Assembly (NCBI GenBank): GCA_021731085.1
Contig: JAKFYB010000008.1
Span: 1-64,000, forward strand
Length of the DNA: 64,000 nt
Direction: 5' to 3'
Source of the DNA: Dehalococcoidia bacterium
GTDB lineage: Bacteria; Chloroflexota; Dehalococcoidia; DSTF01; JACRBR01
The notes under the pieces were generated by a model, which worked only from the letters and a program-made list of their open reading frames with translations, was not told where the DNA came from and did no database searches. Below, piece by piece: positions 1-64,000 of this stretch. Positions within the stretch are counted from its first letter, which is position 1; each line of letters starts with the position of its first letter. The translations under genes and the position numbers were made by a program.

Positions 1-26
1 AAAGAGATCGTCGAAGCGCACGGCGG
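1..26. repeat. Left arm of 26-bp inverted repeat at the window edge
   Basis: The first 26 bases are the exact reverse complement of 111-136. Those bases encode the kinase G-box end (IVKEIVEAHGG). The arm sits at the very first base of the window. Confidence 0.85.
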
Positions 27-1477
27 GCGCGGGCTTCTGGGCTGTTCGCGTTGGGCAGGACGACGATGAACTCCGTCCCGCGCTCTTCGCTGCTGACGGC
101 GCGGACGGTGCCGCCGTGCGCTTCGACGATCTCTTTCACGATCGACAGGCCGAGGCCGCTGCTGCCGCCCTTACGTGTGCGCGCGCGGTCGACCTGGAAG
201 AAGCGTTCGAAGACGCGGGCGATGTCTTCCTTCGGGATGTAAGAGCCGGTGTTGTGGACGCTGATGCTGACGTGCCCGCCGGCGATCGTCTTCGCGCTGA
301 TCGCGATGAGGCCGCCCTGCGGCGTGTGGCGAACGGCGTTCTGCAGCAGGTTGCTGAAGACTTGCTCCAGCCGCCGCGAGTCGCCGATCACGTCCGGCAG
401 CCGTTCGAGGTAGACGCCCGACTCGATGCCGGCCTCCTTGATCGACCACTGGAAGCGCTCCATCGAATGTTCTAACAGTTGCGCCATGTCAACGCGGCGG
501 TGCTCCATCAACACCTGTCCGGACTCGATCTGCGAGAGCAGCAGCAGGTCGTCGACGAGGCCGCGCATGCGTTGCGCCTCTTCGTACACCAGGCGGCTGT
601 AGTCCTTGATGTCCTGCTCCTCGGTGACGACGTCGTCGAGGATGGCCTGCGAGAAGCCCTGGATCGATGTCAGCGGCGTCTTGAGTTCGTGCGAGACGTT
701 CGCGAGCAGGTCCTTCATCGTCCGCTGCGACGTGCTGACCTGTTGCGCCATCTGGTTGAACGCCTCGGACAGCTTGCCGACCTCGTCTTCACCCTTGATC
801 GGGATGTAGACGTCGTAGTTGCCCTGAGCCATCTGCTTCGACGCCGCCGTGATGCGGGCGAGCGGCCCGGAGATCGAGCGCGAGATGAAGTACGACACGA
901 TGAACGACACCGTGAGCGCGATCGCGCCCGCGAGCAGCAGCCGCGGTACGAGGTCGAGCCAGGCGTCGGCCAGCTCCTGCTGGGGGATCGCGATGACGGC
1001 CTGGTACTGCGGCGCCGCGAATTGCGAGTCGGGTGGCGGCGCGGATGACGAGAACATCGTCAGTTTGGCACCGAAGCTATCGAACTGCGCCCACTCGTAC
1101 GACAAGCCGTTCGATTCATCCGTGCGGACGTCGCTGCCCTCGAACGCGAGCACATAGCGCCCTTGCAGGCTGTCGTCGGCGGCGGCATCGGTGTCATGGA
1201 TGACGACCTGCTCCTGGTCGAGCAGCAGAATGCGCGCGCCGTAGTCGCGCGAACGCTCGTCGACGAAGGCGCGCAGATCGTCGAGTTCTTTTCCGTCCGC
1301 GGCAAGCGCAGCTAGGCCGAATGTTAGCGGCTCGGCGAGACGGCCGTATTGCTCGCGCGCGTCGTCCTGCTGATTCTCGCGCAGGAGAAACAGTGCAGAC
1401 GCGCCGGCGAGGAAGACGGCGAGGCCGACCACCAGCGCGAACGAAACAATGAGTCTAGCTCTGAGGCTGCCCAGCAT
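1..1477 (-). CDS. Sensor histidine kinase, partial (runs off left edge)
   Basis: This membrane sensor kinase is absent from the ORF track because it has no stop inside the window. I read it from an ATG at 1477 (MLGSLRARLIVSFALVVG). It has an N-terminal membrane segment, an extracytoplasmic region of about 140 residues, a second membrane segment, a HAMP linker (ISGPLARITAASKQMAQG), the H-box VSHELKTPLTSIQGF, an N-box (FSNLLQNAVRHTP) and a G-box (SSGLGLSIVKEIVEAHGG). The start overlaps the end of the response regulator by 23 bp, so the two are co-transcribed partners. The last residues lie in an inverted repeat at the window edge, so the C-terminal reading there is suspect. The signal sensed is unknown. 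Confidence 0.93.
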   Translation of the reverse strand, partial: MLGSLRARLIVSFALVVGLAVFLAGASALFLLRENQQDDAREQYGRLAEPLTFGLAALAADGKELDDLRAFVDERSRDYGARILLLDQEQVVIHDTDAAADDSLQGRYVLAFEGSDVRTDESNGLSYEWAQFDSFGAKLTMFSSSAPPPDSQFAAPQYQAVIAIPQQELADAWLDLVPRLLLAGAIALTVSFIVSYFISRSISGPLARITAASKQMAQGNYDVYIPIKGEDEVGKLSEAFNQMAQQVSTSQRTMKDLLANVSHELKTPLTSIQGFSQAILDDVVTEEQDIKDYSRLVYEEAQRMRGLVDDLLLLSQIESGQVLMEHRRVDMAQLLEHSMERFQWSIKEAGIESGVYLERLPDVIGDSRRLEQVFSNLLQNAVRHTPQGGLIAISAKTIAGGHVSISVHNTGSYIPKEDIARVFERFFQVDRARTRKGGSSGLGLSIVKEIVEAHGGTVRAVSSEERGTEFIVVLPNANSPEARARRALRRSL

Positions 1478-2150
1478 CTTCGACCACCAGCTTGTACCCG
1501 ACTCCCCATACCGTCTGGATCTTCACGGAGGAATCGCCAAGCTTGTCGCGCAACCATGCGACGTGCACATCGATGGTGCGCGAATCACCGTAGTAGTCCG
1601 TTCCCCACACCAGGCGCAACAGGCGCTCACGGTCGAGGACATTGCCCTTGTGCTGCGCGAATGCTGTCAGCAGGTCGAACTCTTTCGCCCGCAACGTCAG
1701 GCCGCTACCGTCGAGCGTCGCCTCGCGGCTGGCGATGTCGATGCGCAGGCCACCGGCCTCGACGACATCGGGCGCGTCTTGCTCGCCCTGCGAGCGGCGG
1801 AGCACGGCTTTCACGCGCGCGACGAGTTCGCGCGGGTTGAAGGGCTTGGCCATGTAGTCGTCGGCGCCGATCTCCAAACCGACGATGCGGTCGATATCGT
1901 CGCCGCGCGCGGTGAGGATGATGACGGGGACGTTGCTCGTCTTGCGCAGTTCCTTACAGACGGTGAGACCGTCCATCTCCGGCATCATCACATCGAGGAC
2001 GATGAGGTCCGGCTTGAGGGCCTTCGCTTTTTCGAGCGCTTGCTTCCCGTCGTGGGCAGCCTCGACCCTGAACCCCTCATTATTGAGGTACAGCCTGGCG
2101 AGCTGGACGATGTTCTTTTCGTCATCGACGACTAGGATGGTGCCCGGCAT
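1455..2150 (-). CDS. OmpR/PhoB-family response regulator
   Basis: A 231-residue two-domain regulator. The receiver domain (about 1-120) has the acidic pair DD at 9-10, the phospho-acceptor Asp53 in LIVLDVMMPEMDG, and the conserved Lys in YMAKPFNPREL. The C-terminal winged helix (about 130-225) includes LRAKEFDLLTAFAQHKGNV and TIDVHVAWLRDKLG, typical of OmpR/PhoB DNA-binding domains. It is the first gene of the operon with the downstream histidine kinase, whose start overlaps its 3' end. A TATAAT -10 box lies about 67 nt upstream. Its regulon cannot be judged from this window. Confidence 0.96.
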   Translation of the reverse strand: MPGTILVVDDEKNIVQLARLYLNNEGFRVEAAHDGKQALEKAKALKPDLIVLDVMMPEMDGLTVCKELRKTSNVPVIILTARGDDIDRIVGLEIGADDYMAKPFNPRELVARVKAVLRRSQGEQDAPDVVEAGGLRIDIASREATLDGSGLTLRAKEFDLLTAFAQHKGNVLDRERLLRLVWGTDYYGDSRTIDVHVAWLRDKLGDSSVKIQTVWGVGYKLVVEDAGQPQS

Positions 2151-2216
2151 GAAGCAACGCTTTCTCGGCTTCGATTGGAGTTCGGCTACTCAAAGAGTGT
2201 CGGCTCCGACGGCCCC

Positions 2217-2222
2217 ATTATA
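2217..2222 (-). promoter_or_regulatory. -10 box TATAAT for the two-component operon
   Basis: A perfect TATAAT on the minus strand would place transcription start near 2210, about 60 nt before the regulator ATG. No good -35 hexamer is visible at 17 bp spacing. Confidence 0.5.
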
Positions 2223-2285
2223 GATGTAGAGGGGGTGGCCGTTCGTAAGGGTCTTTACTAACGAATCGCTCTGTTGGTAGTGGCT

Positions 2286-2311
2286 GTAGTGCGGGCCTTC
2301 AGCCCGCGCGG
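2286..2311. repeat. Dispersed GC palindrome (family A)
   Basis: The imperfect palindrome GCGGGCCTTCAGCCCGCGC belongs to a family with copies near 28243, 29041, 34321 and 49888. It sits in the gap upstream of the two-component operon. Confidence 0.75.
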
Positions 2312-2354
2312 GGTTGGGCTGCGAAGCGTTCATCGACTCGACGAGGAATGAAAA

Positions 2355-2379
2355 GAGCAAGCGGGCGGACCGCTTGCTC
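2355..2379 (-). terminator. Hairpin terminator reading on the minus strand
   Basis: GAGCAAGCGG and CCGCTTGCTC form a 10-bp stem. The T-run (CTTTTCATT) follows only when read on the minus strand. No annotated gene ends here on that strand, so it implies an unannotated minus-strand transcript from about 2400-2650. Confidence 0.6.
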
Positions 2380-2684
2380 ACTCCCTGCCTCAAATAAATA
2401 GTCACACCCTACGCCTGAAATTAGACGTGCAATCGGTCCGCCCGCGTAATCCACGATAGGCGATCGCTTATGAACCCCGTGCCAACAGAGTGTTAACCAA
2501 CCGTAAACCCGAACCTGAGCAACACTTCTGCAACAGTTGCTACCCGGATACGACTGGTCAGCAACGGCAGCCTTAACACGTTCCGTACGGCTGCGAGACG
2601 CCGCTGCGTTAACGCAGCGCGCCCCGCTGGCTTGCTAGGGTGAATGTGTGGTCTGTAGAAGCCACAGATAAGGAAGGTGCCTCG
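2380..2684. other. Gene-free stretch between divergent units
   Basis: The wider gap from 2151 to 2684 holds no convincing ORF. It contains the regulator promoter, a family A palindrome, a minus-strand terminator and, near its right end, a perfect 16-bp palindrome (GCTGCGTTAACGCAGC) upstream of a small plus-strand gene. Confidence 0.6.
2603..2618. promoter_or_regulatory. 16-bp perfect palindrome, candidate operator
   Basis: GCTGCGTTAACGCAGC is a perfect dyad about 18 bp before a TAGGGT -10-like hexamer (2636-2641). It overlaps where a -35 box would lie, ahead of the 59-aa gene at 2685. The regulator is unknown. Confidence 0.4.
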
Positions 2685-2864
2685 ATGATCTTTGGCATAT
2701 GCGATGCGTTGCTGCGGCTGCTATTTGGCGAGCGGACGTCGCGCGGCGGCGCACCCGACGACGAATCGACGGCCGTCGCGACGATGTACTTCCGCAACCG
2801 TGACATCGACCGCGGGCTCGTCGAACGGCTGCTCTGGTGGGAGGGCGTCGAGACGCCGCGCTGA
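2685..2864 (+). CDS. Small hypothetical protein (59 aa)
   Basis: It begins MIFGICDALLRLLFGERTS, a short hydrophobic start, followed by a charged half ending RGLVERLLWWEGVETPR. I chose the ATG at 2685 because AAGGAAGG lies 8 nt upstream; the track's longer version begins at a GTG at 2640. I recognise no family. A coding role rests on the ribosome binding site and an upstream palindrome plus -10-like box, so it is plausible but unproven. Confidence 0.45.
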   Translation: MIFGICDALLRLLFGERTSRGGAPDDESTAVATMYFRNRDIDRGLVERLLWWEGVETPR

Positions 2865-2910
2865 TAGCTCGTTAGCGTATATCCCGCTGGCCAACGATTT
2901 TCGGCCGCGC

Positions 2911-2941
2911 CTGTAACGTTTTGGCCCTCCCATCGTTACAG
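2911..2941. repeat. Inverted repeat CTGTAACG/CGTTACAG
   Basis: Perfect 8-bp arms are separated by 15 nt, between two small genes. It could be a weak terminator or an operator; there is no T-run. Confidence 0.35.
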
Positions 2942-3076
2942 GTAGTTGACGGAGTGCGCGACAAGGACTGTCAAGGCGGCCAGGGGCCGTAATGGAAGCC
3001 AGAAGCGGGAACCTGGGTGCCAGCACCGCCACAGATCCAGCTTCCGGGGCCGATTCTGAAGGCGAGGGTATTCGAC

Positions 3077-3286
3077 ATGAAACTGACCACAGAAGCGCTG
3101 GAAGACATCACAGACAACGTCTCCGACTTCGAGGACGCCGCGACAGCTCGCTGGCTTGCAGCGAGGCTGGAGCCGGCCCGAATGGCCGCCCGCGAGGTAC
3201 CGTCGGTCGAGGCCATCGCCCGCATGCGAGCCCGCATCTTCGGCGAGGCGGCACCGGTCAAGAAGGACACCCGCATCGCCGCCTGA
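3077..3286 (+). CDS. Small hypothetical protein (69 aa)
   Basis: MKLTTEALEDITDNVSDFED is followed by an Ala/Arg-rich half ending APVKKDTRIAA. It is probably helical, with no membrane segment and no recognised family. The ATG at 3077 has a GAGG-type site about 10 nt upstream (GGCGAGGGTATTCGAC). A strong terminator starts 36 bp after the stop, which supports a real monocistronic transcript. Confidence 0.5.
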   Translation: MKLTTEALEDITDNVSDFEDAATARWLAARLEPARMAAREVPSVEAIARMRARIFGEAAPVKKDTRIAA

Positions 3287-3321
3287 CGCTCAAAGGCCGG
3301 GCGGCCAACAAGACACAGCAG

Positions 3322-3352
3322 AGGCCCGCATCTAACGGATGCGGGCCTTGTT
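3322..3352 (+). terminator. Rho-independent terminator
   Basis: AGGCCCGCATC and GATGCGGGCCT form an 11-bp perfect stem with a 5-nt loop, followed by TGTTCGTT. It ends the 69-aa gene. Confidence 0.8.
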
Positions 3353-3481
3353 CGTTCCCGACGGCACCTGCGCCAGATCTTAGTTACTCGTACACGCTTC
3401 AGTTTAGATTGACTCCGTCACTTCGCAGGCGTAATATCGGGTTCACCTGAACGTGCCCCGTTCCCGTCCGGAGGTCAGCCC

Positions 3482-4885
3482 ATGCGCGCGAGAATCGCCG
3501 TACTCTGCGCCGCCATCGCGGCCGTCATCGCCTTCCAGGCCGCCGTCGCTGTGCCGGATTCTCGGGCGGGTGTGCCGACGAATTGGACGATGTCGCTGGA
3601 CTGCAATACGAGCGCGCCGGGCATTCAGTCGGCATGCACAGGGCTTCCCGGTTCACTTATCGACGTCGATGGCGTTCTTACAAATAACACCTTGTCGGCG
3701 GTGCAGTTCGGTCGCTTCAGCATTGGCGTGCTCAACCCGAACATCACGCGGTTGTACGCCCGGGACATGAACGGCATGGACCTTCCGGGCTGTGACCCTT
3801 CAGGCGTGAACTGTAACCCTGACTTTCTGTTCACTGCCACCGGGAGCTACTCATGCATCATCCCGCAGCCAGACAACGATCGGGATGAGGACGGCAACCC
3901 AATGACGCAAGAGTCATATCTCGACTGCGCAAATGGCGCGGCCGATGGCCAAATGATTGCTCCCGGCGAATCAGTCGCGCTTGCTCGCGTCAAATACCGC
4001 GTGCCTGGGACGGCACCTGCAGGGGCCGTGCCGCTCACGATGTTCTGGACCAGTGCCGGCGATGAGTCGTTCGGGGAGCTGGGCAGTTGCGGACCGCCCG
4101 TCGACGTCCCGATGAACTGCAACGGCGCTACGATCACGATCGCGAACGTGTCGATGTCGCTCGACTGTAACCCCACGGTCGCGAACACACAGTCGAGCTG
4201 CATGGTCTCGAACATGGGCACCACGCGCGATGTACGGGTCGTGATCACCAATCATGGCACTACGGGCATCGTCGTCGGTGCGTTCGGATTCCGGCTTGAG
4301 AATCCAGACATCACACGGCTGTTCGCCCCGACCATTAACCCACCCGGCTACTCCAACGACAATCCCGACGCCGCGATGGCGGCCGAGGGTGCGGGCTGGG
4401 CCTGCGGCGTGCCGGAGCCGGTCGCCGACGATCCCGGCACGGTTGAACCGGGGCAGGATTCGAACATCGACTGCTTCAACGGCGCCGCCAGTGGCTTCAT
4501 GATCAATGCGGGCGCGAGCGTGCATGTGGCGACCGTGCACTACGACATCGTCGCGGGCGCAGACCCAGGCGCCGTCCAGTTGACGCTGACTGACGCGGAC
4601 GCATACAACGCGGCGTTCAACGAACTGGGGAGTTGTGGCCCGGTCCTCACAAAGTTGATGCCCTGCAACAACGCGACCCTCACGCTCTACTGCCCAATCG
4701 ACATGGCCGACGTCAACAACGATGACCGCGTGAACGTCGCCGACATGGGCATCACCGCCGCGAGCAACGGTGTCGTGCCCGCGCCGGTGCATCTGGATCA
4801 GAACTTTGATGGCGTGATCAACCCTGCCGACCGCGGGATCATTGGTTCGCATTATTTCAAGCGCCCGTCGATCCATTGTCCGTAG
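3482..4885 (+). CDS. Secreted protein: two ~190-aa repeats plus C-terminal dockerin-like domain
   Basis: 467 residues. A signal peptide (MRARIAVLCAAIAAVIAFQA) is followed by two homologous repeats of about 190 residues. Each begins with MSLDCN, contains NPxITRL, and ends GSCGP...C.N.AT.T. The beta-strand pattern and ends such as NGATITI suggest a beta-sandwich, and a cohesin-like fold is possible but unproven. The C-terminus is a dockerin-like EF-hand pair, MADVNNDDRVNVADMG and LDQNFDGVINPADRG, both with canonical calcium ligands at positions 1, 3, 5 and 12. Export is by Sec; the attachment partner is unknown. It relates to the 19-28 kb family through this terminal domain. Confidence 0.75.
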   Translation: MRARIAVLCAAIAAVIAFQAAVAVPDSRAGVPTNWTMSLDCNTSAPGIQSACTGLPGSLIDVDGVLTNNTLSAVQFGRFSIGVLNPNITRLYARDMNGMDLPGCDPSGVNCNPDFLFTATGSYSCIIPQPDNDRDEDGNPMTQESYLDCANGAADGQMIAPGESVALARVKYRVPGTAPAGAVPLTMFWTSAGDESFGELGSCGPPVDVPMNCNGATITIANVSMSLDCNPTVANTQSSCMVSNMGTTRDVRVVITNHGTTGIVVGAFGFRLENPDITRLFAPTINPPGYSNDNPDAAMAAEGAGWACGVPEPVADDPGTVEPGQDSNIDCFNGAASGFMINAGASVHVATVHYDIVAGADPGAVQLTLTDADAYNAAFNELGSCGPVLTKLMPCNNATLTLYCPIDMADVNNDDRVNVADMGITAASNGVVPAPVHLDQNFDGVINPADRGIIGSHYFKRPSIHCP

Positions 4886-4912
4886 CATCGCGCTGAAAAC
4901 GGCTGGATGAAA

Positions 4913-4936
4913 AAGGGCGCTCTCACGGGCGCCCTT
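4913..4936 (+). terminator. Rho-independent terminator
   Basis: AAGGGCGC and GCGCCCTT are separated by 8 nt and followed by CTTCG. It sits 28 bp after the dockerin-like gene stop. Confidence 0.7.
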
Positions 4937-5046
4937 CTTCGTGCGTGAACCGTGATCGCCGCTGAGAATGGCGGTCGCTATACTCGCCCGCAACAGGCCG
5001 ACGCGCACTTCGCGGCGGCTGGGCCACGACCGACGGGACGCCTCTT

Positions 5047-6282
5047 TTGAAGCTGGAGACCTGGGAGAAGAACCTCTACGCCGTCTGGGTAGGGCAATTT
5101 CTGGCCCTCATGGGCGCCAATTTCGTGTTCCCCTTCATCCCCTTCTTTATCGGCGATCTTGGCATCGAGGACACATCCCAGCAGGCGCTCTGGGCCGGCG
5201 TATCGTCCGCGGCGACGGGCTTCATGCTGTTCCTCTCGTCTCCATTCTGGGGCTCGCTCGCCGACCGCTTCGGTCGCAAGCCGATGCTGATGCGCGCGTA
5301 CGTTGGCGCGATGATCACGATCACGATGCAGGCGTTCGTGCAGAGCCTGTGGCAGCTTGTGGCGTTGCGCGCGCTGCAGGGGCTCTTCGTCGGCACGATC
5401 CCCGCCGCGACCGCGCTCATCGCCTCCGGCACGCCGCCTAAGCGCGTGGCGTATGCACTCGGATTGCTGCAGATGGCCGTGTTCACATCGCAGACCGTCG
5501 GGCCGGTCGTCGGCGGCATCATGGCGGACGCGGTCGGCTATCGTCCGACATTCGCGCTCGGCGGCCTCATGTATGTCGTCTCATTGGTGTCGTGCTTCTT
5601 CTTCGTAAAGGAGGACTTCGTGCGGCCGCCGAAGGGTGAACGCGTGTCGTACATCGGGAATCTCAAATCGGTGATGCGCGTCCCGACGATGCTGCTCCTC
5701 ATCACCGTCATGTTTCTCGTCAGTTCGGCCGCCGTCTTCATCCGACCCCTGATCCCGCTGTTGGTCGAGTCATTTCCGAACAGCGGCGGCGCGAGAGAAG
5801 CCGGCCTCGTCTTCGCGGCGATAGCGCTGACCAGTGCGATCGCAGCAGTCGGCGTCGATCGCGTCTCGTCGCGCACGGGCTATAAGCTCGCGCTCACGGG
5901 CGCGATCATCGGCGCGGGCATCGGATACATGCTCGTCTCGATCGCGGACTCGCTGCTACCGCTGATGTTGCTCATGGCCCTCGTCGGCATCTTCAGCGGC
6001 GCGATGATCCCCGTCGTCAACGCGCTCATCGGCGCGACGGCCCCGCGGGACAAGCAGGGGTCGGCATTCGGTCTAGTCGGCAGCGCCAACGCTCTGTCGT
6101 TCGCGATTGCGCCACTGCTCGGCGGGCTCACGGCGCAGCAGTTCGGGATACATGCTGCCTTCGTCGTCGTCGGCTGCATGCTGCTCGGCGTGGCGGCGCT
6201 CGTCGCGTTCAAGGTCCGCGAACCAGCGCCGTACGAAGACGAAGTGATCCTGGACGCCGCGGTCGAGCCGGAAGCCACGTAG
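5047..6282 (+). CDS. MFS transporter
   Basis: 411 residues with about 12 hydrophobic segments. The major-facilitator motif A is present after the second helix (GSLADRFGRKPM). The layout resembles drug-efflux MFS proteins of the TetA/Bcr type, but the substrate cannot be inferred. The track start is a TTG (LKLETWEKN) with GGGACG about 8 nt upstream; I see no better start. A TATACT hexamer at 4979-4984 may serve as the -10 box. It stands alone between a terminator and the next, apparently leaderless, gene. Confidence 0.88.
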   Translation: MKLETWEKNLYAVWVGQFLALMGANFVFPFIPFFIGDLGIEDTSQQALWAGVSSAATGFMLFLSSPFWGSLADRFGRKPMLMRAYVGAMITITMQAFVQSLWQLVALRALQGLFVGTIPAATALIASGTPPKRVAYALGLLQMAVFTSQTVGPVVGGIMADAVGYRPTFALGGLMYVVSLVSCFFFVKEDFVRPPKGERVSYIGNLKSVMRVPTMLLLITVMFLVSSAAVFIRPLIPLLVESFPNSGGAREAGLVFAAIALTSAIAAVGVDRVSSRTGYKLALTGAIIGAGIGYMLVSIADSLLPLMLLMALVGIFSGAMIPVVNALIGATAPRDKQGSAFGLVGSANALSFAIAPLLGGLTAQQFGIHAAFVVVGCMLLGVAALVAFKVREPAPYEDEVILDAAVEPEAT

Positions 6283-6335
6283 GCCGCCATCGTCCATCTT
6301 CCACCCTCCATCTTCTATCTCCCGCCCGCCCCAGA

Positions 6336-6341
6336 TACCCT
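6336..6341 (+). promoter_or_regulatory. -10-like box, leaderless start
   Basis: TACCCT ends 6 nt before the ATG at 6348, and no Shine-Dalgarno sequence is present. This is one of the weaker members of the leaderless set. Confidence 0.4.
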
Positions 6342-6347
6342 GTCTGC

Positions 6348-7076
6348 ATGAGCAAACTTGCAGACAAGATCAAGAAAGTCACCCAGCTAGCCTCGCAGCC
6401 CCTCGGTTTCGGATCCTCGAAGGCCGCCGCAGAATCGACGATGGTGCTAGCGGGCGTCGCGAAGGACGCGAAGGACGGCGCTGAGATGCAGAAGCGCGGC
6501 GCCGACGTTGTCATCTTGACGAGCGCGAAGCCGGAATCGGGCAAGGACGTTACCGGCGCGATCCTCGGCGCCATTATCGCCGGCAAAGCTGATGATGAGG
6601 CGAAGGCCTTTCGCGAAGGGGGCTTCGACTTCGTTGTCTTCGACCCGAACGACGCGTCGGCGACGGCGCTACTCGATGAGGACATTGGCTATGTGCTGAC
6701 ACTGCCCAAGGACCTCGAGGACAACGATGTTCGCACGCTGGAGTCGTTCCAGCTCGACGCGATCGACATCGGCGCCATCGACGGCGCGCTCACCGTCCGC
6801 CGTCAGATCGAACTGCGGCGCGTCTTCGGGATGACTCGCAAACCGCTGCTCGCGCGCGTAAAGGGCGACATCTCCGCCATCGAACTACAGGCGCTGCGCG
6901 ACACGAACATCGTTATCGTGACGGCCGACAAGGCCGATGACGTCGAGCGCCTGCGTAAGACGATCGACGCGCTGCCGTCGCGCGCTCGACGCAAGAACGA
7001 AGACCGCCCGACACCGCTCGTCCCCCGCACGGCGGCGGCCGAGGATGATGATGATGACGACGACCACGACCACTAG
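6348..7076 (+). CDS. Conserved-looking hypothetical protein with Asp/His-rich tail
   Basis: 242 residues, no signal peptide. The alternating hydrophobic strands and helices (GADVVILTSA, FDFVVFDPNDAS, PLLARVKGDIS, TNIVIVTADKADD) look like an alpha/beta or TIM-barrel protein, but I cannot name the family. The end is a disordered run of acidic residues closing in DDDDDDDHDH, which could bind divalent metal. The ATG lies 6 nt after a -10-like TACCCT, consistent with a leaderless transcript. A candidate structured small RNA follows. Confidence 0.7.
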   Translation: MSKLADKIKKVTQLASQPLGFGSSKAAAESTMVLAGVAKDAKDGAEMQKRGADVVILTSAKPESGKDVTGAILGAIIAGKADDEAKAFREGGFDFVVFDPNDASATALLDEDIGYVLTLPKDLEDNDVRTLESFQLDAIDIGAIDGALTVRRQIELRRVFGMTRKPLLARVKGDISAIELQALRDTNIVIVTADKADDVERLRKTIDALPSRARRKNEDRPTPLVPRTAAAEDDDDDDDHDH

Positions 7077-7106
7077 GCTCGGGTCGCAGAATGGCCCGAT
7101 TCTTGG

Positions 7107-7112
7107 TAGTCT
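7107..7112 (+). promoter_or_regulatory. -10-like box for the candidate small RNA
   Basis: TAGTCT is positioned so that transcription would begin at about 7119, exactly where the closing stem of the proposed RNA starts. The -35 is weak. Confidence 0.4.
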
Positions 7113-7118
7113 GGTGTC

Positions 7119-7261
7119 GCGCCAGGGAAGAACAGGGCGGCCCTTCGGAAACGGGGGGTAGGTTCATTGCCAAGCTCGCGCGGCGAGCCAGAATCACACA
7201 AGTGTTCCGAGCCATCTGGCGCATTGAGGCAGCGTCCGCTTTCAGGCGGACGTTTTCTTTT
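7119..7261 (+). ncRNA. Candidate structured small RNA (~140 nt)
   Basis: In the gap between two convergent genes, GCGCCAG (7119-7125) pairs perfectly with CTGGCGC (7216-7222), enclosing about 90 nt. Inside, CGGAA can pair with TTCCG and GCTCG with CGAGC. A strong terminator with a T-run follows at 7233. A -10-like hexamer lies 7 nt before the 5' arm. The outline is loosely reminiscent of 6S RNA (closed rod plus terminator), but I see no diagnostic 6S sequence. An alternative is the structured 3' UTR of the upstream gene. Confidence 0.45.
7233..7261 (+). terminator. Rho-independent terminator with T-run
   Basis: CGTCCGC and GCGGACG are followed by TTTTCTTTT. It is the clearest intrinsic terminator in the window and reads on the plus strand only. 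Confidence 0.88.
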
Positions 7262-7270
7262 GCCCGCGCG

Positions 7271-8158
7271 CTAGGCGGCAATCGCGCGCAGTGTTTGGAC
7301 GCACAGCAGGTAGTCCCGAGAACCACCAGAGAAGTGAATAGAGTAGTAGCCTCGGTAAGCCTCCACCACATCGGAGAATCCAGCGCCGTACCGTCGACAA
7401 ACTTCGTCCATCACGAAGCCAGCGTCCCACTCATCAACGTCCGATAACACCGGGTTCGCGGCGTAGATCACGGCGCTCGCCAGATCCATGCGGTGATCGC
7501 CCAGGAGCGTATTACCGCCGAAGTCGATCACGCCCGTGACCCGGCCGTCTTCATCCACCATCACGTTGTGCGGATGGAAGTCTCCGTGGACAAGCACGCG
7601 TTCGGCCGGCTCACCCAGCGCGACGATACGGCGCCGGATACGGTCGAGCGCAACCTCGAAGCCGGGGACGTCGCGGGTGAGAGCGTCGCGCCGCAGGCCG
7701 CGATCCATGCACGCCAGGAGAAAGGCGGTCCAGGATCGCTTGCGCAAGGGTGTGTCGCCCCAACCAACGGTCTCGCCGAACTCGTTGCCGTCGATCGTCA
7801 GGTGGGCGACCGCGGCGGCAGCGTCGAGGTAGTTACGCCACGCATTCGCGCGAGCATCGCCGTGGAGGTTTGCGAGTACGGCACCCAGCGGGCGGCCACC
7901 CAGGCGGCGCTCGACCGTGTAGGAAACGCCGCCGGCGGTTCCGTGATCGACGATTTCAGGAAGTGCAAACGGCACGGCGTCGCGCGGCAGCGCCGTGAGG
8001 AGCGCCTTTCGTTCTTTGATCGTGCCCCCCGCGGAACCGTGGTACACGCGTAGCACGAGATCGTCGCCCAGGGTATAGACGCGCGACTCGCCACCGGCGC
8101 CCAGAAGCTCCTCCTCGCCAATGCTGAACTTCGCCAGGACGGCCTCGAGTTGCGTCAT
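7271..8158 (-). CDS. Aminoglycoside phosphotransferase (APH/choline kinase-like) family protein
   Basis: 295 residues from the ATG at 8158; the track extends to a GTG at 8176. The kinase-like fold shows the catalytic loop VLVHGDFHPHNVMVD (HGDxxxxN) and the metal-binding VIDFGG downstream. The N-lobe carries the ATP-lobe strand VLRVY. Members phosphorylate small molecules such as aminoglycosides, homoserine or choline. The substrate cannot be told from sequence, and a resistance role should not be assumed. It is convergent with the small RNA candidate and stands alone. Confidence 0.85.
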   Translation of the reverse strand: MTQLEAVLAKFSIGEEELLGAGGESRVYTLGDDLVLRVYHGSAGGTIKERKALLTALPRDAVPFALPEIVDHGTAGGVSYTVERRLGGRPLGAVLANLHGDARANAWRNYLDAAAAVAHLTIDGNEFGETVGWGDTPLRKRSWTAFLLACMDRGLRRDALTRDVPGFEVALDRIRRRIVALGEPAERVLVHGDFHPHNVMVDEDGRVTGVIDFGGNTLLGDHRMDLASAVIYAANPVLSDVDEWDAGFVMDEVCRRYGAGFSDVVEAYRGYYSIHFSGGSRDYLLCVQTLRAIAA

Positions 8159-8326
8159 AGTTGTGCAGCATGACACAAGCTCGCGCGTAGCTTAGGTGAG
8201 AGAGGAGCGGGTGTTCCTCGTCCCGAGGGCACAGCTCATTCATGCATAGGCGCATTGGCCCTGCCTGCTCGCGCCCTAGCGTTGGTAGCCTGTGTGTGCA
8301 TCACATCACAATCGGAGACTGCCGAC

Positions 8327-9070
8327 ATGACCACCGACATCGAACAGCGCGCCGAGACCACCACGTACGGCGACTATGCCGACCTGCTGAAGCCTGACGC
8401 CAAATGGGTCATCGGCGGCTTCCCTGGATGGGAGTTCCGCGAGCCAAACGCGATCATCCTCGTCCAGAACGGCACCCTGCGCGTCGCGGTCAATCCGCTG
8501 ACGCGCGGGCACGACTACGTCCAATTCTTCGACAACGCGCATCACATGTACTTCTCGCGCGAGACGTTCACTGTGCCAGAGGGCGGGCAGCTCTCGTTCG
8601 AGCTGGACCTGCGCTGCGAGAAGGTGAACGGCGTCGCCAACGACTTCTACGACGGCTACGTCTCGTTCAACCTGCTCGACCTGACGCAGGGCCTCGCGAT
8701 CGACTTCTTCCAGTCGAACGAGTGCTACGCGACGGTGTACGCGCGCCTGCCGTTCCCCGGCGCCGCTGTGCCGGCTGGCGACGGCCCGAAGTACTTCGGG
8801 CTCTTCAACGAGAAGCCGCTGCCGAAGGGCGAGAAGGTCACGCACCGCTACAAGATCACGTACGACCAGGCCGCGGCGGAACTGCTCTTCTGTGTAGAAG
8901 GCGAACTCGTCAACCGCGAGGTCAACGTGCCACGGATGGAGTCGATGATCGCCGCGCTGGGCATCATGACGGAGAAGGACATCCAGAACGGCAAGAGCGT
9001 AAGCTGCCACGGCCAGGGCGTCATCGCCGAATACGGCCCTCTAACCATCACGCGCACGCCCGCGGCTTAA
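8327..9070 (+). CDS. Hypothetical protein, probable beta-sandwich
   Basis: 247 residues from MTTDIEQRAETTTYGDYAD. I prefer this ATG because CGGAGACT precedes it by about 8 nt; the track's longer form begins at a TTG or GTG with no site. The body is rich in aromatic beta-strands (HHMYFSRETFTVPEGGQLSFELDLRCEK) and looks like a lectin- or jelly-roll-like sandwich. There is no signal peptide. I do not recognise a named family with certainty and assign no function. Confidence 0.75.
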   Translation: MTTDIEQRAETTTYGDYADLLKPDAKWVIGGFPGWEFREPNAIILVQNGTLRVAVNPLTRGHDYVQFFDNAHHMYFSRETFTVPEGGQLSFELDLRCEKVNGVANDFYDGYVSFNLLDLTQGLAIDFFQSNECYATVYARLPFPGAAVPAGDGPKYFGLFNEKPLPKGEKVTHRYKITYDQAAAELLFCVEGELVNREVNVPRMESMIAALGIMTEKDIQNGKSVSCHGQGVIAEYGPLTITRTPAA

Positions 9071-9134
9071 CCAGTCCGCCGATCTTCAAGCGCCGCGTGG
9101 CACTCTCCCGAAACAGATCAGCGCATGCGATGCA

Positions 9135-9150
9135 TGTTTCACGTGAAACA
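9135..9150. other. parS: parS-like ParB-binding site
   Basis: TGTTTCACGTGAAACA is a perfect 16-bp palindrome, extended to 18 bp by flanking A/T. It matches the bacterial chromosomal centromere site parS, which differs at one position in the Bacillus consensus (TGTTCCACGTGAAACA). It lies in the intergenic gap upstream of a hydrolase promoter. I found no second copy, and no parA/parB, in the window. Confidence 0.8.
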
Positions 9151-9191
9151 TCACCATTCGCGTTTCGCGCGAGCTCGGTCCATGTGACTCG

Positions 9192-9220
9192 TTGGCCGCG
9201 CTCCGTCCTGCACGTACAAT
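9192..9220 (+). promoter_or_regulatory. Sigma-70-type promoter
   Basis: TTGGCC and TACAAT are separated by exactly 17 bp, about 36 nt before the hydrolase ATG. A ribosome binding site (TAGGAGC) follows. Confidence 0.6.
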
Positions 9221-9256
9221 CCCGGTGTTCACAAGCATCCCCGCTAGGAGCATCCC

Positions 9257-10018
9257 ATGCCTACCTTCAACTCCAACGGCGTCCACATCAACTACACCAT
9301 CGATGGCGACGGCCCGCCGATCGTGCTCGTGCACGGGTTCGCGGCGAGCATCGACCTGAACTGGCGCGGCCCCGGCATCATCGACGCGCTCGTCGCCGCT
9401 GGCCGGAAGGTGATCGCACTCGATGTGCGCGGCTTCGGCAAGAGCGGCAAGCCGCACGACTCAGCGGCCTATGCAGGCAGCGCGATGCAGGATGACGTCA
9501 TCGGCCTGATGGATCACCTCGGCATCGAGAAGGCCGACCTCATGGGATACTCGATGGGCGGCTTCATCTCGTCCGCGCTTATGACGACGCGTCCCGAGCG
9601 CTTCACCACCGTGATTCTCGCCGGCATCGGTGACGCCATCGTCACCGGTTGGAACAATCCCGCCCGCAGCAGTGAACTCGCCGACGCGATGGATTCGCCC
9701 GACGGTTCCGCGCGGACGGAGCAGGCACGCAACTTCCGCATCTATGCCGAGCGCACGGGCAACGACCTGGAGGCACTCGCGGCGATGCAGCGGGCGCCGC
9801 GCAACTGGTCGGGCAACACAGGGCTCGGCGAGACGAAACTGCCTGTTCTCATCATCGTTGGCGAGCAGGACGCGCTCGTCGGTTCTGGCGACAAGCTCGC
9901 GGCCGCGATCCCCGGCTCGAAGTACGTGAAAGTACCCGGCGACCACCTGAGCGCCGTCGCCAAACCGGAGTTGAAGGCGGCGATCATCGACTTCCTGAAG
10001 GAATGCTCTCCAGCCTGA
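9257..10018 (+). CDS. Alpha/beta hydrolase
   Basis: 253 residues. The oxyanion segment is VLVHGFAAS, the nucleophile elbow is LMGYSMGGFIS (Ser in GYSMGG), the acid is near IVGEQDALVGSGD, and the His is in VPGDHLSAV, all in family order. This is a general esterase, lipase or C-C hydrolase fold; the substrate is unknown. It has a good promoter and ribosome binding site (TAGGAGCATCCC). An AraC-type regulator gene follows after about 90 bp, which may control it. Confidence 0.92.
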   Translation: MPTFNSNGVHINYTIDGDGPPIVLVHGFAASIDLNWRGPGIIDALVAAGRKVIALDVRGFGKSGKPHDSAAYAGSAMQDDVIGLMDHLGIEKADLMGYSMGGFISSALMTTRPERFTTVILAGIGDAIVTGWNNPARSSELADAMDSPDGSARTEQARNFRIYAERTGNDLEALAAMQRAPRNWSGNTGLGETKLPVLIIVGEQDALVGSGDKLAAAIPGSKYVKVPGDHLSAVAKPELKAAIIDFLKECSPA

Positions 10019-10107
10019 GCTGGCGCGTTGACAGTCGCGCAGCATTGCTGACACATGGCGGCGGGATCCGCTTGCGGGGGACGGCGCTCGCGATCCACCC
10101 TTGTCCA

Positions 10108-10980
10108 ATGCAGATGCAGCTTCCCATCACGTACGACTCCGGCGGAACCAACGGCGAGCGGTGGGAGAACATTCGGCGCGAGCCACATCCGTCCCTCCTG
10201 CCACACGTCGCCGAAGCCTACTGGGGCTACAGCGACATCAGAAACGAGGAGGCGCGCAGCCGCCATCTGCCCGGTGGCATCTCGCCGTTCATCATTAACA
10301 TCGGCGAGCCGCTGTCGCATCCTGACCCGACGCGGCCAGAAATGCTGGAGCCCGGCCCACAGGGGTTCTTCGCCGGGCTGCATGATCGGTACGCCGTGAC
10401 GCACTCGCGCGGTGTCTCGCATGGTGTGCAGATCAACTTTACGCCCATCGGCGCGTACTTGATGGCCGGCATGTCGATGCACGAGCTTGTGAACACGCCG
10501 GCTGACGCCGAGGACATCTTCGGCGTGGCGGCGCGCGACCTGATCGAAGTCATGCATATGGCGCCGGACTGGGAGACGCGCTTCAACGCGATCGATGCGT
10601 TTATCGCGCGGCGGTTGTCCCACGCGAAGCCGGCATCGCCAGCCGTGGTGTGGGCGTGGCAGATGATCGCGGAGAGCGGTGGCCAGGTGAGCGTCAGGGA
10701 GCTTGCCGAGCAAATCGGCTGGAGCCGCAAGCATCTGGCGGCGCAGTTCCGCGAGTACATCGGCATGCCACCGAAGCAGATCGCGCGCATCACGCGGTTC
10801 TCGCGGGCGATCGATGCGATGGAGAGAGGCGACGAACGCCGCTGGACGGAGCTGGCGATGAGCTGCGGCTACTACGACCAGGCGCACTTCAACCGCGACT
10901 TCCGCGAGTTCGCCGGCGTCACGCCGAGCGAGTATCTATCGCTGAAGCTGGCCGACCGGCCCGGGCTCTCGGACGGGTGA
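10108..10980 (+). CDS. AraC-family transcriptional regulator
   Basis: 290 residues from MQMQLPITYDSGG. The C-terminal third holds the two AraC helix-turn-helices: VSVRELAEQIGWSRKHLAAQFREYIG, then WTELAMSCGYYDQAHFNRDFREFAGVTPSEYL. The N-terminal part is an effector or dimerisation domain of the DUF6597-like type (HLPGGISPFIINIGEP). The track's longer start at 10003 would overlap the preceding stop and has no site. It lies directly downstream of the alpha/beta hydrolase. Confidence 0.92.
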   Translation: MQMQLPITYDSGGTNGERWENIRREPHPSLLPHVAEAYWGYSDIRNEEARSRHLPGGISPFIINIGEPLSHPDPTRPEMLEPGPQGFFAGLHDRYAVTHSRGVSHGVQINFTPIGAYLMAGMSMHELVNTPADAEDIFGVAARDLIEVMHMAPDWETRFNAIDAFIARRLSHAKPASPAVVWAWQMIAESGGQVSVRELAEQIGWSRKHLAAQFREYIGMPPKQIARITRFSRAIDAMERGDERRWTELAMSCGYYDQAHFNRDFREFAGVTPSEYLSLKLADRPGLSDG

Positions 10981-10990
10981 GCGGCCGAGT

Positions 10991-11137
10991 GTCATTCTGA
11001 GCGCAAGCGAAGAAATCTTGCTGCTGATGCTATGACAGCCACATGCGCAAGCGCGAGGATGTCATCACCCAGAAGCCGCTATCCCATGGTGCTTACGGTG
11101 CAGGCCTGCGGAGATTCTTCGCTGCGCTCAGAATGAC
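10991..11137. mobile_element. MITE-like element with terminal inverted repeats
   Basis: About 26-29-nt inverted repeats (GTCATTCTGAGCGCA... at left, its complement at right) differ by two single-base insertions and enclose about 90 bp without coding capacity. Related single arms occur at 35577 and 44628. No transposase is present. Confidence 0.5.
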
Positions 11138-11185
11138 GTGACGCCGCAGGTTGCAGGTCCGGCTGATGGCGCCGATGATCTAGGC

Positions 11186-11707
11186 ATGACGATCACGGAT
11201 GAGATGCGCGCCCACATGCGCCTGTGCGATGCCCTCGACGCCGGCGACATGATCGAGGTGCGTGAGGCATTGGGTGCACCTGCGACGCTGGCGGGCGCGG
11301 TTGACGCGTACACCGGCGACAACGTGATGCAGCTCGCGATTGGGCGCTGTACGCCGGCGTTCCTGCGCGAACTGATCGCTGCCGGTGGTGACGTGAACTA
11401 CGAATGTCTCGACGGATTCCCGTCCTTGATCGCGGCGCTGACGAGTCCGCGCGCGGACCGCCATGAGACGTTACTTCTGCTCCTCGAAGCCGGCGCCGAC
11501 ATCACGCAGCGTGGGGTGAATGACTACACGCCGCTGCATACGGCGGCTTCACTCGACGACGTAGCCGCGATCAAGATGCTGCTCGCGTTTGGCGTCGATC
11601 CGCAGGCCCGTACCAGGATCGACCAGCTCGCGACGCCACTTGAGGAAGCACAACTCCTCCGCAAAGACGCGGCGATTGCTGCGCTGAAAGCACGCGCCGG
11701 AGGCTAA
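11186..11707 (+). CDS. Ankyrin-repeat protein
   Basis: 173 residues from MTITDEMRAHMRL. The preceding in-frame codons lie in a dispersed repeat, so I reject the longer start at 11138. At least three ankyrin-type helix pairs are visible, the clearest being NDYTPLHTAASLDDVAAIKMLLAFGVDPQART, preceded by HETLLLLLEAGADITQRG. These are cytoplasmic protein-interaction repeats; the partner is unknown. There is no signal peptide. Confidence 0.82.
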   Translation: MTITDEMRAHMRLCDALDAGDMIEVREALGAPATLAGAVDAYTGDNVMQLAIGRCTPAFLRELIAAGGDVNYECLDGFPSLIAALTSPRADRHETLLLLLEAGADITQRGVNDYTPLHTAASLDDVAAIKMLLAFGVDPQARTRIDQLATPLEEAQLLRKDAAIAALKARAGG

Positions 11708-11757
11708 CAGCCCGCGCTCCGGCACCGCATCGACGGGCGACCGTGCCCCGCACCGCA

Positions 11758-11785
11758 GCGACGGGCGAGGGCGCCCGTCCTCCTG
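11758..11785. repeat. 28-bp dispersed palindromic repeat (family D)
   Basis: It contains ACGGGCGAGGGCGCCCGT, with 7-bp arms. It is identical over 28 bp to the copy at 29170-29197. Both lie shortly upstream of a gene start. Confidence 0.75.
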
Positions 11786-11852
11786 AATCAGGTAACTTCC
11801 GTCCAAGACGGCGTGTCCGCGATGCCGTAGGATCGCCGTGAGAGGTGCTGCT

Positions 11853-12260
11853 ATGGCTCAGGCGTTCATCTATCCGTTTATGCGCTACGAGGACTGCCGC
11901 ACAGCGATCGACTGGCTGTGCGAGACGTTCGGGTTCGAACAGATGATGGTCGTCCCCGGCGAGGGCGACGCGATTGCACATGCACAACTCCGGCTCGGCG
12001 ACGGGATGATCATGGTCGGCACCGGGAAGAGCCCGAAGACACGTGGCTACCGGCCAACCGGCATCGAAGGCGTCGAGCAGGGGCTGTATGTGTACGTCCC
12101 TGACGTCGATGCGCACCACGCGCGCGCGTCTGCAGCAGGCGCGAACATCCTCCGCGACGTGGAACCCACCGACTACGGCTCGCGCGAGTACAGCGCCGTG
12201 GATTCGGAGGGCTACTACTGGAGCTTCGGGACGTATGGGCCTGGGTTGGCTGAGGGCTGA
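11853..12260 (+). CDS. VOC (glyoxalase/bleomycin-resistance) family protein
   Basis: 135 residues, a single VOC module. It begins AQAFIYPFMRYEDCRTAIDWLCETFGFE and ends with the second beta-alpha half DSEGYYWSFGTYGPG. The start ATG has AGAGGTGCTG upstream. VOC proteins are metal-dependent lyases, dioxygenases or binding proteins; this one is of the PhnB-like or glyoxalase-like type and its ligand is unknown. It is first in a run of four plus-strand genes, three of them VOC. Confidence 0.85.
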   Translation: MAQAFIYPFMRYEDCRTAIDWLCETFGFEQMMVVPGEGDAIAHAQLRLGDGMIMVGTGKSPKTRGYRPTGIEGVEQGLYVYVPDVDAHHARASAAGANILRDVEPTDYGSREYSAVDSEGYYWSFGTYGPGLAEG

Positions 12261-12270
12261 TCCACAAAGG

Positions 12271-12289
12271 CCTGCGAAAGTCTCGCAGG
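12271..12289. repeat. Small hairpin between VOC genes
   Basis: CCTGCGA and TCGCAGG are separated by 5 nt, 10 bp after the first VOC stop. It may attenuate or stabilise the polycistronic mRNA. Confidence 0.35.
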
Positions 12290-12316
12290 TTGAGGCGAGA
12301 GGCTGACGGAGGACGC

Positions 12317-12763
12317 ATGGCAACGTTTGGATCATTGACGGCGTACATCACCGCGCACGATGCAGCGGCGGCGATCGAGTTCTACAAGAACGCGTTCGGC
12401 GCGAAGGAGCGGTATCGCATCGACACGGAGGGGCGCATCGGACACGCGGAGGTCGAGATCGGCGACGGCGTTCTTTACCTCTCGGACGAGTTCGCCGATC
12501 ACGATGCGATCTCGCCGAAGACACTGGGCGGATCCGGCTGCGCGTTCGTGCTGGAGATGGATGACATCGATGCAGGATGGCAGCGTGCCATCGACGCGGG
12601 GGCCACCGTCGCGCGGCCGATATCCGAGGCGCCGTTCGGGCGGGGCGGTTGGCTGAAGGATCCGTTCGGGTTTCGCTGGAACCTGATGCAGCCAAATCCA
12701 GACTTCAATCCGGCGGACATGGGCGCGACCGTCGCCTCAGGGAGCAACATCGATGCAAGGTGA
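12317..12763 (+). CDS. VOC family protein (PhnB-like)
   Basis: 148 residues starting MATFGSLTAYITAHDAAAAIEFYKNAFGA, with GACGGAGG close upstream. The arrangement (AIEFYKNAFGAKERYRI, DEFADHDAISPKTLGGSG, WLKDPFGFRWNLMQP) matches PhnB-type glyoxalase-like proteins. The stop overlaps the next VOC gene by 11 bp, so they are translationally coupled. The ligand is unknown. Confidence 0.88.
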   Translation: MATFGSLTAYITAHDAAAAIEFYKNAFGAKERYRIDTEGRIGHAEVEIGDGVLYLSDEFADHDAISPKTLGGSGCAFVLEMDDIDAGWQRAIDAGATVARPISEAPFGRGGWLKDPFGFRWNLMQPNPDFNPADMGATVASGSNIDAR

Positions 12764-13448
12764 GCTGTACTACTTCACGTTCCCGACGCCGGAGCTTGCA
12801 CGTGCCAAGCAGTTCTTCGGTGAACTGCTCGGGTGGCAATTCGGCGAAGACGGAGGCCACGTGCTCAACATCGGCGATCCATACGGTGGTATCCACGAAC
12901 AGCAGTCTGCCGTCGACGCGAAGCTGTGGCTGCGCGTCGACGACGTCGATGCTTCCGTCACCCGCATCCGCGAGCTGGGTGGCGAGTCGACGGACGTGAT
13001 CGTGAGCCCGTCAGGGTGGTCGGCCGACTGCAAAGATCCGGATGGCAGCGCCTTCAGCGTCGGTAACATGCGTCCTGAGTTCGACGAAGGCGAAGGCGGC
13101 AGCGCAGATGGCACGGGCACGATCCGCTACTGGACGCAGCCGGTGCGCGAGATCGCTGCTGCTACAGCGTTCTACTCCGGCGTGTTTGGGTGGCAGTTCG
13201 CCGAGGTGAGCGAGACGTACGCCCACGTGAAGGACAGCGATCCGGCGTGCGGGCTCATGCGCGCGGACGGCAACGCGCCGGAGGTCTGGTTCAAGACACT
13301 GGACATTGCTGGGAATATCGCGAAGGTGCGAGACCTCGGTGGCAGCGCCGAAGAACCGTCGGAGAGCGCCAGCGGCACGAGCGCGGCGTGCAAAGATGAC
13401 CAGGGGATGCGCTTCAATCTCTGGCAACCAGCGCCGGGGCAAGGCTAG
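12753..13448 (+). CDS. Double-domain VOC family protein
   Basis: 231 residues with two VOC modules: about 1-115 (GELYYFTFPTPELARAKQFFGELLGW) and about 125-228 (IRYWTQPVREIAAATAFYSGVFGWQFAE). Both halves end in the metal-ligand region (CKDPDGSAFSV, CKDDQGMRFNLWQ). It overlaps the preceding VOC gene by 11 bp and touches the next gene by one base. One intact active-site pocket per monomer is expected. Confidence 0.88.
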   Translation: MQGELYYFTFPTPELARAKQFFGELLGWQFGEDGGHVLNIGDPYGGIHEQQSAVDAKLWLRVDDVDASVTRIRELGGESTDVIVSPSGWSADCKDPDGSAFSVGNMRPEFDEGEGGSADGTGTIRYWTQPVREIAAATAFYSGVFGWQFAEVSETYAHVKDSDPACGLMRADGNAPEVWFKTLDIAGNIAKVRDLGGSAEEPSESASGTSAACKDDQGMRFNLWQPAPGQG

Positions 13449-13825
13449 TGGCAGCCAAGACGACGCTCGACAAACTGCGCAAGATCTGTCTCGCTCTGCC
13501 GGAGGCGACGGAGCAGGTCTTCGGCGGGCACACGACGCCAACCTTTCGCGTGCGCGACAAGATCTTCGTGATGTATCACGAGGATCATGACGAGCGAGGC
13601 AAAGTCACGGGCACCTCGATCTGGTGCAAGGCGCCGCCTGGCGCGCAGGAGATCCTCGTCGGCAGCGACCCGGAGCGGTTTTACCGCCCGCCGTATGTCG
13701 GGCCGAAGGGCTGGATCGGATTCGTGCTCGACGTGAAGCCGCTCGACTGGGCGTTGGTCGAGGATCTGGCGCGGGACAGTTACCGGATGACGGCGCCCAA
13801 GAAGCTGACAGCGCTGCTCGCATAG
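13448..13825 (+). CDS. MmcQ/YjbR family protein
   Basis: 125 residues from a GTG overlapping the upstream TAG. Features are KLRKICLALPEATEQVFGGHTTPTFRVRDKIFVMY, then FYRPPYVGPKGWIGF and a C-terminal WALVEDLARDSYRMTAPKKL. This matches the YjbR (CyaY-like fold, double-wing DNA-binding) family, whose role is uncertain. It closes the VOC run. Confidence 0.88.
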   Translation: MAAKTTLDKLRKICLALPEATEQVFGGHTTPTFRVRDKIFVMYHEDHDERGKVTGTSIWCKAPPGAQEILVGSDPERFYRPPYVGPKGWIGFVLDVKPLDWALVEDLARDSYRMTAPKKLTALLA

Positions 13826-13878
13826 GTTTTTGGGCACGTTCAGGCACAGATGGCCCACGTGCTTCCGAGGTAGTTCGG

Positions 13879-13884
13879 TAGACT
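13879..13884 (+). promoter_or_regulatory. -10 box TAGACT, leaderless start
   Basis: TAGACT ends 7 nt before the ATG at 13892, and there is no Shine-Dalgarno sequence. Confidence 0.45.
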
Positions 13885-13891
13885 GATTGTG

Positions 13892-14305
13892 ATGAAATTC
13901 GCAATCTCTTATCGAGGCACAACGGCCGCGGCCGCAAGTGCCTTCCTCTCCCTTGCCGCTGCTGCCTGCGGAGGCGCCAAGGACACGTCTGGCGATCCTC
14001 CGACGATCGGTGGCGCCGCCGAGAACATCGTCATGAAGGACACATCGTACAAGCCCGGGAATCTGGAGGTGCCCGCAGGCGCCGCAATCACGTTCACAAA
14101 CGAAGACGGCGCGCTGCACGACGCAAAGGCGAAGGACGCTGACTGGGAGACGGGCGACCTCAACAAGGGCGACAGCGAGACCATCGTCCTGAACGAACCC
14201 GGCGAGTACGCCTACTATTGCGAGTTCCATCCATCGATGAAGGCCAAGATCACTGTCGTCGACGGTTCTGCGCGCGACGGCTCACCAACGCCGGCCGTCG
14301 ATTAG
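13892..14305 (+). CDS. Cupredoxin-domain lipoprotein
   Basis: 137 residues. A lipoprotein signal ends in the lipobox LAAAAC (Cys about 25), followed by a plastocyanin-like domain. Copper ligands are visible: His in GALHDAKAKD, and Cys, His and Met in YYCEFHPSMK (C-x2-H-x3-M). It would be a membrane-tethered type-1 copper electron carrier on the outer face. The ATG lies 7 nt after TAGACT, so a leaderless mRNA is likely; the track uses the GTG one codon earlier. Its stop overlaps the convergent GNAT stop by 4 bp. Confidence 0.88.
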   Translation: MKFAISYRGTTAAAASAFLSLAAAACGGAKDTSGDPPTIGGAAENIVMKDTSYKPGNLEVPAGAAITFTNEDGALHDAKAKDADWETGDLNKGDSETIVLNEPGEYAYYCEFHPSMKAKITVVDGSARDGSPTPAVD

Positions 14306-14832
14306 ATCACGCGCGACATCACCCAATCCGTCTGTTCGTCGTCGCCGAGATGAAACATTTGCGTTCCTACCATCTTGAACTCCCACTTCCGATAGAACGC
14401 CTGGGCGCGTGGATTGTGCTCCCACACGCCGAGCCACAGGACATCGTGTCCACCCTCGCGCGCAGCGTCGATGCAGCGCTGCATCATTGCCGCCGCGACG
14501 CCGCGTCCGTGGTACGCGCGATCGACATACAGCCGCACCAGTTCGAGCGGGCGTTTGCCGATGACCTCCGCAGGCGCAGGGCCAGAGCGTAGCCGCGCAT
14601 AGCCGATGGGCACGCCCGCGATCTCGCAAATGAGCACCGTGGATGAAGCGTCGTTGACTTCGCGCTGTACCTGTGGCAGCGAGAAGGCTGAGGCGAGATA
14701 CGCCTCCATGTTCTCCTGCGTGTTCGCCTCGCCGAACGTGTCGACGAAGATGCGCGTTCCAAGTTCGCGCAGCATCGGCGCGTCGTGTGGGGCGCCCGTC
14801 CGTATTCGGAAGCGGGCCGGTGCTTCGGCCAT
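14302..14832 (-). CDS. GNAT family N-acetyltransferase
   Basis: 176 residues from the ATG at 14832; the track begins at a GTG five codons earlier. The acetyl-CoA motif A is LELVRLYVDRAYHGRGVAAAMMQRCID (R/Q-x-x-G-x-G/A), with motif B LWLGVWEHNPRAQAFYRKWEFKMVG. The substrate is unknown. Its stop codon shares a TTAG tetranucleotide with the convergent cupredoxin gene. Confidence 0.92.
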   Translation of the reverse strand: MAEAPARFRIRTGAPHDAPMLRELGTRIFVDTFGEANTQENMEAYLASAFSLPQVQREVNDASSTVLICEIAGVPIGYARLRSGPAPAEVIGKRPLELVRLYVDRAYHGRGVAAAMMQRCIDAAREGGHDVLWLGVWEHNPRAQAFYRKWEFKMVGTQMFHLGDDEQTDWVMSRVI

Positions 14833-14939
14833 GTTGTCGTCCACCACTCGGCCTCGACTGCATCGATGTTTGCTCGGGATGTAGCGTATCGAGCCAGTCG
14901 CGCCGTCGGCAGGGCTGTCCTGGGGGGAGGTAATCTCGG

Positions 14940-15734
14940 ATGCATTCGTCGTACCATGGCAGCATGTCGAGCAGAATCAAGCGGCCACCCGGGAGGCCCC
15001 GGCACCCTGACGTTCTTACTCCGGTCGAGTGGGCCATCCTGCTTCACATCCGCGATGGCATGACCAACGCGGAGATCGCGCAACTCCGCCGCTGCCGGAT
15101 CGACACGGTGAAGTATCACGTCGCGAACATCATCGGAAAGCTGGAAGTGACCGGCCGCCAAACGCTGGCCCAGTGGCGGGGCCGTCCGGTCGAGGGCGAG
15201 CCGCGTCCGGGAATCGATCTCCGAGCATGGGAAAGGAAGATGAACATGACCACAACGACGAAGGCACGCACAAAGCTGACGGCGGTCGCGCCGATGTTTC
15301 TCGTCGACGATATCGCCAAGACGGCGGAGTGGTACCGCGACGTCCTGGGCTTCGGGATCGGTGAGTACTTCCGCGAAGACCATGGTCCGCACGAGCATGA
15401 CGCCGACGGCAATCACGTCGGAGGCTTCGAGCACGACACAGCCTCATTGGGTGAGCCAGTCTTTGTAATCCTGGAACGGGATGGTCAGCGCTTGATGCTC
15501 GGCAAGACGGTCGAGCGAGGGCATGGCGTGTCGTCGAACCACGACTTCAAGGAGTACTCCAGCGACGCCTACTTCTGGGCTGACGACGTCGAGCCCCTGT
15601 TCGCGCATGCGAAGGCTGGTGGCGCACGCATACTCCTAGAACCGGAGACACAGTTCTACGGTATCCGTGAATTCCGCATCAAGGACTACGATGGCCGCGT
15701 CCTGACGTTCGGTGCGCCAGTGGCTGGCGACTAG
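14940..15734 (+). CDS. LuxR-type HTH fused to a VOC domain
   Basis: 264 residues. About 20-85 form a GerE/LuxR helix-turn-helix (LTPVEWAILLHIRDGMTNAEIAQL, then TVKYHVANIIGKLEVTGRQ). About 115-262 form a VOC domain (VAPMFLVDDIAKTAEWYRDVLGF ... IKDYDGRVLTFGAP). A strong GGGGGGAGG 9 nt upstream supports the ATG at 14940. The VOC half may sense a small molecule, or be an enzyme that autoregulates; this is inference. It is convergent with a GMC oxidoreductase, with the stops sharing CTAG. Confidence 0.85.
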   Translation: MHSSYHGSMSSRIKRPPGRPRHPDVLTPVEWAILLHIRDGMTNAEIAQLRRCRIDTVKYHVANIIGKLEVTGRQTLAQWRGRPVEGEPRPGIDLRAWERKMNMTTTTKARTKLTAVAPMFLVDDIAKTAEWYRDVLGFGIGEYFREDHGPHEHDADGNHVGGFEHDTASLGEPVFVILERDGQRLMLGKTVERGHGVSSNHDFKEYSSDAYFWADDVEPLFAHAKAGGARILLEPETQFYGIREFRIKDYDGRVLTFGAPVAGD

Positions 15735-17251
15735 GCCAGATCCTGCTTCACCCAATCGCTCACACGCTCGCCGATCATGATCGTCGGGATGTTGGTGTTG
15801 ACGCGCGGGACGACGGGCATGAGCGACGCGTCGGCAATGCGGAGGTTGGTGATGCCGCGAACGCGAGCGTGGTCGTCGCAGACAGCCATCGGATCATCGG
15901 CGGCGCCCATCATCGCTGTGCAGGCCGGGTGGGCGCCTGTGCCGCTGTTGCGGCGGATCCACGCGTCGATGTGGTCAGCGTCGTCGAGTTCATTCGCGGT
16001 GGGGCGGGCGATGCCATCGCTGACCGCGGCGATGGCGCGCGTACTCAGGATCTCCATCGCACGGCGTATGCCGTCCTTGATCTTGACCAGATCTCGTTCG
16101 TCGCTGAAGTAGTTCATGTATAGCTGCGGGCGCGCATCGACGTCAGCGCTTTCAAAGCGCAGTTCGCCGCGTGAGTATGATTTAAACACGCACGCGGCGA
16201 GCCCCATGAGGATCGGCGCGTCCGTCTTGATGTGCATGAATGACAGCGGTTCAAGCTGCATGTCGTTGAAGTCGCCACCCGGCGTCGTGTAGTACATCGT
16301 CGTCTGGATGACGGGCTGATCCCAATCGGCGACGCCGGCCTTTGGTATGACGGTGGGCGCGATGGCAGGGTGGTCCATGAGATTGCGCCCGACACCTTCC
16401 AGAATCTTCGTTTCGGCGACGCCAAGTTTCTCCAGCACTGACTTCGGCCCAATGCCGCTGCGCACGAGAACGGCCGGCGTGTGTATGGCGCCGCACGACA
16501 GCACGACCTGTCGGGCGGTGATGGTTTGCGTTCGTCCATCGCGGGCACGAACTTCAACGCCTGTGGCAACACCATTCTCTACGATGACACGCGCGACGTC
16601 CGTGTCGGGCAGGATCGTCAGGTTCGGACGATCGCGGGCGGGTGCGAGATAGGCGATGGCGGTGCTGATGCGGAGCGTCCCGCGCTTGTTCATCGGATGC
16701 GGACCGGCGCCCTGCGAGTCCGGCGCATTGTGATCGTCAGTGGCTGGATACCCAAGCTCGGCACATGCATCGAGAAAGGCGGCCTGGAACGGAACGAGCT
16801 CGTCGCGCGGGTGGCGGCGGATGGGAACCGGGCCTGATTTGCCGTGCCACGGGTCGTCGCGATCAAGATCCGTCTCGAGACGGATGAAGTACGGCAGCAC
16901 CTTCTCCCATGACCACGACGGCAAGCCACGCCCTGCCCACTCGTCGTAGTCAGCGGGATAGCCGCGCAGCGCGATGGCGGTGTTCACGGCGGACGAGCCG
17001 CCGGTGACGCGCCCGCGTGCAAACAACGATGTGCGACTCGTGGCGCTGGGCTGGTATCGCAGCTTCCAGTCGTGGTCGAAGAACGAGCCGTGGTTGACGT
17101 TACGAAGGTCTTCCGGGAGCGCCTCGACGTTCGGATAGTCGGGCCCGGACTCGATGAGCAGCACGCGGATACGCGGATCTTCGCTAGCCCTCGCAGCTAC
17201 GGGAGCGCCACCAGCGCCTGCGCCGACGACGATCAGGTCGTAGTCCATCAT
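15731..17251 (-). CDS. GMC-family FAD-dependent oxidoreductase
   Basis: 506 residues. The FAD dinucleotide motif is DYDLIVVGAGAGGAPVAAR, GMC signature 1 is ARGRVTGGSSAVNTAIALRG, and signature 2 is SCGAIHTPAVLVRSGIGP. The C-terminal catalytic region is GTGAHPACTAMMG, ending in NTNIPTIMIGERV. It has the usual length for choline-dehydrogenase or alcohol-oxidase-like enzymes; the substrate is unknown. There is no signal peptide. ATG ATG is tandem at 17251/17248 and the site is weak. Confidence 0.94.
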   Translation of the reverse strand: MMDYDLIVVGAGAGGAPVAARASEDPRIRVLLIESGPDYPNVEALPEDLRNVNHGSFFDHDWKLRYQPSATSRTSLFARGRVTGGSSAVNTAIALRGYPADYDEWAGRGLPSWSWEKVLPYFIRLETDLDRDDPWHGKSGPVPIRRHPRDELVPFQAAFLDACAELGYPATDDHNAPDSQGAGPHPMNKRGTLRISTAIAYLAPARDRPNLTILPDTDVARVIVENGVATGVEVRARDGRTQTITARQVVLSCGAIHTPAVLVRSGIGPKSVLEKLGVAETKILEGVGRNLMDHPAIAPTVIPKAGVADWDQPVIQTTMYYTTPGGDFNDMQLEPLSFMHIKTDAPILMGLAACVFKSYSRGELRFESADVDARPQLYMNYFSDERDLVKIKDGIRRAMEILSTRAIAAVSDGIARPTANELDDADHIDAWIRRNSGTGAHPACTAMMGAADDPMAVCDDHARVRGITNLRIADASLMPVVPRVNTNIPTIMIGERVSDWVKQDLA

Positions 17252-17318
17252 GCAGCCCCGGAACGGAGAATCTCACACGGGTGAATAGGCGAAGGATAGC
17301 CACGAAGCAGCGGAGACG

Positions 17319-17343
17319 GTAGCCCGGCGGACGCCGCCACTAC
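17319..17343. repeat. Imperfect palindrome between two minus-strand genes
   Basis: GTAG...GGCGGACGCCGCC...CTAC has the same layout (GTAG/CTAC outside a GC stem) as the family A palindromes but a different core. It may act as a terminator for the secreted protein gene ending at 17340. Confidence 0.4.
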
Positions 17344-18536
17344 GGAATGACACAGCTCTCGAGGAAGTTCAGCGCAACGATCAGCAAATCGTTTGAGTTC
17401 ACAGTACCGTTCTTGTCGATGTCGGGATTGAACCGGTCGGTAAGCGTAAAATTGAGCGCGACGATCAACAGGTCGTTCGAGTTGACGACCGTGTTCGTGT
17501 CAACGGACGCTACCTCGACGTTGTCGTCACAGTTGTCACCGTCTGTGTTGACGGTCGTCGGTGACGTCGAGTAACCCTTGTACTCGAACCCATCGAGGAT
17601 GCCGTCATCATCCGAATCGTTGTCATTGGGATTCGAGCCGATGATGCCCTCGAATGCGCTCGTCAGTCCGTCACCATCAGAATCACCGGGAGGAAACGCG
17701 GGTGGCTTGCTCGAGAAGTTGTTGGGGTTCGTGCCCAGAGCGCACTCAGCGGCGTCGCGCACGCGATCGCCATCGGTATCCGCGAGGAGCGACTGGAGCG
17801 CGCCGCTGGCGTTGCAGCCGGCTGCTTCAGCTGTGTCGACAATAGTGTCGTTGTCGTCGTCGAGATCGCACGTGTCGCCGAAAATGTCGCTGTTTGCGAT
17901 CGTGTTGTCGTTCGGGCTGCCCGACAGCGGAATCGGCGCGGCGTCGGTGTTCGTCTGCGCCGGGTTGGCGTCGAAGTCACAGTTATCGGTCGCACCACCA
18001 ACGGCGTCGCCATCGGTGAACTGCACCTTGTAGGCAACGGGCGTTGTGTCCGAGAACGATATCCAGCCGATGTTCTCGCCCCATGCGTAGCCAGAAAAGA
18101 TGCCCGTGTTTGGATCGATCGTTACGCGGTATGTCGAAGCGCCACCAACGTTGCACGTGCCGGGCGTGTTCTGATCACAGAACGAGATCCAGCCGGCATT
18201 CTCGCCCCATGCATAGCCGCCCAGGTTGCCGAGATTGTCGTTTGTTACGCCGTACTGGGCCGTGCCGCAGGTCGCGTTGTTCTCACAGTGGAGGTTGATC
18301 CAGCCGATGTTCTCGCCGTACATGTAGCCGGTGATCTTGGTGCCTGAGACCTGCATGCCAGGGTTGCCGGTCGCGCTGGGCTCAGCGTTGATCCAGCCGA
18401 CGTTTTCACCCCAGGCGAACTGTGAGTTGTCGTTTTGGGGGTCGATGTTCTCGGCCGAGGCGATAGCGATCACGGCTGCGCAAAGCGCGGCGAGCGTGAG
18501 GGCCGGGAGGATGCGCTTCGAGAGAATGCGGAACAT
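17340..18536 (-). CDS. Secreted protein with GWI repeats, TSP3-like calcium loops and dockerin-like end
   Basis: 398 residues. A signal peptide (ALTLAALCAAVIAIASA) precedes four copies of an Aro-x-x-GEN-x-GWI motif (FAWGENVGWINAE, YMYGENIGWINLH, YAWGENAGWISFC, YAWGENIGWISFS). Asp-rich thrombospondin-3-like loops follow (DLDDDNDTIVD, DTDGDRVRDAAEC, DSDGDGLTS, DSDDDGILDG). The end is a dockerin-like pair with the duplicated core NSNDLLIVALNF. It would be an extracellular calcium-stiffened protein. It is related in layout, not closely in sequence, to the 19-28 kb cassette proteins. AGGGGT lies upstream of the ATG. Confidence 0.8.
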   Translation of the reverse strand: MFRILSKRILPALTLAALCAAVIAIASAENIDPQNDNSQFAWGENVGWINAEPSATGNPGMQVSGTKITGYMYGENIGWINLHCENNATCGTAQYGVTNDNLGNLGGYAWGENAGWISFCDQNTPGTCNVGGASTYRVTIDPNTGIFSGYAWGENIGWISFSDTTPVAYKVQFTDGDAVGGATDNCDFDANPAQTNTDAAPIPLSGSPNDNTIANSDIFGDTCDLDDDNDTIVDTAEAAGCNASGALQSLLADTDGDRVRDAAECALGTNPNNFSSKPPAFPPGDSDGDGLTSAFEGIIGSNPNDNDSDDDGILDGFEYKGYSTSPTTVNTDGDNCDDNVEVASVDTNTVVNSNDLLIVALNFTLTDRFNPDIDKNGTVNSNDLLIVALNFLESCVIP

Positions 18537-18764
18537 GGTGTGACCCCTGCCGCTGACGGTGTGGGCTGGATCGTATCACGCGCTTCGCTGACGGCAATTC
18601 TGGCGTCAAGAACAGTCCTCTCCGCCTTCAGACGGAGGTGGAGGGTCAGTCGAACTCCCTCAGACGGGTGAGGCAGAGGGCCGATTCGAGGCGTGCCGGT
18701 GGGGGCCGATACTGAGCCCAGATGAGACGAGCACAGCCGAACACAAGCAAAAGGGGATGACGAG

Positions 18765-19037
18765 ATGAACGCGACATGCTACGCAGAAACACCGGTCTAC
18801 ATGCACCCCGCCGTTTTCACGATGCGGCCTCCAAGCGAAGCCAGCAAGGTCGGCGAGCCGCGAGGCGTGGCTCCCATCGATGTCCGCGAGCTCCTCGAGG
18901 CAGCCGGAGCCCTTACGATCGCGGATATCGCCGGTGGCCTCGACGTCACGCTCGCCGCTGTCCAAACGACGATCGCCTGGATGGTCTCTCGGGGCGACCT
19001 CCGAACAGACGAATGGAACCGCCTCCGCTCCGCATAA
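18765..19037 (+). CDS. Small hypothetical protein, possible winged-helix
   Basis: 90 residues with AGGGGATGACGAG upstream. The C-terminal 50 residues (VRELLEAAGALTIADIAGGLDVTLAAVQTTIAWMVSRGDL) have the spacing of a winged-helix, MarR/GntR-like DNA-binding element. No family is named. It is the only plus-strand gene between the secreted-protein genes, and a strong terminator starts 7 bp after its stop. Confidence 0.6.
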   Translation: MNATCYAETPVYMHPAVFTMRPPSEASKVGEPRGVAPIDVRELLEAAGALTIADIAGGLDVTLAAVQTTIAWMVSRGDLRTDEWNRLRSA

Positions 19038-19043
19038 ATCTAA

Positions 19044-19070
19044 GGGAGGAGCGTCGTTGGCGCTCCTCCC
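19044..19070. terminator. Bidirectional terminator
   Basis: GGGAGGAGCG and CGCTCCTCCC form a perfect 10-bp stem. It has T-rich flanks on both sides (TTCGTG on plus; TTAGATTTAT on minus) and serves both the small gene and the minus-strand beta-helix gene ending at 19114. Confidence 0.75.
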
Positions 19071-19113
19071 TTCGTGCTCCCAATGGATCCGGTTGGGGCT
19101 CGACTGTCAGATC

Positions 19114-19689
19114 CTACCCGGGGCACTGCCCCGCCGGCGATATAAAGCTGGCGACAAGACCCTGATCGGCGGGATTCCAGACGCCGTCCTTGTTCACATC
19201 GACGCTGACAACACGGAACGCAGGATTCGAGATCGCCGTCGCCAGCATGCCCATGTCGGCGACGTTCACGATGCGGTCGCCGTTGAGGGACGCCGCTTCG
19301 CAGCCGTCCTTCGCTCCATCCGTCGCTTTGTCGCCATCAGTATCGCCGTTGGCCGGATCCGTGCCGTAGAAGCACACCTCGATGCGCTCTGTGAGCTTGT
19401 CGCCGTCGACATCCGCCGTCGACCCGCACGCTGTTACGGCGGGCTTACTTACAAACGAAGTGGGATCCGTGCTCAAGGTGCACTCGACACCATCGAGGAA
19501 ACGGTCGGCGTCAGTATCAGCACTGATCGCACTCAACGCGCCTGAGCCGTTGCATCCATCGAACTCAGCACCGTCGACCAGTCCGTCATTGTCATCATCC
19601 GGATCGCAGACGTCGCCGAGAGCGTCTGAGCGGGCACGCGTCTTGTCGTCGACTGAAGCCATATACGGCGGTGAGTGATCGATGAAGTT
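19114..19689 (-). repeat. C-terminal Asp-rich cassette, copy 1 (beta-helix gene)
   Basis: A 192-codon module from NFIDHSPPY to the stop, homologous to copies at 21210, 22959 and 24956. This copy has one calcium-loop Asp replaced (DTDADRF). Confidence 0.9.
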
Positions 19690-21123
19690 TCGGTCGCTGG
19701 TGAGTTGATCCGGGTTGTACATGTCAAGACAGTTGTCTGTGGCATCGAGGACGGTGTCGCAGTCGACATCGTCCACACAGACGAACGGAGCGAGCACGAA
19801 ACGGCACTCCGAGAACTCGGACGTGTTGCCGAGTGCATCAGTCGCCGTAGCCACCCAGCTCGTGAAGTACACGGATCCCGGCATCGTGGCAGTGAACGAC
19901 GCATCTCCGGCGCCATCAGTGGTTACGACGATGGAGCCGCCATATTCGTCGCCCTCGCCGTGCGCCGATGGATCGCAGCCCGACACGGCGTGGTAGAAGT
20001 CGATCGCGAACTGCTGATTCGGCACCGAATGCAGCGCACCGATGAGGACCGTACTGCTTCCGTATACGCGTGCGGTCGATAACGTCGGGTAGTTCTGCAG
20101 GCCGTTCGCGCCTGCGTCTGCATCCATCGCATCATTTGCTGTCAGGCCGTCCATGAGCGGGCCAAATGTGCCGTTCGTATTTCCGAGGTCGATGCCGAGA
20201 CGGTCGTTTGCGAGGACGGAGTTGCCGCGAATCCTGTTTCGCGCACTAAGACTGCCTGCGACGGCAATGCCCACGCCGCCATATATCTCGAACCCGACGA
20301 ATGTTTCGTTTGCAAGTGCTATGAGATTGCCGTCATCGGCAGGGCCACCGATGATGTTATCTGTCCCAACAATGCCGATCCCAAATCCGGGATTGACACC
20401 GTTCTCACCACATCCACCAAGCGGTGCTCCTGATGGCGAGAGGCCGAGAATATTTCTTCTCACGATGTTTCCGTTCGAGTCGACGAGGGAAACGCACGTG
20501 CTGTACGAGTTCACGACATTCGATGTGATGCGATGGCTTCCACCGGCGCTCGCGACGATCCCCGATCCGTTTACTTCGGCGACAGCGCCCGCGCCGGCGT
20601 CGTACAAGCCGATGTAGTTTCCTTCGACCGTGACGCCAGTAACTCCGTCGAGCCACAGCGGATCGCCGAGCACGAAGTTTGTGAGCGAGAGGCCGCGGAC
20701 GGTCGAGCCAGAAGCGCCGCCGTTAAGCACGATTCCGTCTGAACCAATGGGAGCGCTAGCACGAACGCGGACCACGGGGATCGACGTAAACCCGGGCTGG
20801 GTCGTTCCGTCGAGGATGACGGGATCCGTGACGTCCGGTAGCTCACTGGCAATCGTGATCGTCTTGAGCGTGCCAGGGCCGGCCGTGATGTTGAATGAAA
20901 TCGTGTCGAGCCCGACATTCGCGTTCGCCGCGGTGATCGACTCACGAAGCGTGCAGTTCGTGCCGTCACAGACGCCATCGTAGGTGTCAGCAGTGCTGTT
21001 GACCGTAAAGGTCGCGGCAAAGGCCGACGGCGGGCCTGGCGACGCAGCGGCAGCGAGGCACACGGCGATAGCGCCGAGGACAAGCAGCGTGACCTTTGTT
21101 GCGCGAAACCAAGCGTCAGTCAT
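19114..21123 (-). CDS. Secreted CSLREA/beta-helix protein with TSP3-dockerin-like cassette
   Basis: 669 residues. The N-terminal signal segment is VTLLVLGAIAVCLAAAASPG. A CSLREA-type motif follows (VNSTADTYDGVCDGTNCTLRESITAANAN), then right-handed beta-helix repeats up to about 370 (GNYIGLYDAG, GNSVLANDRLGIDLG). An Ig-like stretch precedes the 192-residue terminal cassette of Asp-rich loops and the dockerin-like pair LNGDRIVNVADMGML / VDVNKDGVWNPADQG, ending GQCPG. It is probably a surface or released polysaccharide-binding protein. It is fourth of four tandem minus-strand genes sharing the cassette, with an 86-bp gap to the previous one. Confidence 0.85.
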   Translation of the reverse strand: MTDAWFRATKVTLLVLGAIAVCLAAAASPGPPSAFAATFTVNSTADTYDGVCDGTNCTLRESITAANANVGLDTISFNITAGPGTLKTITIASELPDVTDPVILDGTTQPGFTSIPVVRVRASAPIGSDGIVLNGGASGSTVRGLSLTNFVLGDPLWLDGVTGVTVEGNYIGLYDAGAGAVAEVNGSGIVASAGGSHRITSNVVNSYSTCVSLVDSNGNIVRRNILGLSPSGAPLGGCGENGVNPGFGIGIVGTDNIIGGPADDGNLIALANETFVGFEIYGGVGIAVAGSLSARNRIRGNSVLANDRLGIDLGNTNGTFGPLMDGLTANDAMDADAGANGLQNYPTLSTARVYGSSTVLIGALHSVPNQQFAIDFYHAVSGCDPSAHGEGDEYGGSIVVTTDGAGDASFTATMPGSVYFTSWVATATDALGNTSEFSECRFVLAPFVCVDDVDCDTVLDATDNCLDMYNPDQLTSDRNFIDHSPPYMASVDDKTRARSDALGDVCDPDDDNDGLVDGAEFDGCNGSGALSAISADTDADRFLDGVECTLSTDPTSFVSKPAVTACGSTADVDGDKLTERIEVCFYGTDPANGDTDGDKATDGAKDGCEAASLNGDRIVNVADMGMLATAISNPAFRVVSVDVNKDGVWNPADQGLVASFISPAGQCPG

Positions 21124-21209
21124 GGAACCACCGTTGATGGCTCACTGCGGGAGTGAAGTCGAGTATGCGCTGTAATGGACAGCCTGTCAACTGAACACAC
21201 GAAGGCAAC

Positions 21210-21788
21210 TCAGCCCGGGCACTGACCTGACGGCGAGATGAAGCTTGCCAGCAGCCCCTGGTCGGCGGGGTTCCAGACGCCGTCCTTGTTCACATCGACG
21301 CTGACGACGCGGAATGAGATGTTCGAGATTGCCGTCGCGAGCATGCCCATGTCGGCGACGTTCACGATGCGGTCCCCATTGAGGGATGCCGCCTCGCAGC
21401 CGTCTCTTGCTCCGTCAAGCGCCTTGTCGCCGTCGCTGTCGGTGCTGTTGACAAGCGTGCCGTAAGAGCACGTCTCGATTCGATCCGAAAGCTTGTCGCC
21501 GTCGGTGTCGGTCGTCGGTCCACAAGCTGCGATCGCGGGCGTGCTGGCTGGTGACGTCGGGTCGCTGCCGAGACTGCACTCCGCGCCGTCGATGAAGCGA
21601 TCGCCATCTGTGTCGGCAAGGAGCTGGTTCGTAGCAATCGCTGAGCATGAGGCTCCGGTGGCTTCGTCGCTATCGGTGAGGCCGTCGTTGTCGTCGTCGG
21701 TGTCGCAGGCATCGCCAGGCAGGTCAGACATCGGCACAGTTTTGTCGTCGACGTTCGCGTTGTACGGCGGGCTGTGATCGATGAAGTT
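21210..21788 (-). repeat. C-terminal Asp-rich cassette, copy 2 (esterase gene)
   Basis: A 193-codon module from NFIDHSPPY to the stop; most divergent in its middle (SPASTPAIAACGPTTDTDGDKLSD). Confidence 0.9.
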
Positions 21789-22877
21789 ACGATCGTTGTT
21801 TGCCTGCGGGAAGTTGGCATCGCCCGGGCAGTTGTCGACGATGTCCGGCACGAGATCCACATCGGCATCCGGCACGGTGAAGCCAGTGAAGAACGTCCAG
21901 ATGAGATCCGTCGCGTCGATCTGCTGCGTCGTGTATCCGAGGCTCGGGACATCGAATGAACCCGGCCACGTGTGACCACCGGGATCGACCCTGTACAACT
22001 GGACGGTCGCGCCATCGACGCACGAGCCGTACTCGATGAGTGCGACCTCAGTATCGATCTGCGTTTCCTGGCGAGCACCGGCGCAGCCATTGTGGGCTGC
22101 CCAATCGGCGAGTATGTCCTCGTCCGGCGTCGTGTCGTCTTGCGGCAAGCGGTAGTTCACGAAGAAGTTCGCCGGTTGGCCGCCGGGGTACGGCACGGTG
22201 TCGTCGGCGGTGCCGTGGAAGGCGATGACAGGGACGGCGCGTGTATCGGGGCACGTCTCTGCAGCATTGAGGTTCAACGCCATCGGCGGGAAGTACGAAC
22301 CCGCAACGGGCGCGATCGCTGCGATGCGGCTCGACATGCTGCAAGCGAGCCGGACGGACAGCATGCCGCCGTTCGAGATGCCCGTCGCGTACACGCGGCT
22401 GCGGTCGGTGCAGAGCTGAGACTCGACGCTGTTGAGCAGTGCCGTGATGTAGCCCACGTCATCGACGGATGCGAGCTGCCACGCATTGAAGAACGTCGAT
22501 CCTCCGGGGGCGAGACCCTGCGGATATGCGACGATAAAGCCCTCCGCGTCAGACTTCGTCGAGAAGGCGCTGTACACCTCTTGCTCCAGCGCGTTGGATC
22601 CAGCTCCGTGCGAGCTAATGACGACGGGCATGGGACTCGAGCCCGTGTACGACGGTGGCACATGCAGCCGATATGAGCGCGAGCCGTCGATAGTGACGAC
22701 CGACTTTACCGTCGTGCCGGACGCGTGCGGCCGCGCGGGCGTGCACGTCTCGCCAGAAGCGAATGCGCCGCTAGGCGCCGTGCCCGCGGGCAGCGATCCG
22801 GTGGTGAGGACGACGGCGATCGCAGCCGCGCAGACTGCTCCAAAGCCGAAGACTCGCGCGCGTACGGATGCGTTCAT
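21210..22877 (-). CDS. Secreted PHB-depolymerase/feruloyl-esterase-like enzyme with TSP3-dockerin-like cassette
   Basis: 555 residues. After a signal peptide, residues about 50-340 form an LpqC/PhaZ-like alpha/beta hydrolase (carbohydrate-esterase family 1 relative). Visible elements are YRLHVPPSYT, ISSHGAGSNALEQE, the nucleophile in YATGISNGGMLSVRLAC, the acid in IAFHGTADDTVPYPGG, and the catalytic His in DPGGHTWPGS. Substrates in the family are polyhydroxyalkanoate, feruloyl or acetyl esters. The C-terminal cassette is the shared calcium-loop/dockerin-like module. This is the only obvious enzyme among the four tandem paralogous-tail genes. Confidence 0.88.
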   Translation of the reverse strand: MNASVRARVFGFGAVCAAAIAVVLTTGSLPAGTAPSGAFASGETCTPARPHASGTTVKSVVTIDGSRSYRLHVPPSYTGSSPMPVVISSHGAGSNALEQEVYSAFSTKSDAEGFIVAYPQGLAPGGSTFFNAWQLASVDDVGYITALLNSVESQLCTDRSRVYATGISNGGMLSVRLACSMSSRIAAIAPVAGSYFPPMALNLNAAETCPDTRAVPVIAFHGTADDTVPYPGGQPANFFVNYRLPQDDTTPDEDILADWAAHNGCAGARQETQIDTEVALIEYGSCVDGATVQLYRVDPGGHTWPGSFDVPSLGYTTQQIDATDLIWTFFTGFTVPDADVDLVPDIVDNCPGDANFPQANNDRNFIDHSPPYNANVDDKTVPMSDLPGDACDTDDDNDGLTDSDEATGASCSAIATNQLLADTDGDRFIDGAECSLGSDPTSPASTPAIAACGPTTDTDGDKLSDRIETCSYGTLVNSTDSDGDKALDGARDGCEAASLNGDRIVNVADMGMLATAISNISFRVVSVDVNKDGVWNPADQGLLASFISPSGQCPG

Positions 22878-22958
22878 GTTGGACCGGCCCGATCTACATG
22901 CGGGAATGCGAGCGCCGCATTGTAGACCGGCAGCGGCGCTAGCCGGTATGCCACTCCG

Positions 22959-23537
22959 TCAACCAGGGCACTGTCCCGCAGGTGAGATGAAGCTGGCGAC
23001 GAGACCCTGGTCGGCGGGGTTCCAGGCGCCGTCCTTGTTCACGTCCACGCTCACAACACGGAACATGACGTTTCCAATCGCCGCTGCCAGCATTCCCATG
23101 TCGGCGACGTTGACGATGCGGTCACCGTTGAGGGATGCCGCCTCGCAGCCATCCTTCGCACCGTCGAACGCCTTATCACCATCACTATCGCTGTTGTTCG
23201 GGTCGGTGCCATAGAAGCAGTACTCGATGCGCTCGCTGAGCTTGTCACCATCGACATCGGTCGTCGCCCCGCACGCCGTGATAGCTGGCTTGATCGCGAA
23301 CACAGTCGGATCCGTGCCCAACGTGCACTCGACACCGTCGAGGAATCGGTCTCCATCGCTGTCGGGAAAAAGGGGATCCGTGATCGCCGCACATTCGGTG
23401 CCAGCATCGCCCTCGTCCGCATCTGTCATGCCGTCGTTGTCATCGTCGGGATCGCACGCGTCGCCTGCGGCGTCCGAGTTTGGCCACGTCTTATCGTCCA
23501 CGGTGGCCATGTACGGCGGGCTCTGGTCGATGAAGTT
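22959..23537 (-). repeat. C-terminal Asp-rich cassette, copy 3 (propeller gene)
   Basis: A 193-codon module from NFIDQSPPY to the stop. It is very similar to copy 4 at nucleotide level (I estimate well over 80% by eye in the last 200 bp). Confidence 0.9.
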
Positions 23538-24905
23538 GCCCGACGTGTTGACCTGGGTAGCGTTAGCAACATCCGGACAATTGTCACGGCCCTGCGCGAA
23601 GCCATCGTCATCGGAGTCGAGAGCCCAGACCTGAATACTGGAACCACTGGCCGGATTTGGCGTCCCGAGATTCGTTGCCGTCGACTGGAACGCAACGAGA
23701 CGTCCCGAAGCACCCATTACCGGCAGCTGGCTAAACCCGTTTCCCTCGGTCGATCCTTGCTGGCTCACCTTGACGGTCGTTCCACCGGCGAGATCTCGTA
23801 GGTACACGTGGGATTGAAAGCCACTGTCGCCCGCCACCAGATTGGAGGCAGTGCTCAGGAACGACACGAACAAACCGTCATCACTGACTGCCGGCTGAGA
23901 GCTATTCGAATCAGATTGTGCTCCCACTGCGCCGATAGAGATCAACGTGAAAGAACTCGTCGAACGGTTCCACGCGTAGATGTCGTCTCGACCATTCGTG
24001 TCGACGGGTCCGAAGTTGCTCGACGAGGATTCGAACACAACCACGCTCCCGTCGGAGTTCACATCCGGGTTCTTGCTGTTGCTGGCACTAGAATTCTGGG
24101 TGATACGTTCAAGCGTCCCGTCGACGAGATCGCGGATGTACACGTCTTCATCCGCGTCTTGATCCTCCGGGAGCAGCCGCGAGCTCGTGGAGAAAACGGC
24201 GTACCGCCCATCTTTGCTAATCCGCACGTAAAGCGTTCCGGCGTGCCCCTCGGAACCGTCGCTCGCCCCGCTCAATTTCATTGTCGTCCCGAGCACCCTG
24301 TCGCGAACATATGCGTCTGTGGCGCCGTTGGTGTCAGGTGGCACCAGGCCGTCGGACAAGAACGCCACATACCGGCCATCTCCGCTGATGCTTGGGCCGC
24401 TGCTCCCCGACTGCCCAGGCGTTCCGTCCTCTTTGATGCTGATCAGTTCCGTCGTTCCTGTATAGACGTCGCGCACGAACACGTCGCGTCCGGAGAAATC
24501 AACATCTGAGAAGTTGATTGCCAGTGAATCGAAAGCGACGAATCTGCCGTCGTCACTTATGTCCGGGTTCAGGCTCTCGGCGTTACCTTGAGCCTCCGTC
24601 GATGAGACGCTCGCGCGGGTTGTGGAACCGAGTAGCCGATCCCGTACGAACACGTCAGAGCAAGCACCGATGATCGTATCGATTCCGCAGACGTTCGAGT
24701 CGCCATCGATCAGATTCGACGCACGCGACGAGAACGCCGCGAACCTTCCATCGCTCGTAATCGCCGGCCGGAGGCTGTCTCGGTTCGCCGCTGATCCGTC
24801 GTAGCGCACACTCGCGACGTCAAACACAGGACCCGCAGCGTCAGCCGCGGCTGCAAGCACCGCGATGACGCCGACAAGGGCTGTCGCAAACAACCTTGTT
24901 CGCAT
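22959..24905 (-). CDS. Secreted TolB-like (PD40) beta-propeller with TSP3-dockerin-like cassette
   Basis: 648 residues. The signal peptide is LFATALVGVIAVLAAAADA. Seven PD40-type blades follow, each with SxDGRxxAFxSxxxNL and a DxFVRDRxxGxT strand, giving one closed seven-bladed propeller (about 28-420). The last 193 residues are the shared cassette. PD40 propellers usually bind peptides or sugars; no catalytic residues are visible. The gap to the next minus-strand cassette gene is 81 bp, and no terminator is evident, so co-transcription with it is possible. Confidence 0.87.
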   Translation of the reverse strand: MRTRLFATALVGVIAVLAAAADAAGPVFDVASVRYDGSAANRDSLRPAITSDGRFAAFSSRASNLIDGDSNVCGIDTIIGACSDVFVRDRLLGSTTRASVSSTEAQGNAESLNPDISDDGRFVAFDSLAINFSDVDFSGRDVFVRDVYTGTTELISIKEDGTPGQSGSSGPSISGDGRYVAFLSDGLVPPDTNGATDAYVRDRVLGTTMKLSGASDGSEGHAGTLYVRISKDGRYAVFSTSSRLLPEDQDADEDVYIRDLVDGTLERITQNSSASNSKNPDVNSDGSVVVFESSSSNFGPVDTNGRDDIYAWNRSTSSFTLISIGAVGAQSDSNSSQPAVSDDGLFVSFLSTASNLVAGDSGFQSHVYLRDLAGGTTVKVSQQGSTEGNGFSQLPVMGASGRLVAFQSTATNLGTPNPASGSSIQVWALDSDDDGFAQGRDNCPDVANATQVNTSGNFIDQSPPYMATVDDKTWPNSDAAGDACDPDDDNDGMTDADEGDAGTECAAITDPLFPDSDGDRFLDGVECTLGTDPTVFAIKPAITACGATTDVDGDKLSERIEYCFYGTDPNNSDSDGDKAFDGAKDGCEAASLNGDRIVNVADMGMLAAAIGNVMFRVVSVDVNKDGAWNPADQGLVASFISPAGQCPG

Positions 24906-24955
24906 GCTGCCTCCGGCCCCAGTCTACACCTGTGCCCTAGCGCAGGTTGACGCCG

Positions 24956-25534
24956 TTACCCCGGACATTGCCCCGCAGGCGAAATGAAGCTCGCAACAAG
25001 ACCCTGGTCGGCGGGATTCCAGGCACCATCCTTGTTGACGTCAACGCTCACCACACGGAACATGACGTTGCCAATCGCCGATGCCAGCATGCCCATGTCC
25101 GCGACGTTGACGACGCGGTCGCCGTTGAGCGATGCCGCCTCGCACCCATCCTTCGCGCCATCGAATCCTTTATCGCCATCGCTGTCGCTGTTCCCGGGAT
25201 CTGTACCGTAGAAGCACACTTCGATGCGCTCGCTCAGCTTGTCGCCGTCAACGTCGGTCGTCGCCCCGCACGCCGTGATAGCTGGCTTGCTGGCGAACAC
25301 GGTCGGATCCGTGCCCAACGTGCACTCGGCGCCGTCGAGGAAGCGGTCGCCGTCCGTGTCACGCACGAGCGGGTTCGTGATCGCACCGGAGCACGCCGCA
25401 CCCGAGGCTTCGTCGGCATCCGAAACGCCGTCATTGTCGTCGTCGGCGTCGCACGGATCGCCTGTGGCATCGGATCCAGGCACGGTCTTGTCATCTACAG
25501 ACGTTGAGTACGGCGGGCTGTGATCGATGAAGTT
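24956..25534 (-). repeat. C-terminal Asp-rich cassette, copy 4 (NHL gene)
   Basis: A 193-codon module from NFIDHSPPY to the stop with all calcium-loop Asp residues present (DADDDNDG, DTDGDRFLDG, DVDGDKLS, DSDGDKGFDG). Confidence 0.9.
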
Positions 25535-27754
25535 GCGCGTGTTGTTCGCCTGGTCGGTGTTCGCCAGCGCCGGGCAGTTGTCGATGGCGTCGAAGACGTC
25601 GTCGGCATCGAGGTCGACATCCGGTGTCATGAGGCGAACCTGATAGTCGGCGCCCAGGTACAGCACGCCGGTAGCGGCATCGATTGCGAGCGGCTTGTAG
25701 TCAGCGACGGTCGCATACAGCGCCGGGCCACCGTTGCCACTATCTGTATTGCCATTGCAAGTGATTATGAACGTACCCGCGACTGTCCGGACGATGCCCG
25801 CCGAAATGCGCCGAATACGGCAGGTGCCGTCCCTCACGAAGACCTCACCGTTGCGAACGGCGATAGCAGCTGGCCGAAAGCCAGTTGTCGTGGCAGGGAC
25901 GTTATCTTCAACCTCATCCAGAACGTTGATGCAGGTGCCGTCCCCACCGATTGTTTGCACGACGCCCGCTGCGATTCGGCGTACGCGGCAGTTGGTGACG
26001 GACGAGGTGCCAACAACTACCTCGTTCAGATACAAGTCTCCGTTGGAATCAACCGCGAAGTCGCCGGAGCCGAGCTGTGTCGAGCTTGGTGCAGCGCCAT
26101 CGCCGTTGTATCCGCAGACGCCCGTGCCCGCGAATGTCGTGATCGTCCCTGCCGAGATCTTCCGGATGCGGCACGTCGGTGAGCCCGAGCGGATGAACAC
26201 ATCGCCCGCGGGATCGATGGCGAGGGAGCCGCTTTCGATCTGAGCCGCCAATGCCGGACCGTTGTCACCTGAGTACCCGCATGCCCCCGCCCCAGCGACG
26301 TGCGTGTACACAGCGCCGGACACGCGGGTGACACGACAACCAACGCCGTCCACGCTCTCGAAGATATGCAGCTCGCCGGACGGCGCAATCGCCATATCGA
26401 CCGGCCGTCCGAACGAAGTGGTCGCGGCGGCGCCGTCTGTTGACATCGCACATGTGCCGCTTCCCGCGACTGTGGTGATTATCCCGCCAGCAACTCTGCG
26501 CACCACGCAGTTGAAGACCTCCGAAATGTACACATCTCCGTTCGGAGCAACGGCGATGCCTCCACAGCACGACAGGCCCGCACTCTCCGCAGGTCCACCA
26601 TCACCTCCCGAGTCACAGCCAAACGCGATGCGGCCACGTCCCGCGAACGTACTGATCGTGCCGCCGGTCACGACTCTCACGCGACAGTTGTTGCTTTCGG
26701 CGATGTAAACGCCGCCGCCTTCAACCATCACATCCACCGGCTGGTGAATCTTCGCCGCTGTTGCGGGCCCGCCGTCTCCGGCTTGCTGCGGATCTGCCTG
26801 TCCATCGCATACGGAGCCGGCGATAGAGTTGATGACACCGCCGCTGATCACGCGGACGCGGCAACTACCCGTATCACCGAAATAGATATCGCCGTTAGTG
26901 TCGAGGCTGATGCCCTGGGGTTGCGCCAGGCTCGCGCTCAAGGCCGGCCCGCCGTCACCACCACTGCCACACGGCGGTCCACCAGCGATCCGCGTGATGA
27001 TGCCACCCGAGATTCGCCGCAGGGCGCAGTTCTGCCGCTCCAGCATGTAGATGTCGCCGTTCGCGGCGATCGCGAGACTATGTGGTGTCATGTTCCCGAG
27101 CAGCGGCGGCCCGCCGTCACCACCGCCCCCAGCCAGGACGCAGTTGCCGCTGCCGGCGATAGTCGTGATGATGCCGCCACTCAAGTGACGGATGCGACAA
27201 GCCGCTTCGTCGGCGATGAGAAGGTCACCGTCCGCCTCGAGCGCGATCCCCGTCGGTCTGATTCCCGCAGACATCGCCGCGATCGTGTTGCCATTGAACG
27301 TGCACCCTCCCGAGCCAGCGATCGTGCTGATCATGCCGCCGGAGACGAGCCTGATGCGGCATCCGTCCGCGAGGTACACGTCCCCCGAAGGTGCGACGGC
27401 GATCGATGTGATGGCGCCGATCTGTGCACTCGTCGCAGGCCCGCCGTCTCCGGAGAACCCGCACACGCCCGTGCCCGCGAACGCCGTCACGACACCGCCT
27501 GTGATTCGGTACACGAAGCAACGAATGTCGGCCGCAACGAACATGTCACCGGACGGATCACCGGCGATCGCGGACGGCTTGTTGATCGCGATCTCTGCAG
27601 CAGGGGCGCCGGTGCCGCTCCACCCACCCGCGAACTTGTCGATGTATCCCTGCGGTGGGATCGCGCGCGCGGTGTCGCCAGACGCAACGAAGGCAAGTAG
27701 CGCCACCGCGACCAGCATCGCGACCAGGCCAAACCTCGTGCTTATGTTGCGCAT
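24956..27754 (-). CDS. Secreted Cys-rich NHL-repeat double propeller with TSP3-dockerin-like cassette
   Basis: 932 residues from MRNISTRFGLVAMLV (GGAGGG upstream); the track's extra 48 residues are spurious. A signal peptide is followed by about eleven clear NHL-like blades and one degenerate blade. Each has a consensus like CRIRxISGGIITTIAG then GxGxCGxxGDGGPA and GDxYxAD. Twelve blades would fit two six-bladed propellers. Most blades carry a repeating Cys pair, implying disulfides. The shared calcium cassette ends the protein. It is the first gene of the four-gene tandem array, with a 50-bp gap to the next. Confidence 0.87.
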   Translation of the reverse strand: MRNISTRFGLVAMLVAVALLAFVASGDTARAIPPQGYIDKFAGGWSGTGAPAAEIAINKPSAIAGDPSGDMFVAADIRCFVYRITGGVVTAFAGTGVCGFSGDGGPATSAQIGAITSIAVAPSGDVYLADGCRIRLVSGGMISTIAGSGGCTFNGNTIAAMSAGIRPTGIALEADGDLLIADEAACRIRHLSGGIITTIAGSGNCVLAGGGGDGGPPLLGNMTPHSLAIAANGDIYMLERQNCALRRISGGIITRIAGGPPCGSGGDGGPALSASLAQPQGISLDTNGDIYFGDTGSCRVRVISGGVINSIAGSVCDGQADPQQAGDGGPATAAKIHQPVDVMVEGGGVYIAESNNCRVRVVTGGTISTFAGRGRIAFGCDSGGDGGPAESAGLSCCGGIAVAPNGDVYISEVFNCVVRRVAGGIITTVAGSGTCAMSTDGAAATTSFGRPVDMAIAPSGELHIFESVDGVGCRVTRVSGAVYTHVAGAGACGYSGDNGPALAAQIESGSLAIDPAGDVFIRSGSPTCRIRKISAGTITTFAGTGVCGYNGDGAAPSSTQLGSGDFAVDSNGDLYLNEVVVGTSSVTNCRVRRIAAGVVQTIGGDGTCINVLDEVEDNVPATTTGFRPAAIAVRNGEVFVRDGTCRIRRISAGIVRTVAGTFIITCNGNTDSGNGGPALYATVADYKPLAIDAATGVLYLGADYQVRLMTPDVDLDADDVFDAIDNCPALANTDQANNTRNFIDHSPPYSTSVDDKTVPGSDATGDPCDADDDNDGVSDADEASGAACSGAITNPLVRDTDGDRFLDGAECTLGTDPTVFASKPAITACGATTDVDGDKLSERIEVCFYGTDPGNSDSDGDKGFDGAKDGCEAASLNGDRVVNVADMGMLASAIGNVMFRVVSVDVNKDGAWNPADQGLVASFISPAGQCPG

Positions 27755-28239
27755 GAACCCTCCAGTGGCGCCTATCGTCGCACAGCAACCTCCACATTGC
27801 AACAGTGGCGGGCCGAATCGAGGTGGACAACCATAGCCCAGTCCGTAGGCCAAGGGGTGTCCGAACCGGTGCTCGAACTCCAACCCCCAGAATGGCACTC
27901 GCCAGATTCACATTCGCAGCCGACGCGTCCATCATCGCCGACGTCGTTGTCATCGAACTCGGTGAAAGTCGTGGAAATAGGGCTCGAGCAGGTTGGCGGC
28001 GAGCGATGGCTGTTGGTCGATGGACGCGGGGAGTATTTCTACGTTGAATCACGATCCTCTGCGCGGCCAGCAACCATGGCAGCCGCGCTATCGCATTGAG
28101 CAATTGCGCTGATCGACGAAGATGCTCGGGTTTGCTCACCATGACCCGGACGGAGACAGCCGGCGCTATCGCCAGCGATGTCACGGCTGCACGGCGACGG
28201 GCATGCCACAGCACGCCCAACATCCAACACCCGGCGGAC
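27755..28239. other. Gene-free stretch (~480 bp)
   Basis: This lies between the divergent-facing end of the SDR gene and the NHL gene start. ORFs here in the track lack ribosome sites and family features, and I see no hairpin with a T-run. It presumably holds the promoter for the NHL array. Confidence 0.5.
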
Positions 28240-28269
28240 GGAATCGCGCGGGCTGAAGTCCCGCGCTAC
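28240..28269. repeat. Family A palindrome, left flank of the SDR gene
   Basis: Core GCGCGGGCTGAAGTCCCGCG. A 30-bp sequence here matches 29 of 30 bases with the copy at 29037-29066 in the same orientation. Confidence 0.8.
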
Positions 28270-28278
28270 CGGAGCCTT

Positions 28279-29004
28279 CTATCGCGCGGTCCAGCCTCCG
28301 TCTACTACGAAGGAGGCGCCGGTGACGAAGGAAGCGTCATCGGAGGCGAGGAAGAGGGCGACGGCGGCTACCTCTTCGGGCTCGCCCATGCGGCCGAGGG
28401 CGCTGTTGTCGTTCATGTAATCGGTGAGGTTGAAGCTGACGAGAGGGTCGGTCATCTGCGTCTTGATCCAGCCGGGGTTGATGCAGTTCACGCGCACGCC
28501 CTGCCGACCGAAGTTTGTCGCGTAGTGCTTTGTGAGGCCGACGACGCCGTGCTTGGACGCGGTGTACCCCTCGACGCCCGGGAACGGCACGCTGATCAGG
28601 CCGAGCATCGACGAGAGATTGACGATTGATCCGCCGCCCGTCTTGGTCATGGCTTCGACGGCATGCTTGAGGCCGTAGTAGACGCCGTTAAGGTTGATTT
28701 CGATCGTGCGGTCGTATTCACCGCCGCCGGAGATGCCCGCGTTGTTGACGAGAATGTCGATCTTGCCAAAGGCGTCGACGGTCGCGTCGATGGCGGCCTT
28801 CACTTCTTCCTCCTTCGACGTGTCGCAGTGGTTCACGGCCGATGGGCGCTCAAGCTCGGCTTCGACGGCGCGCGCCGCGTCGTCGTTGATGTCGCTGACG
28901 ACGACGCTTGCGCCTTCGAGCGAGAAGCGGATGGCCATGGCGCGGCCGATTCCCTGGCCAGCGCCTGTGATGAGCGCGCTCTTTCCTGCGAGTCGGTCTC
29001 CCAT
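28279..29004 (-). CDS. Short-chain dehydrogenase/reductase (SDR)
   Basis: 241 residues from MGDRLAGKSALITGAGQGIG; AAGGAG lies upstream and the track's extra 32 residues fall in a repeat. Classical SDR features are cofactor TGAGQGIGRAMA, DINDDAARA, NNAG, catalytic Ser in VNLSSMLG and YTASK. It is a cytosolic NAD(P)-dependent alcohol/ketone oxidoreductase of unknown substrate. The gene is flanked closely on both sides by directly repeated family A palindromes. Confidence 0.94.
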   Translation of the reverse strand: MGDRLAGKSALITGAGQGIGRAMAIRFSLEGASVVVSDINDDAARAVEAELERPSAVNHCDTSKEEEVKAAIDATVDAFGKIDILVNNAGISGGGEYDRTIEINLNGVYYGLKHAVEAMTKTGGGSIVNLSSMLGLISVPFPGVEGYTASKHGVVGLTKHYATNFGRQGVRVNCINPGWIKTQMTDPLVSFNLTDYMNDNSALGRMGEPEEVAAVALFLASDDASFVTGASFVVDGGWTAR

Positions 29005-29036
29005 GGTGATGCTCCTTCTTCTTCTACACGACTCGC

Positions 29037-29066
29037 GGAATCGCGCGGGCTGAAGGCCCGCGCTAC
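29037..29066. repeat. Family A palindrome, right flank of the SDR gene
   Basis: Core GCGCGGGCTGAAGGCCCGCG, same orientation as the copy at 28240. Confidence 0.8.
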
Positions 29067-29169
29067 AAGGGGCGAAATCAGCGGCACTGTGACACGTCAT
29101 TCAGGTTCGATCCAGCTTCGGAACCTAAATCAAGACGCTGATATAGTGCCGCGTCAATCGGTGACTCTC

Positions 29170-29197
29170 GCGACGGGCGAGGGCGCCCGTCCTCCTG
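29170..29197. repeat. 28-bp dispersed palindromic repeat (family D), second copy
   Basis: Identical over 28 bp to 11758-11785 and ends 18 bp before the flavin reductase start. Confidence 0.75.
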
Positions 29198-29214
29198 CAT
29201 GAGGGAAAACGTCT

Positions 29215-29703
29215 TTGGCCGTCGATCCGCTTGAGTTCCGAACGATCATCGGTCACTTCGCGACCGGGGTGACGGTGATCACGACTTGCGATGGCGACAA
29301 GCTGCACGGGATGACGGCCAATGCTGTCTCCTCGCTCTCGCTCGACCCCGTGATGGTGCTGATCTGCGTCGACAAGACGACGTACGCGCACGGTGTGATC
29401 AGCGATGGCGGTGTGTTCGTCGTGAACATTCTGGGCGAGCATCAGGAGACGTTGTCGCGTGTGTTCGCGAAGAAGGGCGAACCGGAAGTCGGTTCACTGC
29501 GCGGGCAGCCCTACCGTCTGGGCGAGACGGGCGCGCCTATCCTCGCCGATTGCCTGGCGTTCATCGAGTGCCGTGTTGCCAACACGCTTGATGGCGGCGA
29601 CCACACGATCTTTCTTGGCTCCGTCGTGAGCGAGGGCGTCGAGAACGACAACGTGAAGCCGTTGCTGTTCTATCGGGGCGGCTACCACACGATGGTCGGA
29701 TAG
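29215..29703 (+). CDS. Flavin reductase-like (FMN-binding) domain protein
   Basis: 162 residues. The TTG start has GAGGGA about 9 nt upstream. The N-terminal FRTIIGHFATGVTVITTCDG and GMTANAVSSLSLDPVMVLICV are characteristic of HpaC/DIM6-type FMN reductases. It likely reduces flavin for a partner monooxygenase, which is not obvious nearby. The following acyltransferase starts 9 bp after the stop. Confidence 0.9.
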   Translation: MAVDPLEFRTIIGHFATGVTVITTCDGDKLHGMTANAVSSLSLDPVMVLICVDKTTYAHGVISDGGVFVVNILGEHQETLSRVFAKKGEPEVGSLRGQPYRLGETGAPILADCLAFIECRVANTLDGGDHTIFLGSVVSEGVENDNVKPLLFYRGGYHTMVG

Positions 29704-29712
29704 CGGGCGTCT

Positions 29713-31020
29713 GTGAAGGCGCCCATCACGACGTCGATGAACGCGCGCGGACGGATCGCGTCGATCGACATACTGCGCGGCTTCGCCATCCTCTGGGTCA
29801 TCGGCTACCACACCTGGACGGATCTGCGCTTCCCCAACGTCTACCCGGAGCAGTCCGACGCCTTTCGCGAAATCACGCGACAGCTTGGCGACACCGACAT
29901 CGCTGGCGCGATCGGAGCCGCGTTCGAGGCGCTGCTGCGGGTCGGGTATCTCGGTGTGCCCTTGTTCATGCTGCTAAGCGGGTATTCGCTGACGTTGACG
30001 GCACTCGCGCGCGGTACGGCGACTGATCGCGAGTGGCGGGCAGTGCCCCGTCGGCTGCGCAAGGTGATGCGCCCGTACTGGGCGGGGTTCGCGATCACGG
30101 TCTCGTTCGCTCTCGCGCTGGCAACAATGCAGTGGCAGCGGCACGGCGGCGCGCCGCTCGGTGACTACCTCCGATACGGCGACATCAGCCTGAAGGCCGA
30201 CCAGTTGTTTGCAGGCGCGTTCCTCGTGCCACGCATCTTTCGCAACGAGTGGCAGTTCGCGCCTTCCGGGGCGCTGTGGTTCGTGCTGGTCGTCGTTCAG
30301 TACTACTTGTTGTATCCGCTGTTACTGCGGGCCCTTCAGCGATTCGGCGCGATCGCGCTGGTGGGGGGCACGCTTGCGATCACGATGCTCTCATTGATCG
30401 CGATGATTGGGGCGTCGGGAGACCTGCTTCAGTACCGGAGCTGGGTGGAGATGGGTGCGCCGTTCCGGATCGTCGAGTTCGGCGTGGGGATGGCTTTGGC
30501 GAGCGTCTTCGTTGGCCATCGCGTTATCGCCGGAGTGTGGACGCGTCCCCTCGGCGCCACGGCGTCGATTGCGGCTGGCGCTGCGATCTTCGTTGTGGGC
30601 TGCATGATCGGTCTGGACGACGGATACGTGTCGGCGGTTCAGTGGCCGCTCGTGATCGCGGGCCTTTCGCTTATGGCGATGCCGCTGCTTGCGAAGCAAC
30701 CGGGCGCGTTTGAAGCCGCGCCACCGATGCGGGCGTTCGCCTGGGTGGGGGTTGTTTCGTACACGGTGCTGATCATCAACGAGCCGCTGCGCTCGATCAC
30801 GCACACGATGCGAGCCGAGGGTGCGGCGACGGCGTGGCTGACGCTGTGGGTGATAGTGGGGCTTTTTCCGCTGACATTTCTGCTGGCGCGGCCGCTGGCC
30901 CGGGTTCTGGGTCTCGTTGAACGCGAGTCCGCAACACCTGTGACGATTGGAGAGCTCGTCGACGGAGCGCCGAGCCCGGAAGGACGCACGGTCGCCAGTG
31001 AGAAACCGCGGCGGAGCTGA
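29713..31020 (+). CDS. Acyltransferase 3 family membrane protein
   Basis: 435 residues with about 10 membrane segments. The N-terminal family signature is RIASIDILRGFAILWVIGYHTW, with the conserved His. These enzymes O-acylate surface polysaccharides or lipids. The GTG at 29713 is the track start; the ATG at 29737 is an alternative. The stop TGA and the last codons (RRS) come from a dispersed GGAGCTGAAGCTCC palindrome, so the native C-terminus may have been altered by repeat insertion. Confidence 0.88.
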   Translation: MKAPITTSMNARGRIASIDILRGFAILWVIGYHTWTDLRFPNVYPEQSDAFREITRQLGDTDIAGAIGAAFEALLRVGYLGVPLFMLLSGYSLTLTALARGTATDREWRAVPRRLRKVMRPYWAGFAITVSFALALATMQWQRHGGAPLGDYLRYGDISLKADQLFAGAFLVPRIFRNEWQFAPSGALWFVLVVVQYYLLYPLLLRALQRFGAIALVGGTLAITMLSLIAMIGASGDLLQYRSWVEMGAPFRIVEFGVGMALASVFVGHRVIAGVWTRPLGATASIAAGAAIFVVGCMIGLDDGYVSAVQWPLVIAGLSLMAMPLLAKQPGAFEAAPPMRAFAWVGVVSYTVLIINEPLRSITHTMRAEGAATAWLTLWVIVGLFPLTFLLARPLARVLGLVERESATPVTIGELVDGAPSPEGRTVASEKPRRS

Positions 31021-31031
31021 AGCTCCGCGAG
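31008..31031. repeat. Dispersed palindrome (family B)
   Basis: GCGGCGGAGCTGAAGCTCCGC; it supplies the stop codon of the acyltransferase gene. Other copies are at 40587 and 41077. Confidence 0.75.
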
Positions 31032-31132
31032 CACAGTCCTCGATCAGCGCGCGGTTCGTTTTGAGTCACTGACATACTGAAGTGCTGACACTCTCCGCCG
31101 CATCGCCTTACCATCGGGCTTACGCCGCTGCG

Positions 31133-31161
31133 TTGCCGCGCTTTGGAGCCGATGATACGAT
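31133..31161 (+). promoter_or_regulatory. Sigma-70-type promoter
   Basis: TTGCCG and TACGAT are separated by 17 bp, about 65 nt before the ATG at 31226. Confidence 0.5.
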
Positions 31162-31225
31162 CGCACGTAACGCGAAGTCAGGGATCCCCCTGATTTCACG
31201 CCGAATCCGAGGGGCAATCGACCAC

Positions 31226-32722
31226 ATGGCCGTGGCCGCATCACAGATCACTATCGTCGAACGCTCTGAACCACGGGCGTGGACGAACGTCCTCCGCGCG
31301 ATCGCCCGGCACCTCCCGCTGTTGGCCCTCATCGGGCTCGTCATCGGCATCCACGTTCAGACGATGGAGTACTACTTCTTCGGCGACGACTTCCTTGTGC
31401 TCGGCGACGTGAACTCGCGCAACTTCCCGGACTACGTGCGCGATACGTGGATGCTGCGTGACCTAACGCCGAACTGGCGCCCGTTGACGATGATCGTCTA
31501 CTACGGCGAGTACCACCTGTTCGGGCTGGATGCGCTGCCGTGGCGGATTACGAACCTCGCGTTCCACATCGCGACGATCGTCGTGCTGTACGTCTTCGTG
31601 CTGTCCGTGACGAAGCGACTGTTCGTGGCGCTGGCGGCTGCCACGATCTTCGCCGTGTCGGCCTCGGCGGTCCACACGATCACCTACATCACCGCCTTCC
31701 CCCACGTCTTCAGTCAGTTCTTGCTGATGTCCTCGCTTCTGTCGCTGCACATGTACGTAAAGGGCGAAGAGCGGCGCATCGGCTGGTACCTGCTGTCGTT
31801 CGTGCTGTATGTCGCAGGTTTTCTCGCGAACGAGGGCGGCGTTGTGCTCGGCGGCGCGCTGTTCGCCTACTACGCGCTGTACTCGTTGTTCGTGCGCCGC
31901 GACCTGCTCGACTTCGTGGTGAAGATGGCGCCGTTCGCGGTCGCTGCATTCATCCTGGTCGCGAGCCTGAGCGGGTGCGGCTGCCAGGGCGTCGACGACG
32001 GCTTCTACGGGCTCGGCATCCACATTCCGCAAGAGACGTTCGTGTACATGTCGCGGCTTGCGTATCCCGTCGGCGAGATCGACTTGCGGCCGTCGGCGAT
32101 GGAGTGGATCTGGGGCTCGATCGTGCTGGGCTTCGCGATCTTCTTCGTGATCCGCGGCCCGAACATTGCACGTGTCGCGGCGATCGCGATGGTGCTCGCC
32201 GTGATGCCGTACGTGCCGGGCAAGATCTGGACGGCGACGCGCTACAGCTACATGGCGACGCCGTTCTTCGCGATCCTTGTGGCGGTCTTCGCGGGGTTCT
32301 TCTTCCACTACGCCGTCAAGGTCTGGAAGCCGGGCGCGTACGCGCTTGGTGCGATAGCCATCGCCGCCGTCGCAGGGCTCTATTCGTGGCAGACGATGCA
32401 CCAGACGGAGCCATTCCTGAAAGACACGGCACGCTGGGAACTGCTTGTCCGGGATCTCGAGGACCAGTACGACGAAGTGCCCGAAGGCACCACCATCTAC
32501 ATCATCGACGAAGAGGGCATGTGGTCGAATCCGTTCTGGCAGCCGACGTGGATGACGGCCATCGGCCAGGCGATGTACGGCCCGAACGTACGCCTGCGGG
32601 CCCTTCCGGCGCATCACCTCGAAGCCGTGAAGAAGTCACTGCCACTGGACACAGAGCTCTACGTCGTCGAGCTTAGCGACGGCCGCCTGGTCGCTGTGCC
32701 GGAGCAGTCGGCCATCCGCTAG
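31226..32722 (+). CDS. GT-C-type polytopic membrane protein, probable glycosyltransferase
   Basis: 498 residues from MAVAASQITIVER, with GAGGGG upstream; the track's longer start is rejected. There are about 10-11 hydrophobic segments. An acidic motif after the first helix (YYFFGDDFLVLGDV) and the loop NWRPLTMIVYYGEYHLFG resemble polyprenyl-phosphate-sugar-using GT-C glycosyltransferases. A C-terminal soluble domain of about 110 residues follows (PEGTTIYIIDEEGMW). Donor and acceptor are unknown. It precedes a second GT-C gene. Confidence 0.75.
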   Translation: MAVAASQITIVERSEPRAWTNVLRAIARHLPLLALIGLVIGIHVQTMEYYFFGDDFLVLGDVNSRNFPDYVRDTWMLRDLTPNWRPLTMIVYYGEYHLFGLDALPWRITNLAFHIATIVVLYVFVLSVTKRLFVALAAATIFAVSASAVHTITYITAFPHVFSQFLLMSSLLSLHMYVKGEERRIGWYLLSFVLYVAGFLANEGGVVLGGALFAYYALYSLFVRRDLLDFVVKMAPFAVAAFILVASLSGCGCQGVDDGFYGLGIHIPQETFVYMSRLAYPVGEIDLRPSAMEWIWGSIVLGFAIFFVIRGPNIARVAAIAMVLAVMPYVPGKIWTATRYSYMATPFFAILVAVFAGFFFHYAVKVWKPGAYALGAIAIAAVAGLYSWQTMHQTEPFLKDTARWELLVRDLEDQYDEVPEGTTIYIIDEEGMWSNPFWQPTWMTAIGQAMYGPNVRLRALPAHHLEAVKKSLPLDTELYVVELSDGRLVAVPEQSAIR

Positions 32723-32808
32723 TTTGGGCACCGAGACAAGTAAGAACGCGGGTTGCGTGCAAACGAGCTGGATGCGGCGATAGTTCTGCCAAATTCGGCA
32801 CAAGCGGC

Positions 32809-32814
32809 TATTCT
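32809..32814 (+). promoter_or_regulatory. -10 box TATTCT, leaderless start
   Basis: TATTCT ends 7 nt before the GTG at 32822; no Shine-Dalgarno sequence. Confidence 0.5.
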
Positions 32815-32821
32815 GTAACCC

Positions 32822-34291
32822 GTGAGCGTAGCGACCCCGACAAGTCCGGACGACGTCCGGGCCAACCCACCAGCGACAGAGATAGCTCAACCGCCGCTAC
32901 AGGCCCTGTCCCAGGGTCGGCGGTTTCAGCGTGTCGACCTGATCCTGTGCCTGATCATCTTCACGATTGCCATCATCCCGCGCACGGCATGGATCGCGTA
33001 CAACGACCGCGACCCGCAAGGGCTCAACGATCCGGCGCTGTACATGCTCTTCAGCGACTTCATCGCCGACGGCAAAGGCTACATTCGCCCACCCGCGGAG
33101 GTGCCCGGCGCCTATAGCGGTCCCAATGATCCAAACCTGCGCTCGGCCGGTCACGAGATCGCGTACTACCCCGTTGGCTATCCGGCGTCCGTTGGCGGGC
33201 TGAAGAAGCTCGGCGACATTATGTGGTGGGGGCGCAGCACCTTCTCCGTGAAGATGGCAAACGGCGTCTACGGCGCGCTCACGTCCGTCATCGTGTTGTT
33301 GCTCGCGACGCGGCTGTTCGATCGGCGGGTTGGGTTTGCGGCGGGTGCGCTGCACGCGGTCTTCCCGGGGCAGATCTTCTATACCGGCACGGTGCTGTCC
33401 GAGCCGCTATTCACCATGCTATGGATGCTCGGGTTGCTGGTGTTGTTGTGGAATCCGTGGAAACGCGAGGGCATCCCGTGGCAGCAGTTGTTCGCGGGAG
33501 GATTGATTCTCTCTGCCGCGACGATGACGCGCGGGATCACGCTCGCGTTTCCGGTCGTGTTGTTCGCGATCTGGATCTTCCAGCTCGGGTCGTGGAAGCA
33601 GGCGCTGAAGCAAACGGCGATCGTCTGGCTGGGCATCGCCGTGCTGATCGTGCCGTGGTCCGTGCGCAACTCGATGGCGTTCGGGACGATCGTCGGGCCT
33701 TCGACCAACCTCGGCGACGATCTCTGCATCGGCAACTATTACGGCGCGCAGGGTGCCTTCACGATCGAAGGACCGTGCTTCGTCGGCCACGAGGGCGATC
33801 CGCCGCATGTCGTCGAACTGGAGCGCAACCGCGAGGGTGTGAAGATCGCAGTCGAGGACGTTGTCAGTCACCCGCTTCGCATGCCGAAGCTCGTCGCGCA
33901 GAAGGCGTACTGGCTGCTGTACAAGGACGACGACGGCATCTGGGCGGCTGAGTCGTACGGCAACGACTACTTCATCCCGAACTTCCGGCGCGAAGTGCTC
34001 GCGTTCTCCGCAAACAGCGTGTACTACGCGATGATGGCGCTTGTCGTCGTGGGGGGCCTTGCGTTCACGTTTGCGCGCGACCCCCGGCGGCTGGCGGTGA
34101 TGCTGTCGTTTCTGTACGTGCTGGCTCTGCCGTTGGTGTTCTTCGGCGACCCGCGCTTCCACTTCCCTGCGATTCCGCTTGGGATCATCATCGCTGCGTG
34201 GACGGCGATGACGCTATGGGATCGGGGGCGGGCTGGACGGCGTTCGGAGACGGCGCCCCCGTTTGAATCGAGTCAGGCTAGCGACGCCTGA
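32822..34291 (+). CDS. ArnT/PMT-like GT-C glycosyltransferase
   Basis: 489 residues, about 10-12 membrane segments. After a cytoplasmic N-terminal tail, the first loop carries NDPALYMLFSDFIADGKGYI and YYPVGYPASVGGL, the acidic and YPxGYP features of family-39-like (PMT_2) enzymes that use polyprenyl-phosphate sugars. It would act on the outer face in surface-glycan or lipid decoration. The GTG start lies 7 nt after TATTCT, suggesting a leaderless mRNA independent of the upstream GT-C gene. Confidence 0.82.
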   Translation: MSVATPTSPDDVRANPPATEIAQPPLQALSQGRRFQRVDLILCLIIFTIAIIPRTAWIAYNDRDPQGLNDPALYMLFSDFIADGKGYIRPPAEVPGAYSGPNDPNLRSAGHEIAYYPVGYPASVGGLKKLGDIMWWGRSTFSVKMANGVYGALTSVIVLLLATRLFDRRVGFAAGALHAVFPGQIFYTGTVLSEPLFTMLWMLGLLVLLWNPWKREGIPWQQLFAGGLILSAATMTRGITLAFPVVLFAIWIFQLGSWKQALKQTAIVWLGIAVLIVPWSVRNSMAFGTIVGPSTNLGDDLCIGNYYGAQGAFTIEGPCFVGHEGDPPHVVELERNREGVKIAVEDVVSHPLRMPKLVAQKAYWLLYKDDDGIWAAESYGNDYFIPNFRREVLAFSANSVYYAMMALVVVGGLAFTFARDPRRLAVMLSFLYVLALPLVFFGDPRFHFPAIPLGIIIAAWTAMTLWDRGRAGRRSETAPPFESSQASDA

Positions 34292-34320
34292 CGATGCATC
34301 TGGTGTCCTCATCGACGTGA

Positions 34321-34348
34321 AACGCGCGGGCTGAAAAGCCCGCGCTTC
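34321..34348. repeat. Family A palindrome
   Basis: AACGCGCGGGCTGAAAAGCC, with arms GCGCGGGCT and AGCCCGCGC. Confidence 0.75.
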
Positions 34349-34381
34349 GTACACCCGAAGCCAGGTCGGTAGCATCGCTAG

Positions 34382-34387
34382 TAGGCT
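34382..34387 (+). promoter_or_regulatory. -10-like box TAGGCT, leaderless start
   Basis: TAGGCT ends 7 nt before the ATG at 34395; no Shine-Dalgarno sequence. Confidence 0.4.
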
Positions 34388-34394
34388 TTCCAAC

Positions 34395-34946
34395 ATGGGG
34401 AGCGCGCTGGTTCTCGTGGTGCGGCTGCTGGTGCCGCTGACAATCTTTCGCTGGCCGCTTGGTGGCGCGCTGCTTTCGATCGCCGCTGACACGATCGACA
34501 TTCTGCTGTTCAACGCATTCGGCTTTCCGGAGTGGACCAACTACCAACAGCTCGACAAGCTGCTCGACCTGTACTACTCGTCGCTGTTGTTCGTGGTCGT
34601 ACAGCGTTGGCCCGGATTCGAGCGCAGCGTTGCGTCGGCGCTGTTCGCGTATCGTCTCGCCGGTGTAGCGCTCTTTGAGATCACGGGAGGGCGGGCGCTA
34701 CTGTTCGTGTTCCCGAACCTGTTCGAGATGTACTACCTGTTCGTGCTCGTCGTCTGGCGCTGGTTTCCGACGTACGTGCTCACTCCGGCGCGGACGGCGA
34801 TGTGGCTCGCGGTGCTGCTGGTGCCCAAGCTGGTGCAGGAGTACTTGCTTCACTGGGCGAAGGTGCTTGATAACCTTGTCGCGTTCGAGGTGATCGAGGA
34901 TGCGTGGCGATGGACCACGCGACAGTTCAGGAGGCCGTTTGGCTGA
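34395..34946 (+). CDS. Polytopic membrane protein of unknown function
   Basis: 183 residues, about 5-6 hydrophobic segments, with conserved-looking loops FGFPEWTNYQQLDKLLDLYYSS and FPNLFEMYYLFVLVVWRWFP. No family recognised. It overlaps the next gene's TTG start by 8 bp, so they are probably coupled; the neighbour is a metallophosphoesterase. Confidence 0.72.
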   Translation: MGSALVLVVRLLVPLTIFRWPLGGALLSIAADTIDILLFNAFGFPEWTNYQQLDKLLDLYYSSLLFVVVQRWPGFERSVASALFAYRLAGVALFEITGGRALLFVFPNLFEMYYLFVLVVWRWFPTYVLTPARTAMWLAVLLVPKLVQEYLLHWAKVLDNLVAFEVIEDAWRWTTRQFRRPFG

Positions 34947-35493
34947 GACGATGCGCATTGGCCTGATTGGCGACACGCACTATCCGGAGGCGGGGCCGCT
35001 GTGGGATGAGGCGTACGAGGCGCTTCTCGGCGTCGATCTGATCCTGCATGCGGGAGACCTGCATGTGACCGACGTGCTCGACTGGCTCGAGGAGCGGTGT
35101 GGCGTGCCGGTGCTCGCCGTGCGTGGTAACGGCGACGACGGCAGCGGCGGCCGGCCGATCTGTCCCGAGGATCCGCGCATGAAGCCTGTGCAGGTGGTGA
35201 ATGCCGGCGAGCTACGCGTCGGAATGGTGCACGACGCGACGCTGCCGGAGTGGCCGCCACATCGCACGCTGGAGACGATCATGGACCATCACTTCGGCGG
35301 CCGGGTGGATGTTCTGGTGCATGGCGATACGCACGTACCGGAGGTGGAGGAAATGCGCGGCGTGCTGCTGGTGAATCCCGGCAGTCCGACGTTTCCGCGG
35401 AACCTCACGCGGCGGTTGGGGACGGTGGGGTTCCTTCAGGTCACGGGGCGGGATGTGAGGGCGTGGATCCATCAGTTGGAGGCGACGACGTAA
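34939..35493 (+). CDS. YfcE/MJ0936-like metallophosphoesterase
   Basis: 184 residues. The metal ligands are in GLIGDTHYPEAG (D-x-H), LILHAGDLH (G-D), AVRGNGDD (GNxD) and VLVHGDTHVPEVEE (GHTH-like, here GDTH), in the usual order for the small YfcE phosphodiesterase family. The start is uncertain: TTG at 34939 has AGGAGG 4 nt away, whereas ATG at 34951 matches the usual N-terminus (MRIGLIGDTH). It is translationally linked to the upstream membrane protein. Confidence 0.9.
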   Translation: MAETMRIGLIGDTHYPEAGPLWDEAYEALLGVDLILHAGDLHVTDVLDWLEERCGVPVLAVRGNGDDGSGGRPICPEDPRMKPVQVVNAGELRVGMVHDATLPEWPPHRTLETIMDHHFGGRVDVLVHGDTHVPEVEEMRGVLLVNPGSPTFPRNLTRRLGTVGFLQVTGRDVRAWIHQLEATT

Positions 35494-35576
35494 GCCCAGA
35501 CGCACTCGACCGATTCACCACGCGTGTTCCGTGCTGCCACTCGCTAGCGCAAGCTGCCGCGGTGGCGCTCCGCGTA

Positions 35577-35601
35577 GAATCTTCGCTTCGCTCAGAGTGA
35601 C
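35577..35601. repeat. Dispersed TIR-like arm (family C)
   Basis: GAATCTTCGCTTCGCTCAGA... is related to the ends of the element at 10991-11137. Confidence 0.65.
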
Positions 35602-35637
35602 AGATTGGGCCACACCCGCCCGATTCTCGAATAACAA

Positions 35638-35665
35638 AACGCCCGGCCTCACAGGACCGGGCGTT
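35638..35665 (-). terminator. Terminator of the TP-rich surface protein gene
   Basis: AACGCCCGG and CCGGGCGTT, with the T-rich tail (TTTTGTTATTC) on the minus strand. Confidence 0.75.
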
Positions 35666-35691
35666 CTGACCTCAGGTGATGTTGTGAGGAA

Positions 35692-36792
35692 CTACTGCTG
35701 CTCCTCGTACTTGCGGCGCAGGTAGAACCCGGCGCCCAGCATCGCGATGGCAAGCGCGAACGAGAACGTCGCGATGATATCGGCCGCGGCTGAGCGCTCC
35801 TGGCCGTATGAGCCAGGGCCCGTGCCGGACTCCGGGAACTCCGAACCCTCGGGCTGCTCGCCGCCCGCGGCTGCTTCGCCTTCGGGCGATTCGCCCCCAG
35901 CGCCAACGCCGCTCTCGGCTGCTTCGCCGTTGTCGACCACCGGCGCTTCGACCTCGGCCTCCGGTGGCGCGGCGACAGTCGTGTTCGTCGATGTCGGCGG
36001 CACGGGCGTGTTCGTCGGCGGGGCCGGCGTGTCAGTCGGGACAGCGGTGTCCGTCGGGACTTCCGTTGCTGTCGATTCCGGCGTGTTCGTGGCGGCGGCG
36101 GTGTTCGTCGGTGCCGGTGTGTTCGTTGGTGCAGGCGTGTTCGTCGGCGCTGGTGTGTTCGTGGCGGTCGGCGATGAGGTGGGCGTCGGCGTGTCGAGCG
36201 CAGTCTCTGCGATCTTCACTTCGTCCCACCAGGCCGAATCGTTCGTCGTGGCGCCCGTGACGCGCAGTCGGATCTGGAGGCTTTCGTTTGGCTGCCCGGA
36301 GACGATCAAGTTGCCTGAGAGTTGCACCCATCCGCCGCCAGCGTTGCCGATCTGCGTAGCGCCGTGTGACGTGGTGCCGGACGTGCCGGTGCAGCCGTCC
36401 GTGTCCCAGCGGATGAAGTCGATGTTCACGGTTGAGTTCGTGGTCGTCCACTGCGTGCCGGGGCGAACCCAGGCTTCATATGGATACGTCGCGTCGGTGG
36501 TCAGGTCGATGCAGTCCGAGACGACCTCGCCGGAACCGGGCGCGCCGCCCGTGAATGTAAGCAGTCCCGAACCTGAGTTCGAGTCGCTGTTGACGTCCAC
36601 GGCGCCGTCCCAGGCGAAATCAGCGTCCGGATCGGAGACTTCCGTCCAGTTCGCGATGTCGCTGTCAAAGGTTCCATTCGCGACAAGCGTCGGATTGGCG
36701 TACGTGTCGCCCGCCGCGCTGAAGAACAGCGCTCCAAATCCGACGGCGAGCAGAAGCGCCGCGCCGATGTTCAAATACCACGTCCGAGCCAT
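35692..36792 (-). CDS. Cell-surface protein: beta-sandwich, TP-rich stalk, C-terminal anchor
   Basis: 366 residues from MARTWYLN, with CGGAGGAG upstream. The track's extra 117 residues are spurious. A signal peptide leads into a carbohydrate-binding-module-like beta-sandwich (VANGTFDSDIANWTEVSD ... WWDEVKI, about 33-195). A disordered Thr/Pro stalk of TNTPAP repeats follows (about 197-270), then a Glu/Gly-rich acidic segment, and a transmembrane helix ending RRKYEEQQ. It would present a sugar-binding head above the membrane. It is divergent from the M23 lipoprotein, which also has a TP stalk. Confidence 0.82.
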   Translation of the reverse strand: MARTWYLNIGAALLLAVGFGALFFSAAGDTYANPTLVANGTFDSDIANWTEVSDPDADFAWDGAVDVNSDSNSGSGLLTFTGGAPGSGEVVSDCIDLTTDATYPYEAWVRPGTQWTTTNSTVNIDFIRWDTDGCTGTSGTTSHGATQIGNAGGGWVQLSGNLIVSGQPNESLQIRLRVTGATTNDSAWWDEVKIAETALDTPTPTSSPTATNTPAPTNTPAPTNTPAPTNTAAATNTPESTATEVPTDTAVPTDTPAPPTNTPVPPTSTNTTVAAPPEAEVEAPVVDNGEAAESGVGAGGESPEGEAAAGGEQPEGSEFPESGTGPGSYGQERSAAADIIATFSFALAIAMLGAGFYLRRKYEEQQ

Positions 36793-36984
36793 ATCTGTTC
36801 TCCTCCGTCCGGCTGTGCCGAAAGTCGCGTGGGTGCACCGGAACCCGCGCAGGAATGCGCGCGGCGTACCTGACCCTCGTAGAGGAGAATCGGCCGAACC
36901 GAAGGCGATCCCCACCCGTAAGGGCGCCGAAAATTGGCGATCAGCGTGTTTTCGTAAGAGATTCGGTGTTTTGGGACGCGTGGC

Positions 36985-36990
36985 TATACT
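36985..36990 (+). promoter_or_regulatory. -10 box TATACT, leaderless start
   Basis: TATACT ends 6 nt before the GTG at 36997; no Shine-Dalgarno sequence. This is the best example of the leaderless pattern. Confidence 0.55.
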
Positions 36991-36996
36991 GATCTC

Positions 36997-38013
36997 GTGC
37001 CTCGCCCGTACGTTCGACTCGCCCTCAGTGCGCCTGTCGCGCTCATGTTCGCCGCCGCCATGACGGGCTGTGGCGTGGTTGGTGGTTCCTCCCCGACCGC
37101 GACGCCCACGAGCAGCCCCACGATCACGAACACCCCGACCCACACATCAACAGCGACACCCACCAGCACGCCGACGCCGAGCCCGACGCCGTCCCCCACC
37201 CCAGCGCCACCGCCCCAGCTCGGGCTATCGAACACGGTGATGGAGCAAGGCGGGACGCTGGTTGTGTCGGCCGTGCCGAAGGGTGCGCAAGCATCGGCCG
37301 ACCTCACGTTCGGGGGCATCACGCGGCCGATGTTCGCGGATGAGGACGATGAGTTCTGGGCGCCGATCGGCGTGTCCGCAGGCGCCGCTATCGGTTCGGC
37401 GGCCATCACCGTGAACACGTACGACGCCAACGGTGCGCTCACGTACACGCTAACCGGCACGGTCGAGATCGTGCCGTTCGGGTGGCAGGTGGAATACCTC
37501 ACGGTAGAGGTCGGTGGCCCGAACGGCTTGCGTCCGCCCGAAGACGTCGCGTATGAGGAGAACATCCGGCAGAGCACGTATGCCATCTTCACGGCGGCGA
37601 AGTACTGGGCGGGGCCGTTCATTCTGCCCGTCGCAGGTCCAGTCACGACAAGCTTCGGGACAGCGCGCAGTTACAACAACGGCCCTGTCTCTGGCAACCA
37701 CTCAGGCGAAGACTTCGGCGCTGAGATCGGAACGTCCGTCTACGCGTCGGCATCCGGAACGATCGCCTTCGCCGGCGAACTGACGGTGCGCGGCACGTCG
37801 GTGATCATTGATCACGGCGCCGGCGTGTTCACCGCGTATCACCACCTTTCGCGGATCGACGTCGCACAGGGCCAGTTCGTCGGGCAGGGCGAAGTCATCG
37901 GCGCTGTGGGCATGACGGGGCTGGCGACGGGGCCGCACTTGCATTGGGAGCTCGTCGTCTGGGGCGCGAACGTGAACCCGCGTTCGTGGACCGTGCCTGG
38001 CGTGGCGCCGTAA
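36997..38013 (+). CDS. M23-family (LytM-type) peptidase lipoprotein
   Basis: 338 residues. A lipoprotein signal (MFAAAMTGC) precedes a Thr/Ser/Pro stalk (about 30-70), an Ig-like domain, and an M23 domain with the zinc ligands in NHSGEDFGAEIG (H-x3-D) and GPHLHWELVV (H-x-H). It would cleave or bind peptidoglycan peptide crosslinks at the cell surface. The GTG sits 6 nt after TATACT, so the mRNA is probably leaderless. The next gene starts at the base after the stop. Confidence 0.92.
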   Translation: MPRPYVRLALSAPVALMFAAAMTGCGVVGGSSPTATPTSSPTITNTPTHTSTATPTSTPTPSPTPSPTPAPPPQLGLSNTVMEQGGTLVVSAVPKGAQASADLTFGGITRPMFADEDDEFWAPIGVSAGAAIGSAAITVNTYDANGALTYTLTGTVEIVPFGWQVEYLTVEVGGPNGLRPPEDVAYEENIRQSTYAIFTAAKYWAGPFILPVAGPVTTSFGTARSYNNGPVSGNHSGEDFGAEIGTSVYASASGTIAFAGELTVRGTSVIIDHGAGVFTAYHHLSRIDVAQGQFVGQGEVIGAVGMTGLATGPHLHWELVVWGANVNPRSWTVPGVAP

Positions 38014-38766
38014 ATGGATCGCCGGTCGTCAGTCGTCGGTCAGCGGTCGGACGCGGTGCAGGACATTCTCGAGCGCCTCGATGCCGCGTATGGCCATGAG
38101 CACTGGCACTGGATGCCGGAGCACGCTTCGCCGATGGAGATCATCGTCGGCGCGATCCTCGTCCAACACACGACGTGGCAAAATGCCGAGCGCGCGCTCC
38201 ACGCGATGCGGGACGTCGGCTTGCTCGACGCGAACGCAATCATCGTCGCGACGGACGCCACGCTGGTGGATGCAGTCCGCGTCAGTGGCACGCCCAACGT
38301 GAAGGCTCGCCGCCTGCGTGCGATCGCGCAGACGATAATTGGTGCCGGTGGCCTTGACGCAACGCTGGCGCTTCCGCTCGAAGACCTGCGGATCCTCCTG
38401 CTCGCAACGCACGGCGTTGGACGTGAGACCGCGGATGCAATCGCGCTTTACGCCTGCGCCAAGCGCACCTTCGTCATCGATGCGTACACGCGGCGCGTGT
38501 TTCGGCGCGTGGGCATCGGCCCTGAGCACGACGCCCACGAGGACTGGCGCGGGTTCCTCGAGAACGCGCTGCCGGATGCGGGTGTACGCACGTTCCAGCG
38601 GTATCACGCCTGGATCGTGCTTCACGCAAAGACGCTGTGCCGGACGCGTCCGCTCTGCGACCCGTGCCCACTCCTCGACGCCTGTGAGACCGGCCGCGCG
38701 AGCACTACACCTCACGCAGACGCCCGTCCTGCAGCATCAGTACACGCTGGGCGAACCGCTCGATGA
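38014..38766 (+). CDS. HhH-GPD DNA glycosylase, MagIII/MJ1434-like, with FeS cluster
   Basis: 250 residues. The helix-hairpin-helix is LLLATHGVGRETADAIALYAC with catalytic Asp in FVIDAYTRRVFRRVG. Glu replaces the endonuclease III catalytic Lys (GVGRETAD rather than GVGRKTA), and MEIIVGAILVQHTTWQNAERAL resembles the MagIII/MJ1434 branch, so monofunctional glycosylase activity on alkylated purines is likely. The FeS motif is C-x5-C-x2-C-x5-C (LCRTRPLCDPCPLLDAC). Residues 2-14 derive from a GGTCGTC-type simple repeat. Its 3' end overlaps the convergent ABC-F gene by 62 bp. Confidence 0.85.
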   Translation: MDRRSSVVGQRSDAVQDILERLDAAYGHEHWHWMPEHASPMEIIVGAILVQHTTWQNAERALHAMRDVGLLDANAIIVATDATLVDAVRVSGTPNVKARRLRAIAQTIIGAGGLDATLALPLEDLRILLLATHGVGRETADAIALYACAKRTFVIDAYTRRVFRRVGIGPEHDAHEDWRGFLENALPDAGVRTFQRYHAWIVLHAKTLCRTRPLCDPCPLLDACETGRASTTPHADARPAASVHAGRTAR

Positions 38767-40318
38767 AGTAGCGATCGTGCGTGACGGCGAGCATCGCGCC
38801 GTCGTAGCTCTCGAGCGCCGACTCCAGCGCCTCGCGTGACGGGATGTCGAGGTGGTTTGTCGGCTCGTCGAGCACGAGGATGTTCGCGCCGGAGAGAACG
38901 AGCATCGCCAGCGACAGTCGGCGGCGTTCGCCGTAGCTCAGCGACGCGACCGGCGTGTGGGCTCCGTCGCCCTCGAACAAAAAGCGATGCAGGAAGCGGC
39001 GCGCCTCTGTCTCGGACAGCGGCGACGCGGCACGCAGGAGCGAGAGCGGCGTTTCGCCTGCGGCTGCATCGAGCGATTCCTCCTGGGGCAGGTAACCGAC
39101 GTTGGTCGTTGGGCTCAAACGCACGTCGCCACTCGATGCCACCCCTTCCCCGACGAGCACGCACAGGAGCGTCGTCTTGCCGCTGCCGTTGGCGCCGAGG
39201 ATGACGACGCGCTCGCCCCAGCCAATCTCGAGCGACGCGTTACTCAGCAATTCGCGTCCTTCGACGCGCAGCTTGAGTCCGTCAGCCGCGAGCATGCGAT
39301 CGCCGCCGCGCGTTGTCGGCGCCATCTCCGTCCGCAATCTGTATGACGGAGCCGTGGGCTTGTCGACGCGTTCCTCGGACGCGAGGTCGCGGGTCAGGCG
39401 CCGTCCAAGAACGACGGCCCGTCTCGCGACCTTCTTCGCCTTGCGCCGATAGAAGTCGTTCTGGGAAAGGTGCTCGCGTTTGGACGCGGTGTTCTTGATG
39501 TCGCTGATTTCTTGCTTCACGCGACGCTCGCGTTCGACCTGTCGCTTGTAATCCGCCCACTGCTGCTCGCGCCGGCGAAGCTTCTCCGCTGCCCAGTCGG
39601 TGTAGTTACCGGCGAACACCTCCGCGCGCCCGGTGCGGGCGTCGATCTCGATGATGCTTGTCGCGTGTTCATCGAGCAGCGCGCGGTCGTGCGAGACCAG
39701 CAGGATCGCCCCCGTGAACGACGCGATGCGATCGCCCAACCACTCGGCTGCAGCCATGTCGAGATTGTTCGTCGGTTCGTCGAGGAGCAGCACGGTCGGC
39801 TCGCCCGCGAAGGCATTGAGCACGGCGAGCTTCGTCTGCTCGCCGCCACTGAGGGCGCCCATGCGCTCATCCGGCCCGATGTCGCGTAGGCCCAACTCGC
39901 GCCACGACGCATCGAGATCCGGTGCGCCCGCGCTAGCGGCGGTTAGCGCTTCGTCGTATGTCGCCTGCGCTGCCTCGATCTCGCGCGGCGACGACGCAGC
40001 CGCGAGCGACTCCGCGGCTACGGCCAGCGTGTGCTCCGACGACCGGGCGCGCAGCAATGCAGGGAACACGTCGCGGACGGCGCGGTCAGTGGCGTGCGCG
40101 AAGCCTTGCCGGACGTAGGCGAGACGGCTACCGCTCCCGTACAGGACGGCTCCGGCGTCCGACGCCGTGACGCCTGCAAGCACATCGAGCAGCGTCGTCT
40201 TGCCGGCGCCGTTTGGCGCGACGATGCCCGCGCACTCGCCCGCGTTCACGACGAACGAGACGCCGTCGAGAACGAGACGGTCGCCGTAGCGCTTGGTGAT
40301 TTGACTTGCTTTCAACAT
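38705..40318 (-). CDS. ABC-F family ATP-binding protein
   Basis: 537 residues from MLKASQITKRYGDRLVLDG; the track's extra 49 residues lie upstream of this natural start. Two ABC domains are present with Walker A APNGAGKTTLL and GANGSGKTTLL, signatures LSGGEQTKLAVLN and LSYGERRRLSLAML, and Walker B VLLLDEPTNNLD and ILVLDEPTNHLD. They are joined by a charged linker (RRREQQWADYKRQVERERRVKQE). There are no membrane segments. ABC-F proteins act on ribosomes in translation or antibiotic protection; which one applies here is open. Confidence 0.94.
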   Translation of the reverse strand: MLKASQITKRYGDRLVLDGVSFVVNAGECAGIVAPNGAGKTTLLDVLAGVTASDAGAVLYGSGSRLAYVRQGFAHATDRAVRDVFPALLRARSSEHTLAVAAESLAAASSPREIEAAQATYDEALTAASAGAPDLDASWRELGLRDIGPDERMGALSGGEQTKLAVLNAFAGEPTVLLLDEPTNNLDMAAAEWLGDRIASFTGAILLVSHDRALLDEHATSIIEIDARTGRAEVFAGNYTDWAAEKLRRREQQWADYKRQVERERRVKQEISDIKNTASKREHLSQNDFYRRKAKKVARRAVVLGRRLTRDLASEERVDKPTAPSYRLRTEMAPTTRGGDRMLAADGLKLRVEGRELLSNASLEIGWGERVVILGANGSGKTTLLCVLVGEGVASSGDVRLSPTTNVGYLPQEESLDAAAGETPLSLLRAASPLSETEARRFLHRFLFEGDGAHTPVASLSYGERRRLSLAMLVLSGANILVLDEPTNHLDIPSREALESALESYDGAMLAVTHDRYFIERFAQRVLMLQDGRLREV

Positions 40319-40645
40319 AGAGTCCGACTTTCGTGCGCGCCCGTCGGGGAACGACAAGTAAGGCCACGAAACACAAAGTTCCGCAGCCGGGCGAATCGAG
40401 TTGGTTGTTGGAGGAACGCTGGAGAATGCGGACATCCGTCCGGCGCACCCGGGAACGCACCACATGCCGCTCTAGCGGCTGTGTGCGTGTAACTCGCCCG
40501 GGTGTTTAGTCAGTCATCGGACTCCTGCGCTTGCTGACGCCAGTCTAGCGATCTCGGGCTACACGCCGCAATGCGCCAACTGTACCCGCGGAGCTTTAGC
40601 TCCGCCGCCCTCGACCACTAGACAACGGCACTCCGCGAACGAGAC
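40319..40645. other. Gene-free stretch (~330 bp)
   Basis: It lies between the ABC-F start and the dnaE stop, both on the minus strand. It contains one family B palindrome (40587-40609) and presumably the ABC-F promoter. I see no ORF with a ribosome site. Confidence 0.5.
40587..40609. repeat. Dispersed palindrome (family B)
   Basis: CGCGGAGCTTTAGCTCCGC, just after the dnaE stop on the minus strand. Confidence 0.7.
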
Positions 40646-43600
40646 CTAAACCTCAAGCGGCTCAATGCCGCGCGTCTTGGCGCCGTTCCGGACTGGCGAT
40701 TCAGTTAGAGGCTCCGCGCTGCCGCCCGGCCCCAACGCGTCGATGCCCGCCGCTCGCAGGTCGTCAGTCGCCGCGGCGTCGTCCAGCGTCAGTTCGAACT
40801 TGTCGCCGTCGTGTCCGTGGATGAACAGCCGTACTGTATCGCGCCCCGGGTGTTGGCGGATCAGTTCGATCAGCGCATCCAGCCGTTCGCGGTCGGCGTC
40901 GGAATCGTCGGACTCGTGGAGGACGAAACGCAGGGAGGTCGGTGGTGATTGGTTCTTCGTGACTGGGGCTTCGATGGTCGCGGATGCGGCGCCGTTTCCC
41001 GATGTGCCGTTCTTCGTCCCGTTGCCGTTCGATGTCGAAGGTGCCTTCTTCGGAGCACTGGGTGCGCTCGGTGACTGCGGCGGAGCTGAAGCTCCGCTAG
41101 TACTGGCCGTGGGCGCCGGTTCGGGCTGCATTTGCTGTTTGCTGTCTGCTGTTTGCTGTGCCCCGCCGGCTGACTGCTCTTTCGGGGCGGCGATCTGTAG
41201 TGGTGCGGCCACGCGCGCTACCGATACGCCGGCGTTGTCACGCACGGCCTTCGTCAGCCATGTCGGGATCGCGAACTGCTCGTGCGAGGTCGTGCCGTCG
41301 GCCGCCTGGACGAGCGAGACTTCGCGAACGGACGCCTGGAGGCGGTCGTTGCGTTCGCGGACACCGACGAGCATCAGCAGGATGTTGCCGGACGACCAGA
41401 TGTCGCGCGTCGGCTCGTACACGTCGGACCAGACGGTAACCTCTGCCGTGCCCGACAGATCTTCGATCATGACGGCTATGAACGGCTTACCCGCTTTCGT
41501 CGCGAGGTGGCGCACGCTCTGCACCATTCCGGCGATCACGACCTCGCGGCCATCGAGCTCTGGCGTAATCTCGCTCACGAGCGCTGAGACGTGTTGTGAC
41601 GTCGTCGCGGCGGCGGACGAGAACGGGTGCTCGGACACGTACACGCCGAGCAGTTCCTTCTCCCACGACAGCATCTCCGCCTTCGTGACGGCGGCGTCGA
41701 CCATCTCCAGTGCAGGTAATGGCGTCGCGACGTTGTCGCCGAACATATCGAACATCGTCGACTGGCCGGACTCCTTCAGCTTGAGTTCGCGCTGTGCCAG
41801 CGAGACGATGCGGTCGATGTTTGCGAGCAGTGTGCCTCGATCGCCGAGCGGATCGAGCGCGCCGGCCTTGATCAGCGATTCGAGCGCGCGCTTGTTCACG
41901 GCCTTGAGGTCGATGCGTTTGATGAAGTCCTCGATGTCGGTGAACGCGCCACCTTCGTGGCGTGCCGTCACGATGCCCTCAGCCGCAGCGTGGCCGACGT
42001 TCTTTACAGTCCCGAGGCCGAAGCGGATCACCGGACCTGTCGCGACGGTAAGTTGCCGGCTGTCCGCCGTTGCGTCGCCACCTTTCGCTGGCGTTTCGCT
42101 GATCAGCGCGAAACCCAGTTCGCTTGAGTTGATGTCCGGCGGCAGCACCTCGATGCCGAGCCGGACGCACTCGGCGACGGCTTCGGCGATGCGTTCGTGC
42201 GCGCCGGCCGCGCTGAGGACCGCAGTGAGGTATTCGTGCGGGTAGTTCGCCTTCAGGTAGGCCGTCTGGTACGCGATCGTCCCGTACACAGCTGAGTGTG
42301 CTTTATTGAACGCGTACCCCGCGAAGGGCTCGATGAGTTGGAAGATCGCGGTCGCGTCGGCTTCGCTGTAGCCGTTCTTGATCGATGCGGCGACGAACTT
42401 CTCGCCCTCCGCCCGCATCGCCTCAGCGACCTTCTTCGACATCGCTTTGCGGATCGCGTCGCCGTCCTTGAGCGAGTAGCCGGCGATCTTCTGCATGACC
42501 ATCAGCACCTGGTCCTGGTATGTAATCACGCCGTACGTCTCGTCGAGGATCTCCGCCAGATCGGGGTGCGGGTACTTGATTTGCGAACGGTCATGCTTGG
42601 CGCGGCAGAAGCTGCCGATGTGCTGCATCGGACCCGGGCGGTAGAGCGCGACGAGCGCCATCAGTTCGGCGGTGTTGTCGGGGCGAAGCTCTGTGATCGC
42701 GCGCCGCATGCCCGGCGACTCCAGTTGGAACACACCGAACGTCTCCCCGCGCGACAGCATCTCCATCGTGCGCGCGTCGCCGTCTTCGAGTGTCTGCAGG
42801 TCGATACGGACGCCGTGCGTCCGCTCGATGATGTCGACTGCCTCGCCGAGGATGGTGAGGTTCGCGAGGCCGAGGAAGTCCATCTTCAGCAGGCCGATCT
42901 CGGCGACCTGCGCCATCGCGTATTGCGTCGTCGGGATGAGCGAGCCTTCGTTCTTGCCCGTCGGACGCTGCAGCGGCACATGCTCGGCCAGTGGCTCGCG
43001 CGAGATGACGACGCCGGCGGCGTGCGTGCTGGCGTGGCGGGCGACGCCTTCCATGCGCTTAGCCGTATCGACGAGCTCGCGCACCTGGTTGTCGGTCTCG
43101 TACAGCGTCGCCAACTCCGGCGACTCCACCAGCGCCTTGTCGAGCGTCATGTCGAGAGCGTTCGGTACAACACGCGCGACGCGGTCGACATCGCCGTACG
43201 ACATACCAAGCGCGCGGCCGACATCGCGGACAGCGGCTTTCGCCTTCATCGTCCCGAAGGTGATGATCTGCGCGACGTGATCGTGGCCATATTTCTCGGC
43301 GACGTACTGGATCACCTCGTCGCGGCGGTTGTCGGGGATGTCGAGGTCGACGTCGGGTGGGTCCTTGCGCTCGTCGTGCAGGAAGCGCTCGAAGACGAGG
43401 CGGTGCGCGAGCGGGTCGATGAACGTGACGTCGAGCGCATACAGGATGATGCTCGCCGCCGCCGAACCTCGCACGCCCAACATGATGCCGGCCCGCTTGC
43501 AGAACTCGGCGATGTCATGCACGACAAGAAAGTAGTTGGTGTAGCGGGTCGTCTCGACGACGTCGAGTTCGTACTGCAGCCGATCCCTTACAGCATCGTC

Positions 43601-44542
43601 GGCGAACGGATACTTGCGATTGAGGCCCTCGCGCGAGAGATGCGTCAGGTAGCTGTGCGGCGTGTACTTCGGCGGAATCTCTGGCTCCGGCAGGTGCAGG
43701 CGCCCGAACTCTAACTCCAGGTCGCACTGATCGGCCACAAGCTGCGTGTTCGTGACGGCCTCGGGCATTTCGGGGAAGGCGTCTAGCATTTCCTGCTCTG
43801 ACTTCACGTAGTAGCCGTGGTCGTTCATCTTCAACCCGCGCTTCGGGTCGTTGACGACGCTGTTCGTGCCGATGCACAGCAGCACATCGTGAATGCTGTG
43901 GTCTTCGGGCGCCGTGTAGTGCGAGTCGTTGGTCGCGACGAGCGGGATCTTCATCTTCTTCGAAACGCCCTGCAGTCCCTTGAGGACGCGTGCGCACTCG
44001 GCGTTGATCTCCGGCTCGTCGTGCTTCATCACCTCAAGGTAGAAGTCGTCGAAGACGTCCTTGAAGAAACCCGCTAGCTTCAGCGCGTCGTCCGCGCGCT
44101 CCTCCGACAGCATCCGGTGCATCTCGCCCGATGGGCAGCCGCTGAGGGCAATGATGCCCTTGCCGTACTCGGCGAGCAGCTCTTTGTCCATGCGCGGCTT
44201 GTAGTAGAAGCCCTCGAGGTGCGCCTTCGAGCTGAGCTGGATGAGGTTCCTGTACCCCTGCTCGTTCTTCGCCAGCAGCGTCAGGTGGAAGTACTCATTG
44301 CCGCGCGTGCCCGACTTCTTCGTGCGCGACTCAGGCGCTATATACGCCTCCATCCCGATGATCGGCTTGATGCCGCGGGCGCGCGCCTCCTTGTAGAAGT
44401 CGATGGCGCCGTACATGGCACCATGGTCGGTCATGGCCACCGACTGCTGCCCCAACATGGCGACGCGATCCATCACATCCGGGATGCGCGAGAGGCCATC
44501 GAGCAGGCTGAACTCGGTGTGAAGGTGCAGGTGGGTGAACAT
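40646..44542 (-). CDS. dnaE: DNA polymerase III alpha subunit
   Basis: 1298 residues from MFTHLHLHTEFSLLDG. The order is PHP domain (HLHTEFS, about 1-280), polymerase palm with catalytic acidic residues in DPPDVDLDIPDNRRDEVI, fingers, helix-hairpin-helix, and an OB domain (REVVIAGMVQSVRHLATKAGKPF, about 1010-1090). A long disordered linker (about 1130-1200) is unusual. It contains a Gln-rich stretch from a GCAAA simple repeat (QQTADSKQQM), a segment from a family B palindrome (TSGASAPPQ) and a Gly/Asn tract, before a C-terminal domain ending GIEPLEV. This is the main replicative polymerase. Confidence 0.97.
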   Translation of the reverse strand: MFTHLHLHTEFSLLDGLSRIPDVMDRVAMLGQQSVAMTDHGAMYGAIDFYKEARARGIKPIIGMEAYIAPESRTKKSGTRGNEYFHLTLLAKNEQGYRNLIQLSSKAHLEGFYYKPRMDKELLAEYGKGIIALSGCPSGEMHRMLSEERADDALKLAGFFKDVFDDFYLEVMKHDEPEINAECARVLKGLQGVSKKMKIPLVATNDSHYTAPEDHSIHDVLLCIGTNSVVNDPKRGLKMNDHGYYVKSEQEMLDAFPEMPEAVTNTQLVADQCDLELEFGRLHLPEPEIPPKYTPHSYLTHLSREGLNRKYPFADDAVRDRLQYELDVVETTRYTNYFLVVHDIAEFCKRAGIMLGVRGSAAASIILYALDVTFIDPLAHRLVFERFLHDERKDPPDVDLDIPDNRRDEVIQYVAEKYGHDHVAQIITFGTMKAKAAVRDVGRALGMSYGDVDRVARVVPNALDMTLDKALVESPELATLYETDNQVRELVDTAKRMEGVARHASTHAAGVVISREPLAEHVPLQRPTGKNEGSLIPTTQYAMAQVAEIGLLKMDFLGLANLTILGEAVDIIERTHGVRIDLQTLEDGDARTMEMLSRGETFGVFQLESPGMRRAITELRPDNTAELMALVALYRPGPMQHIGSFCRAKHDRSQIKYPHPDLAEILDETYGVITYQDQVLMVMQKIAGYSLKDGDAIRKAMSKKVAEAMRAEGEKFVAASIKNGYSEADATAIFQLIEPFAGYAFNKAHSAVYGTIAYQTAYLKANYPHEYLTAVLSAAGAHERIAEAVAECVRLGIEVLPPDINSSELGFALISETPAKGGDATADSRQLTVATGPVIRFGLGTVKNVGHAAAEGIVTARHEGGAFTDIEDFIKRIDLKAVNKRALESLIKAGALDPLGDRGTLLANIDRIVSLAQRELKLKESGQSTMFDMFGDNVATPLPALEMVDAAVTKAEMLSWEKELLGVYVSEHPFSSAAATTSQHVSALVSEITPELDGREVVIAGMVQSVRHLATKAGKPFIAVMIEDLSGTAEVTVWSDVYEPTRDIWSSGNILLMLVGVRERNDRLQASVREVSLVQAADGTTSHEQFAIPTWLTKAVRDNAGVSVARVAAPLQIAAPKEQSAGGAQQTADSKQQMQPEPAPTASTSGASAPPQSPSAPSAPKKAPSTSNGNGTKNGTSGNGAASATIEAPVTKNQSPPTSLRFVLHESDDSDADRERLDALIELIRQHPGRDTVRLFIHGHDGDKFELTLDDAAATDDLRAAGIDALGPGGSAEPLTESPVRNGAKTRGIEPLEV
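41077..41100. repeat. Family B palindrome inside the dnaE coding sequence
   Basis: GCGGCGGAGCTGAAGCTCCGC, read in frame as part of the DnaE linker. Confidence 0.8.
41129..41160. repeat. Simple repeat (GCAAA-type) inside dnaE
   Basis: TTTGCTGTTTGCTGTCTGCT; on the minus strand it encodes QQTADSKQQ. Related tracts are in gtrA (about 51683-51716), lon (about 53460-53495) and an intergenic site (51627-51652). Confidence 0.75.
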
Positions 44543-44627
44543 TTGTGCGACTCTCACCGCACTCTAACAAACCCGATCCGTGAGTGTAGGGTGCTTATGT
44601 TGTGGTGGGCGACGAATCGCACTCTCT

Positions 44628-44653
44628 GTCACTCAGAGCGAAGCGAAGAGTCT
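44628..44653. repeat. Dispersed TIR-like arm (family C)
   Basis: GTCACTCAGAGCGAAGCGAA..., related to the ends of the 10991-11137 element. Confidence 0.65.
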
Positions 44654-44765
44654 ACGCCGGTCGCGACGATCGCTTGTGAGGCAGCGCCAATGCAGGGAAG
44701 TTCCTGCGAAGCTTAGCTCGGCCGCGCTGTTCGTAAGTCAGCGGGCCTGCACGCGTACCGATGCT

Positions 44766-44771
44766 TACACT
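44766..44771 (+). promoter_or_regulatory. -10 box TACACT, leaderless start
   Basis: TACACT ends 7 nt before the ATG at 44779. It lies inside the track's longer ORF and argues for the shorter start. Confidence 0.45.
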
Positions 44772-44778
44772 TTTCCCG

Positions 44779-45624
44779 ATGCCCGAAGACTCACCGCTGA
44801 CGAAGATCGCCGCCGAGCTCAATCTCACCGTCGTCCGCCAACTCGACGGCGGTGTCTGGGGTGCGCACCTCGTCACGGGCGCGGACGGCACAGAGCTCGT
44901 CCTCAAGACGATGCCGACGGAGATGTGGCCCAACGTCTTTGCGCTCGGCGCATCGCTGGCCAACCGCCTCCGCGTCACCGGGTACCCCGCGCCGGAGTAC
45001 GTCGACACGGGCGCAGGGTACGGCGCGACGTGGTCACTCCAACGTGTCCTCCCCGGCGAGATCCCGGACGTGATGAGCGAATCGCACATGCGCCAACTGC
45101 TCGCACTCCTCGACCGCCACAACGGCGCAGTCCCAGAGGGCGGCGGCGCATGGCTCGCGCACCAGATGCCATACCTCCAGATGTCGCTGAAGACCATCCT
45201 GACGACGGAGATCACGCGCGACATCGCGACGGAACTCGCGGAGGTGCTCGAACGGGCGGACGATGTGGCGCTCCTCGACAACGGCGTTGTCCACAACGAC
45301 TTCCACCACCGCAACTTCCTCGCGATCGGAGACGACGTGAGCGCCGTGTTCGACTGGGAGTTCGCGAACATCGGTGACTGGCGCTACGATCTCGCAACGC
45401 TCGCGTTCTGGTCCGTGCTCCAGCCCGACGGCATCCCGGCGCCCGTCGCGAAGCTCGCCGTCGACCGCATGCACGAGGTGTCGCCGTCCGACGTGCTAGC
45501 GCTCCTCTCCGCCGTACGAACGATCACACAGCTCGACTTCGATGCGCGCAACAACCCGCAGTTTTTACCGCGGCTTATGCTTGGTATCGAATCAAACGTC
45601 GCGCCGTGGTGGCGCAGGCTATGA
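44779..45624 (+). CDS. APH-family phosphotransferase
   Basis: 281 residues from MPEDSPLTKIAAEL. I prefer this ATG to the one at 44761 because a TACACT -10 box lies between them, 7 nt upstream. The kinase-like catalytic loop is DNGVVHNDFHHRNFLA and the metal-binding Asp is in SAVFDWEFANIG. The substrate is unknown. The quinone-oxidoreductase-like gene follows after 10 bp and is probably co-transcribed. Confidence 0.87.
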   Translation: MPEDSPLTKIAAELNLTVVRQLDGGVWGAHLVTGADGTELVLKTMPTEMWPNVFALGASLANRLRVTGYPAPEYVDTGAGYGATWSLQRVLPGEIPDVMSESHMRQLLALLDRHNGAVPEGGGAWLAHQMPYLQMSLKTILTTEITRDIATELAEVLERADDVALLDNGVVHNDFHHRNFLAIGDDVSAVFDWEFANIGDWRYDLATLAFWSVLQPDGIPAPVAKLAVDRMHEVSPSDVLALLSAVRTITQLDFDARNNPQFLPRLMLGIESNVAPWWRRL

Positions 45625-45634
45625 AGGGCGACAC

Positions 45635-46600
45635 ATGAAAGCCATCTACAACGAGCGATACGGTCCTTTGGAGGCGCTGCGGTTGCAGGATCTGGAACGG
45701 CCCACCATCGGCGCGACCGATGTCCTCGTCCGTGTGCGGGCTGCTGGCCTCCACATTGGCGATTGTTTCGCTGTGCGAGGCGCTCCGTGGGGCATGCGCG
45801 TCGCCACCGGCCTGCTCAAGCCGAAGAACGGCGTGCCGGGATTCGATGTCGCGGGCGTTGTCGAGACCGTCGGCAGCGGCGTAACGCGATTCAAGCTAGG
45901 CAACGAAGTCTTCGGCGCTTGCGAAGGCTCTTGCGCTGAGTTCGCAGCCGTCTCGCAAGACACGCTCGCACTGAAGCCTGCGAACCTCAGCTTCGAGGAA
46001 GCGGCGGCGCTGCCCACGTCCGCGCTGGCTGCGTTGCATGGGCTGCGCGACGCCGCGAAGGTGCAGCCTGGTCAGAAGGTGCTCATCAACGGCGCCTCGG
46101 GCGGTATCGGCACGTTTGCAGTGCAGATCGCGAAGTCGATGGGCGCGCACGTGACCGGCGTCTGCGGCACAACAAACATCGACCTTGTGCGATCGCTCGG
46201 CGCGGACGACGTCATCGACTATGCGCAGGAGGACTTCACGCTGCGCGGTCCCGTGTATGACGTGATCCTCGACAACATCGAGAATCGCTCACTCTCAGAC
46301 ATCCGGCGCGCGCTCACGCCCAAAGGCACACTGCTCTGCAACAGCGGCACGGGCGCCACCGGCCCCGCGATGCTGATCCGTCTTGCGAAGCCGATCGTGA
46401 TCTCGCCGTTCGTCGGCCACAACCTGCGTCGCTATCTCTCGACGCCGAAGCACGACGACCTCGTAGTGCTCAAGGATCTCGTCGAATCAGGGAAGGTGCG
46501 GCCACTGATCGACCGGACGTTCCCGCTGAGCGAGACCGTGGCCGCGCTCCAATACATCGATCAAGGGCACGCGCGCGGGAAGGTTGTCGTAGCCGTCTGA
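45635..46600 (+). CDS. Zinc-independent MDR oxidoreductase (quinone-reductase-like)
   Basis: 321 residues from MKAIYNERYGPLEALRL, with GAAGGGCG upstream. The N-terminal GroES-like fold (GFDVAGVVETVGSGV) precedes a Rossmann domain with VLINGASGGIGTFAVQIAKSMGA. The zinc ligands of classical alcohol dehydrogenases are not evident. Such NADPH-dependent enzymes reduce quinones or enones. It sits 10 bp after the phosphotransferase gene. Confidence 0.92.
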   Translation: MKAIYNERYGPLEALRLQDLERPTIGATDVLVRVRAAGLHIGDCFAVRGAPWGMRVATGLLKPKNGVPGFDVAGVVETVGSGVTRFKLGNEVFGACEGSCAEFAAVSQDTLALKPANLSFEEAAALPTSALAALHGLRDAAKVQPGQKVLINGASGGIGTFAVQIAKSMGAHVTGVCGTTNIDLVRSLGADDVIDYAQEDFTLRGPVYDVILDNIENRSLSDIRRALTPKGTLLCNSGTGATGPAMLIRLAKPIVISPFVGHNLRRYLSTPKHDDLVVLKDLVESGKVRPLIDRTFPLSETVAALQYIDQGHARGKVVVAV

Positions 46601-46620
46601 GTGCGATCTGGTGAGAGGCG

Positions 46621-47406
46621 TCAGACTCTAGGCTCTAGCCACGCCTCCAGATCCGCCATCACGACCGGATGCTCGGGCTCGTTGAAGATCTCGTGGTACA
46701 GGCCCGGATACAGCTTCAGCGTCTTGTCCGGCGACGACACGGTCTCGAACAGCGCTTCGCTGCGTGGTCCGTCGCCCAGCGGCGAGTCCGCGCCGGCCAT
46801 GATGATGACGGGCATCGTGATCGCGCGCGCCAGCGATGCCAACTGCTCGCGCGTCTCTTTCGATGCGGCGGCGCGCCCGGGCGGCGGCGAGCCGTGGTAG
46901 ACCAGCGGGTCGTCGCGATACGCCTGCACGACGGCCGGATCGCGCGAGACCGTCGCGGCGAGGTCCGGGTTTTGCGGCATCGGCGGCGTCTTGTCCGTCG
47001 CTAGTCCGCCACCGGAAATGATCAGGCCGTCGAAGTCGCGCTGGTGCGCGGGCGCGTAGGCGATCGCGATCATCGCCCCCATGCTGTGGCCGAGCAGGAA
47101 GTGGCGCCCATCTGGCCGCTCCATTCGGACGATCTGCCGGTAAGTCTCCAGATCAACCAGGTAGTCCGTGAAGCTGTCAATGTGCACGCGCTCGCCGTCG
47201 CTCTTGCCGTGCCCGCGATGGTCGAGCGCGTAGATCGCGTACCCGCGCGGCACGAACCAGTCGACGAGATTGCCGTAGCGCCCCGAATGCTCGCCATATC
47301 CGTGCACAAGCAGGATCGTCGCCCGCGGCTCGCCGTCCGGCAGCCACACCTGCGTGTAGATGTTGAGGCCACCAAGGCCGGTGAAGTTGCCCTCGATGTG
47401 TGTCAT
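46621..47406 (-). CDS. Monoacylglycerol-lipase-like alpha/beta hydrolase
   Basis: 261 residues from MTHIEGNFTGLGGLNIYTQ. Oxyanion HGYGEHSGRY, nucleophile LLGHSMGAM, Asp in MAGADSPLGDG and His in LYPGLYHEIFNEPEH form the monoglyceride lipase pattern. It lies 7 bp downstream of the epoxide hydrolase in the same direction, forming an operon. The C-terminal LEAWLEPRV is encoded by a GCTAGAGCCTAGA repeat that recurs in the intergenic DNA near 48583. Confidence 0.92.
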   Translation of the reverse strand: MTHIEGNFTGLGGLNIYTQVWLPDGEPRATILLVHGYGEHSGRYGNLVDWFVPRGYAIYALDHRGHGKSDGERVHIDSFTDYLVDLETYRQIVRMERPDGRHFLLGHSMGAMIAIAYAPAHQRDFDGLIISGGGLATDKTPPMPQNPDLAATVSRDPAVVQAYRDDPLVYHGSPPPGRAAASKETREQLASLARAITMPVIIMAGADSPLGDGPRSEALFETVSSPDKTLKLYPGLYHEIFNEPEHPVVMADLEAWLEPRV

Positions 47407-47413
47407 GGAGGCG

Positions 47414-48556
47414 TCACCGGAGCGTCCGGAAGAACGCGCGCACATCCTCGAGCAGCAGCTCGGGCTGCTCCATCGCCGCGAAGTGCCCGCCGCGCGGTAT
47501 CTCCGTCCAGTGCGTGATGTTCATGCGATGCTCCAGCCACTCGCGCTTCGAGCGCGTCAGCTCCTGCGGGAACATCGCGACGCCGACAGGCACATCAATC
47601 TTGAACCCGCGCGGAGTCTCGCGGCGCGCTTCGTAGTACATGTTCGCCGCCGATGCGATGCTGTTCGGCGCCCAGTAGAACATGACGTTCGTCAGCAGTT
47701 GGTCCTTTGTGTAGACGCTCTCGACGTCGCCACCGCAGTCGCTCCACGTCCGGAACTTCTCCGTAATCCACGCCGCGATTCCCGCCGGCGAGTCCGCCTG
47801 CGCGATGCCAAGCGACATCGGCTTCGTCGCCTGCGTCTGAAAGTAGCCCATCTCGTCGCGCTGGATCATCTGCGCGCGCTCGATGTATGGCTTCGCGTCC
47901 GGCTCCTTCGCCTGTTCAGCGTTCGGGAAGCCGACGGCCATGTTGAGGTGCGCGCCGATCACGGCGTCGGGATACGTCGCCGCCATCGCCGACGTCACCG
48001 CCGAACCCCAATCGCCACCCTGCGTCGCGTACTTCGCGTACCCCAACTCCTCCGTCATCAGTTTGTGGAACGCGTCGCCCGTGCGACCCGGCCCCCATCC
48101 AGGCTTGCTCGGCTTGCCGCTGAACCCAAAGCCTGGGAGCGCGGGTATCACGACATCGAACGCATCGGCAGCATCGCCGCCGTGCGCGGCCGGATCCGTC
48201 AGCGGCCCGATGAGGTGGTGGAACTCGAAGATCGATCCCGGCCAGCCGTGCACGAGGATCAGCGGCATCGCAGCCGAAGCAGTCGCGGCCTTCACGTGCC
48301 AGTAGTGAACGTCCACGCCGTCGATCGTGCTTATGAACTGCGGCCACGCGTTCAGCGCCGCCTCCTGCCCGCGCCAGTCGTAGCCCTCGCGCCAGTACGC
48401 GCACAACCCCTGCACGTACGCCAGCGACGCTCCGCGCTCCCACGCATCGTCGCCCGCCTGCGGCAGCATTTCCGGCCAGCGCGTCCGCGCCAGCCGCTCG
48501 CGCAGGTCATCGAGCACGGCATCCGGCACCTTGATTTCGTACGGTCGTGGAGTCAT
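47414..48556 (-). CDS. Epoxide hydrolase (EHN domain plus alpha/beta hydrolase)
   Basis: 380 residues. The N-terminal EHN segment (VLDDLRERLARTRWPEM ... WPQFISTIDGVDVHYWHVK) is followed by the oxyanion HGWPGSIFEF and nucleophile Asp in TQGGDWGSAVTS, the diagnostic order of microsomal-type epoxide hydrolases. The His is in RGGHFAAMEQPE near the end. It hydrolyses epoxides to diols; the natural substrate is unknown. First gene of the two-gene operon with the lipase. Confidence 0.93.
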   Translation of the reverse strand: MTPRPYEIKVPDAVLDDLRERLARTRWPEMLPQAGDDAWERGASLAYVQGLCAYWREGYDWRGQEAALNAWPQFISTIDGVDVHYWHVKAATASAAMPLILVHGWPGSIFEFHHLIGPLTDPAAHGGDAADAFDVVIPALPGFGFSGKPSKPGWGPGRTGDAFHKLMTEELGYAKYATQGGDWGSAVTSAMAATYPDAVIGAHLNMAVGFPNAEQAKEPDAKPYIERAQMIQRDEMGYFQTQATKPMSLGIAQADSPAGIAAWITEKFRTWSDCGGDVESVYTKDQLLTNVMFYWAPNSIASAANMYYEARRETPRGFKIDVPVGVAMFPQELTRSKREWLEHRMNITHWTEIPRGGHFAAMEQPELLLEDVRAFFRTLR

Positions 48557-48569
48557 GGTCGAACGATAC

Positions 48570-48611
48570 AGAAGCTGGAAGCTAGAGCCTAGAAGCTGGA
48601 ACCTATAACCT
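48570..48611. repeat. Low-complexity AGAAGCTGG/CTAGAGCC tract
   Basis: AGAAGCTGGAAGCTAGAGCC continues into AGAAGCTGGAACC. It shares GCTAGAGCCTAGA with the 3' end of the lipase gene at 46623-46641. Confidence 0.65.
48606..48611 (+). promoter_or_regulatory. -10-like box TAACCT, leaderless start
   Basis: TATAACCT precedes the dcd ATG, ending 6 nt upstream; no Shine-Dalgarno sequence. Confidence 0.4.
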
Positions 48612-48617
48612 CACCCT

Positions 48618-49187
48618 ATGGTCCTCAGCGACAGAACCCTCAAGGAAGAGATCGCCGCCGGCCGCCTCGTGATCGACCCGCTCGACCCGGAGGACATCCA
48701 GCCGGCCAGCATCGATGTCCACCTCGATAACCTGTTCCGCGTTTTCAAGGTCAGCAGCCGACCGTACATCGATGTCCGGGAGCCGATGGACGACCTCACG
48801 GAGGAGGTCATCATCACCGAGGAGCGGCCGTTCTTCATCCATCCGGGGGAGTTCGTCCTGGCGAGCACGCTCCAGATCATCACGCTGCCGGACGACATCC
48901 TCGCGCAGGTCGAAGGCAAGTCGTCGCTTGGACGCATCGGACTGCTGATCCACGCGACAGCCGGTTTTGTCGACCCGGGTTGGCACGGCAAGCTCACGCT
49001 CGAGCTGTCCAACGTCGCGAAGATGCCGATCGCCCTTCACTACAACATGAAGATCGGCCAGCTGAGTTTCCTCCGCATGTCGACGCCTGTTGACCGGCCG
49101 TACGGCAGCGCCTCGCTGCGCAGCAAGTACCAGGGCCAGATGGCGCCGACACCGTCGCGCGCTCACACCGAATTCGACAAAAAGTAG
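48618..49187 (+). CDS. dcd: dCTP deaminase
   Basis: 189 residues, the normal family length. Key features are IQPASIDVHLDN, VEGKSSLGRIGLLIHATAGFVDPGW with the catalytic Glu in KLTLELSNV, and C-terminal SKYQGQMAPTPSR. It deaminates dCTP to dUTP in thymidylate supply. The next gene's GTG overlaps its stop by one base. The start is leaderless-type. Confidence 0.97.
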   Translation: MVLSDRTLKEEIAAGRLVIDPLDPEDIQPASIDVHLDNLFRVFKVSSRPYIDVREPMDDLTEEVIITEERPFFIHPGEFVLASTLQIITLPDDILAQVEGKSSLGRIGLLIHATAGFVDPGWHGKLTLELSNVAKMPIALHYNMKIGQLSFLRMSTPVDRPYGSASLRSKYQGQMAPTPSRAHTEFDKK

Positions 49188-49855
49188 TGCTTCGCGCAGT
49201 CATCTTCGATATGGACGGCGTGCTCACCGATAGCGAGCCCGCGTTCTACGCAGCGATCAACGACGTGCTCTCGCGATACGGCCACCACATAGGCATCGAC
49301 GACTACGCGCCACTGATCGGCTCCTCGACGCCGTTCACGTGGCAATTTCTCATCGACCGCTTCTCGATGACGGTGCCGCTCGAGGAGATGATGGAAGAGT
49401 ACGATGTCCCGCTGATGGAGCGCCTGCGCCAGCCCCGCGAGGCGCTTCCCGGCGCCCGCAATCTGATCGAGAGGCTGCACCTGCGAGGTGTGCCAGTAGC
49501 GCTCTGCACGGCCTCCAGGCTGCATTGGGTCGAAGCAATCCTGCCTGCCGCCGGGCTCCATGGTCTGCTCGACGTGCTCGTCACCGCGGACAACGTCGAG
49601 CACACTAAGCCAGATCCCGCGCCCTACCGACTCGCCGCCCAGAAGCTTGGATTACCGCCCGAGCAGTGCATCGCGATCGAGGACAGCCGCAACGGCCTCG
49701 CGTCAGCGATAGGTGCGGGCTGCTACGTCGTTCAGCTCCGTGCGACGGAAACCGCCGCGCAGCCGCACGAGGGTGCACAGGCGATCATCCACTCCCTCGA
49801 CGAGGTTCCCATCGAACTCCTGACAGCCAGCTCGTCCGACGACGGCGCGGGCTAA
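49187..49855 (+). CDS. HAD-superfamily hydrolase (beta-phosphoglucomutase-like)
   Basis: 222 residues. Motif I is VIFDMDGVLTDSEPA, motif II is ALCTASRLHW, and motifs III/IV are KPDPAPYRLAAQKLG with IEDSRNGLASA, the subfamily IA arrangement. Its GTG start overlaps the dcd stop by one base, so it is translationally coupled. The substrate is a small phosphoester of unknown identity. Confidence 0.92.
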   Translation: MLRAVIFDMDGVLTDSEPAFYAAINDVLSRYGHHIGIDDYAPLIGSSTPFTWQFLIDRFSMTVPLEEMMEEYDVPLMERLRQPREALPGARNLIERLHLRGVPVALCTASRLHWVEAILPAAGLHGLLDVLVTADNVEHTKPDPAPYRLAAQKLGLPPEQCIAIEDSRNGLASAIGAGCYVVQLRATETAAQPHEGAQAIIHSLDEVPIELLTASSSDDGAG

Positions 49856-49887
49856 GAAACACGAACTACGAACGCTGCGCTCGGCGA

Positions 49888-49916
49888 CTAGCGCGGGCTT
49901 TTCAGCCCGCGCTACG
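49888..49916. repeat. Family A palindrome
   Basis: GCGCGGGCTTTTCAGCCCGCGC with GTAG-like ends. Confidence 0.75.
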
Positions 49917-49961
49917 TCCGCGAAGCGCAAGATCCCGATGTTGCGTGATTGCACCGCAGCG

Positions 49962-49967
49962 CATACT
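49962..49967 (+). promoter_or_regulatory. -10-like box CATACT, leaderless start
   Basis: CATACT ends 6 nt before the ATG at 49974. Confidence 0.35.
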
Positions 49968-49973
49968 GGGACG

Positions 49974-50927
49974 ATGCCTTACACCATTCCGAACCTCCCG
50001 CGTATTCAGCGCGCGTTGCTGAAGTGGCACGACGCCGACGGCATGCACGCGCCCTGGCGTGACTCACGCGATCCGTACGAAGCGCTCGTCGCCGCCGTCA
50101 TGGCGCAGCAGACGCAGATGTCGCGCGTGATGGTGCTGTACGAGCGCTTCATCGCCGCCTTCCCGACGGTCGAGGCGCTCGCGGCGGCGTCCGTTGGCGA
50201 CGTGATCCGCGTCTGGAAGGGCATGGGCTACAACCAACGCGCCGTCCGCCTGCATAACGCCGCGCGCACAATCGTCCGCGACGGCTGGCCGCAGGACGCC
50301 GCATCGCTCGCGACGATCGACGGCGTCGGCCCCTTCACCGCCGCCATCATCGCGTCGTACGCCTTCAACCAGCCCGCCGCCTGCGTCGACACCAACGTCG
50401 TGCGCATCCTCACGCGCCTCGCCGGTGATGAAACCCTTGGCGGCAAGCGCCTGCAGGATCTCGCCGACGCCTGCATGACAGGCCCCGCCGCAGCCGAACC
50501 GGCGCGCTGGAACCAGACCCTCATGGACTACGGCGCCCGCATCTGCACCAGCCGCCCCAAATGCAACGAGTGTGTAGTGAGCAAGTACTGCGCCACATAC
50601 ACCCGCGCTCAGACTCCGGGGGGTGAGGTGCCCCACCTGTCACCAAAGCTCGTAGCCGACACCCGAACCCCGTACCGAATGCGACCGACGACCGACGACC
50701 GACAACCAAAAACCAAATTCGAACACACGCCGCGCTACTTCCGTGGCCGAATAATCGACGCCCTCCGCGACCTCCCGCCCGGAAAGACCTTCCGCATCGA
50801 AGACCTCCCCGCCCGCATAGCAAACGAAGTCACACCTGCAGCCGACGAAGTCGAGGCGTGGGTCACCGCCCTCGAAAAATCCGGCCTCATCGAACGCAGA
50901 GGCAATCGCCTCCGCCTCCCGCATTAG
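49974..50927 (+). CDS. MutY-like HhH-GPD glycosylase with FeS cluster
   Basis: 317 residues from MPYTIPNLPRIQRAL. The HhH is LATIDGVGPFTAAIIASYAF, the catalytic Asp is in ACVDTNVVRIL, and the FeS motif is CTSRPKCNECVVSKYC. Where MutY enzymes read SEVMLQQT, this protein has AAVMAQQTQM, so the Glu that protonates adenine is Ala. A simple repeat encodes PTTDDRQPKTKF before a C-terminal winged-helix-like segment (FRGRIIDALRDLPPGK) in place of the MutT-like domain. It may have altered specificity or be inactive on A:8-oxoG. Confidence 0.85.
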   Translation: MPYTIPNLPRIQRALLKWHDADGMHAPWRDSRDPYEALVAAVMAQQTQMSRVMVLYERFIAAFPTVEALAAASVGDVIRVWKGMGYNQRAVRLHNAARTIVRDGWPQDAASLATIDGVGPFTAAIIASYAFNQPAACVDTNVVRILTRLAGDETLGGKRLQDLADACMTGPAAAEPARWNQTLMDYGARICTSRPKCNECVVSKYCATYTRAQTPGGEVPHLSPKLVADTRTPYRMRPTTDDRQPKTKFEHTPRYFRGRIIDALRDLPPGKTFRIEDLPARIANEVTPAADEVEAWVTALEKSGLIERRGNRLRLPH

Positions 50928-50987
50928 CGCGCAGCGACTGTAACCTGTAACCAGTCACCCATAACCTCAGGAACCGGAGGTTCCCAC

Positions 50988-51620
50988 ATGCCAGCAGAGA
51001 TCATCAAGGTCGGTCCGCTTGGCCCCTACAGCAACAACGCCTACATCATCGTCGACGCCGCAACGAAGCACTCCGTCTTTGTCGACGCACCGATGGAAGG
51101 CGAGAAGGCAATCCCGTCCGCGCAGGGCACTGACGTGCAGATGGTCGTCGTAACGCATCGCCACCCCGACCACTGGGCGACGCTCGATCTCGTTAAGGAG
51201 AAGGTCGCCGCGCCGGCGTGGTGCCACGAGGAGGATCGCAACGGCATCAAGCCATCGATCCATGACACGCTCGCAGATGGCGACAACCTGACGATCGGCG
51301 AGACGAAGATAAGCGTCATCCACACGCCCGGCCACACCGCAGGCAGCATCTGCCTCTACCTCGACACCGTGAATGGCCCTGCCCTGCTCTCCGGCGACAC
51401 GCTGTTTCCCGGTGGACCCGGCCGCAGCGACAGCAACGCCGCCCTCCAGCAGATGATCCAGAGCATCGTCACAAAGCTGCACGTCCTGCCGGAGAACACG
51501 CACGTGTACCCCGGCCACGGCGACGACACGAACATCGCCGACAGCAAGAGGCAGTACGCTGTCTACGCCACCCGCGAGCACGACCCGAACGCCAGCGGCG
51601 ACGTGACGTGGGAAGGCTGA
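50988..51620 (+). CDS. MBL-fold metallo-hydrolase (glyoxalase II-like)
   Basis: 210 residues with a GAACCGGAGG site upstream. The metal motif is VVTHRHPDHWATL (HxHxDH), then TPGHTAGSICLYL, SGDTLFPGGPGR and VYPGHGDD in family order. Typical substrates are thioesters or other small esters. It follows mutY-like by 60 bp across a TAACC-type low-complexity tract. Confidence 0.93.
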   Translation: MPAEIIKVGPLGPYSNNAYIIVDAATKHSVFVDAPMEGEKAIPSAQGTDVQMVVVTHRHPDHWATLDLVKEKVAAPAWCHEEDRNGIKPSIHDTLADGDNLTIGETKISVIHTPGHTAGSICLYLDTVNGPALLSGDTLFPGGPGRSDSNAALQQMIQSIVTKLHVLPENTHVYPGHGDDTNIADSKRQYAVYATREHDPNASGDVTWEG

Positions 51621-51626
51621 AGTAGA

Positions 51627-51652
51627 GCAAAGGACAAGGGCAAACAGCAACG
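51627..51652. repeat. Intergenic GCAAA simple repeat
   Basis: AGCAAAGGACAAGGGCAAAC, related to tracts inside dnaE, gtrA and lon. Confidence 0.6.
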
Positions 51653-51660
51653 GTATTCGG

Positions 51661-52191
51661 TTAAACGCTCTGCTCTTCGGCCTTTGCTGTTTGCTGTTTG
51701 CTTTCTGCTGTCTGTTCATTGCCGACAGCAATGATCTCTGTCGGCTTGTCCTTCCAGACGACCTTTGTGCTCCAGACGTAGTTCCACCCGAACCCAAGCG
51801 CGACGCCGATCGTGTTCGCGACGAGGTAGTTCACACCGAAGATGGGCGTCAGGATGTTCACGACCGCGATCGAGATCAGCGGGCTGCCGAACGAACTCAC
51901 GTTCGACGTCACGAACCGCCGAACGAACGGTGCATCGCGCCGATCGCGAAACGTCCAGGCATCGTTAATAAGAAAGCGTGCGACGATCGCGATCTCGACG
52001 GCGATGATCGACGATATGAGCAGGGCGGGGTTCAGCTTGCCGAAGAGCGTGTCGGTCGAATGTCGCATGTCTGCAAAGACGACCTCGTACAGCAGAATCA
52101 GCGCGATCTGGTTCACGACGTAGCTGACCGCTCCTGCGATCAGAAACTTCGCCAGCATTGAAGACGTCCACTTGTCGAACTGTGCCTTCAC
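51661..52191 (-). CDS. GtrA-family membrane protein
   Basis: 176 residues with four hydrophobic helices, starting FLIAGAVSYVVNQIALILLYEVVF and including the family segment FLINDAWTFRDR. GtrA proteins flip or hold lipid-linked sugars for surface glycosylation, consistent with the GT-C enzymes at 31-34 kb. The last 20 residues (VGNEQTAESKQQTAKAEEQ) come from the GCAAA simple repeat and are probably dispensable. Confidence 0.88.
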   Translation of the reverse strand: MKAQFDKWTSSMLAKFLIAGAVSYVVNQIALILLYEVVFADMRHSTDTLFGKLNPALLISSIIAVEIAIVARFLINDAWTFRDRRDAPFVRRFVTSNVSSFGSPLISIAVVNILTPIFGVNYLVANTIGVALGFGWNYVWSTKVVWKDKPTEIIAVGNEQTAESKQQTAKAEEQSV

Positions 52192-52210
52192 GACGTTCTT
52201 TCACAAACAA

Positions 52211-52235
52211 GGCCCGCGCGTGCGGGCCCGACTGT
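52211..52235 (-). terminator. Terminator of the lon-cvpA operon
   Basis: GGCCCGC and GCGGGCC around a 4-nt loop, with TTGTTTGTG following on the minus strand, 40 bp after the cvpA stop. Confidence 0.75.
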
Positions 52236-52267
52236 AACCTTTCACCAGTAGCCTTTCGAGGCCACGC

Positions 52268-52792
52268 CTACGAATCCCGTATTGGCGCCGTCGGCCCGTC
52301 GATCGCGTCGACCGTGTTCTCAAAGATATCCGGCAGCAGCGCCGTCACTGGCGCCGACCACTCAAGCAGCCTCGTCGCGAAGTCACTCTCTTCGACAGCT
52401 TCGTCGAGATCCCAGATTGGGTATGTCACCATGAGCGTGAGTGTTGCCACGACGAGAATGAACGCCTTCACGGCGCCGAAGCCAGCGCCCAGGAACTGAT
52501 CGAGCATTCCCAGCATCAGGATATGTATCAGCGGATTCACAACCGTCGCCAGAAGATGGCCGGCGATGACGATGCCAAAGAAAATGACCATGAACGCGAC
52601 AGAACTGGCCACCGTCTGGTTGTCGATGCTCGAGAGCAGGGAGTCGCGCAGGTCGTCGTAAAACAGACCAGCCAGCACCAGACCAACGATCGTCGCCGCA
52701 AGCGAGATCAACTCGCGGACGAGCCCGCCCTTGAATCCTCCCACGATAAAGCCGAGGAAGACGAGTACGATCGCCGCGTCCAACCACGTCAC
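52268..52792 (-). CDS. CvpA family membrane protein
   Basis: 174 residues, four hydrophobic helices. TWLDAAIVLVFLGFIVGGFKGGLVRELISL and the central LGAGFGAVKAFILVVATL match the CvpA (colicin V production) family of inner-membrane proteins of unclear role. Its start overlaps the lon stop by 4 bp, so lon and cvpA are translationally coupled. Confidence 0.9.
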   Translation of the reverse strand: MTWLDAAIVLVFLGFIVGGFKGGLVRELISLAATIVGLVLAGLFYDDLRDSLLSSIDNQTVASSVAFMVIFFGIVIAGHLLATVVNPLIHILMLGMLDQFLGAGFGAVKAFILVVATLTLMVTYPIWDLDEAVEESDFATRLLEWSAPVTALLPDIFENTVDAIDGPTAPIRDS

Positions 52793-55248
52793 TGGCCTGG
52801 CCTCCGGTTCTGAAACGCTACTTCTAGAACATCGGCCATATCACCCGCGAACACGAACCGTAGATCCCGCAAAACTGCAGGCGGAATCTCCGCGAGGTCC
52901 TTTTCGTTGCGTTTGGGTAGAACAAATGTCTTGATTCCGGCCCTGTGCGCCGCCAGGATCTTCTCCTTCAGCCCACCCACCGGCAGCACCCGCCCCCGCA
53001 GCGTAATCTCGCCCGTCATCGCGACGTGGCGACTGATCGGGCGCTTCGTCAGCGCCGAGATCAGCGCCGTTGCGATCGTGATGCCCGCGCTCGGCCCTTC
53101 CTTGGGCACCGCGCCTGCTGGCACGTGGACGTGGATGTCTGTCTTGTCGAACATCTCTTGCTTGATGCCAAGCTCTGCCGACCGCGAGCGCGCATACGAC
53201 AGCGCTGCCTGCGCCGACTCGCGCATCACATCGCCGAGCTGTCCCGTGAGCGTCAGGCCGCCCTTGCCGGGCATCAGCGTCACTTCGACGCCCAGCACAT
53301 CGCCGCCAAGCTCCGTGCGCGCGACGCCCGTCGCTACGCCAACCTCGTCGCGCTCTTCGCGCGCCCCCCACGAGAACTTCGGCGGGCCAAGATACTCCTC
53401 GATGTTCGCGTTCGTGATCGCAACGCCAGCCATGGGTTTCGGCGTGACATTCTTCGCGGATTTGCCCTTTGCTTTTTGCCCTTTGCCCTTTGCTGGCGCA
53501 GCCGCAGCCGCAGGCCCGGCGAGCCGCCGCGCGACCTTCCGGCAGATACCGCCGATCTCGCGCTCCAGGTTCCGGACGCCGGCCTCGTGCGTGTACTCGC
53601 GCGACATCTTGCGCAGGCCAGCTGCCGTGAATGTGAGCTGATGCTTCGTGAGGCCGTGCTCGAGCAGTTGCTTCGGTACGAGAAACTGTTGCGCGATGTG
53701 CAGCTTCTCGTCCTCGATGTACCCGGGTAGCTCGATAATCTCCATGCGGTCGCGCAGCGCCGGGATGACGGGGTCGAGCATGTTCGCCGTCGCGATGAAC
53801 ATTACCTTCGACAGGTCGTAGTCGACGTCGAGATAGTGATCACTGAACGCGTGATTCTGTTCCGGGTCCAGCACCTCCAGCAACGCCGACGAAGGGTCGC
53901 CGCGGAAGTCCGTGCCTAGCTTGTCGATCTCGTCGAGCATGAACAGAGGGTTGATCGTGCCCGCCTGCTTCATGCCGTGCACGATGCGGCCCGGCAGCGC
54001 GCCGACGTACGTTCGCCGATGCCCGCGAATCTCCGCCTCGTCTCGGATGCCGCCGAGCGACACGCGCACGAACTTCCGGCCAAGCGCCTCCGCGATCGAC
54101 CGCCCGAGGCTCGTCTTGCCGACGCCGGGTGGTCCGACGAAGCAGAGAATCGGGCTGCGATGCGCATCCTTCGCGAGCTGCCGCACCGCCATGAATTCGA
54201 GGATGCGCTCCTTTACCTTAGACAGGCCGTAGTGGTGCGCATCAAGTACCGTCGCCGCGTGGTCGAGGTCGAGGTTGTCGTCCGTCGCCTTGGACCACGG
54301 CACAGACGTCAGCCAGTCAAGGTAGTTGCGGATGACGCCGACTTCCGGCGACGCCGACGGAATGCCCTCCATCCGCCGCAGTTCGTCTTCCGCTTTCTTG
54401 CGTGCGACGTCGGGCATGCCTGCAGCGGCGATGCGCTCCCGCAGGTCATACGCGTCTTTGGCAGCCGGATCCGTCTCGCCAAGCTCGCGCTGGATGGCCT
54501 TCATCTGTTCGCGCAGGAAGTACTCGCGTTGCGACTTGTCGAGCTCGTCCTGGACGCGCGTGTGGATCTTGCCCTGCAGCTCCAACACGTCGAGCTCTTT
54601 CGCCAGATGGATCGACACCTTCTCCAGCCGTTGCCGCGAGTCGTCGGTCGCGAGGATGTCCGCGCCCTCTTCATCCTCAAGATTCAGCGTCGATGCCACG
54701 AAGTCCGCCAGCCCGCCTGGCTCGTCGATATTCATCGCCAGCACGTACGCGTCTTCCGGGATGCTCGGCGCGAGGCGCGCGACCTTCTCGAACAGCGCCA
54801 GCACGGCGCGGCTCAGCGCTTCGGCCCCGACGCTGGCGTCAGCGAGATCCTCGACCGGCTCCACGCGCGCCATGTAGTACGGGTCGCCCTTCGTGATCTC
54901 GACGATACGCAGCCGCCGCAGCCCCTGCACCCAGACCTGCGTCGTGCCGTCCGGGAGCCGCAGCGCTCGCTGGATCGTCGCCTCCGTGGCATACGGATAG
55001 AGGTCGCCCATGCCGATCTCGGACAGCGCCGGGTCGCGTTGGGTGACGACGGCCACCATGGAGTCGCCATTGGTCGCGAAGTCCACCGCCCGTAGCGATG
55101 ACTTGCGGCCGATGAGGATGGCCCCTGCCGTGTTCGGGTACAGCAGGCCGCGCCGCCGCGGCAGGAGGGGCAGCATCATCCCCGTGCTGTCGGGCTTGGC
55201 CCGAGGCAGAGGTTTGGCATCGTCAGAAGGCCGCTGCCGGCGGGGCAT
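52789..55248 (-). CDS. lon: ATP-dependent Lon protease
   Basis: 819 residues. The order is N-terminal substrate domain (LLPRRRGLLYPNTAGAILIGR, to about 230), coiled region, AAA+ module with Walker A FVGPPGVGKTSLG and Walker B FMLDEIDKLG, and C-terminal protease with Ser in KEGPSAGITIATAL and the paired Lys downstream (MTGEITLRGRVLPVGGLKEKILAAHRAG). Between AAA and protease is a Lys/Gly/Ala linker (PAKGKGQKAKGKSAKN) derived from a GGGCAAA simple repeat. It degrades misfolded and regulatory proteins. First gene of the lon-cvpA operon. Confidence 0.97.
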   Translation of the reverse strand: MPRRQRPSDDAKPLPRAKPDSTGMMLPLLPRRRGLLYPNTAGAILIGRKSSLRAVDFATNGDSMVAVVTQRDPALSEIGMGDLYPYATEATIQRALRLPDGTTQVWVQGLRRLRIVEITKGDPYYMARVEPVEDLADASVGAEALSRAVLALFEKVARLAPSIPEDAYVLAMNIDEPGGLADFVASTLNLEDEEGADILATDDSRQRLEKVSIHLAKELDVLELQGKIHTRVQDELDKSQREYFLREQMKAIQRELGETDPAAKDAYDLRERIAAAGMPDVARKKAEDELRRMEGIPSASPEVGVIRNYLDWLTSVPWSKATDDNLDLDHAATVLDAHHYGLSKVKERILEFMAVRQLAKDAHRSPILCFVGPPGVGKTSLGRSIAEALGRKFVRVSLGGIRDEAEIRGHRRTYVGALPGRIVHGMKQAGTINPLFMLDEIDKLGTDFRGDPSSALLEVLDPEQNHAFSDHYLDVDYDLSKVMFIATANMLDPVIPALRDRMEIIELPGYIEDEKLHIAQQFLVPKQLLEHGLTKHQLTFTAAGLRKMSREYTHEAGVRNLEREIGGICRKVARRLAGPAAAAAPAKGKGQKAKGKSAKNVTPKPMAGVAITNANIEEYLGPPKFSWGAREERDEVGVATGVARTELGGDVLGVEVTLMPGKGGLTLTGQLGDVMRESAQAALSYARSRSAELGIKQEMFDKTDIHVHVPAGAVPKEGPSAGITIATALISALTKRPISRHVAMTGEITLRGRVLPVGGLKEKILAAHRAGIKTFVLPKRNEKDLAEIPPAVLRDLRFVFAGDMADVLEVAFQNRRPGQ

Positions 55249-55334
55249 AGGTTTGAATCTCCATATCTATGTGGTGAGGGCGTCGCCCTCGTTCGAGACA
55301 CTGTAGTACCGTCAAGGATCGGCGTCCATCGGGG

Positions 55335-55448
55335 ATGCTTGTCGTGAAACGCCGCCCGATCGATGCGTACACAGCTGGTGCGTTTGAGGAGCGCTGGTCC
55401 GACGACGATCGATGGAAGGGTCTCGTCCTGTCGTTCACTTCGGAGTGA
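55335..55448 (+). CDS. Possible small protein (37 aa)
   Basis: MLVVKRRPIDAYTAGAFEER and 17 more residues; too short for the track. GGGG precedes the ATG. It fills part of the gap between lon and the radical SAM gene. There is no family and little evidence beyond an open frame; it may be spurious. Confidence 0.2.
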   Translation: MLVVKRRPIDAYTAGAFEERWSDDDRWKGLVLSFTSE

Positions 55449-55469
55449 GTGTCGCCTCAGCAGCACGGT

Positions 55470-56573
55470 TCAGCACGTAGTTGTAGCCGGCGTTGGGCAG
55501 GTGTTCCCCAACGTACGTCGCCTTCCGCCGCCACTGGCGACGTGCCGCTGCTGACCGTCGTGCGTCAGGAGCACCGGGCATTCATAGCAGATCAGCTTCT
55601 TCGCGGTCTCTGAAGCGCGGGCCCGATCGCGAAACAGGCCGCGTGCTTTCTGGAATTCACTGCTGTTCCAAGCCCGCATCACACCCTGGCTCACGTCGCC
55701 AAGGTCGTCGGCCGAGCGAAACGACCCGCAACACGACGACATGCCTCCCGCTCCGCGGATCGTCGCGTCCTGCCACAGGTAATAGCACCGGATCGCGGGG
55801 ATGGGCTTCTCCTTCACGAAGTCATCGCCGATCACCCAGCCCTTCGTCGCGCAAAAGTCGACACCAAGAGATTCTGCGATCGCGCGAGCCTGCTCGACTT
55901 CGTGCAAGTTGTGGGGAAACATGTGGTACTCCCACACGATACGCACATTGTGTCCGTACGCGCGCCTCGCTTCGACGAGCCACCCAAGGTTTTCGAACAC
56001 GCGCGAGATATCTCCCCCGCGGCGGTACTGTTCGTACGTTTGCTGGGTTGCGCCGTCAATCGCGACGCCGATCACACCGATACCCGAGGTCACGAGATCA
56101 CGCGCACGTTCTCGCGTGAAATGCATCGAAAGATTCGTGCTGATGAGCGTCGCGATTCCACGCCTCGTGGCGAGCCGAATGATCTCGCCGACATCAGGAT
56201 GGACGAGGGGGTCACCCCACAGATAAGGCTCGAAGTAGAGAAGCGTGTCGCCGATCTCATCGAACACGGCGGCTGCGTCTTCTACTGACATGTACGCCTT
56301 CGGCCGCGTGGTCATGCCAAGACCTGTCATGCAACCAGGACAGTGCAGGTTGCACGTGTTGTTGATCTCCATATGCAGCCGCAGAGGACGCGCACGTACG
56401 CGCGTCCGCACGCGCATTTCGTCGAGGCGCGAGAGGTAGAAGTTCGCGAGGCGTTTCGGCGTCCAGTGCAGACCGGTGTACGCTGGCCGCTTGAGCCAAC
56501 GCGCGTACATGCGCGCCGTGTCTTTCGTATCGGCCGCCCGAACCCGGAACGGAACGCGCGTCGCACTGGCCAT
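55470..56573 (-). CDS. Radical SAM/SPASM-type protein
   Basis: 367 residues with AGGAGG upstream. The radical SAM cluster is EINNTCNLHCPGCMTG (C-x3-C-x2-C), then the core YFEPYLWGDPLVHPDVGEII and GVAIDGATQQTYEQYRRGGD. A Cys-rich C-terminal region (RCYYLW, SSCCGSF, ICYECPVL) resembles SPASM auxiliary clusters. Such enzymes mature peptides or act in carbohydrate metabolism. No precursor peptide gene is obvious next to it. The C-terminal tail (RHVASGGGRRRTLG...) looks low-complexity and may not be native. Confidence 0.9.
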   Translation of the reverse strand: MASATRVPFRVRAADTKDTARMYARWLKRPAYTGLHWTPKRLANFYLSRLDEMRVRTRVRARPLRLHMEINNTCNLHCPGCMTGLGMTTRPKAYMSVEDAAAVFDEIGDTLLYFEPYLWGDPLVHPDVGEIIRLATRRGIATLISTNLSMHFTRERARDLVTSGIGVIGVAIDGATQQTYEQYRRGGDISRVFENLGWLVEARRAYGHNVRIVWEYHMFPHNLHEVEQARAIAESLGVDFCATKGWVIGDDFVKEKPIPAIRCYYLWQDATIRGAGGMSSCCGSFRSADDLGDVSQGVMRAWNSSEFQKARGLFRDRARASETAKKLICYECPVLLTHDGQQRHVASGGGRRRTLGNTCPTPATTTC

Positions 56574-56725
56574 AACGTCCTCCTGGCGGAGCGCGATCGT
56601 AGACTCTGGGCGCCTCTCGTGTCAATGGCTTCCCCGCCCGCCGGGCCGGCCTAGTTTCACCACGTTCGGCAACCTAGAATGCGAGCCACCCAACATCGCG
56701 GGGAGGAGCACGCAGGAGAATAGCT

Positions 56726-58012
56726 ATGTCAAAGATCCGTGAAGTTGCCGAACGCCTCTGGGCGGGCACCCTCACCAGCGGCGAGGCGCACCCCGTCACG
56801 GAGCAGTACCGCGAGGGCGACGAGATCATGGACGGCGTCCTCTTCTATAAGGGCTTCGCCAGCGCCAACACCATCGACACCGGCGAGGCGCTCGTCATGC
56901 TCGACACCGGCGCCTTCACCGACACCAAGCCCCTCTACGACGCCGTCCGCGCGTGGCGCCCCGACCGCCGCCTCGCCGCCGCTGTCTACTCGCACCACCA
57001 CATCGACCACATCTTCGGCGTCCGCCCGTTCGAGGAAGAAGCGCGCGACAAGGGCTGGACTGCGCCGCTCGTCTACGGCCATGAAGGTCTCGCCGCGAAC
57101 TTCGACCGCTACAAGAAGACCAACGGCTGGAACGCCGCCATCAACGTCCGCCAGTTCGCCTTCCCCGTCGACCGCTTCCAGTGGCCGAAAGAGTTCCGCT
57201 ACGCCGACGTCACGTACGAGAACCGCATGACCTTCCGCAACGGCGACCTCACGTTCGAGCTGCGCCACGCCCGCGGCGAGACCGACGACGCGACCTGGAC
57301 GTGGATCCCGGAGAAGAAGATCCTCGCGCCGGGCGATCTCTTTATCTGGGCCTCACCGAACGCCGGCAACCCACAGAAGGTGCAACGCTGGTGCGGCGAG
57401 TGGGCAGCCGCACTGCGCGAGATGGCAGCGCTCGGCCCCGACGTCATGATCCCCGGGCACGGCCTGCCCATCTTCGGCGCCGATCGCGTGCAGGAAGCGC
57501 TCAGCGATACCGCCGAACTTCTCGAGTCACTCGAATCGCAGGTGCTTGCACTTATGAACCAGGGCGTCACGCTCGACACCGTCCTCCACAGCGTGAAGAT
57601 GCCCGAAGACCTTCTCGCGAAGCCATACCTACGGCCGGTGTACGACCACCCGCAGTTCATCCTCCGCAACATCTGGCGCCTGTACGGCGGCTGGCACGAC
57701 GGCGAGCCCGACAACCTGCTCCCAGCCCCACGCGCGGAGCAGGCGCGCGAGTGGGTATCGCTCGCCGGCGGCGTGGAGAAGGTGCTCGCGCGCGCAAAAG
57801 CGCTGAAGGACGAAGGCAACACGCGCCTCGCCTGCCACATCGTCGAGTACGCCGTCATGGCCGAACCATCGTCAGCCGAAGTCCACGCCGTCCGCAGCGA
57901 GATCTACGCCGCCCGCTCGAAGGAGCAAGCCTCGTCGATGGCGCGCAACATCCTCAACCATGCCGCACTGGCGAGCGCGCAAGGCAAGCGTGATTTAGCC
58001 GCGCAAGAGTAG
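56726..58012 (+). CDS. Alkylsulfatase-like MBL-fold hydrolase
   Basis: 428 residues. The metal-binding loop AAVYSHHHIDHIFGVRPF (HxHxDH) lies near residue 90, with PGDLFIWA and MIPGHGLPIFGA further on. A helical C-terminal half (LRPVYDHPQFILRNIWRLYGGWHDG, AREWVSLAGGVEKVLARA) matches the dimerisation domain of BDS1/SdsA-type type III alkylsulfatases; the usual SCP2-like end is shortened. Likely substrates are alkyl sulfate esters. No transporter is adjacent. Confidence 0.88.
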   Translation: MSKIREVAERLWAGTLTSGEAHPVTEQYREGDEIMDGVLFYKGFASANTIDTGEALVMLDTGAFTDTKPLYDAVRAWRPDRRLAAAVYSHHHIDHIFGVRPFEEEARDKGWTAPLVYGHEGLAANFDRYKKTNGWNAAINVRQFAFPVDRFQWPKEFRYADVTYENRMTFRNGDLTFELRHARGETDDATWTWIPEKKILAPGDLFIWASPNAGNPQKVQRWCGEWAAALREMAALGPDVMIPGHGLPIFGADRVQEALSDTAELLESLESQVLALMNQGVTLDTVLHSVKMPEDLLAKPYLRPVYDHPQFILRNIWRLYGGWHDGEPDNLLPAPRAEQAREWVSLAGGVEKVLARAKALKDEGNTRLACHIVEYAVMAEPSSAEVHAVRSEIYAARSKEQASSMARNILNHAALASAQGKRDLAAQE

Positions 58013-58044
58013 CCGCCTGCGCTGGGTCGGGTTGGGATCACGTC

Positions 58045-58224
58045 GTGAAGAAGCAGCTACCTCAGTCGAAAATCTTCAGCCGCGGAAGGCTGACTGTCCC
58101 GCCTGCCGTGCGGGAGATTCTGGATGTGCGGGTCGGCGACGAGCTTGAATGGACAGTCGAGAAGGATGTTGTGCGCGTTCCCAAGGCTCTCAGCGACACC
58201 AAAGCAAGCCCGCAAGTGACCTAG
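58045..58224 (+). CDS. AbrB/MazE-family small DNA-binding protein (59 aa)
   Basis: Too short for the ORF track; I read it from a GTG at 58045. The sequence PQSKIFSRGRLTVPPAVREI, then LDVRVGDELEWTVEKDVVRV is the SpoVT/AbrB swapped-hairpin domain. These act as transition regulators or antitoxins. No PIN- or MazF-type toxin gene follows; the next gene is convergent and shares the stop tetranucleotide CTAG, so an antitoxin role has no support here. Confidence 0.82.
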   Translation: MKKQLPQSKIFSRGRLTVPPAVREILDVRVGDELEWTVEKDVVRVPKALSDTKASPQVT

Positions 58225-58775
58225 CGCTCGCTCTCGTCAAACTCCACCACATCTCCAACAGCAACGCCCAACCGTGCAGCCTCACCGGCCTCCAACTCGA
58301 TCGCGTACCTCACCAGCGCCTGTGATGGATACCTGACAAGCTCGCTGTCATCGGCGCCCGGCTGAGGCTGCACGTCACGTTCGATGTGGACGACCGTGCG
58401 ATCTGCATCCAGCCAAATGAAGTCCAGCGCGAAGCGCATGTCCTTCATCCAGAGTGTGTGAATCTCTTCCGCATCCCAGACGAATAGCATCCCGGCGTCA
58501 TCAGCCAGACCATTTCGTCTGCTCAGCCCGCTTGTGCGCGAAGCCGCCTCATCCGCGACTTCAAGTGTGATGGCCGTCCCATTGATGTCGGCCGTGATCG
58601 TACGAAGCGCGGGTTGACCATCGCCCTGCAGCGATGCAGCGCCGGTCGTCGGTTGCGCAGTCGATGCCGTCGACGTGAAATCAGGCGCGTGCGTGGAGCT
58701 TGCGCAGGCCGATGCAACCAGCAGTAATGGTAGGGCGAAGAGCGCAGTGGCCAGCTTCGGAACGCGAAGGCGCAT
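58221..58775 (-). CDS. DUF192-domain lipoprotein
   Basis: 184 residues from MRLRVPKLATALFALPLLLVASAC; the lipobox Cys (VASAC) supports this start. After a Ser/Thr linker, the DUF192 domain shows DEAASRTSGLSRRNGLADDAGMLFVW, HTLWMKDMRFALDFIWLD and a C-terminal LEAGEAARLGVAVGDVV. The function of DUF192 is unknown. The start lies about 9 nt after TATCAT, so its leader is minimal. It is divergent from the O-antigen-ligase gene. Confidence 0.92.
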   Translation of the reverse strand: MRLRVPKLATALFALPLLLVASACASSTHAPDFTSTASTAQPTTGAASLQGDGQPALRTITADINGTAITLEVADEAASRTSGLSRRNGLADDAGMLFVWDAEEIHTLWMKDMRFALDFIWLDADRTVVHIERDVQPQPGADDSELVRYPSQALVRYAIELEAGEAARLGVAVGDVVEFDESER

Positions 58776-58849
58776 CGTGCCGGAATGATACACTCGACCG
58801 GCTACGCGCCTCCGCTGCTTCGGCCGCAGCACGCGTGCCCAGGAGCGAC

Positions 58850-61498
58850 GTGACCGCAGCCCCGCGCACTTCAGAACAGCGACCTTCCGCAGAAGGTGCT
58901 GGTTCCTCCCCAACGACATCTCCTCCAGGATCACGATCGCCGGTTGACGCGAAGTCCATGGCCGGCGCCGCCGCGATGCTGCTCGCCGCGTCGTGGCTGG
59001 GCTACTTCCTCTTCACGAAGATGCCCGCACTCACATTCGACGTGTTTCCGGCTACGATCACGCTGCACATCATGGTCGCCGTCGTAGCGGTTCTCTATGC
59101 CGTCTCTCTCATCGCGATGCGGCGGCTGCCGGGCGGGACGCCACTCGATGTGCCCGTGGTCGCCTTCCTCGGCGCCTATGCGCTCGCGACCTACACCTCG
59201 ATCGACTGGCGCGCGTCGCTCGAGCCAGTACTGCTGATGGGCGGCGCCGTCGTCGCCTTCTACGCACTCAGCGGCCTGCCGTTCCTGAGCGCGCGCCTGT
59301 TGCGATACGGCTTCATGCTCTGTGGCATCGGTCTCGCGATCTATGCGATCTGGGCCGTCGGCAACGACTACGCCGACTACCTCCGCCTTACACGCGAGGT
59401 GGAGGGCCTTAGCGCAGGCAACATCCTCCCGCCGACTGTGCCCCGCGTGGACGGCGTAAGCGACCATCCGAACGTGTTAGCGATGGTTCTCGTACTGCTG
59501 CTGCCGTTCTACGCGCTCAGCACCTACAAACCCGTCGATGGTTGGTGGGAGCGCGTGCTTGGCATCGCCGGAGCGCTCGTTGCCGGTGCCGCCATCTTCT
59601 TCACGCTCTCCCGCGGTGGCTGGATCGGCGCTACTGTTGGCATCGCGTTCGTGATTATTGCGGGATGGATCACCGTCAGCGTCTACCAGCGCGAACGCGA
59701 CGGCGACAAGCTGACGTGGGAAGCCTTCGTGCCTGCCGGCTTCAGCCCCACGGCGCTCGCGGCTGTCGTCGGCGCGTTGGCGCTCGCGTTCTTCGGCGCC
59801 CTCGCGTTTCTTTCGAACTCATCGACGCGTCCGGGATGGCTGTTCCGCAGCTCGCTTTCCGCGCGAGAGGACGCCTGGGAGACGGGCCTCGACATCTTCC
59901 GCGACAACGTCTTAACCGGCACAGGACCCAACACGTTTGGCCTGCTGTATCCGCAGTACAGCCCCAACGCCGCGCAGTTCATCGTCCACACGCAGCACAC
60001 ACACAACGGCTTCCTCCAGGTCGCCAACGACGCCGGCCTGATCGGTCTGCTCGCGCTTGCCGGCATCGCCGCCGCCGTCGTCTACATGCTGTTACGCACG
60101 TGGCGCGAAGGTACGCTCGAAGCGCGGCTGACATCCGTCGCAGCTGGCGGCGCGCTGCTCGGCTTCTGCGCGCACCAGCAGCTCGATGCCGGCAACATCT
60201 GGAAAGCGACGCCCTTCGCGCTCGCGATGGTCGGCGCGATCATCGCCCGCGGCTATCTCGAGTCGACAACCGGCCGCTCGCGGCCGATTGTGCGCGCGCC
60301 GATCGTGCGAGACGGCTGGCGCTACGCATCGCTAGGCGCGCGCGTGGCGCTTCCGCTGCTGCTCATCGTCCTGCTGTTCGGCTGGTACCGAGTCGACAAC
60401 GCGCACAGCGACTTCTCGCGCGGGCTCGAGGCATGGAACAACGGCGACGAGACCGGCATCGCGGATCTGCAAGCAGCCGTCAACGCCGACTCCAGCATGA
60501 TGCCGTACCAGTTGCAGCTTGGCATCGCACAGGCGACGTGGTTCGACCGCACCGGGCGCCAGGAGCAGGCGCTTCTGCAGGCCGCAATCGTCCACCTCGA
60601 GCGCGCAGTTGAGATTGATCCACGCAGCGCTCTCGCGCGAGCAAACCTCGCCCGCGCGTACCAGCTCGCCGGACGCGACGACGAGGCGGCGGAGCAGGCG
60701 CAACTGGCGCGACTCGCGACGTACCACATCGCGCCCGTGATCGCGGTCGGCGAGGTCTACGAAGATCTTGGACGCGACGCCGACGCGATCAGTACCTACG
60801 GACAGGTCATCTCGATGGACGCCGGCCTCGCGAACTCCACCTTCTGGGAGATGACGCTGTGGCGACAGGACCACTACGCCGAGATCCTCCAGGCATCGAC
60901 CATCGCCTACAACCCTTGCACGTACGGCGCATTCCTTGTCGAGGCAATCCGCACAGAAGCAGCGACAGTGCCATCAACGGACGAAGTCACTGCGGCCCGT
61001 GACGACTGCAAGTACCTCATCTTCACGCAGAATCTTGGCGCCGATCTGCCCTCCCGTGTCGCCCTTGCGAAGATAGAACTGACGCTGGGCGAGCGCGGAG
61101 AAGCGAAGGGGCACCTGGACTTTGCCCTCGACCGCCAACCGGACTACGGCCCCGCGCATACGGAACTCGGCCTCTGGCACGACGGCGCCAACGACCTGAC
61201 CAGCGCGCGTAGTGCATGGGTGCGCGGCGGAGAACTCGGCGAAGGCGAATCGCTGCGGCTGCTCGGCGACAGCTATCCGCCTGGCGAGGTGCCGCAGCAG
61301 GTCATCGACCGGCTCGAAGCGCTGACGGCGACGACGGGCAGCAGCATCCAGAACGACATCGTCTCCGTCCTCTACTTCCGCATGCGATTCGCGCGCCTCT
61401 CTCCGGTCTTCGCCCTCATCCCCGCGACATGGCAGGACGCAGTCCCTCGCCCCTTCGCCGAATGGAACGAAGCCGTCGCCCGCTGGCCGTCCGAGTAG
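58850..61498 (+). CDS. O-antigen ligase-like (Wzy_C) membrane protein with TPR tail
   Basis: 882 residues from a GTG at 58850 with AGGAG 4 nt upstream; the track's 50 extra residues overlap the divergent gene. About 10-12 membrane helices; the Wzy_C signature is the periplasmic loop GTGPNTFGLLYPQYSPNAAQF followed by QHTHNGFLQVANDAGLIG. From about residue 520 there are TPR-like helices (DPRSALARANLARAYQLAGRDDEAAEQ, GEVYEDLGRDADAI). It could ligate or polymerise glycans on a lipid or protein at the outer face. Confidence 0.88.
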   Translation: MTAAPRTSEQRPSAEGAGSSPTTSPPGSRSPVDAKSMAGAAAMLLAASWLGYFLFTKMPALTFDVFPATITLHIMVAVVAVLYAVSLIAMRRLPGGTPLDVPVVAFLGAYALATYTSIDWRASLEPVLLMGGAVVAFYALSGLPFLSARLLRYGFMLCGIGLAIYAIWAVGNDYADYLRLTREVEGLSAGNILPPTVPRVDGVSDHPNVLAMVLVLLLPFYALSTYKPVDGWWERVLGIAGALVAGAAIFFTLSRGGWIGATVGIAFVIIAGWITVSVYQRERDGDKLTWEAFVPAGFSPTALAAVVGALALAFFGALAFLSNSSTRPGWLFRSSLSAREDAWETGLDIFRDNVLTGTGPNTFGLLYPQYSPNAAQFIVHTQHTHNGFLQVANDAGLIGLLALAGIAAAVVYMLLRTWREGTLEARLTSVAAGGALLGFCAHQQLDAGNIWKATPFALAMVGAIIARGYLESTTGRSRPIVRAPIVRDGWRYASLGARVALPLLLIVLLFGWYRVDNAHSDFSRGLEAWNNGDETGIADLQAAVNADSSMMPYQLQLGIAQATWFDRTGRQEQALLQAAIVHLERAVEIDPRSALARANLARAYQLAGRDDEAAEQAQLARLATYHIAPVIAVGEVYEDLGRDADAISTYGQVISMDAGLANSTFWEMTLWRQDHYAEILQASTIAYNPCTYGAFLVEAIRTEAATVPSTDEVTAARDDCKYLIFTQNLGADLPSRVALAKIELTLGERGEAKGHLDFALDRQPDYGPAHTELGLWHDGANDLTSARSAWVRGGELGEGESLRLLGDSYPPGEVPQQVIDRLEALTATTGSSIQNDIVSVLYFRMRFARLSPVFALIPATWQDAVPRPFAEWNEAVARWPSE

Positions 61499-61735
61499 TC
61501 GCGGAAAACGGGCACGCTGCTCGTCGCGTTCGGATGCCGCTGGCGCGAGGTTGCAGCGGTGTCGTTGCCGGGCTGTCTATCGGGCACAGCCGACCCCCGA
61601 ATGCGGTGTCGCAGTCGATCCGAGTGCCACGGAACGCTGGTACATCTCAAAGAAAACCCTTCATGATGACCGCGGCAGTCGTCGTCTTCTCGGGCTGCCG
61701 TCGGGCCCGTGTCAGATAGAAGGGGTGAGACCACG
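61499..61735. other. Gene-free stretch before the tandem repeat
   Basis: Part of a 456-bp gap between the ligase-like gene and the zinc peptidase. No ORF with a ribosome site or family; no clear terminator. Confidence 0.45.
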
Positions 61736-61840
61736 AAAGTGCCAAACGAAGTCCCCCCAGCCACCCGCCGAACACAAAACTGCCAAACGAACTCCTCGCG
61801 ACCACCCGCCAACACTAAAAGTGCCAAACGAACTCCCGCC
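61736..61840. repeat. 41-bp tandem direct repeat, ~2.6 copies
   Basis: TGCCAAACGAA recurs at 61740, 61781 and 61822, each followed by a C-rich CCACCCGCC segment and an ACAC/AAAA joint. The unit is exactly 41 bp. The unit body varies at several positions. Confidence 0.8.
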
Positions 61841-61954
61841 ACGCGTGCCCACGATCCTGTAGCGCTTTCGCAACGACCTCACGCCCTCAGCGCAAGGTAT
61901 TCCCATGCATACTAATTGCGTTGGAAGACGAGGAGTCGCAGCAGTAGGAGTCCT

Positions 61955-62848
61955 ATGAAGATCAGCCTGCCCGGTCGCAAGAGCGGCAACGTCATCGATC
62001 AGCGAGGCGCGTCCCCGGGCGCCGGCGGAATGGCGGGCCTGCCGATCGGGGGGCTCGCGAAGATGGGCATCCCCGGCATCATCATCATTATCGTGCTGAT
62101 GGTCGTCATGGGCGGCGGCAGCATCCTCGGTGGCGGCGGCAGTGGCTTCGGCATCGACCCGCCGCTAGAAACGGAGCCCGGCGCAGCGGCGGATGAGTCG
62201 CTCCCCGGCGCCCCCGACGAGATGGTGCAGTTCGTGTCGTTCGTCCTCGACGATGTGCAGGCTTCTTGGGACGAGTCGTTCGCGGCGTCCGGTCAGCGAT
62301 ACGATGAAGCACAGCTCGTGCTGTTCACCGACGGCGTGCAGTCGGGCTGCGGCTTCGCGCCGTCGTCGACGGGACCGTTCTACTGCCCCGCCGACCAGCG
62401 CGTCTACCTCGACCTCACGTTCTTCGACGAACTCGCGAGCCGGTTCGGAGCCCCGGGCGATTTCGCGCAGGCGTACGTCATCGCGCACGAGATCGCCCAC
62501 CACGTCCAGAATGTCACCGGCATCAGCGACGAAGTCCGGCAGATCCAGCAGCAGAACCCCGACGAAGCCAACGAGCTGTCCGTCCGCCTCGAACTGCAGG
62601 CCGACTGCCTCGCCGGCGTCTGGGGCTACACGACGTTCGAGCGCGGCATCCTCGAGACGGGCGATCTGGAGGAGGGCCTAGGCGCCGCTGCGGCCATCGG
62701 CGATGATCGGCTGCAGGAGCAAGCCACGGGCCGAGTCAACCGGGACACATGGACCCATGGCTCGTCGGAGCAGCGGGTCAAGTGGTTCCGCCGCGGCTTC
62801 GATAGCGGCGACGCCTCCAAATGCGACACCTTCGGCGGGGGCATCTAG
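61955..62848 (+). CDS. YpfJ-family neutral zinc metallopeptidase
   Basis: 297 residues from MKISLPGRKSGNVIDQRG, with TAGGAGT 4 nt upstream. A single N-terminal membrane helix (IPGIIIIIVLMVVMGGG) is followed by a domain with YVIAHEIAHHVQNVTG, the zincin HExxH motif, and further conserved Cys (GCGFA, FYCP), LELQADCLAGVWG and WFRRGFDSG. This matches the Zn_peptidase (YpfJ/KPN_02809) family, whose substrate is unknown. It is anchored, with the catalytic part outside. Confidence 0.92.
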   Translation: MKISLPGRKSGNVIDQRGASPGAGGMAGLPIGGLAKMGIPGIIIIIVLMVVMGGGSILGGGGSGFGIDPPLETEPGAAADESLPGAPDEMVQFVSFVLDDVQASWDESFAASGQRYDEAQLVLFTDGVQSGCGFAPSSTGPFYCPADQRVYLDLTFFDELASRFGAPGDFAQAYVIAHEIAHHVQNVTGISDEVRQIQQQNPDEANELSVRLELQADCLAGVWGYTTFERGILETGDLEEGLGAAAAIGDDRLQEQATGRVNRDTWTHGSSEQRVKWFRRGFDSGDASKCDTFGGGI

Positions 62849-63080
62849 CTGCAGGGGGACGGACGCCCTCGCCGTCAGCAGGGCCAAACAGGCGAGGGAA
62901 CTCCTGAACCCCGCGTAGCGTCTCATTGACGAGACGATCCCTCGCGTCAGATTCGCCTTAGATTCGGCCGGAAGCGGCCCTAATCGTTTCTATTATGGTT
63001 AACCTTTCCCACTATTCAGGCGTTCTACCACCAGATGTACAGGACTATTGCGTGGACGCCCTTTCCTATGCGCGGTTACC
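62849..63080. other. Intergenic region with possible promoter
   Basis: TTGACG at 62926 is followed 17 bp later by a weak AGATTC; TATTAT near 62990 is an alternative -10. Neither is certain. No hairpin terminator seen. Confidence 0.3.
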
Positions 63081-63698
63081 ATGCCTCTGATGACTTCGCT
63101 CCATTCCGAAGCATCGAGTATGGAGTTCCCAGCGCTCCAGGCCGTCTCGACCGAGGTCGAGCGCGCGACGGTGGATCGCGCCCGGGCCGGGGACCAGCAG
63201 GCGCTGGCCGACATCTACGACTGGTACATGCCCCGGGTCTATCGCTATGCCGTAGCTCGCGTGGGCAATACGCACGAGGCAGAGGATCTCACGGAAGAGG
63301 TCTTCCTGAAGCTGCTGAGCGCGATTTGCGACTTCAAGTGGCGGGACGTGCCGTTCTCGTCATGGGTCTTCCGGATCGCCCACAACTGCATCGTTACCCA
63401 CTATCGCCGGACGGCCCAGCGCGGCGGCCCAACGTCCGAAATTCCGCTGGACATGATCGACGGGCGGCACGATATCGCCTACGCGATCGAGGAACAGATA
63501 ACGATGGAGGAGGTGCGGGTTGCAGCCGCACAGCTTCCTGAAGCGCAACGCGAGGTGATCGCGCTGCGTTTTGCCGTAGGGCTGTCCATCGCAGAAACGG
63601 CGAAGGCGCTCGGCAAGCGAGAAGGAAACGTCAAGGCGCTACAGCACAAGGCCGTAGCGAAGTTGCAGAAGATGTTGATCCCGGTCGACGGGAAGTAG
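63081..63698 (+). CDS. ECF-type RNA polymerase sigma factor
   Basis: 205 residues from MPLMTSLHSEASSMEFPAL; the exact start is uncertain (63081, 63090 or 63120). Region 2 spans ADIYDWYMPRVYRYAVARVGNTHEAEDLTEEVFLKLL and WVFRIAHNCIVTHYRR. Region 4 spans LPEAQREVIALRFAVGLSIAETAKALGKREGNVKALQHKAVAKLQK. It would direct RNA polymerase to a stress or envelope regulon. The next gene, 13 bp on, probably encodes its regulator. Confidence 0.94.
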   Translation: MPLMTSLHSEASSMEFPALQAVSTEVERATVDRARAGDQQALADIYDWYMPRVYRYAVARVGNTHEAEDLTEEVFLKLLSAICDFKWRDVPFSSWVFRIAHNCIVTHYRRTAQRGGPTSEIPLDMIDGRHDIAYAIEEQITMEEVRVAAAQLPEAQREVIALRFAVGLSIAETAKALGKREGNVKALQHKAVAKLQKMLIPVDGK

Positions 63699-63711
63699 CG
63701 AACAGAGGAAG

Positions 63712-64000
63712 ATGACGGAGTTCGAGCAGCGGTTGAGCGAATGCCTGGAGGCCCTTGTGCAGGGTCGCCTGTCAGTCGACGAGTGCCTGGAGATGCATCC
63801 CCAGCACGCCGATGCCCTGCGCCCACACCTCATCGCCGCAACCGCGTTCGCCCGCACCGCCGACCAGCAGCCGAGCGCCGAGTGGGCGACAACGGCCCGC
63901 CAGCGTTTCCTCATCGCCAGTGGCAAGTCGCTGCAGGAAGCGATGGACATCGAGCCAGAGCCGACGTTCTTCGCTTCCGCCCGCGTGCGCTTCCTGTTGG
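63712..64000 (+). CDS. Probable sigma-factor regulator (DUF5667-like), partial
   Basis: It runs off the right edge and so is not in the track. The ATG at 63712 has CAGAGGAAG directly upstream. It begins MTEFEQRLSECLEALVQGRL, then SVDECLEMHPQHADALRPHL. The ECLxxxPxHAxxLxPxL motif is common in proteins encoded next to ECF sigma factors in Chloroflexota and in some kinases. The membrane part, if any, is beyond the window. It is an anti-sigma candidate by position. Confidence 0.7.
   Translation, partial: MTEFEQRLSECLEALVQGRLSVDECLEMHPQHADALRPHLIAATAFARTADQQPSAEWATTARQRFLIASGKSLQEAMDIEPEPTFFASARVRFLL

Follow-up and report, generated by a model that had tools for sequence, protein, structure and literature searches.

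The window, a stretch of 64,000 nucleotides from a Chloroflexota-type MAG (G000; 3.58 Mb, 52 contigs, 96.6% complete), carries a 16-bp palindrome, TGTTTCACGTGAAACA, between two genes that both lie on the forward strand (Table 1). As the earlier note had claimed, the palindrome matches the parS consensus perfectly and its position is noncoding, within a 186-bp gap between 9070 and 9257. It was the sole match in the window when up to 3 mismatches were allowed, and shuffled versions of the window gave an expectation of 0.09 matches at 3 mismatches. The upstream ORF had no NCBIfam match, and the repeat element that contains the palindrome reads into the 3' end of this gene. A search of the window against Rfam matched no family, and the window holds only two tRNAs.

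Table 1. Features of the parS locus and its neighbours (window coordinates)
Feature	Position	Strand	Evidence or remark
Upstream neighbour, 271-aa ORF	8255..9070	+	Orthologues in family; context, outside the site
Whole composite repeat, about 80 bp	9079..9157	-	R2 model match, 74.2 bits; BLAST with window
Outer right-arm module GAGTGCCACGCGGCGCTTGAAGATC	9081..9105	-	Like a -35-type module found elsewhere without parS
Inner right-arm motif TCGCATGCGC	9121..9130	-	Family consensus TCGCATGCGA, itself palindromic
Extended core (A)TGGTGA-parS-T	9134..9157	-	40-site profile; left edge sharp at 9157
parS, perfect 16-bp palindrome TGTTTCACGTGAAACA	9135..9150	.	Sequence match, 0 mismatches to consensus
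Downstream neighbour, alpha/beta-fold hydrolase, 253 aa	9257..10018	+	Context, outside the site

The whole genome contains 29 perfect parS words and 12 more with 1-2 mismatches, while the reversed pattern used as a control gave none; from base composition, about 1e-4 perfect copies would be expected in the entire genome. The earlier note had named occurrence at chance frequency across the chromosome as a refutation; this applies by half, since occurrence is indeed broad, but at a frequency far above chance. The 29 perfect copies group into 16 clusters distributed over 14 contigs, a spread that fits uniform scatter (mean expectation 12.5 contigs, with the sizes of some contigs interpolated). 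The smallest arc able to hold all of them spans 1.28 Mb, or 36% of the genome; this is a lower bound obtained by chaining the site-bearing contigs as compactly as possible, it presumes one chromosome and correct binning, and a MAG provides no true distances from oriC. Although 85% of the DNA is coding, 37 of 40 sites were intergenic, an enrichment. Two of the 40 were placed within genes (C9:936 and C45:2243) by a gene call from a simple codon model, which missed a perfect parS in frame inside a gene at C24:36170. This last copy (L028:16170) lies in an NYN-type coding sequence (NGDVSRETSVG), beside a gene for an Mrp/NBP35-like ATPase.

The genome encodes a chromosomal-type ParB, for which the earlier note had proposed to search (C29:2821-3765; TIGR00180, 177.6 bits, cut-off 58). 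The protein aligns with Spo0J of B. subtilis (6sdk) and ParB of Caulobacter (6t1f) through the GERR (CTP-binding) box and the helix-turn-helix. SMC is encoded on C12 (883 bits) and DnaA on C42. For parA, the assembly yielded only distant matches of 26-31 bits, one of them Mrp/NBP35-like, and its contigs break where relatives carry the gene. The gene order in the congener G001 is jag, parS, kinase, parS-parA, parB. The counterpart region of G000 is split: jag/yidC and four parS stand at the end of C18, which breaks at the place expected for parA, and parB is on C29. Consequently, parA of this genome may lie in the gap between C18 and C29. The canonical origin-side parS cluster is that of C18, adjoining jag/yidC and having the same extended core as the window site. 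Tandem 187-bp units with one parS each lie beside jag (C18:436-933, L024), and a 17-bp sequence repeated perfectly in tandem (x6.9) directly adjoins these parS units (C18:1154-1271, L024).

These distributions bear on a rival reading of the locus, in which all sites belong to an ordinary origin-centred domain and the window lies near oriC, the latter being what the earlier note had suggested. The vast majority of parS sites are indeed found in the 20% of the chromosome around oriC (PMC7022226), and the 8 sites of B. subtilis, already termed scattered, extend over about 0.75 Mb (PMC8357415). However, confinement to about 20%, which parS sets usually but not strictly show, does not hold for the whole set with its minimal arc of 36%; the number of contigs hit agrees with uniform scatter, and the origin genes reside on contigs other than that of the window. 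GC skew, proposed as a check, was noisy and changed sign along contigs, locating no origin, and the orientation of the elements agreed with local skew at about 10 of 16 loci, which is not significant. An origin-proximal explanation of the set is improbable. Since the copies fall in 16 clusters on 14 contigs, a single copy is a poor guide to how far away oriC is, and the window parS does not support placing the window near the origin. The case also cautions against assigning a contig to the vicinity of oriC by a lone parS.

When 40 sites were oriented and stacked, they had (A)TGGTGA-parS-T in common, and on the left side conservation ended sharply at position -8/-7. The hexamer TGGTGA had a mean pairwise identity of 0.80 over the 40 sites compared to 0.34 just outside; it was not used in picking the sites but was used in orienting them. 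A few sites are symmetric (TGGTGA-parS-TCACCA). On the other side, ten copies, that of the window included, continue into a right arm some 60 bp long (TGCATCGCATGCGAG...GAGTGCCA...GCTTGGAGATC), which together with the core makes up an intergenic repeat of about 80 bp; the same composite architecture occurs at C5, C9 (3 copies), C20, C23, C24, C7 and C30. Some parS sites are without the arm. Tandem units of about 180 bp occur within the clusters at C18 and C30, and the neighbourhoods of parS have further intergenic repeat modules in common. The intergenic repeat GTCATTCTGAGCAAAGCGAAGAATCTGGCC and other repeats were seen around many parS clusters (L024, L029, L036).

The repeat exists in several copies whose shared borders reach beyond parS (about 80 bp, with the sharp left edge), as expected of a mobile repeat. 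The sites could be passengers, captured and spread by a dispersing REP/MITE-like intergenic repeat, with the scattered copies having no cellular function. The composite copies at ten loci, the modules and tandem units common to site neighbourhoods, and the intergenic location of most sites in a largely coding genome all fit this explanation. The alignment of the repeat revealed no terminal inverted repeats, and its DNA did not fold consistently into any structure (z between -2.1 and +0.2). Evidence to the contrary comes from the parS words themselves and from comparing the core with its arms. In 1.57 Mb of the genome, parS-like words with 0, 1, 2 and 3 mismatches numbered 29, 7, 4 and 2, against 0, 0, 0 and 0 for the reversed control, and from 4 mismatches on they fell to chance (28 against 24), so that there are hardly any decayed copies of parS. 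Among 10 full-length copies, pairwise identity was 99% in parS, whereas the two arm segments reached 45% and 61%; choosing sites by the parS word inflates the first value, a bias that does not touch the sudden drop of the mismatch spectrum to chance. The core looks to be under constraint while the arms decay, a pattern unlike that of a functionless passenger, and retention of parS beside decayed arms indicates, as judged from these comparisons, selection for ParB binding. Furthermore, there are the sites without the arm, the copy inside the NYN gene, and the 22 scattered sites of another genome of the phylum (G179, see below) that have no common repeat. We therefore regard a pure passenger origin as unlikely.

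The outer arm resembles a promoter module of the -35 type. This module, AGTGCCATCCGGCGCTTGGAGATC, also occurs without parS in the window (27874-27925, minus strand) and at C8:146775, C4:93892, C4:120696, C4:189074, C34:28295, C7:38803, C5:7461 and C22:53799, usually followed by a TANNNT-like -10 element 17-18 bp after TTGGAG; we read it as a promoter that recurs in the genome, possibly with an operator lying over its -35. The resemblance, together with intergenic position, might suggest that the palindrome is the operator of a transcription factor recognising a CACGTG core, which would control a regulon unrelated to ParB. However, copies of the outer module that bear parS have no conserved -10, and the congener has the exact parS consensus too, at its jag/parA locus. 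The elements face gene 3' ends about as often as gene starts, the window element being among the former, and this mixed orientation makes a regulatory role unlikely. Overall, the operator explanation is very improbable.

Comparison with relatives describes how the set arose. G000 has the most perfect parS sites among 400 genomes of the phylum; its congener G001 (72% complete) has 2, G004 has 10, and other family members have 1-3. On these counts the expansion is lineage-specific. Relatives have orthologues of the two genes flanking the window site, but these were not seen side by side, so that synteny yielded no clean empty site; the stretches examined beside them contained no parS-like word (best 5-7 mismatches). 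The window copy is consequently most simply explained as a gain in this lineage. Large sets elsewhere in the phylum are of two types. In G380 they are tight, with 23 of 27 sites within 32 kb; in G179 the 22 sites are dispersed over many contigs, and their flanks have only A-parS-T in common. G179 (f70, g98) belongs to another Chloroflexota family, in which most sampled genomes of the genus (congeners G335, G361, G126, G156 and G233) have 5-22 perfect sites. The ten perfect sites of G004 are distributed over nine contigs and nine loci (L048-L056) and have a conserved left flank (AGAAC, A or T, AA) that differs from that of the window's genome. Given that the flanks in G179 and G004 both differ from those of G000, scattered parS sets probably arose more than once. 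The extended motif TGGTGATGTTTCACGTGAAACAT gave only single or paired matches in unrelated genomes across GTDB r220, a search that may omit the window's own genome, and revealed no other genome with an extended set. Among the papers searched, none combined parS with Chloroflexi.

Taken together, the window palindrome is very probably a genuine ParB docking site. Our main reading, to which we assign a probability of about 0.7, is that it represents a functional chromosomal parS and belongs to a set of sites, found genome-wide, whose expansion in this lineage took place largely as part of short intergenic repeats. ParB dimers recognise the parS palindrome, bind CTP and close into clamps that slide into adjoining DNA and recruit ParA and SMC. 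By extension, each scattered cluster would load ParB-CTP clamps locally, and these would slide outward from each site and recruit SMC. The origin-side cluster on C18 would carry out partition proper, and the scattered clusters may provide extra points of SMC loading or of condensation and nucleoid organisation, or alternatively serve as Noc-like DNA markers along the chromosome.

This last alternative merits separate consideration. Noc of Firmicutes is a dedicated paralogue within the ParB family, with a consensus of its own and sites over much of the chromosome. In G000, ParB or an undetected paralogue could likewise use the scattered sites for nucleoid occlusion; as far as ParB binding is concerned, this would be one particular form of the main reading. 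The scatter recalls that of Noc sites, and the best NCBIfam match of the ParB is the Noc model (216 bits, under its cut-off of 315). However, the ParB of G001 scores alike against this model with only two perfect sites in its genome, and the sites of G000 are parS rather than the Noc consensus. A second chromosomal ParB or Noc was not found in the genome; the three remaining and weaker ParB-domain matches are fused to a DNA methylase. A Noc-like role is accordingly quite unlikely. The three fusion genes (L017, L018 and L019, on C15, C43 and C20) are closely similar, and a phage-terminase-like gene lies beside that on C20 (L019).

A bolder version of the main reading is polycentric partition, in which ParB clamps would be loaded at some 16 points spread across at least a third of the chromosome. 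A repeat family would have seeded these points with a composite ParB site whose extra conserved half, TGGTGA, may bind a second factor or set the direction of the clamp. We offer this version tentatively and consider it rather less probable than not. Counting against the main reading itself, parS sites far from oriC can be harmful in P. aeruginosa (PMC5098823). The departure from rule gives the locus its significance: parS is normally a mark of the origin, and scattered perfect sites are therefore unusual. With 29 conserved scattered copies in G000, 1-3 in close relatives and scattered sets in separate Chloroflexota lineages, these genomes constitute a natural experiment on two questions: what keeps centromeres confined to the origin, and how SMC deals with numerous loading points.

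What is new here, as far as sequence comparison goes, is a scattered and partly repeat-borne variant of the known parS system. It has in common with Spo0J-family ParABS systems the identical 16-bp consensus, the presence of ParB and SMC, and an origin-type cluster beside jag/yidC. In contrast to their origin-proximal clusters, the 29 perfect sites fall into 16 clusters that span 36% or more of the chromosome, the core is asymmetric (TGGTGA-parS-T), and many copies reside in an 80-bp repeat. The scattered parS of B. subtilis are similarly several and widely spaced on one chromosome, but in G000 the sites are more numerous and occupy a wider arc, with tandem-repeat clusters and a common extended flank. 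Firmicutes Noc shares a ParB-family protein and widespread sites, but it has another consensus, and no paralogue was found here. The repeat resembles REP/MITE elements in being short, dispersed, intergenic and mosaic; it differs from them in that no terminal inverted repeats were seen and the parS core appears constrained. Finally, the 22 parS of Myxococcus xanthus, a high-copy set near the origin (PMC3899335), and the set of G380 are similar in copy number, but these are tight, whereas that of G000 is scattered.
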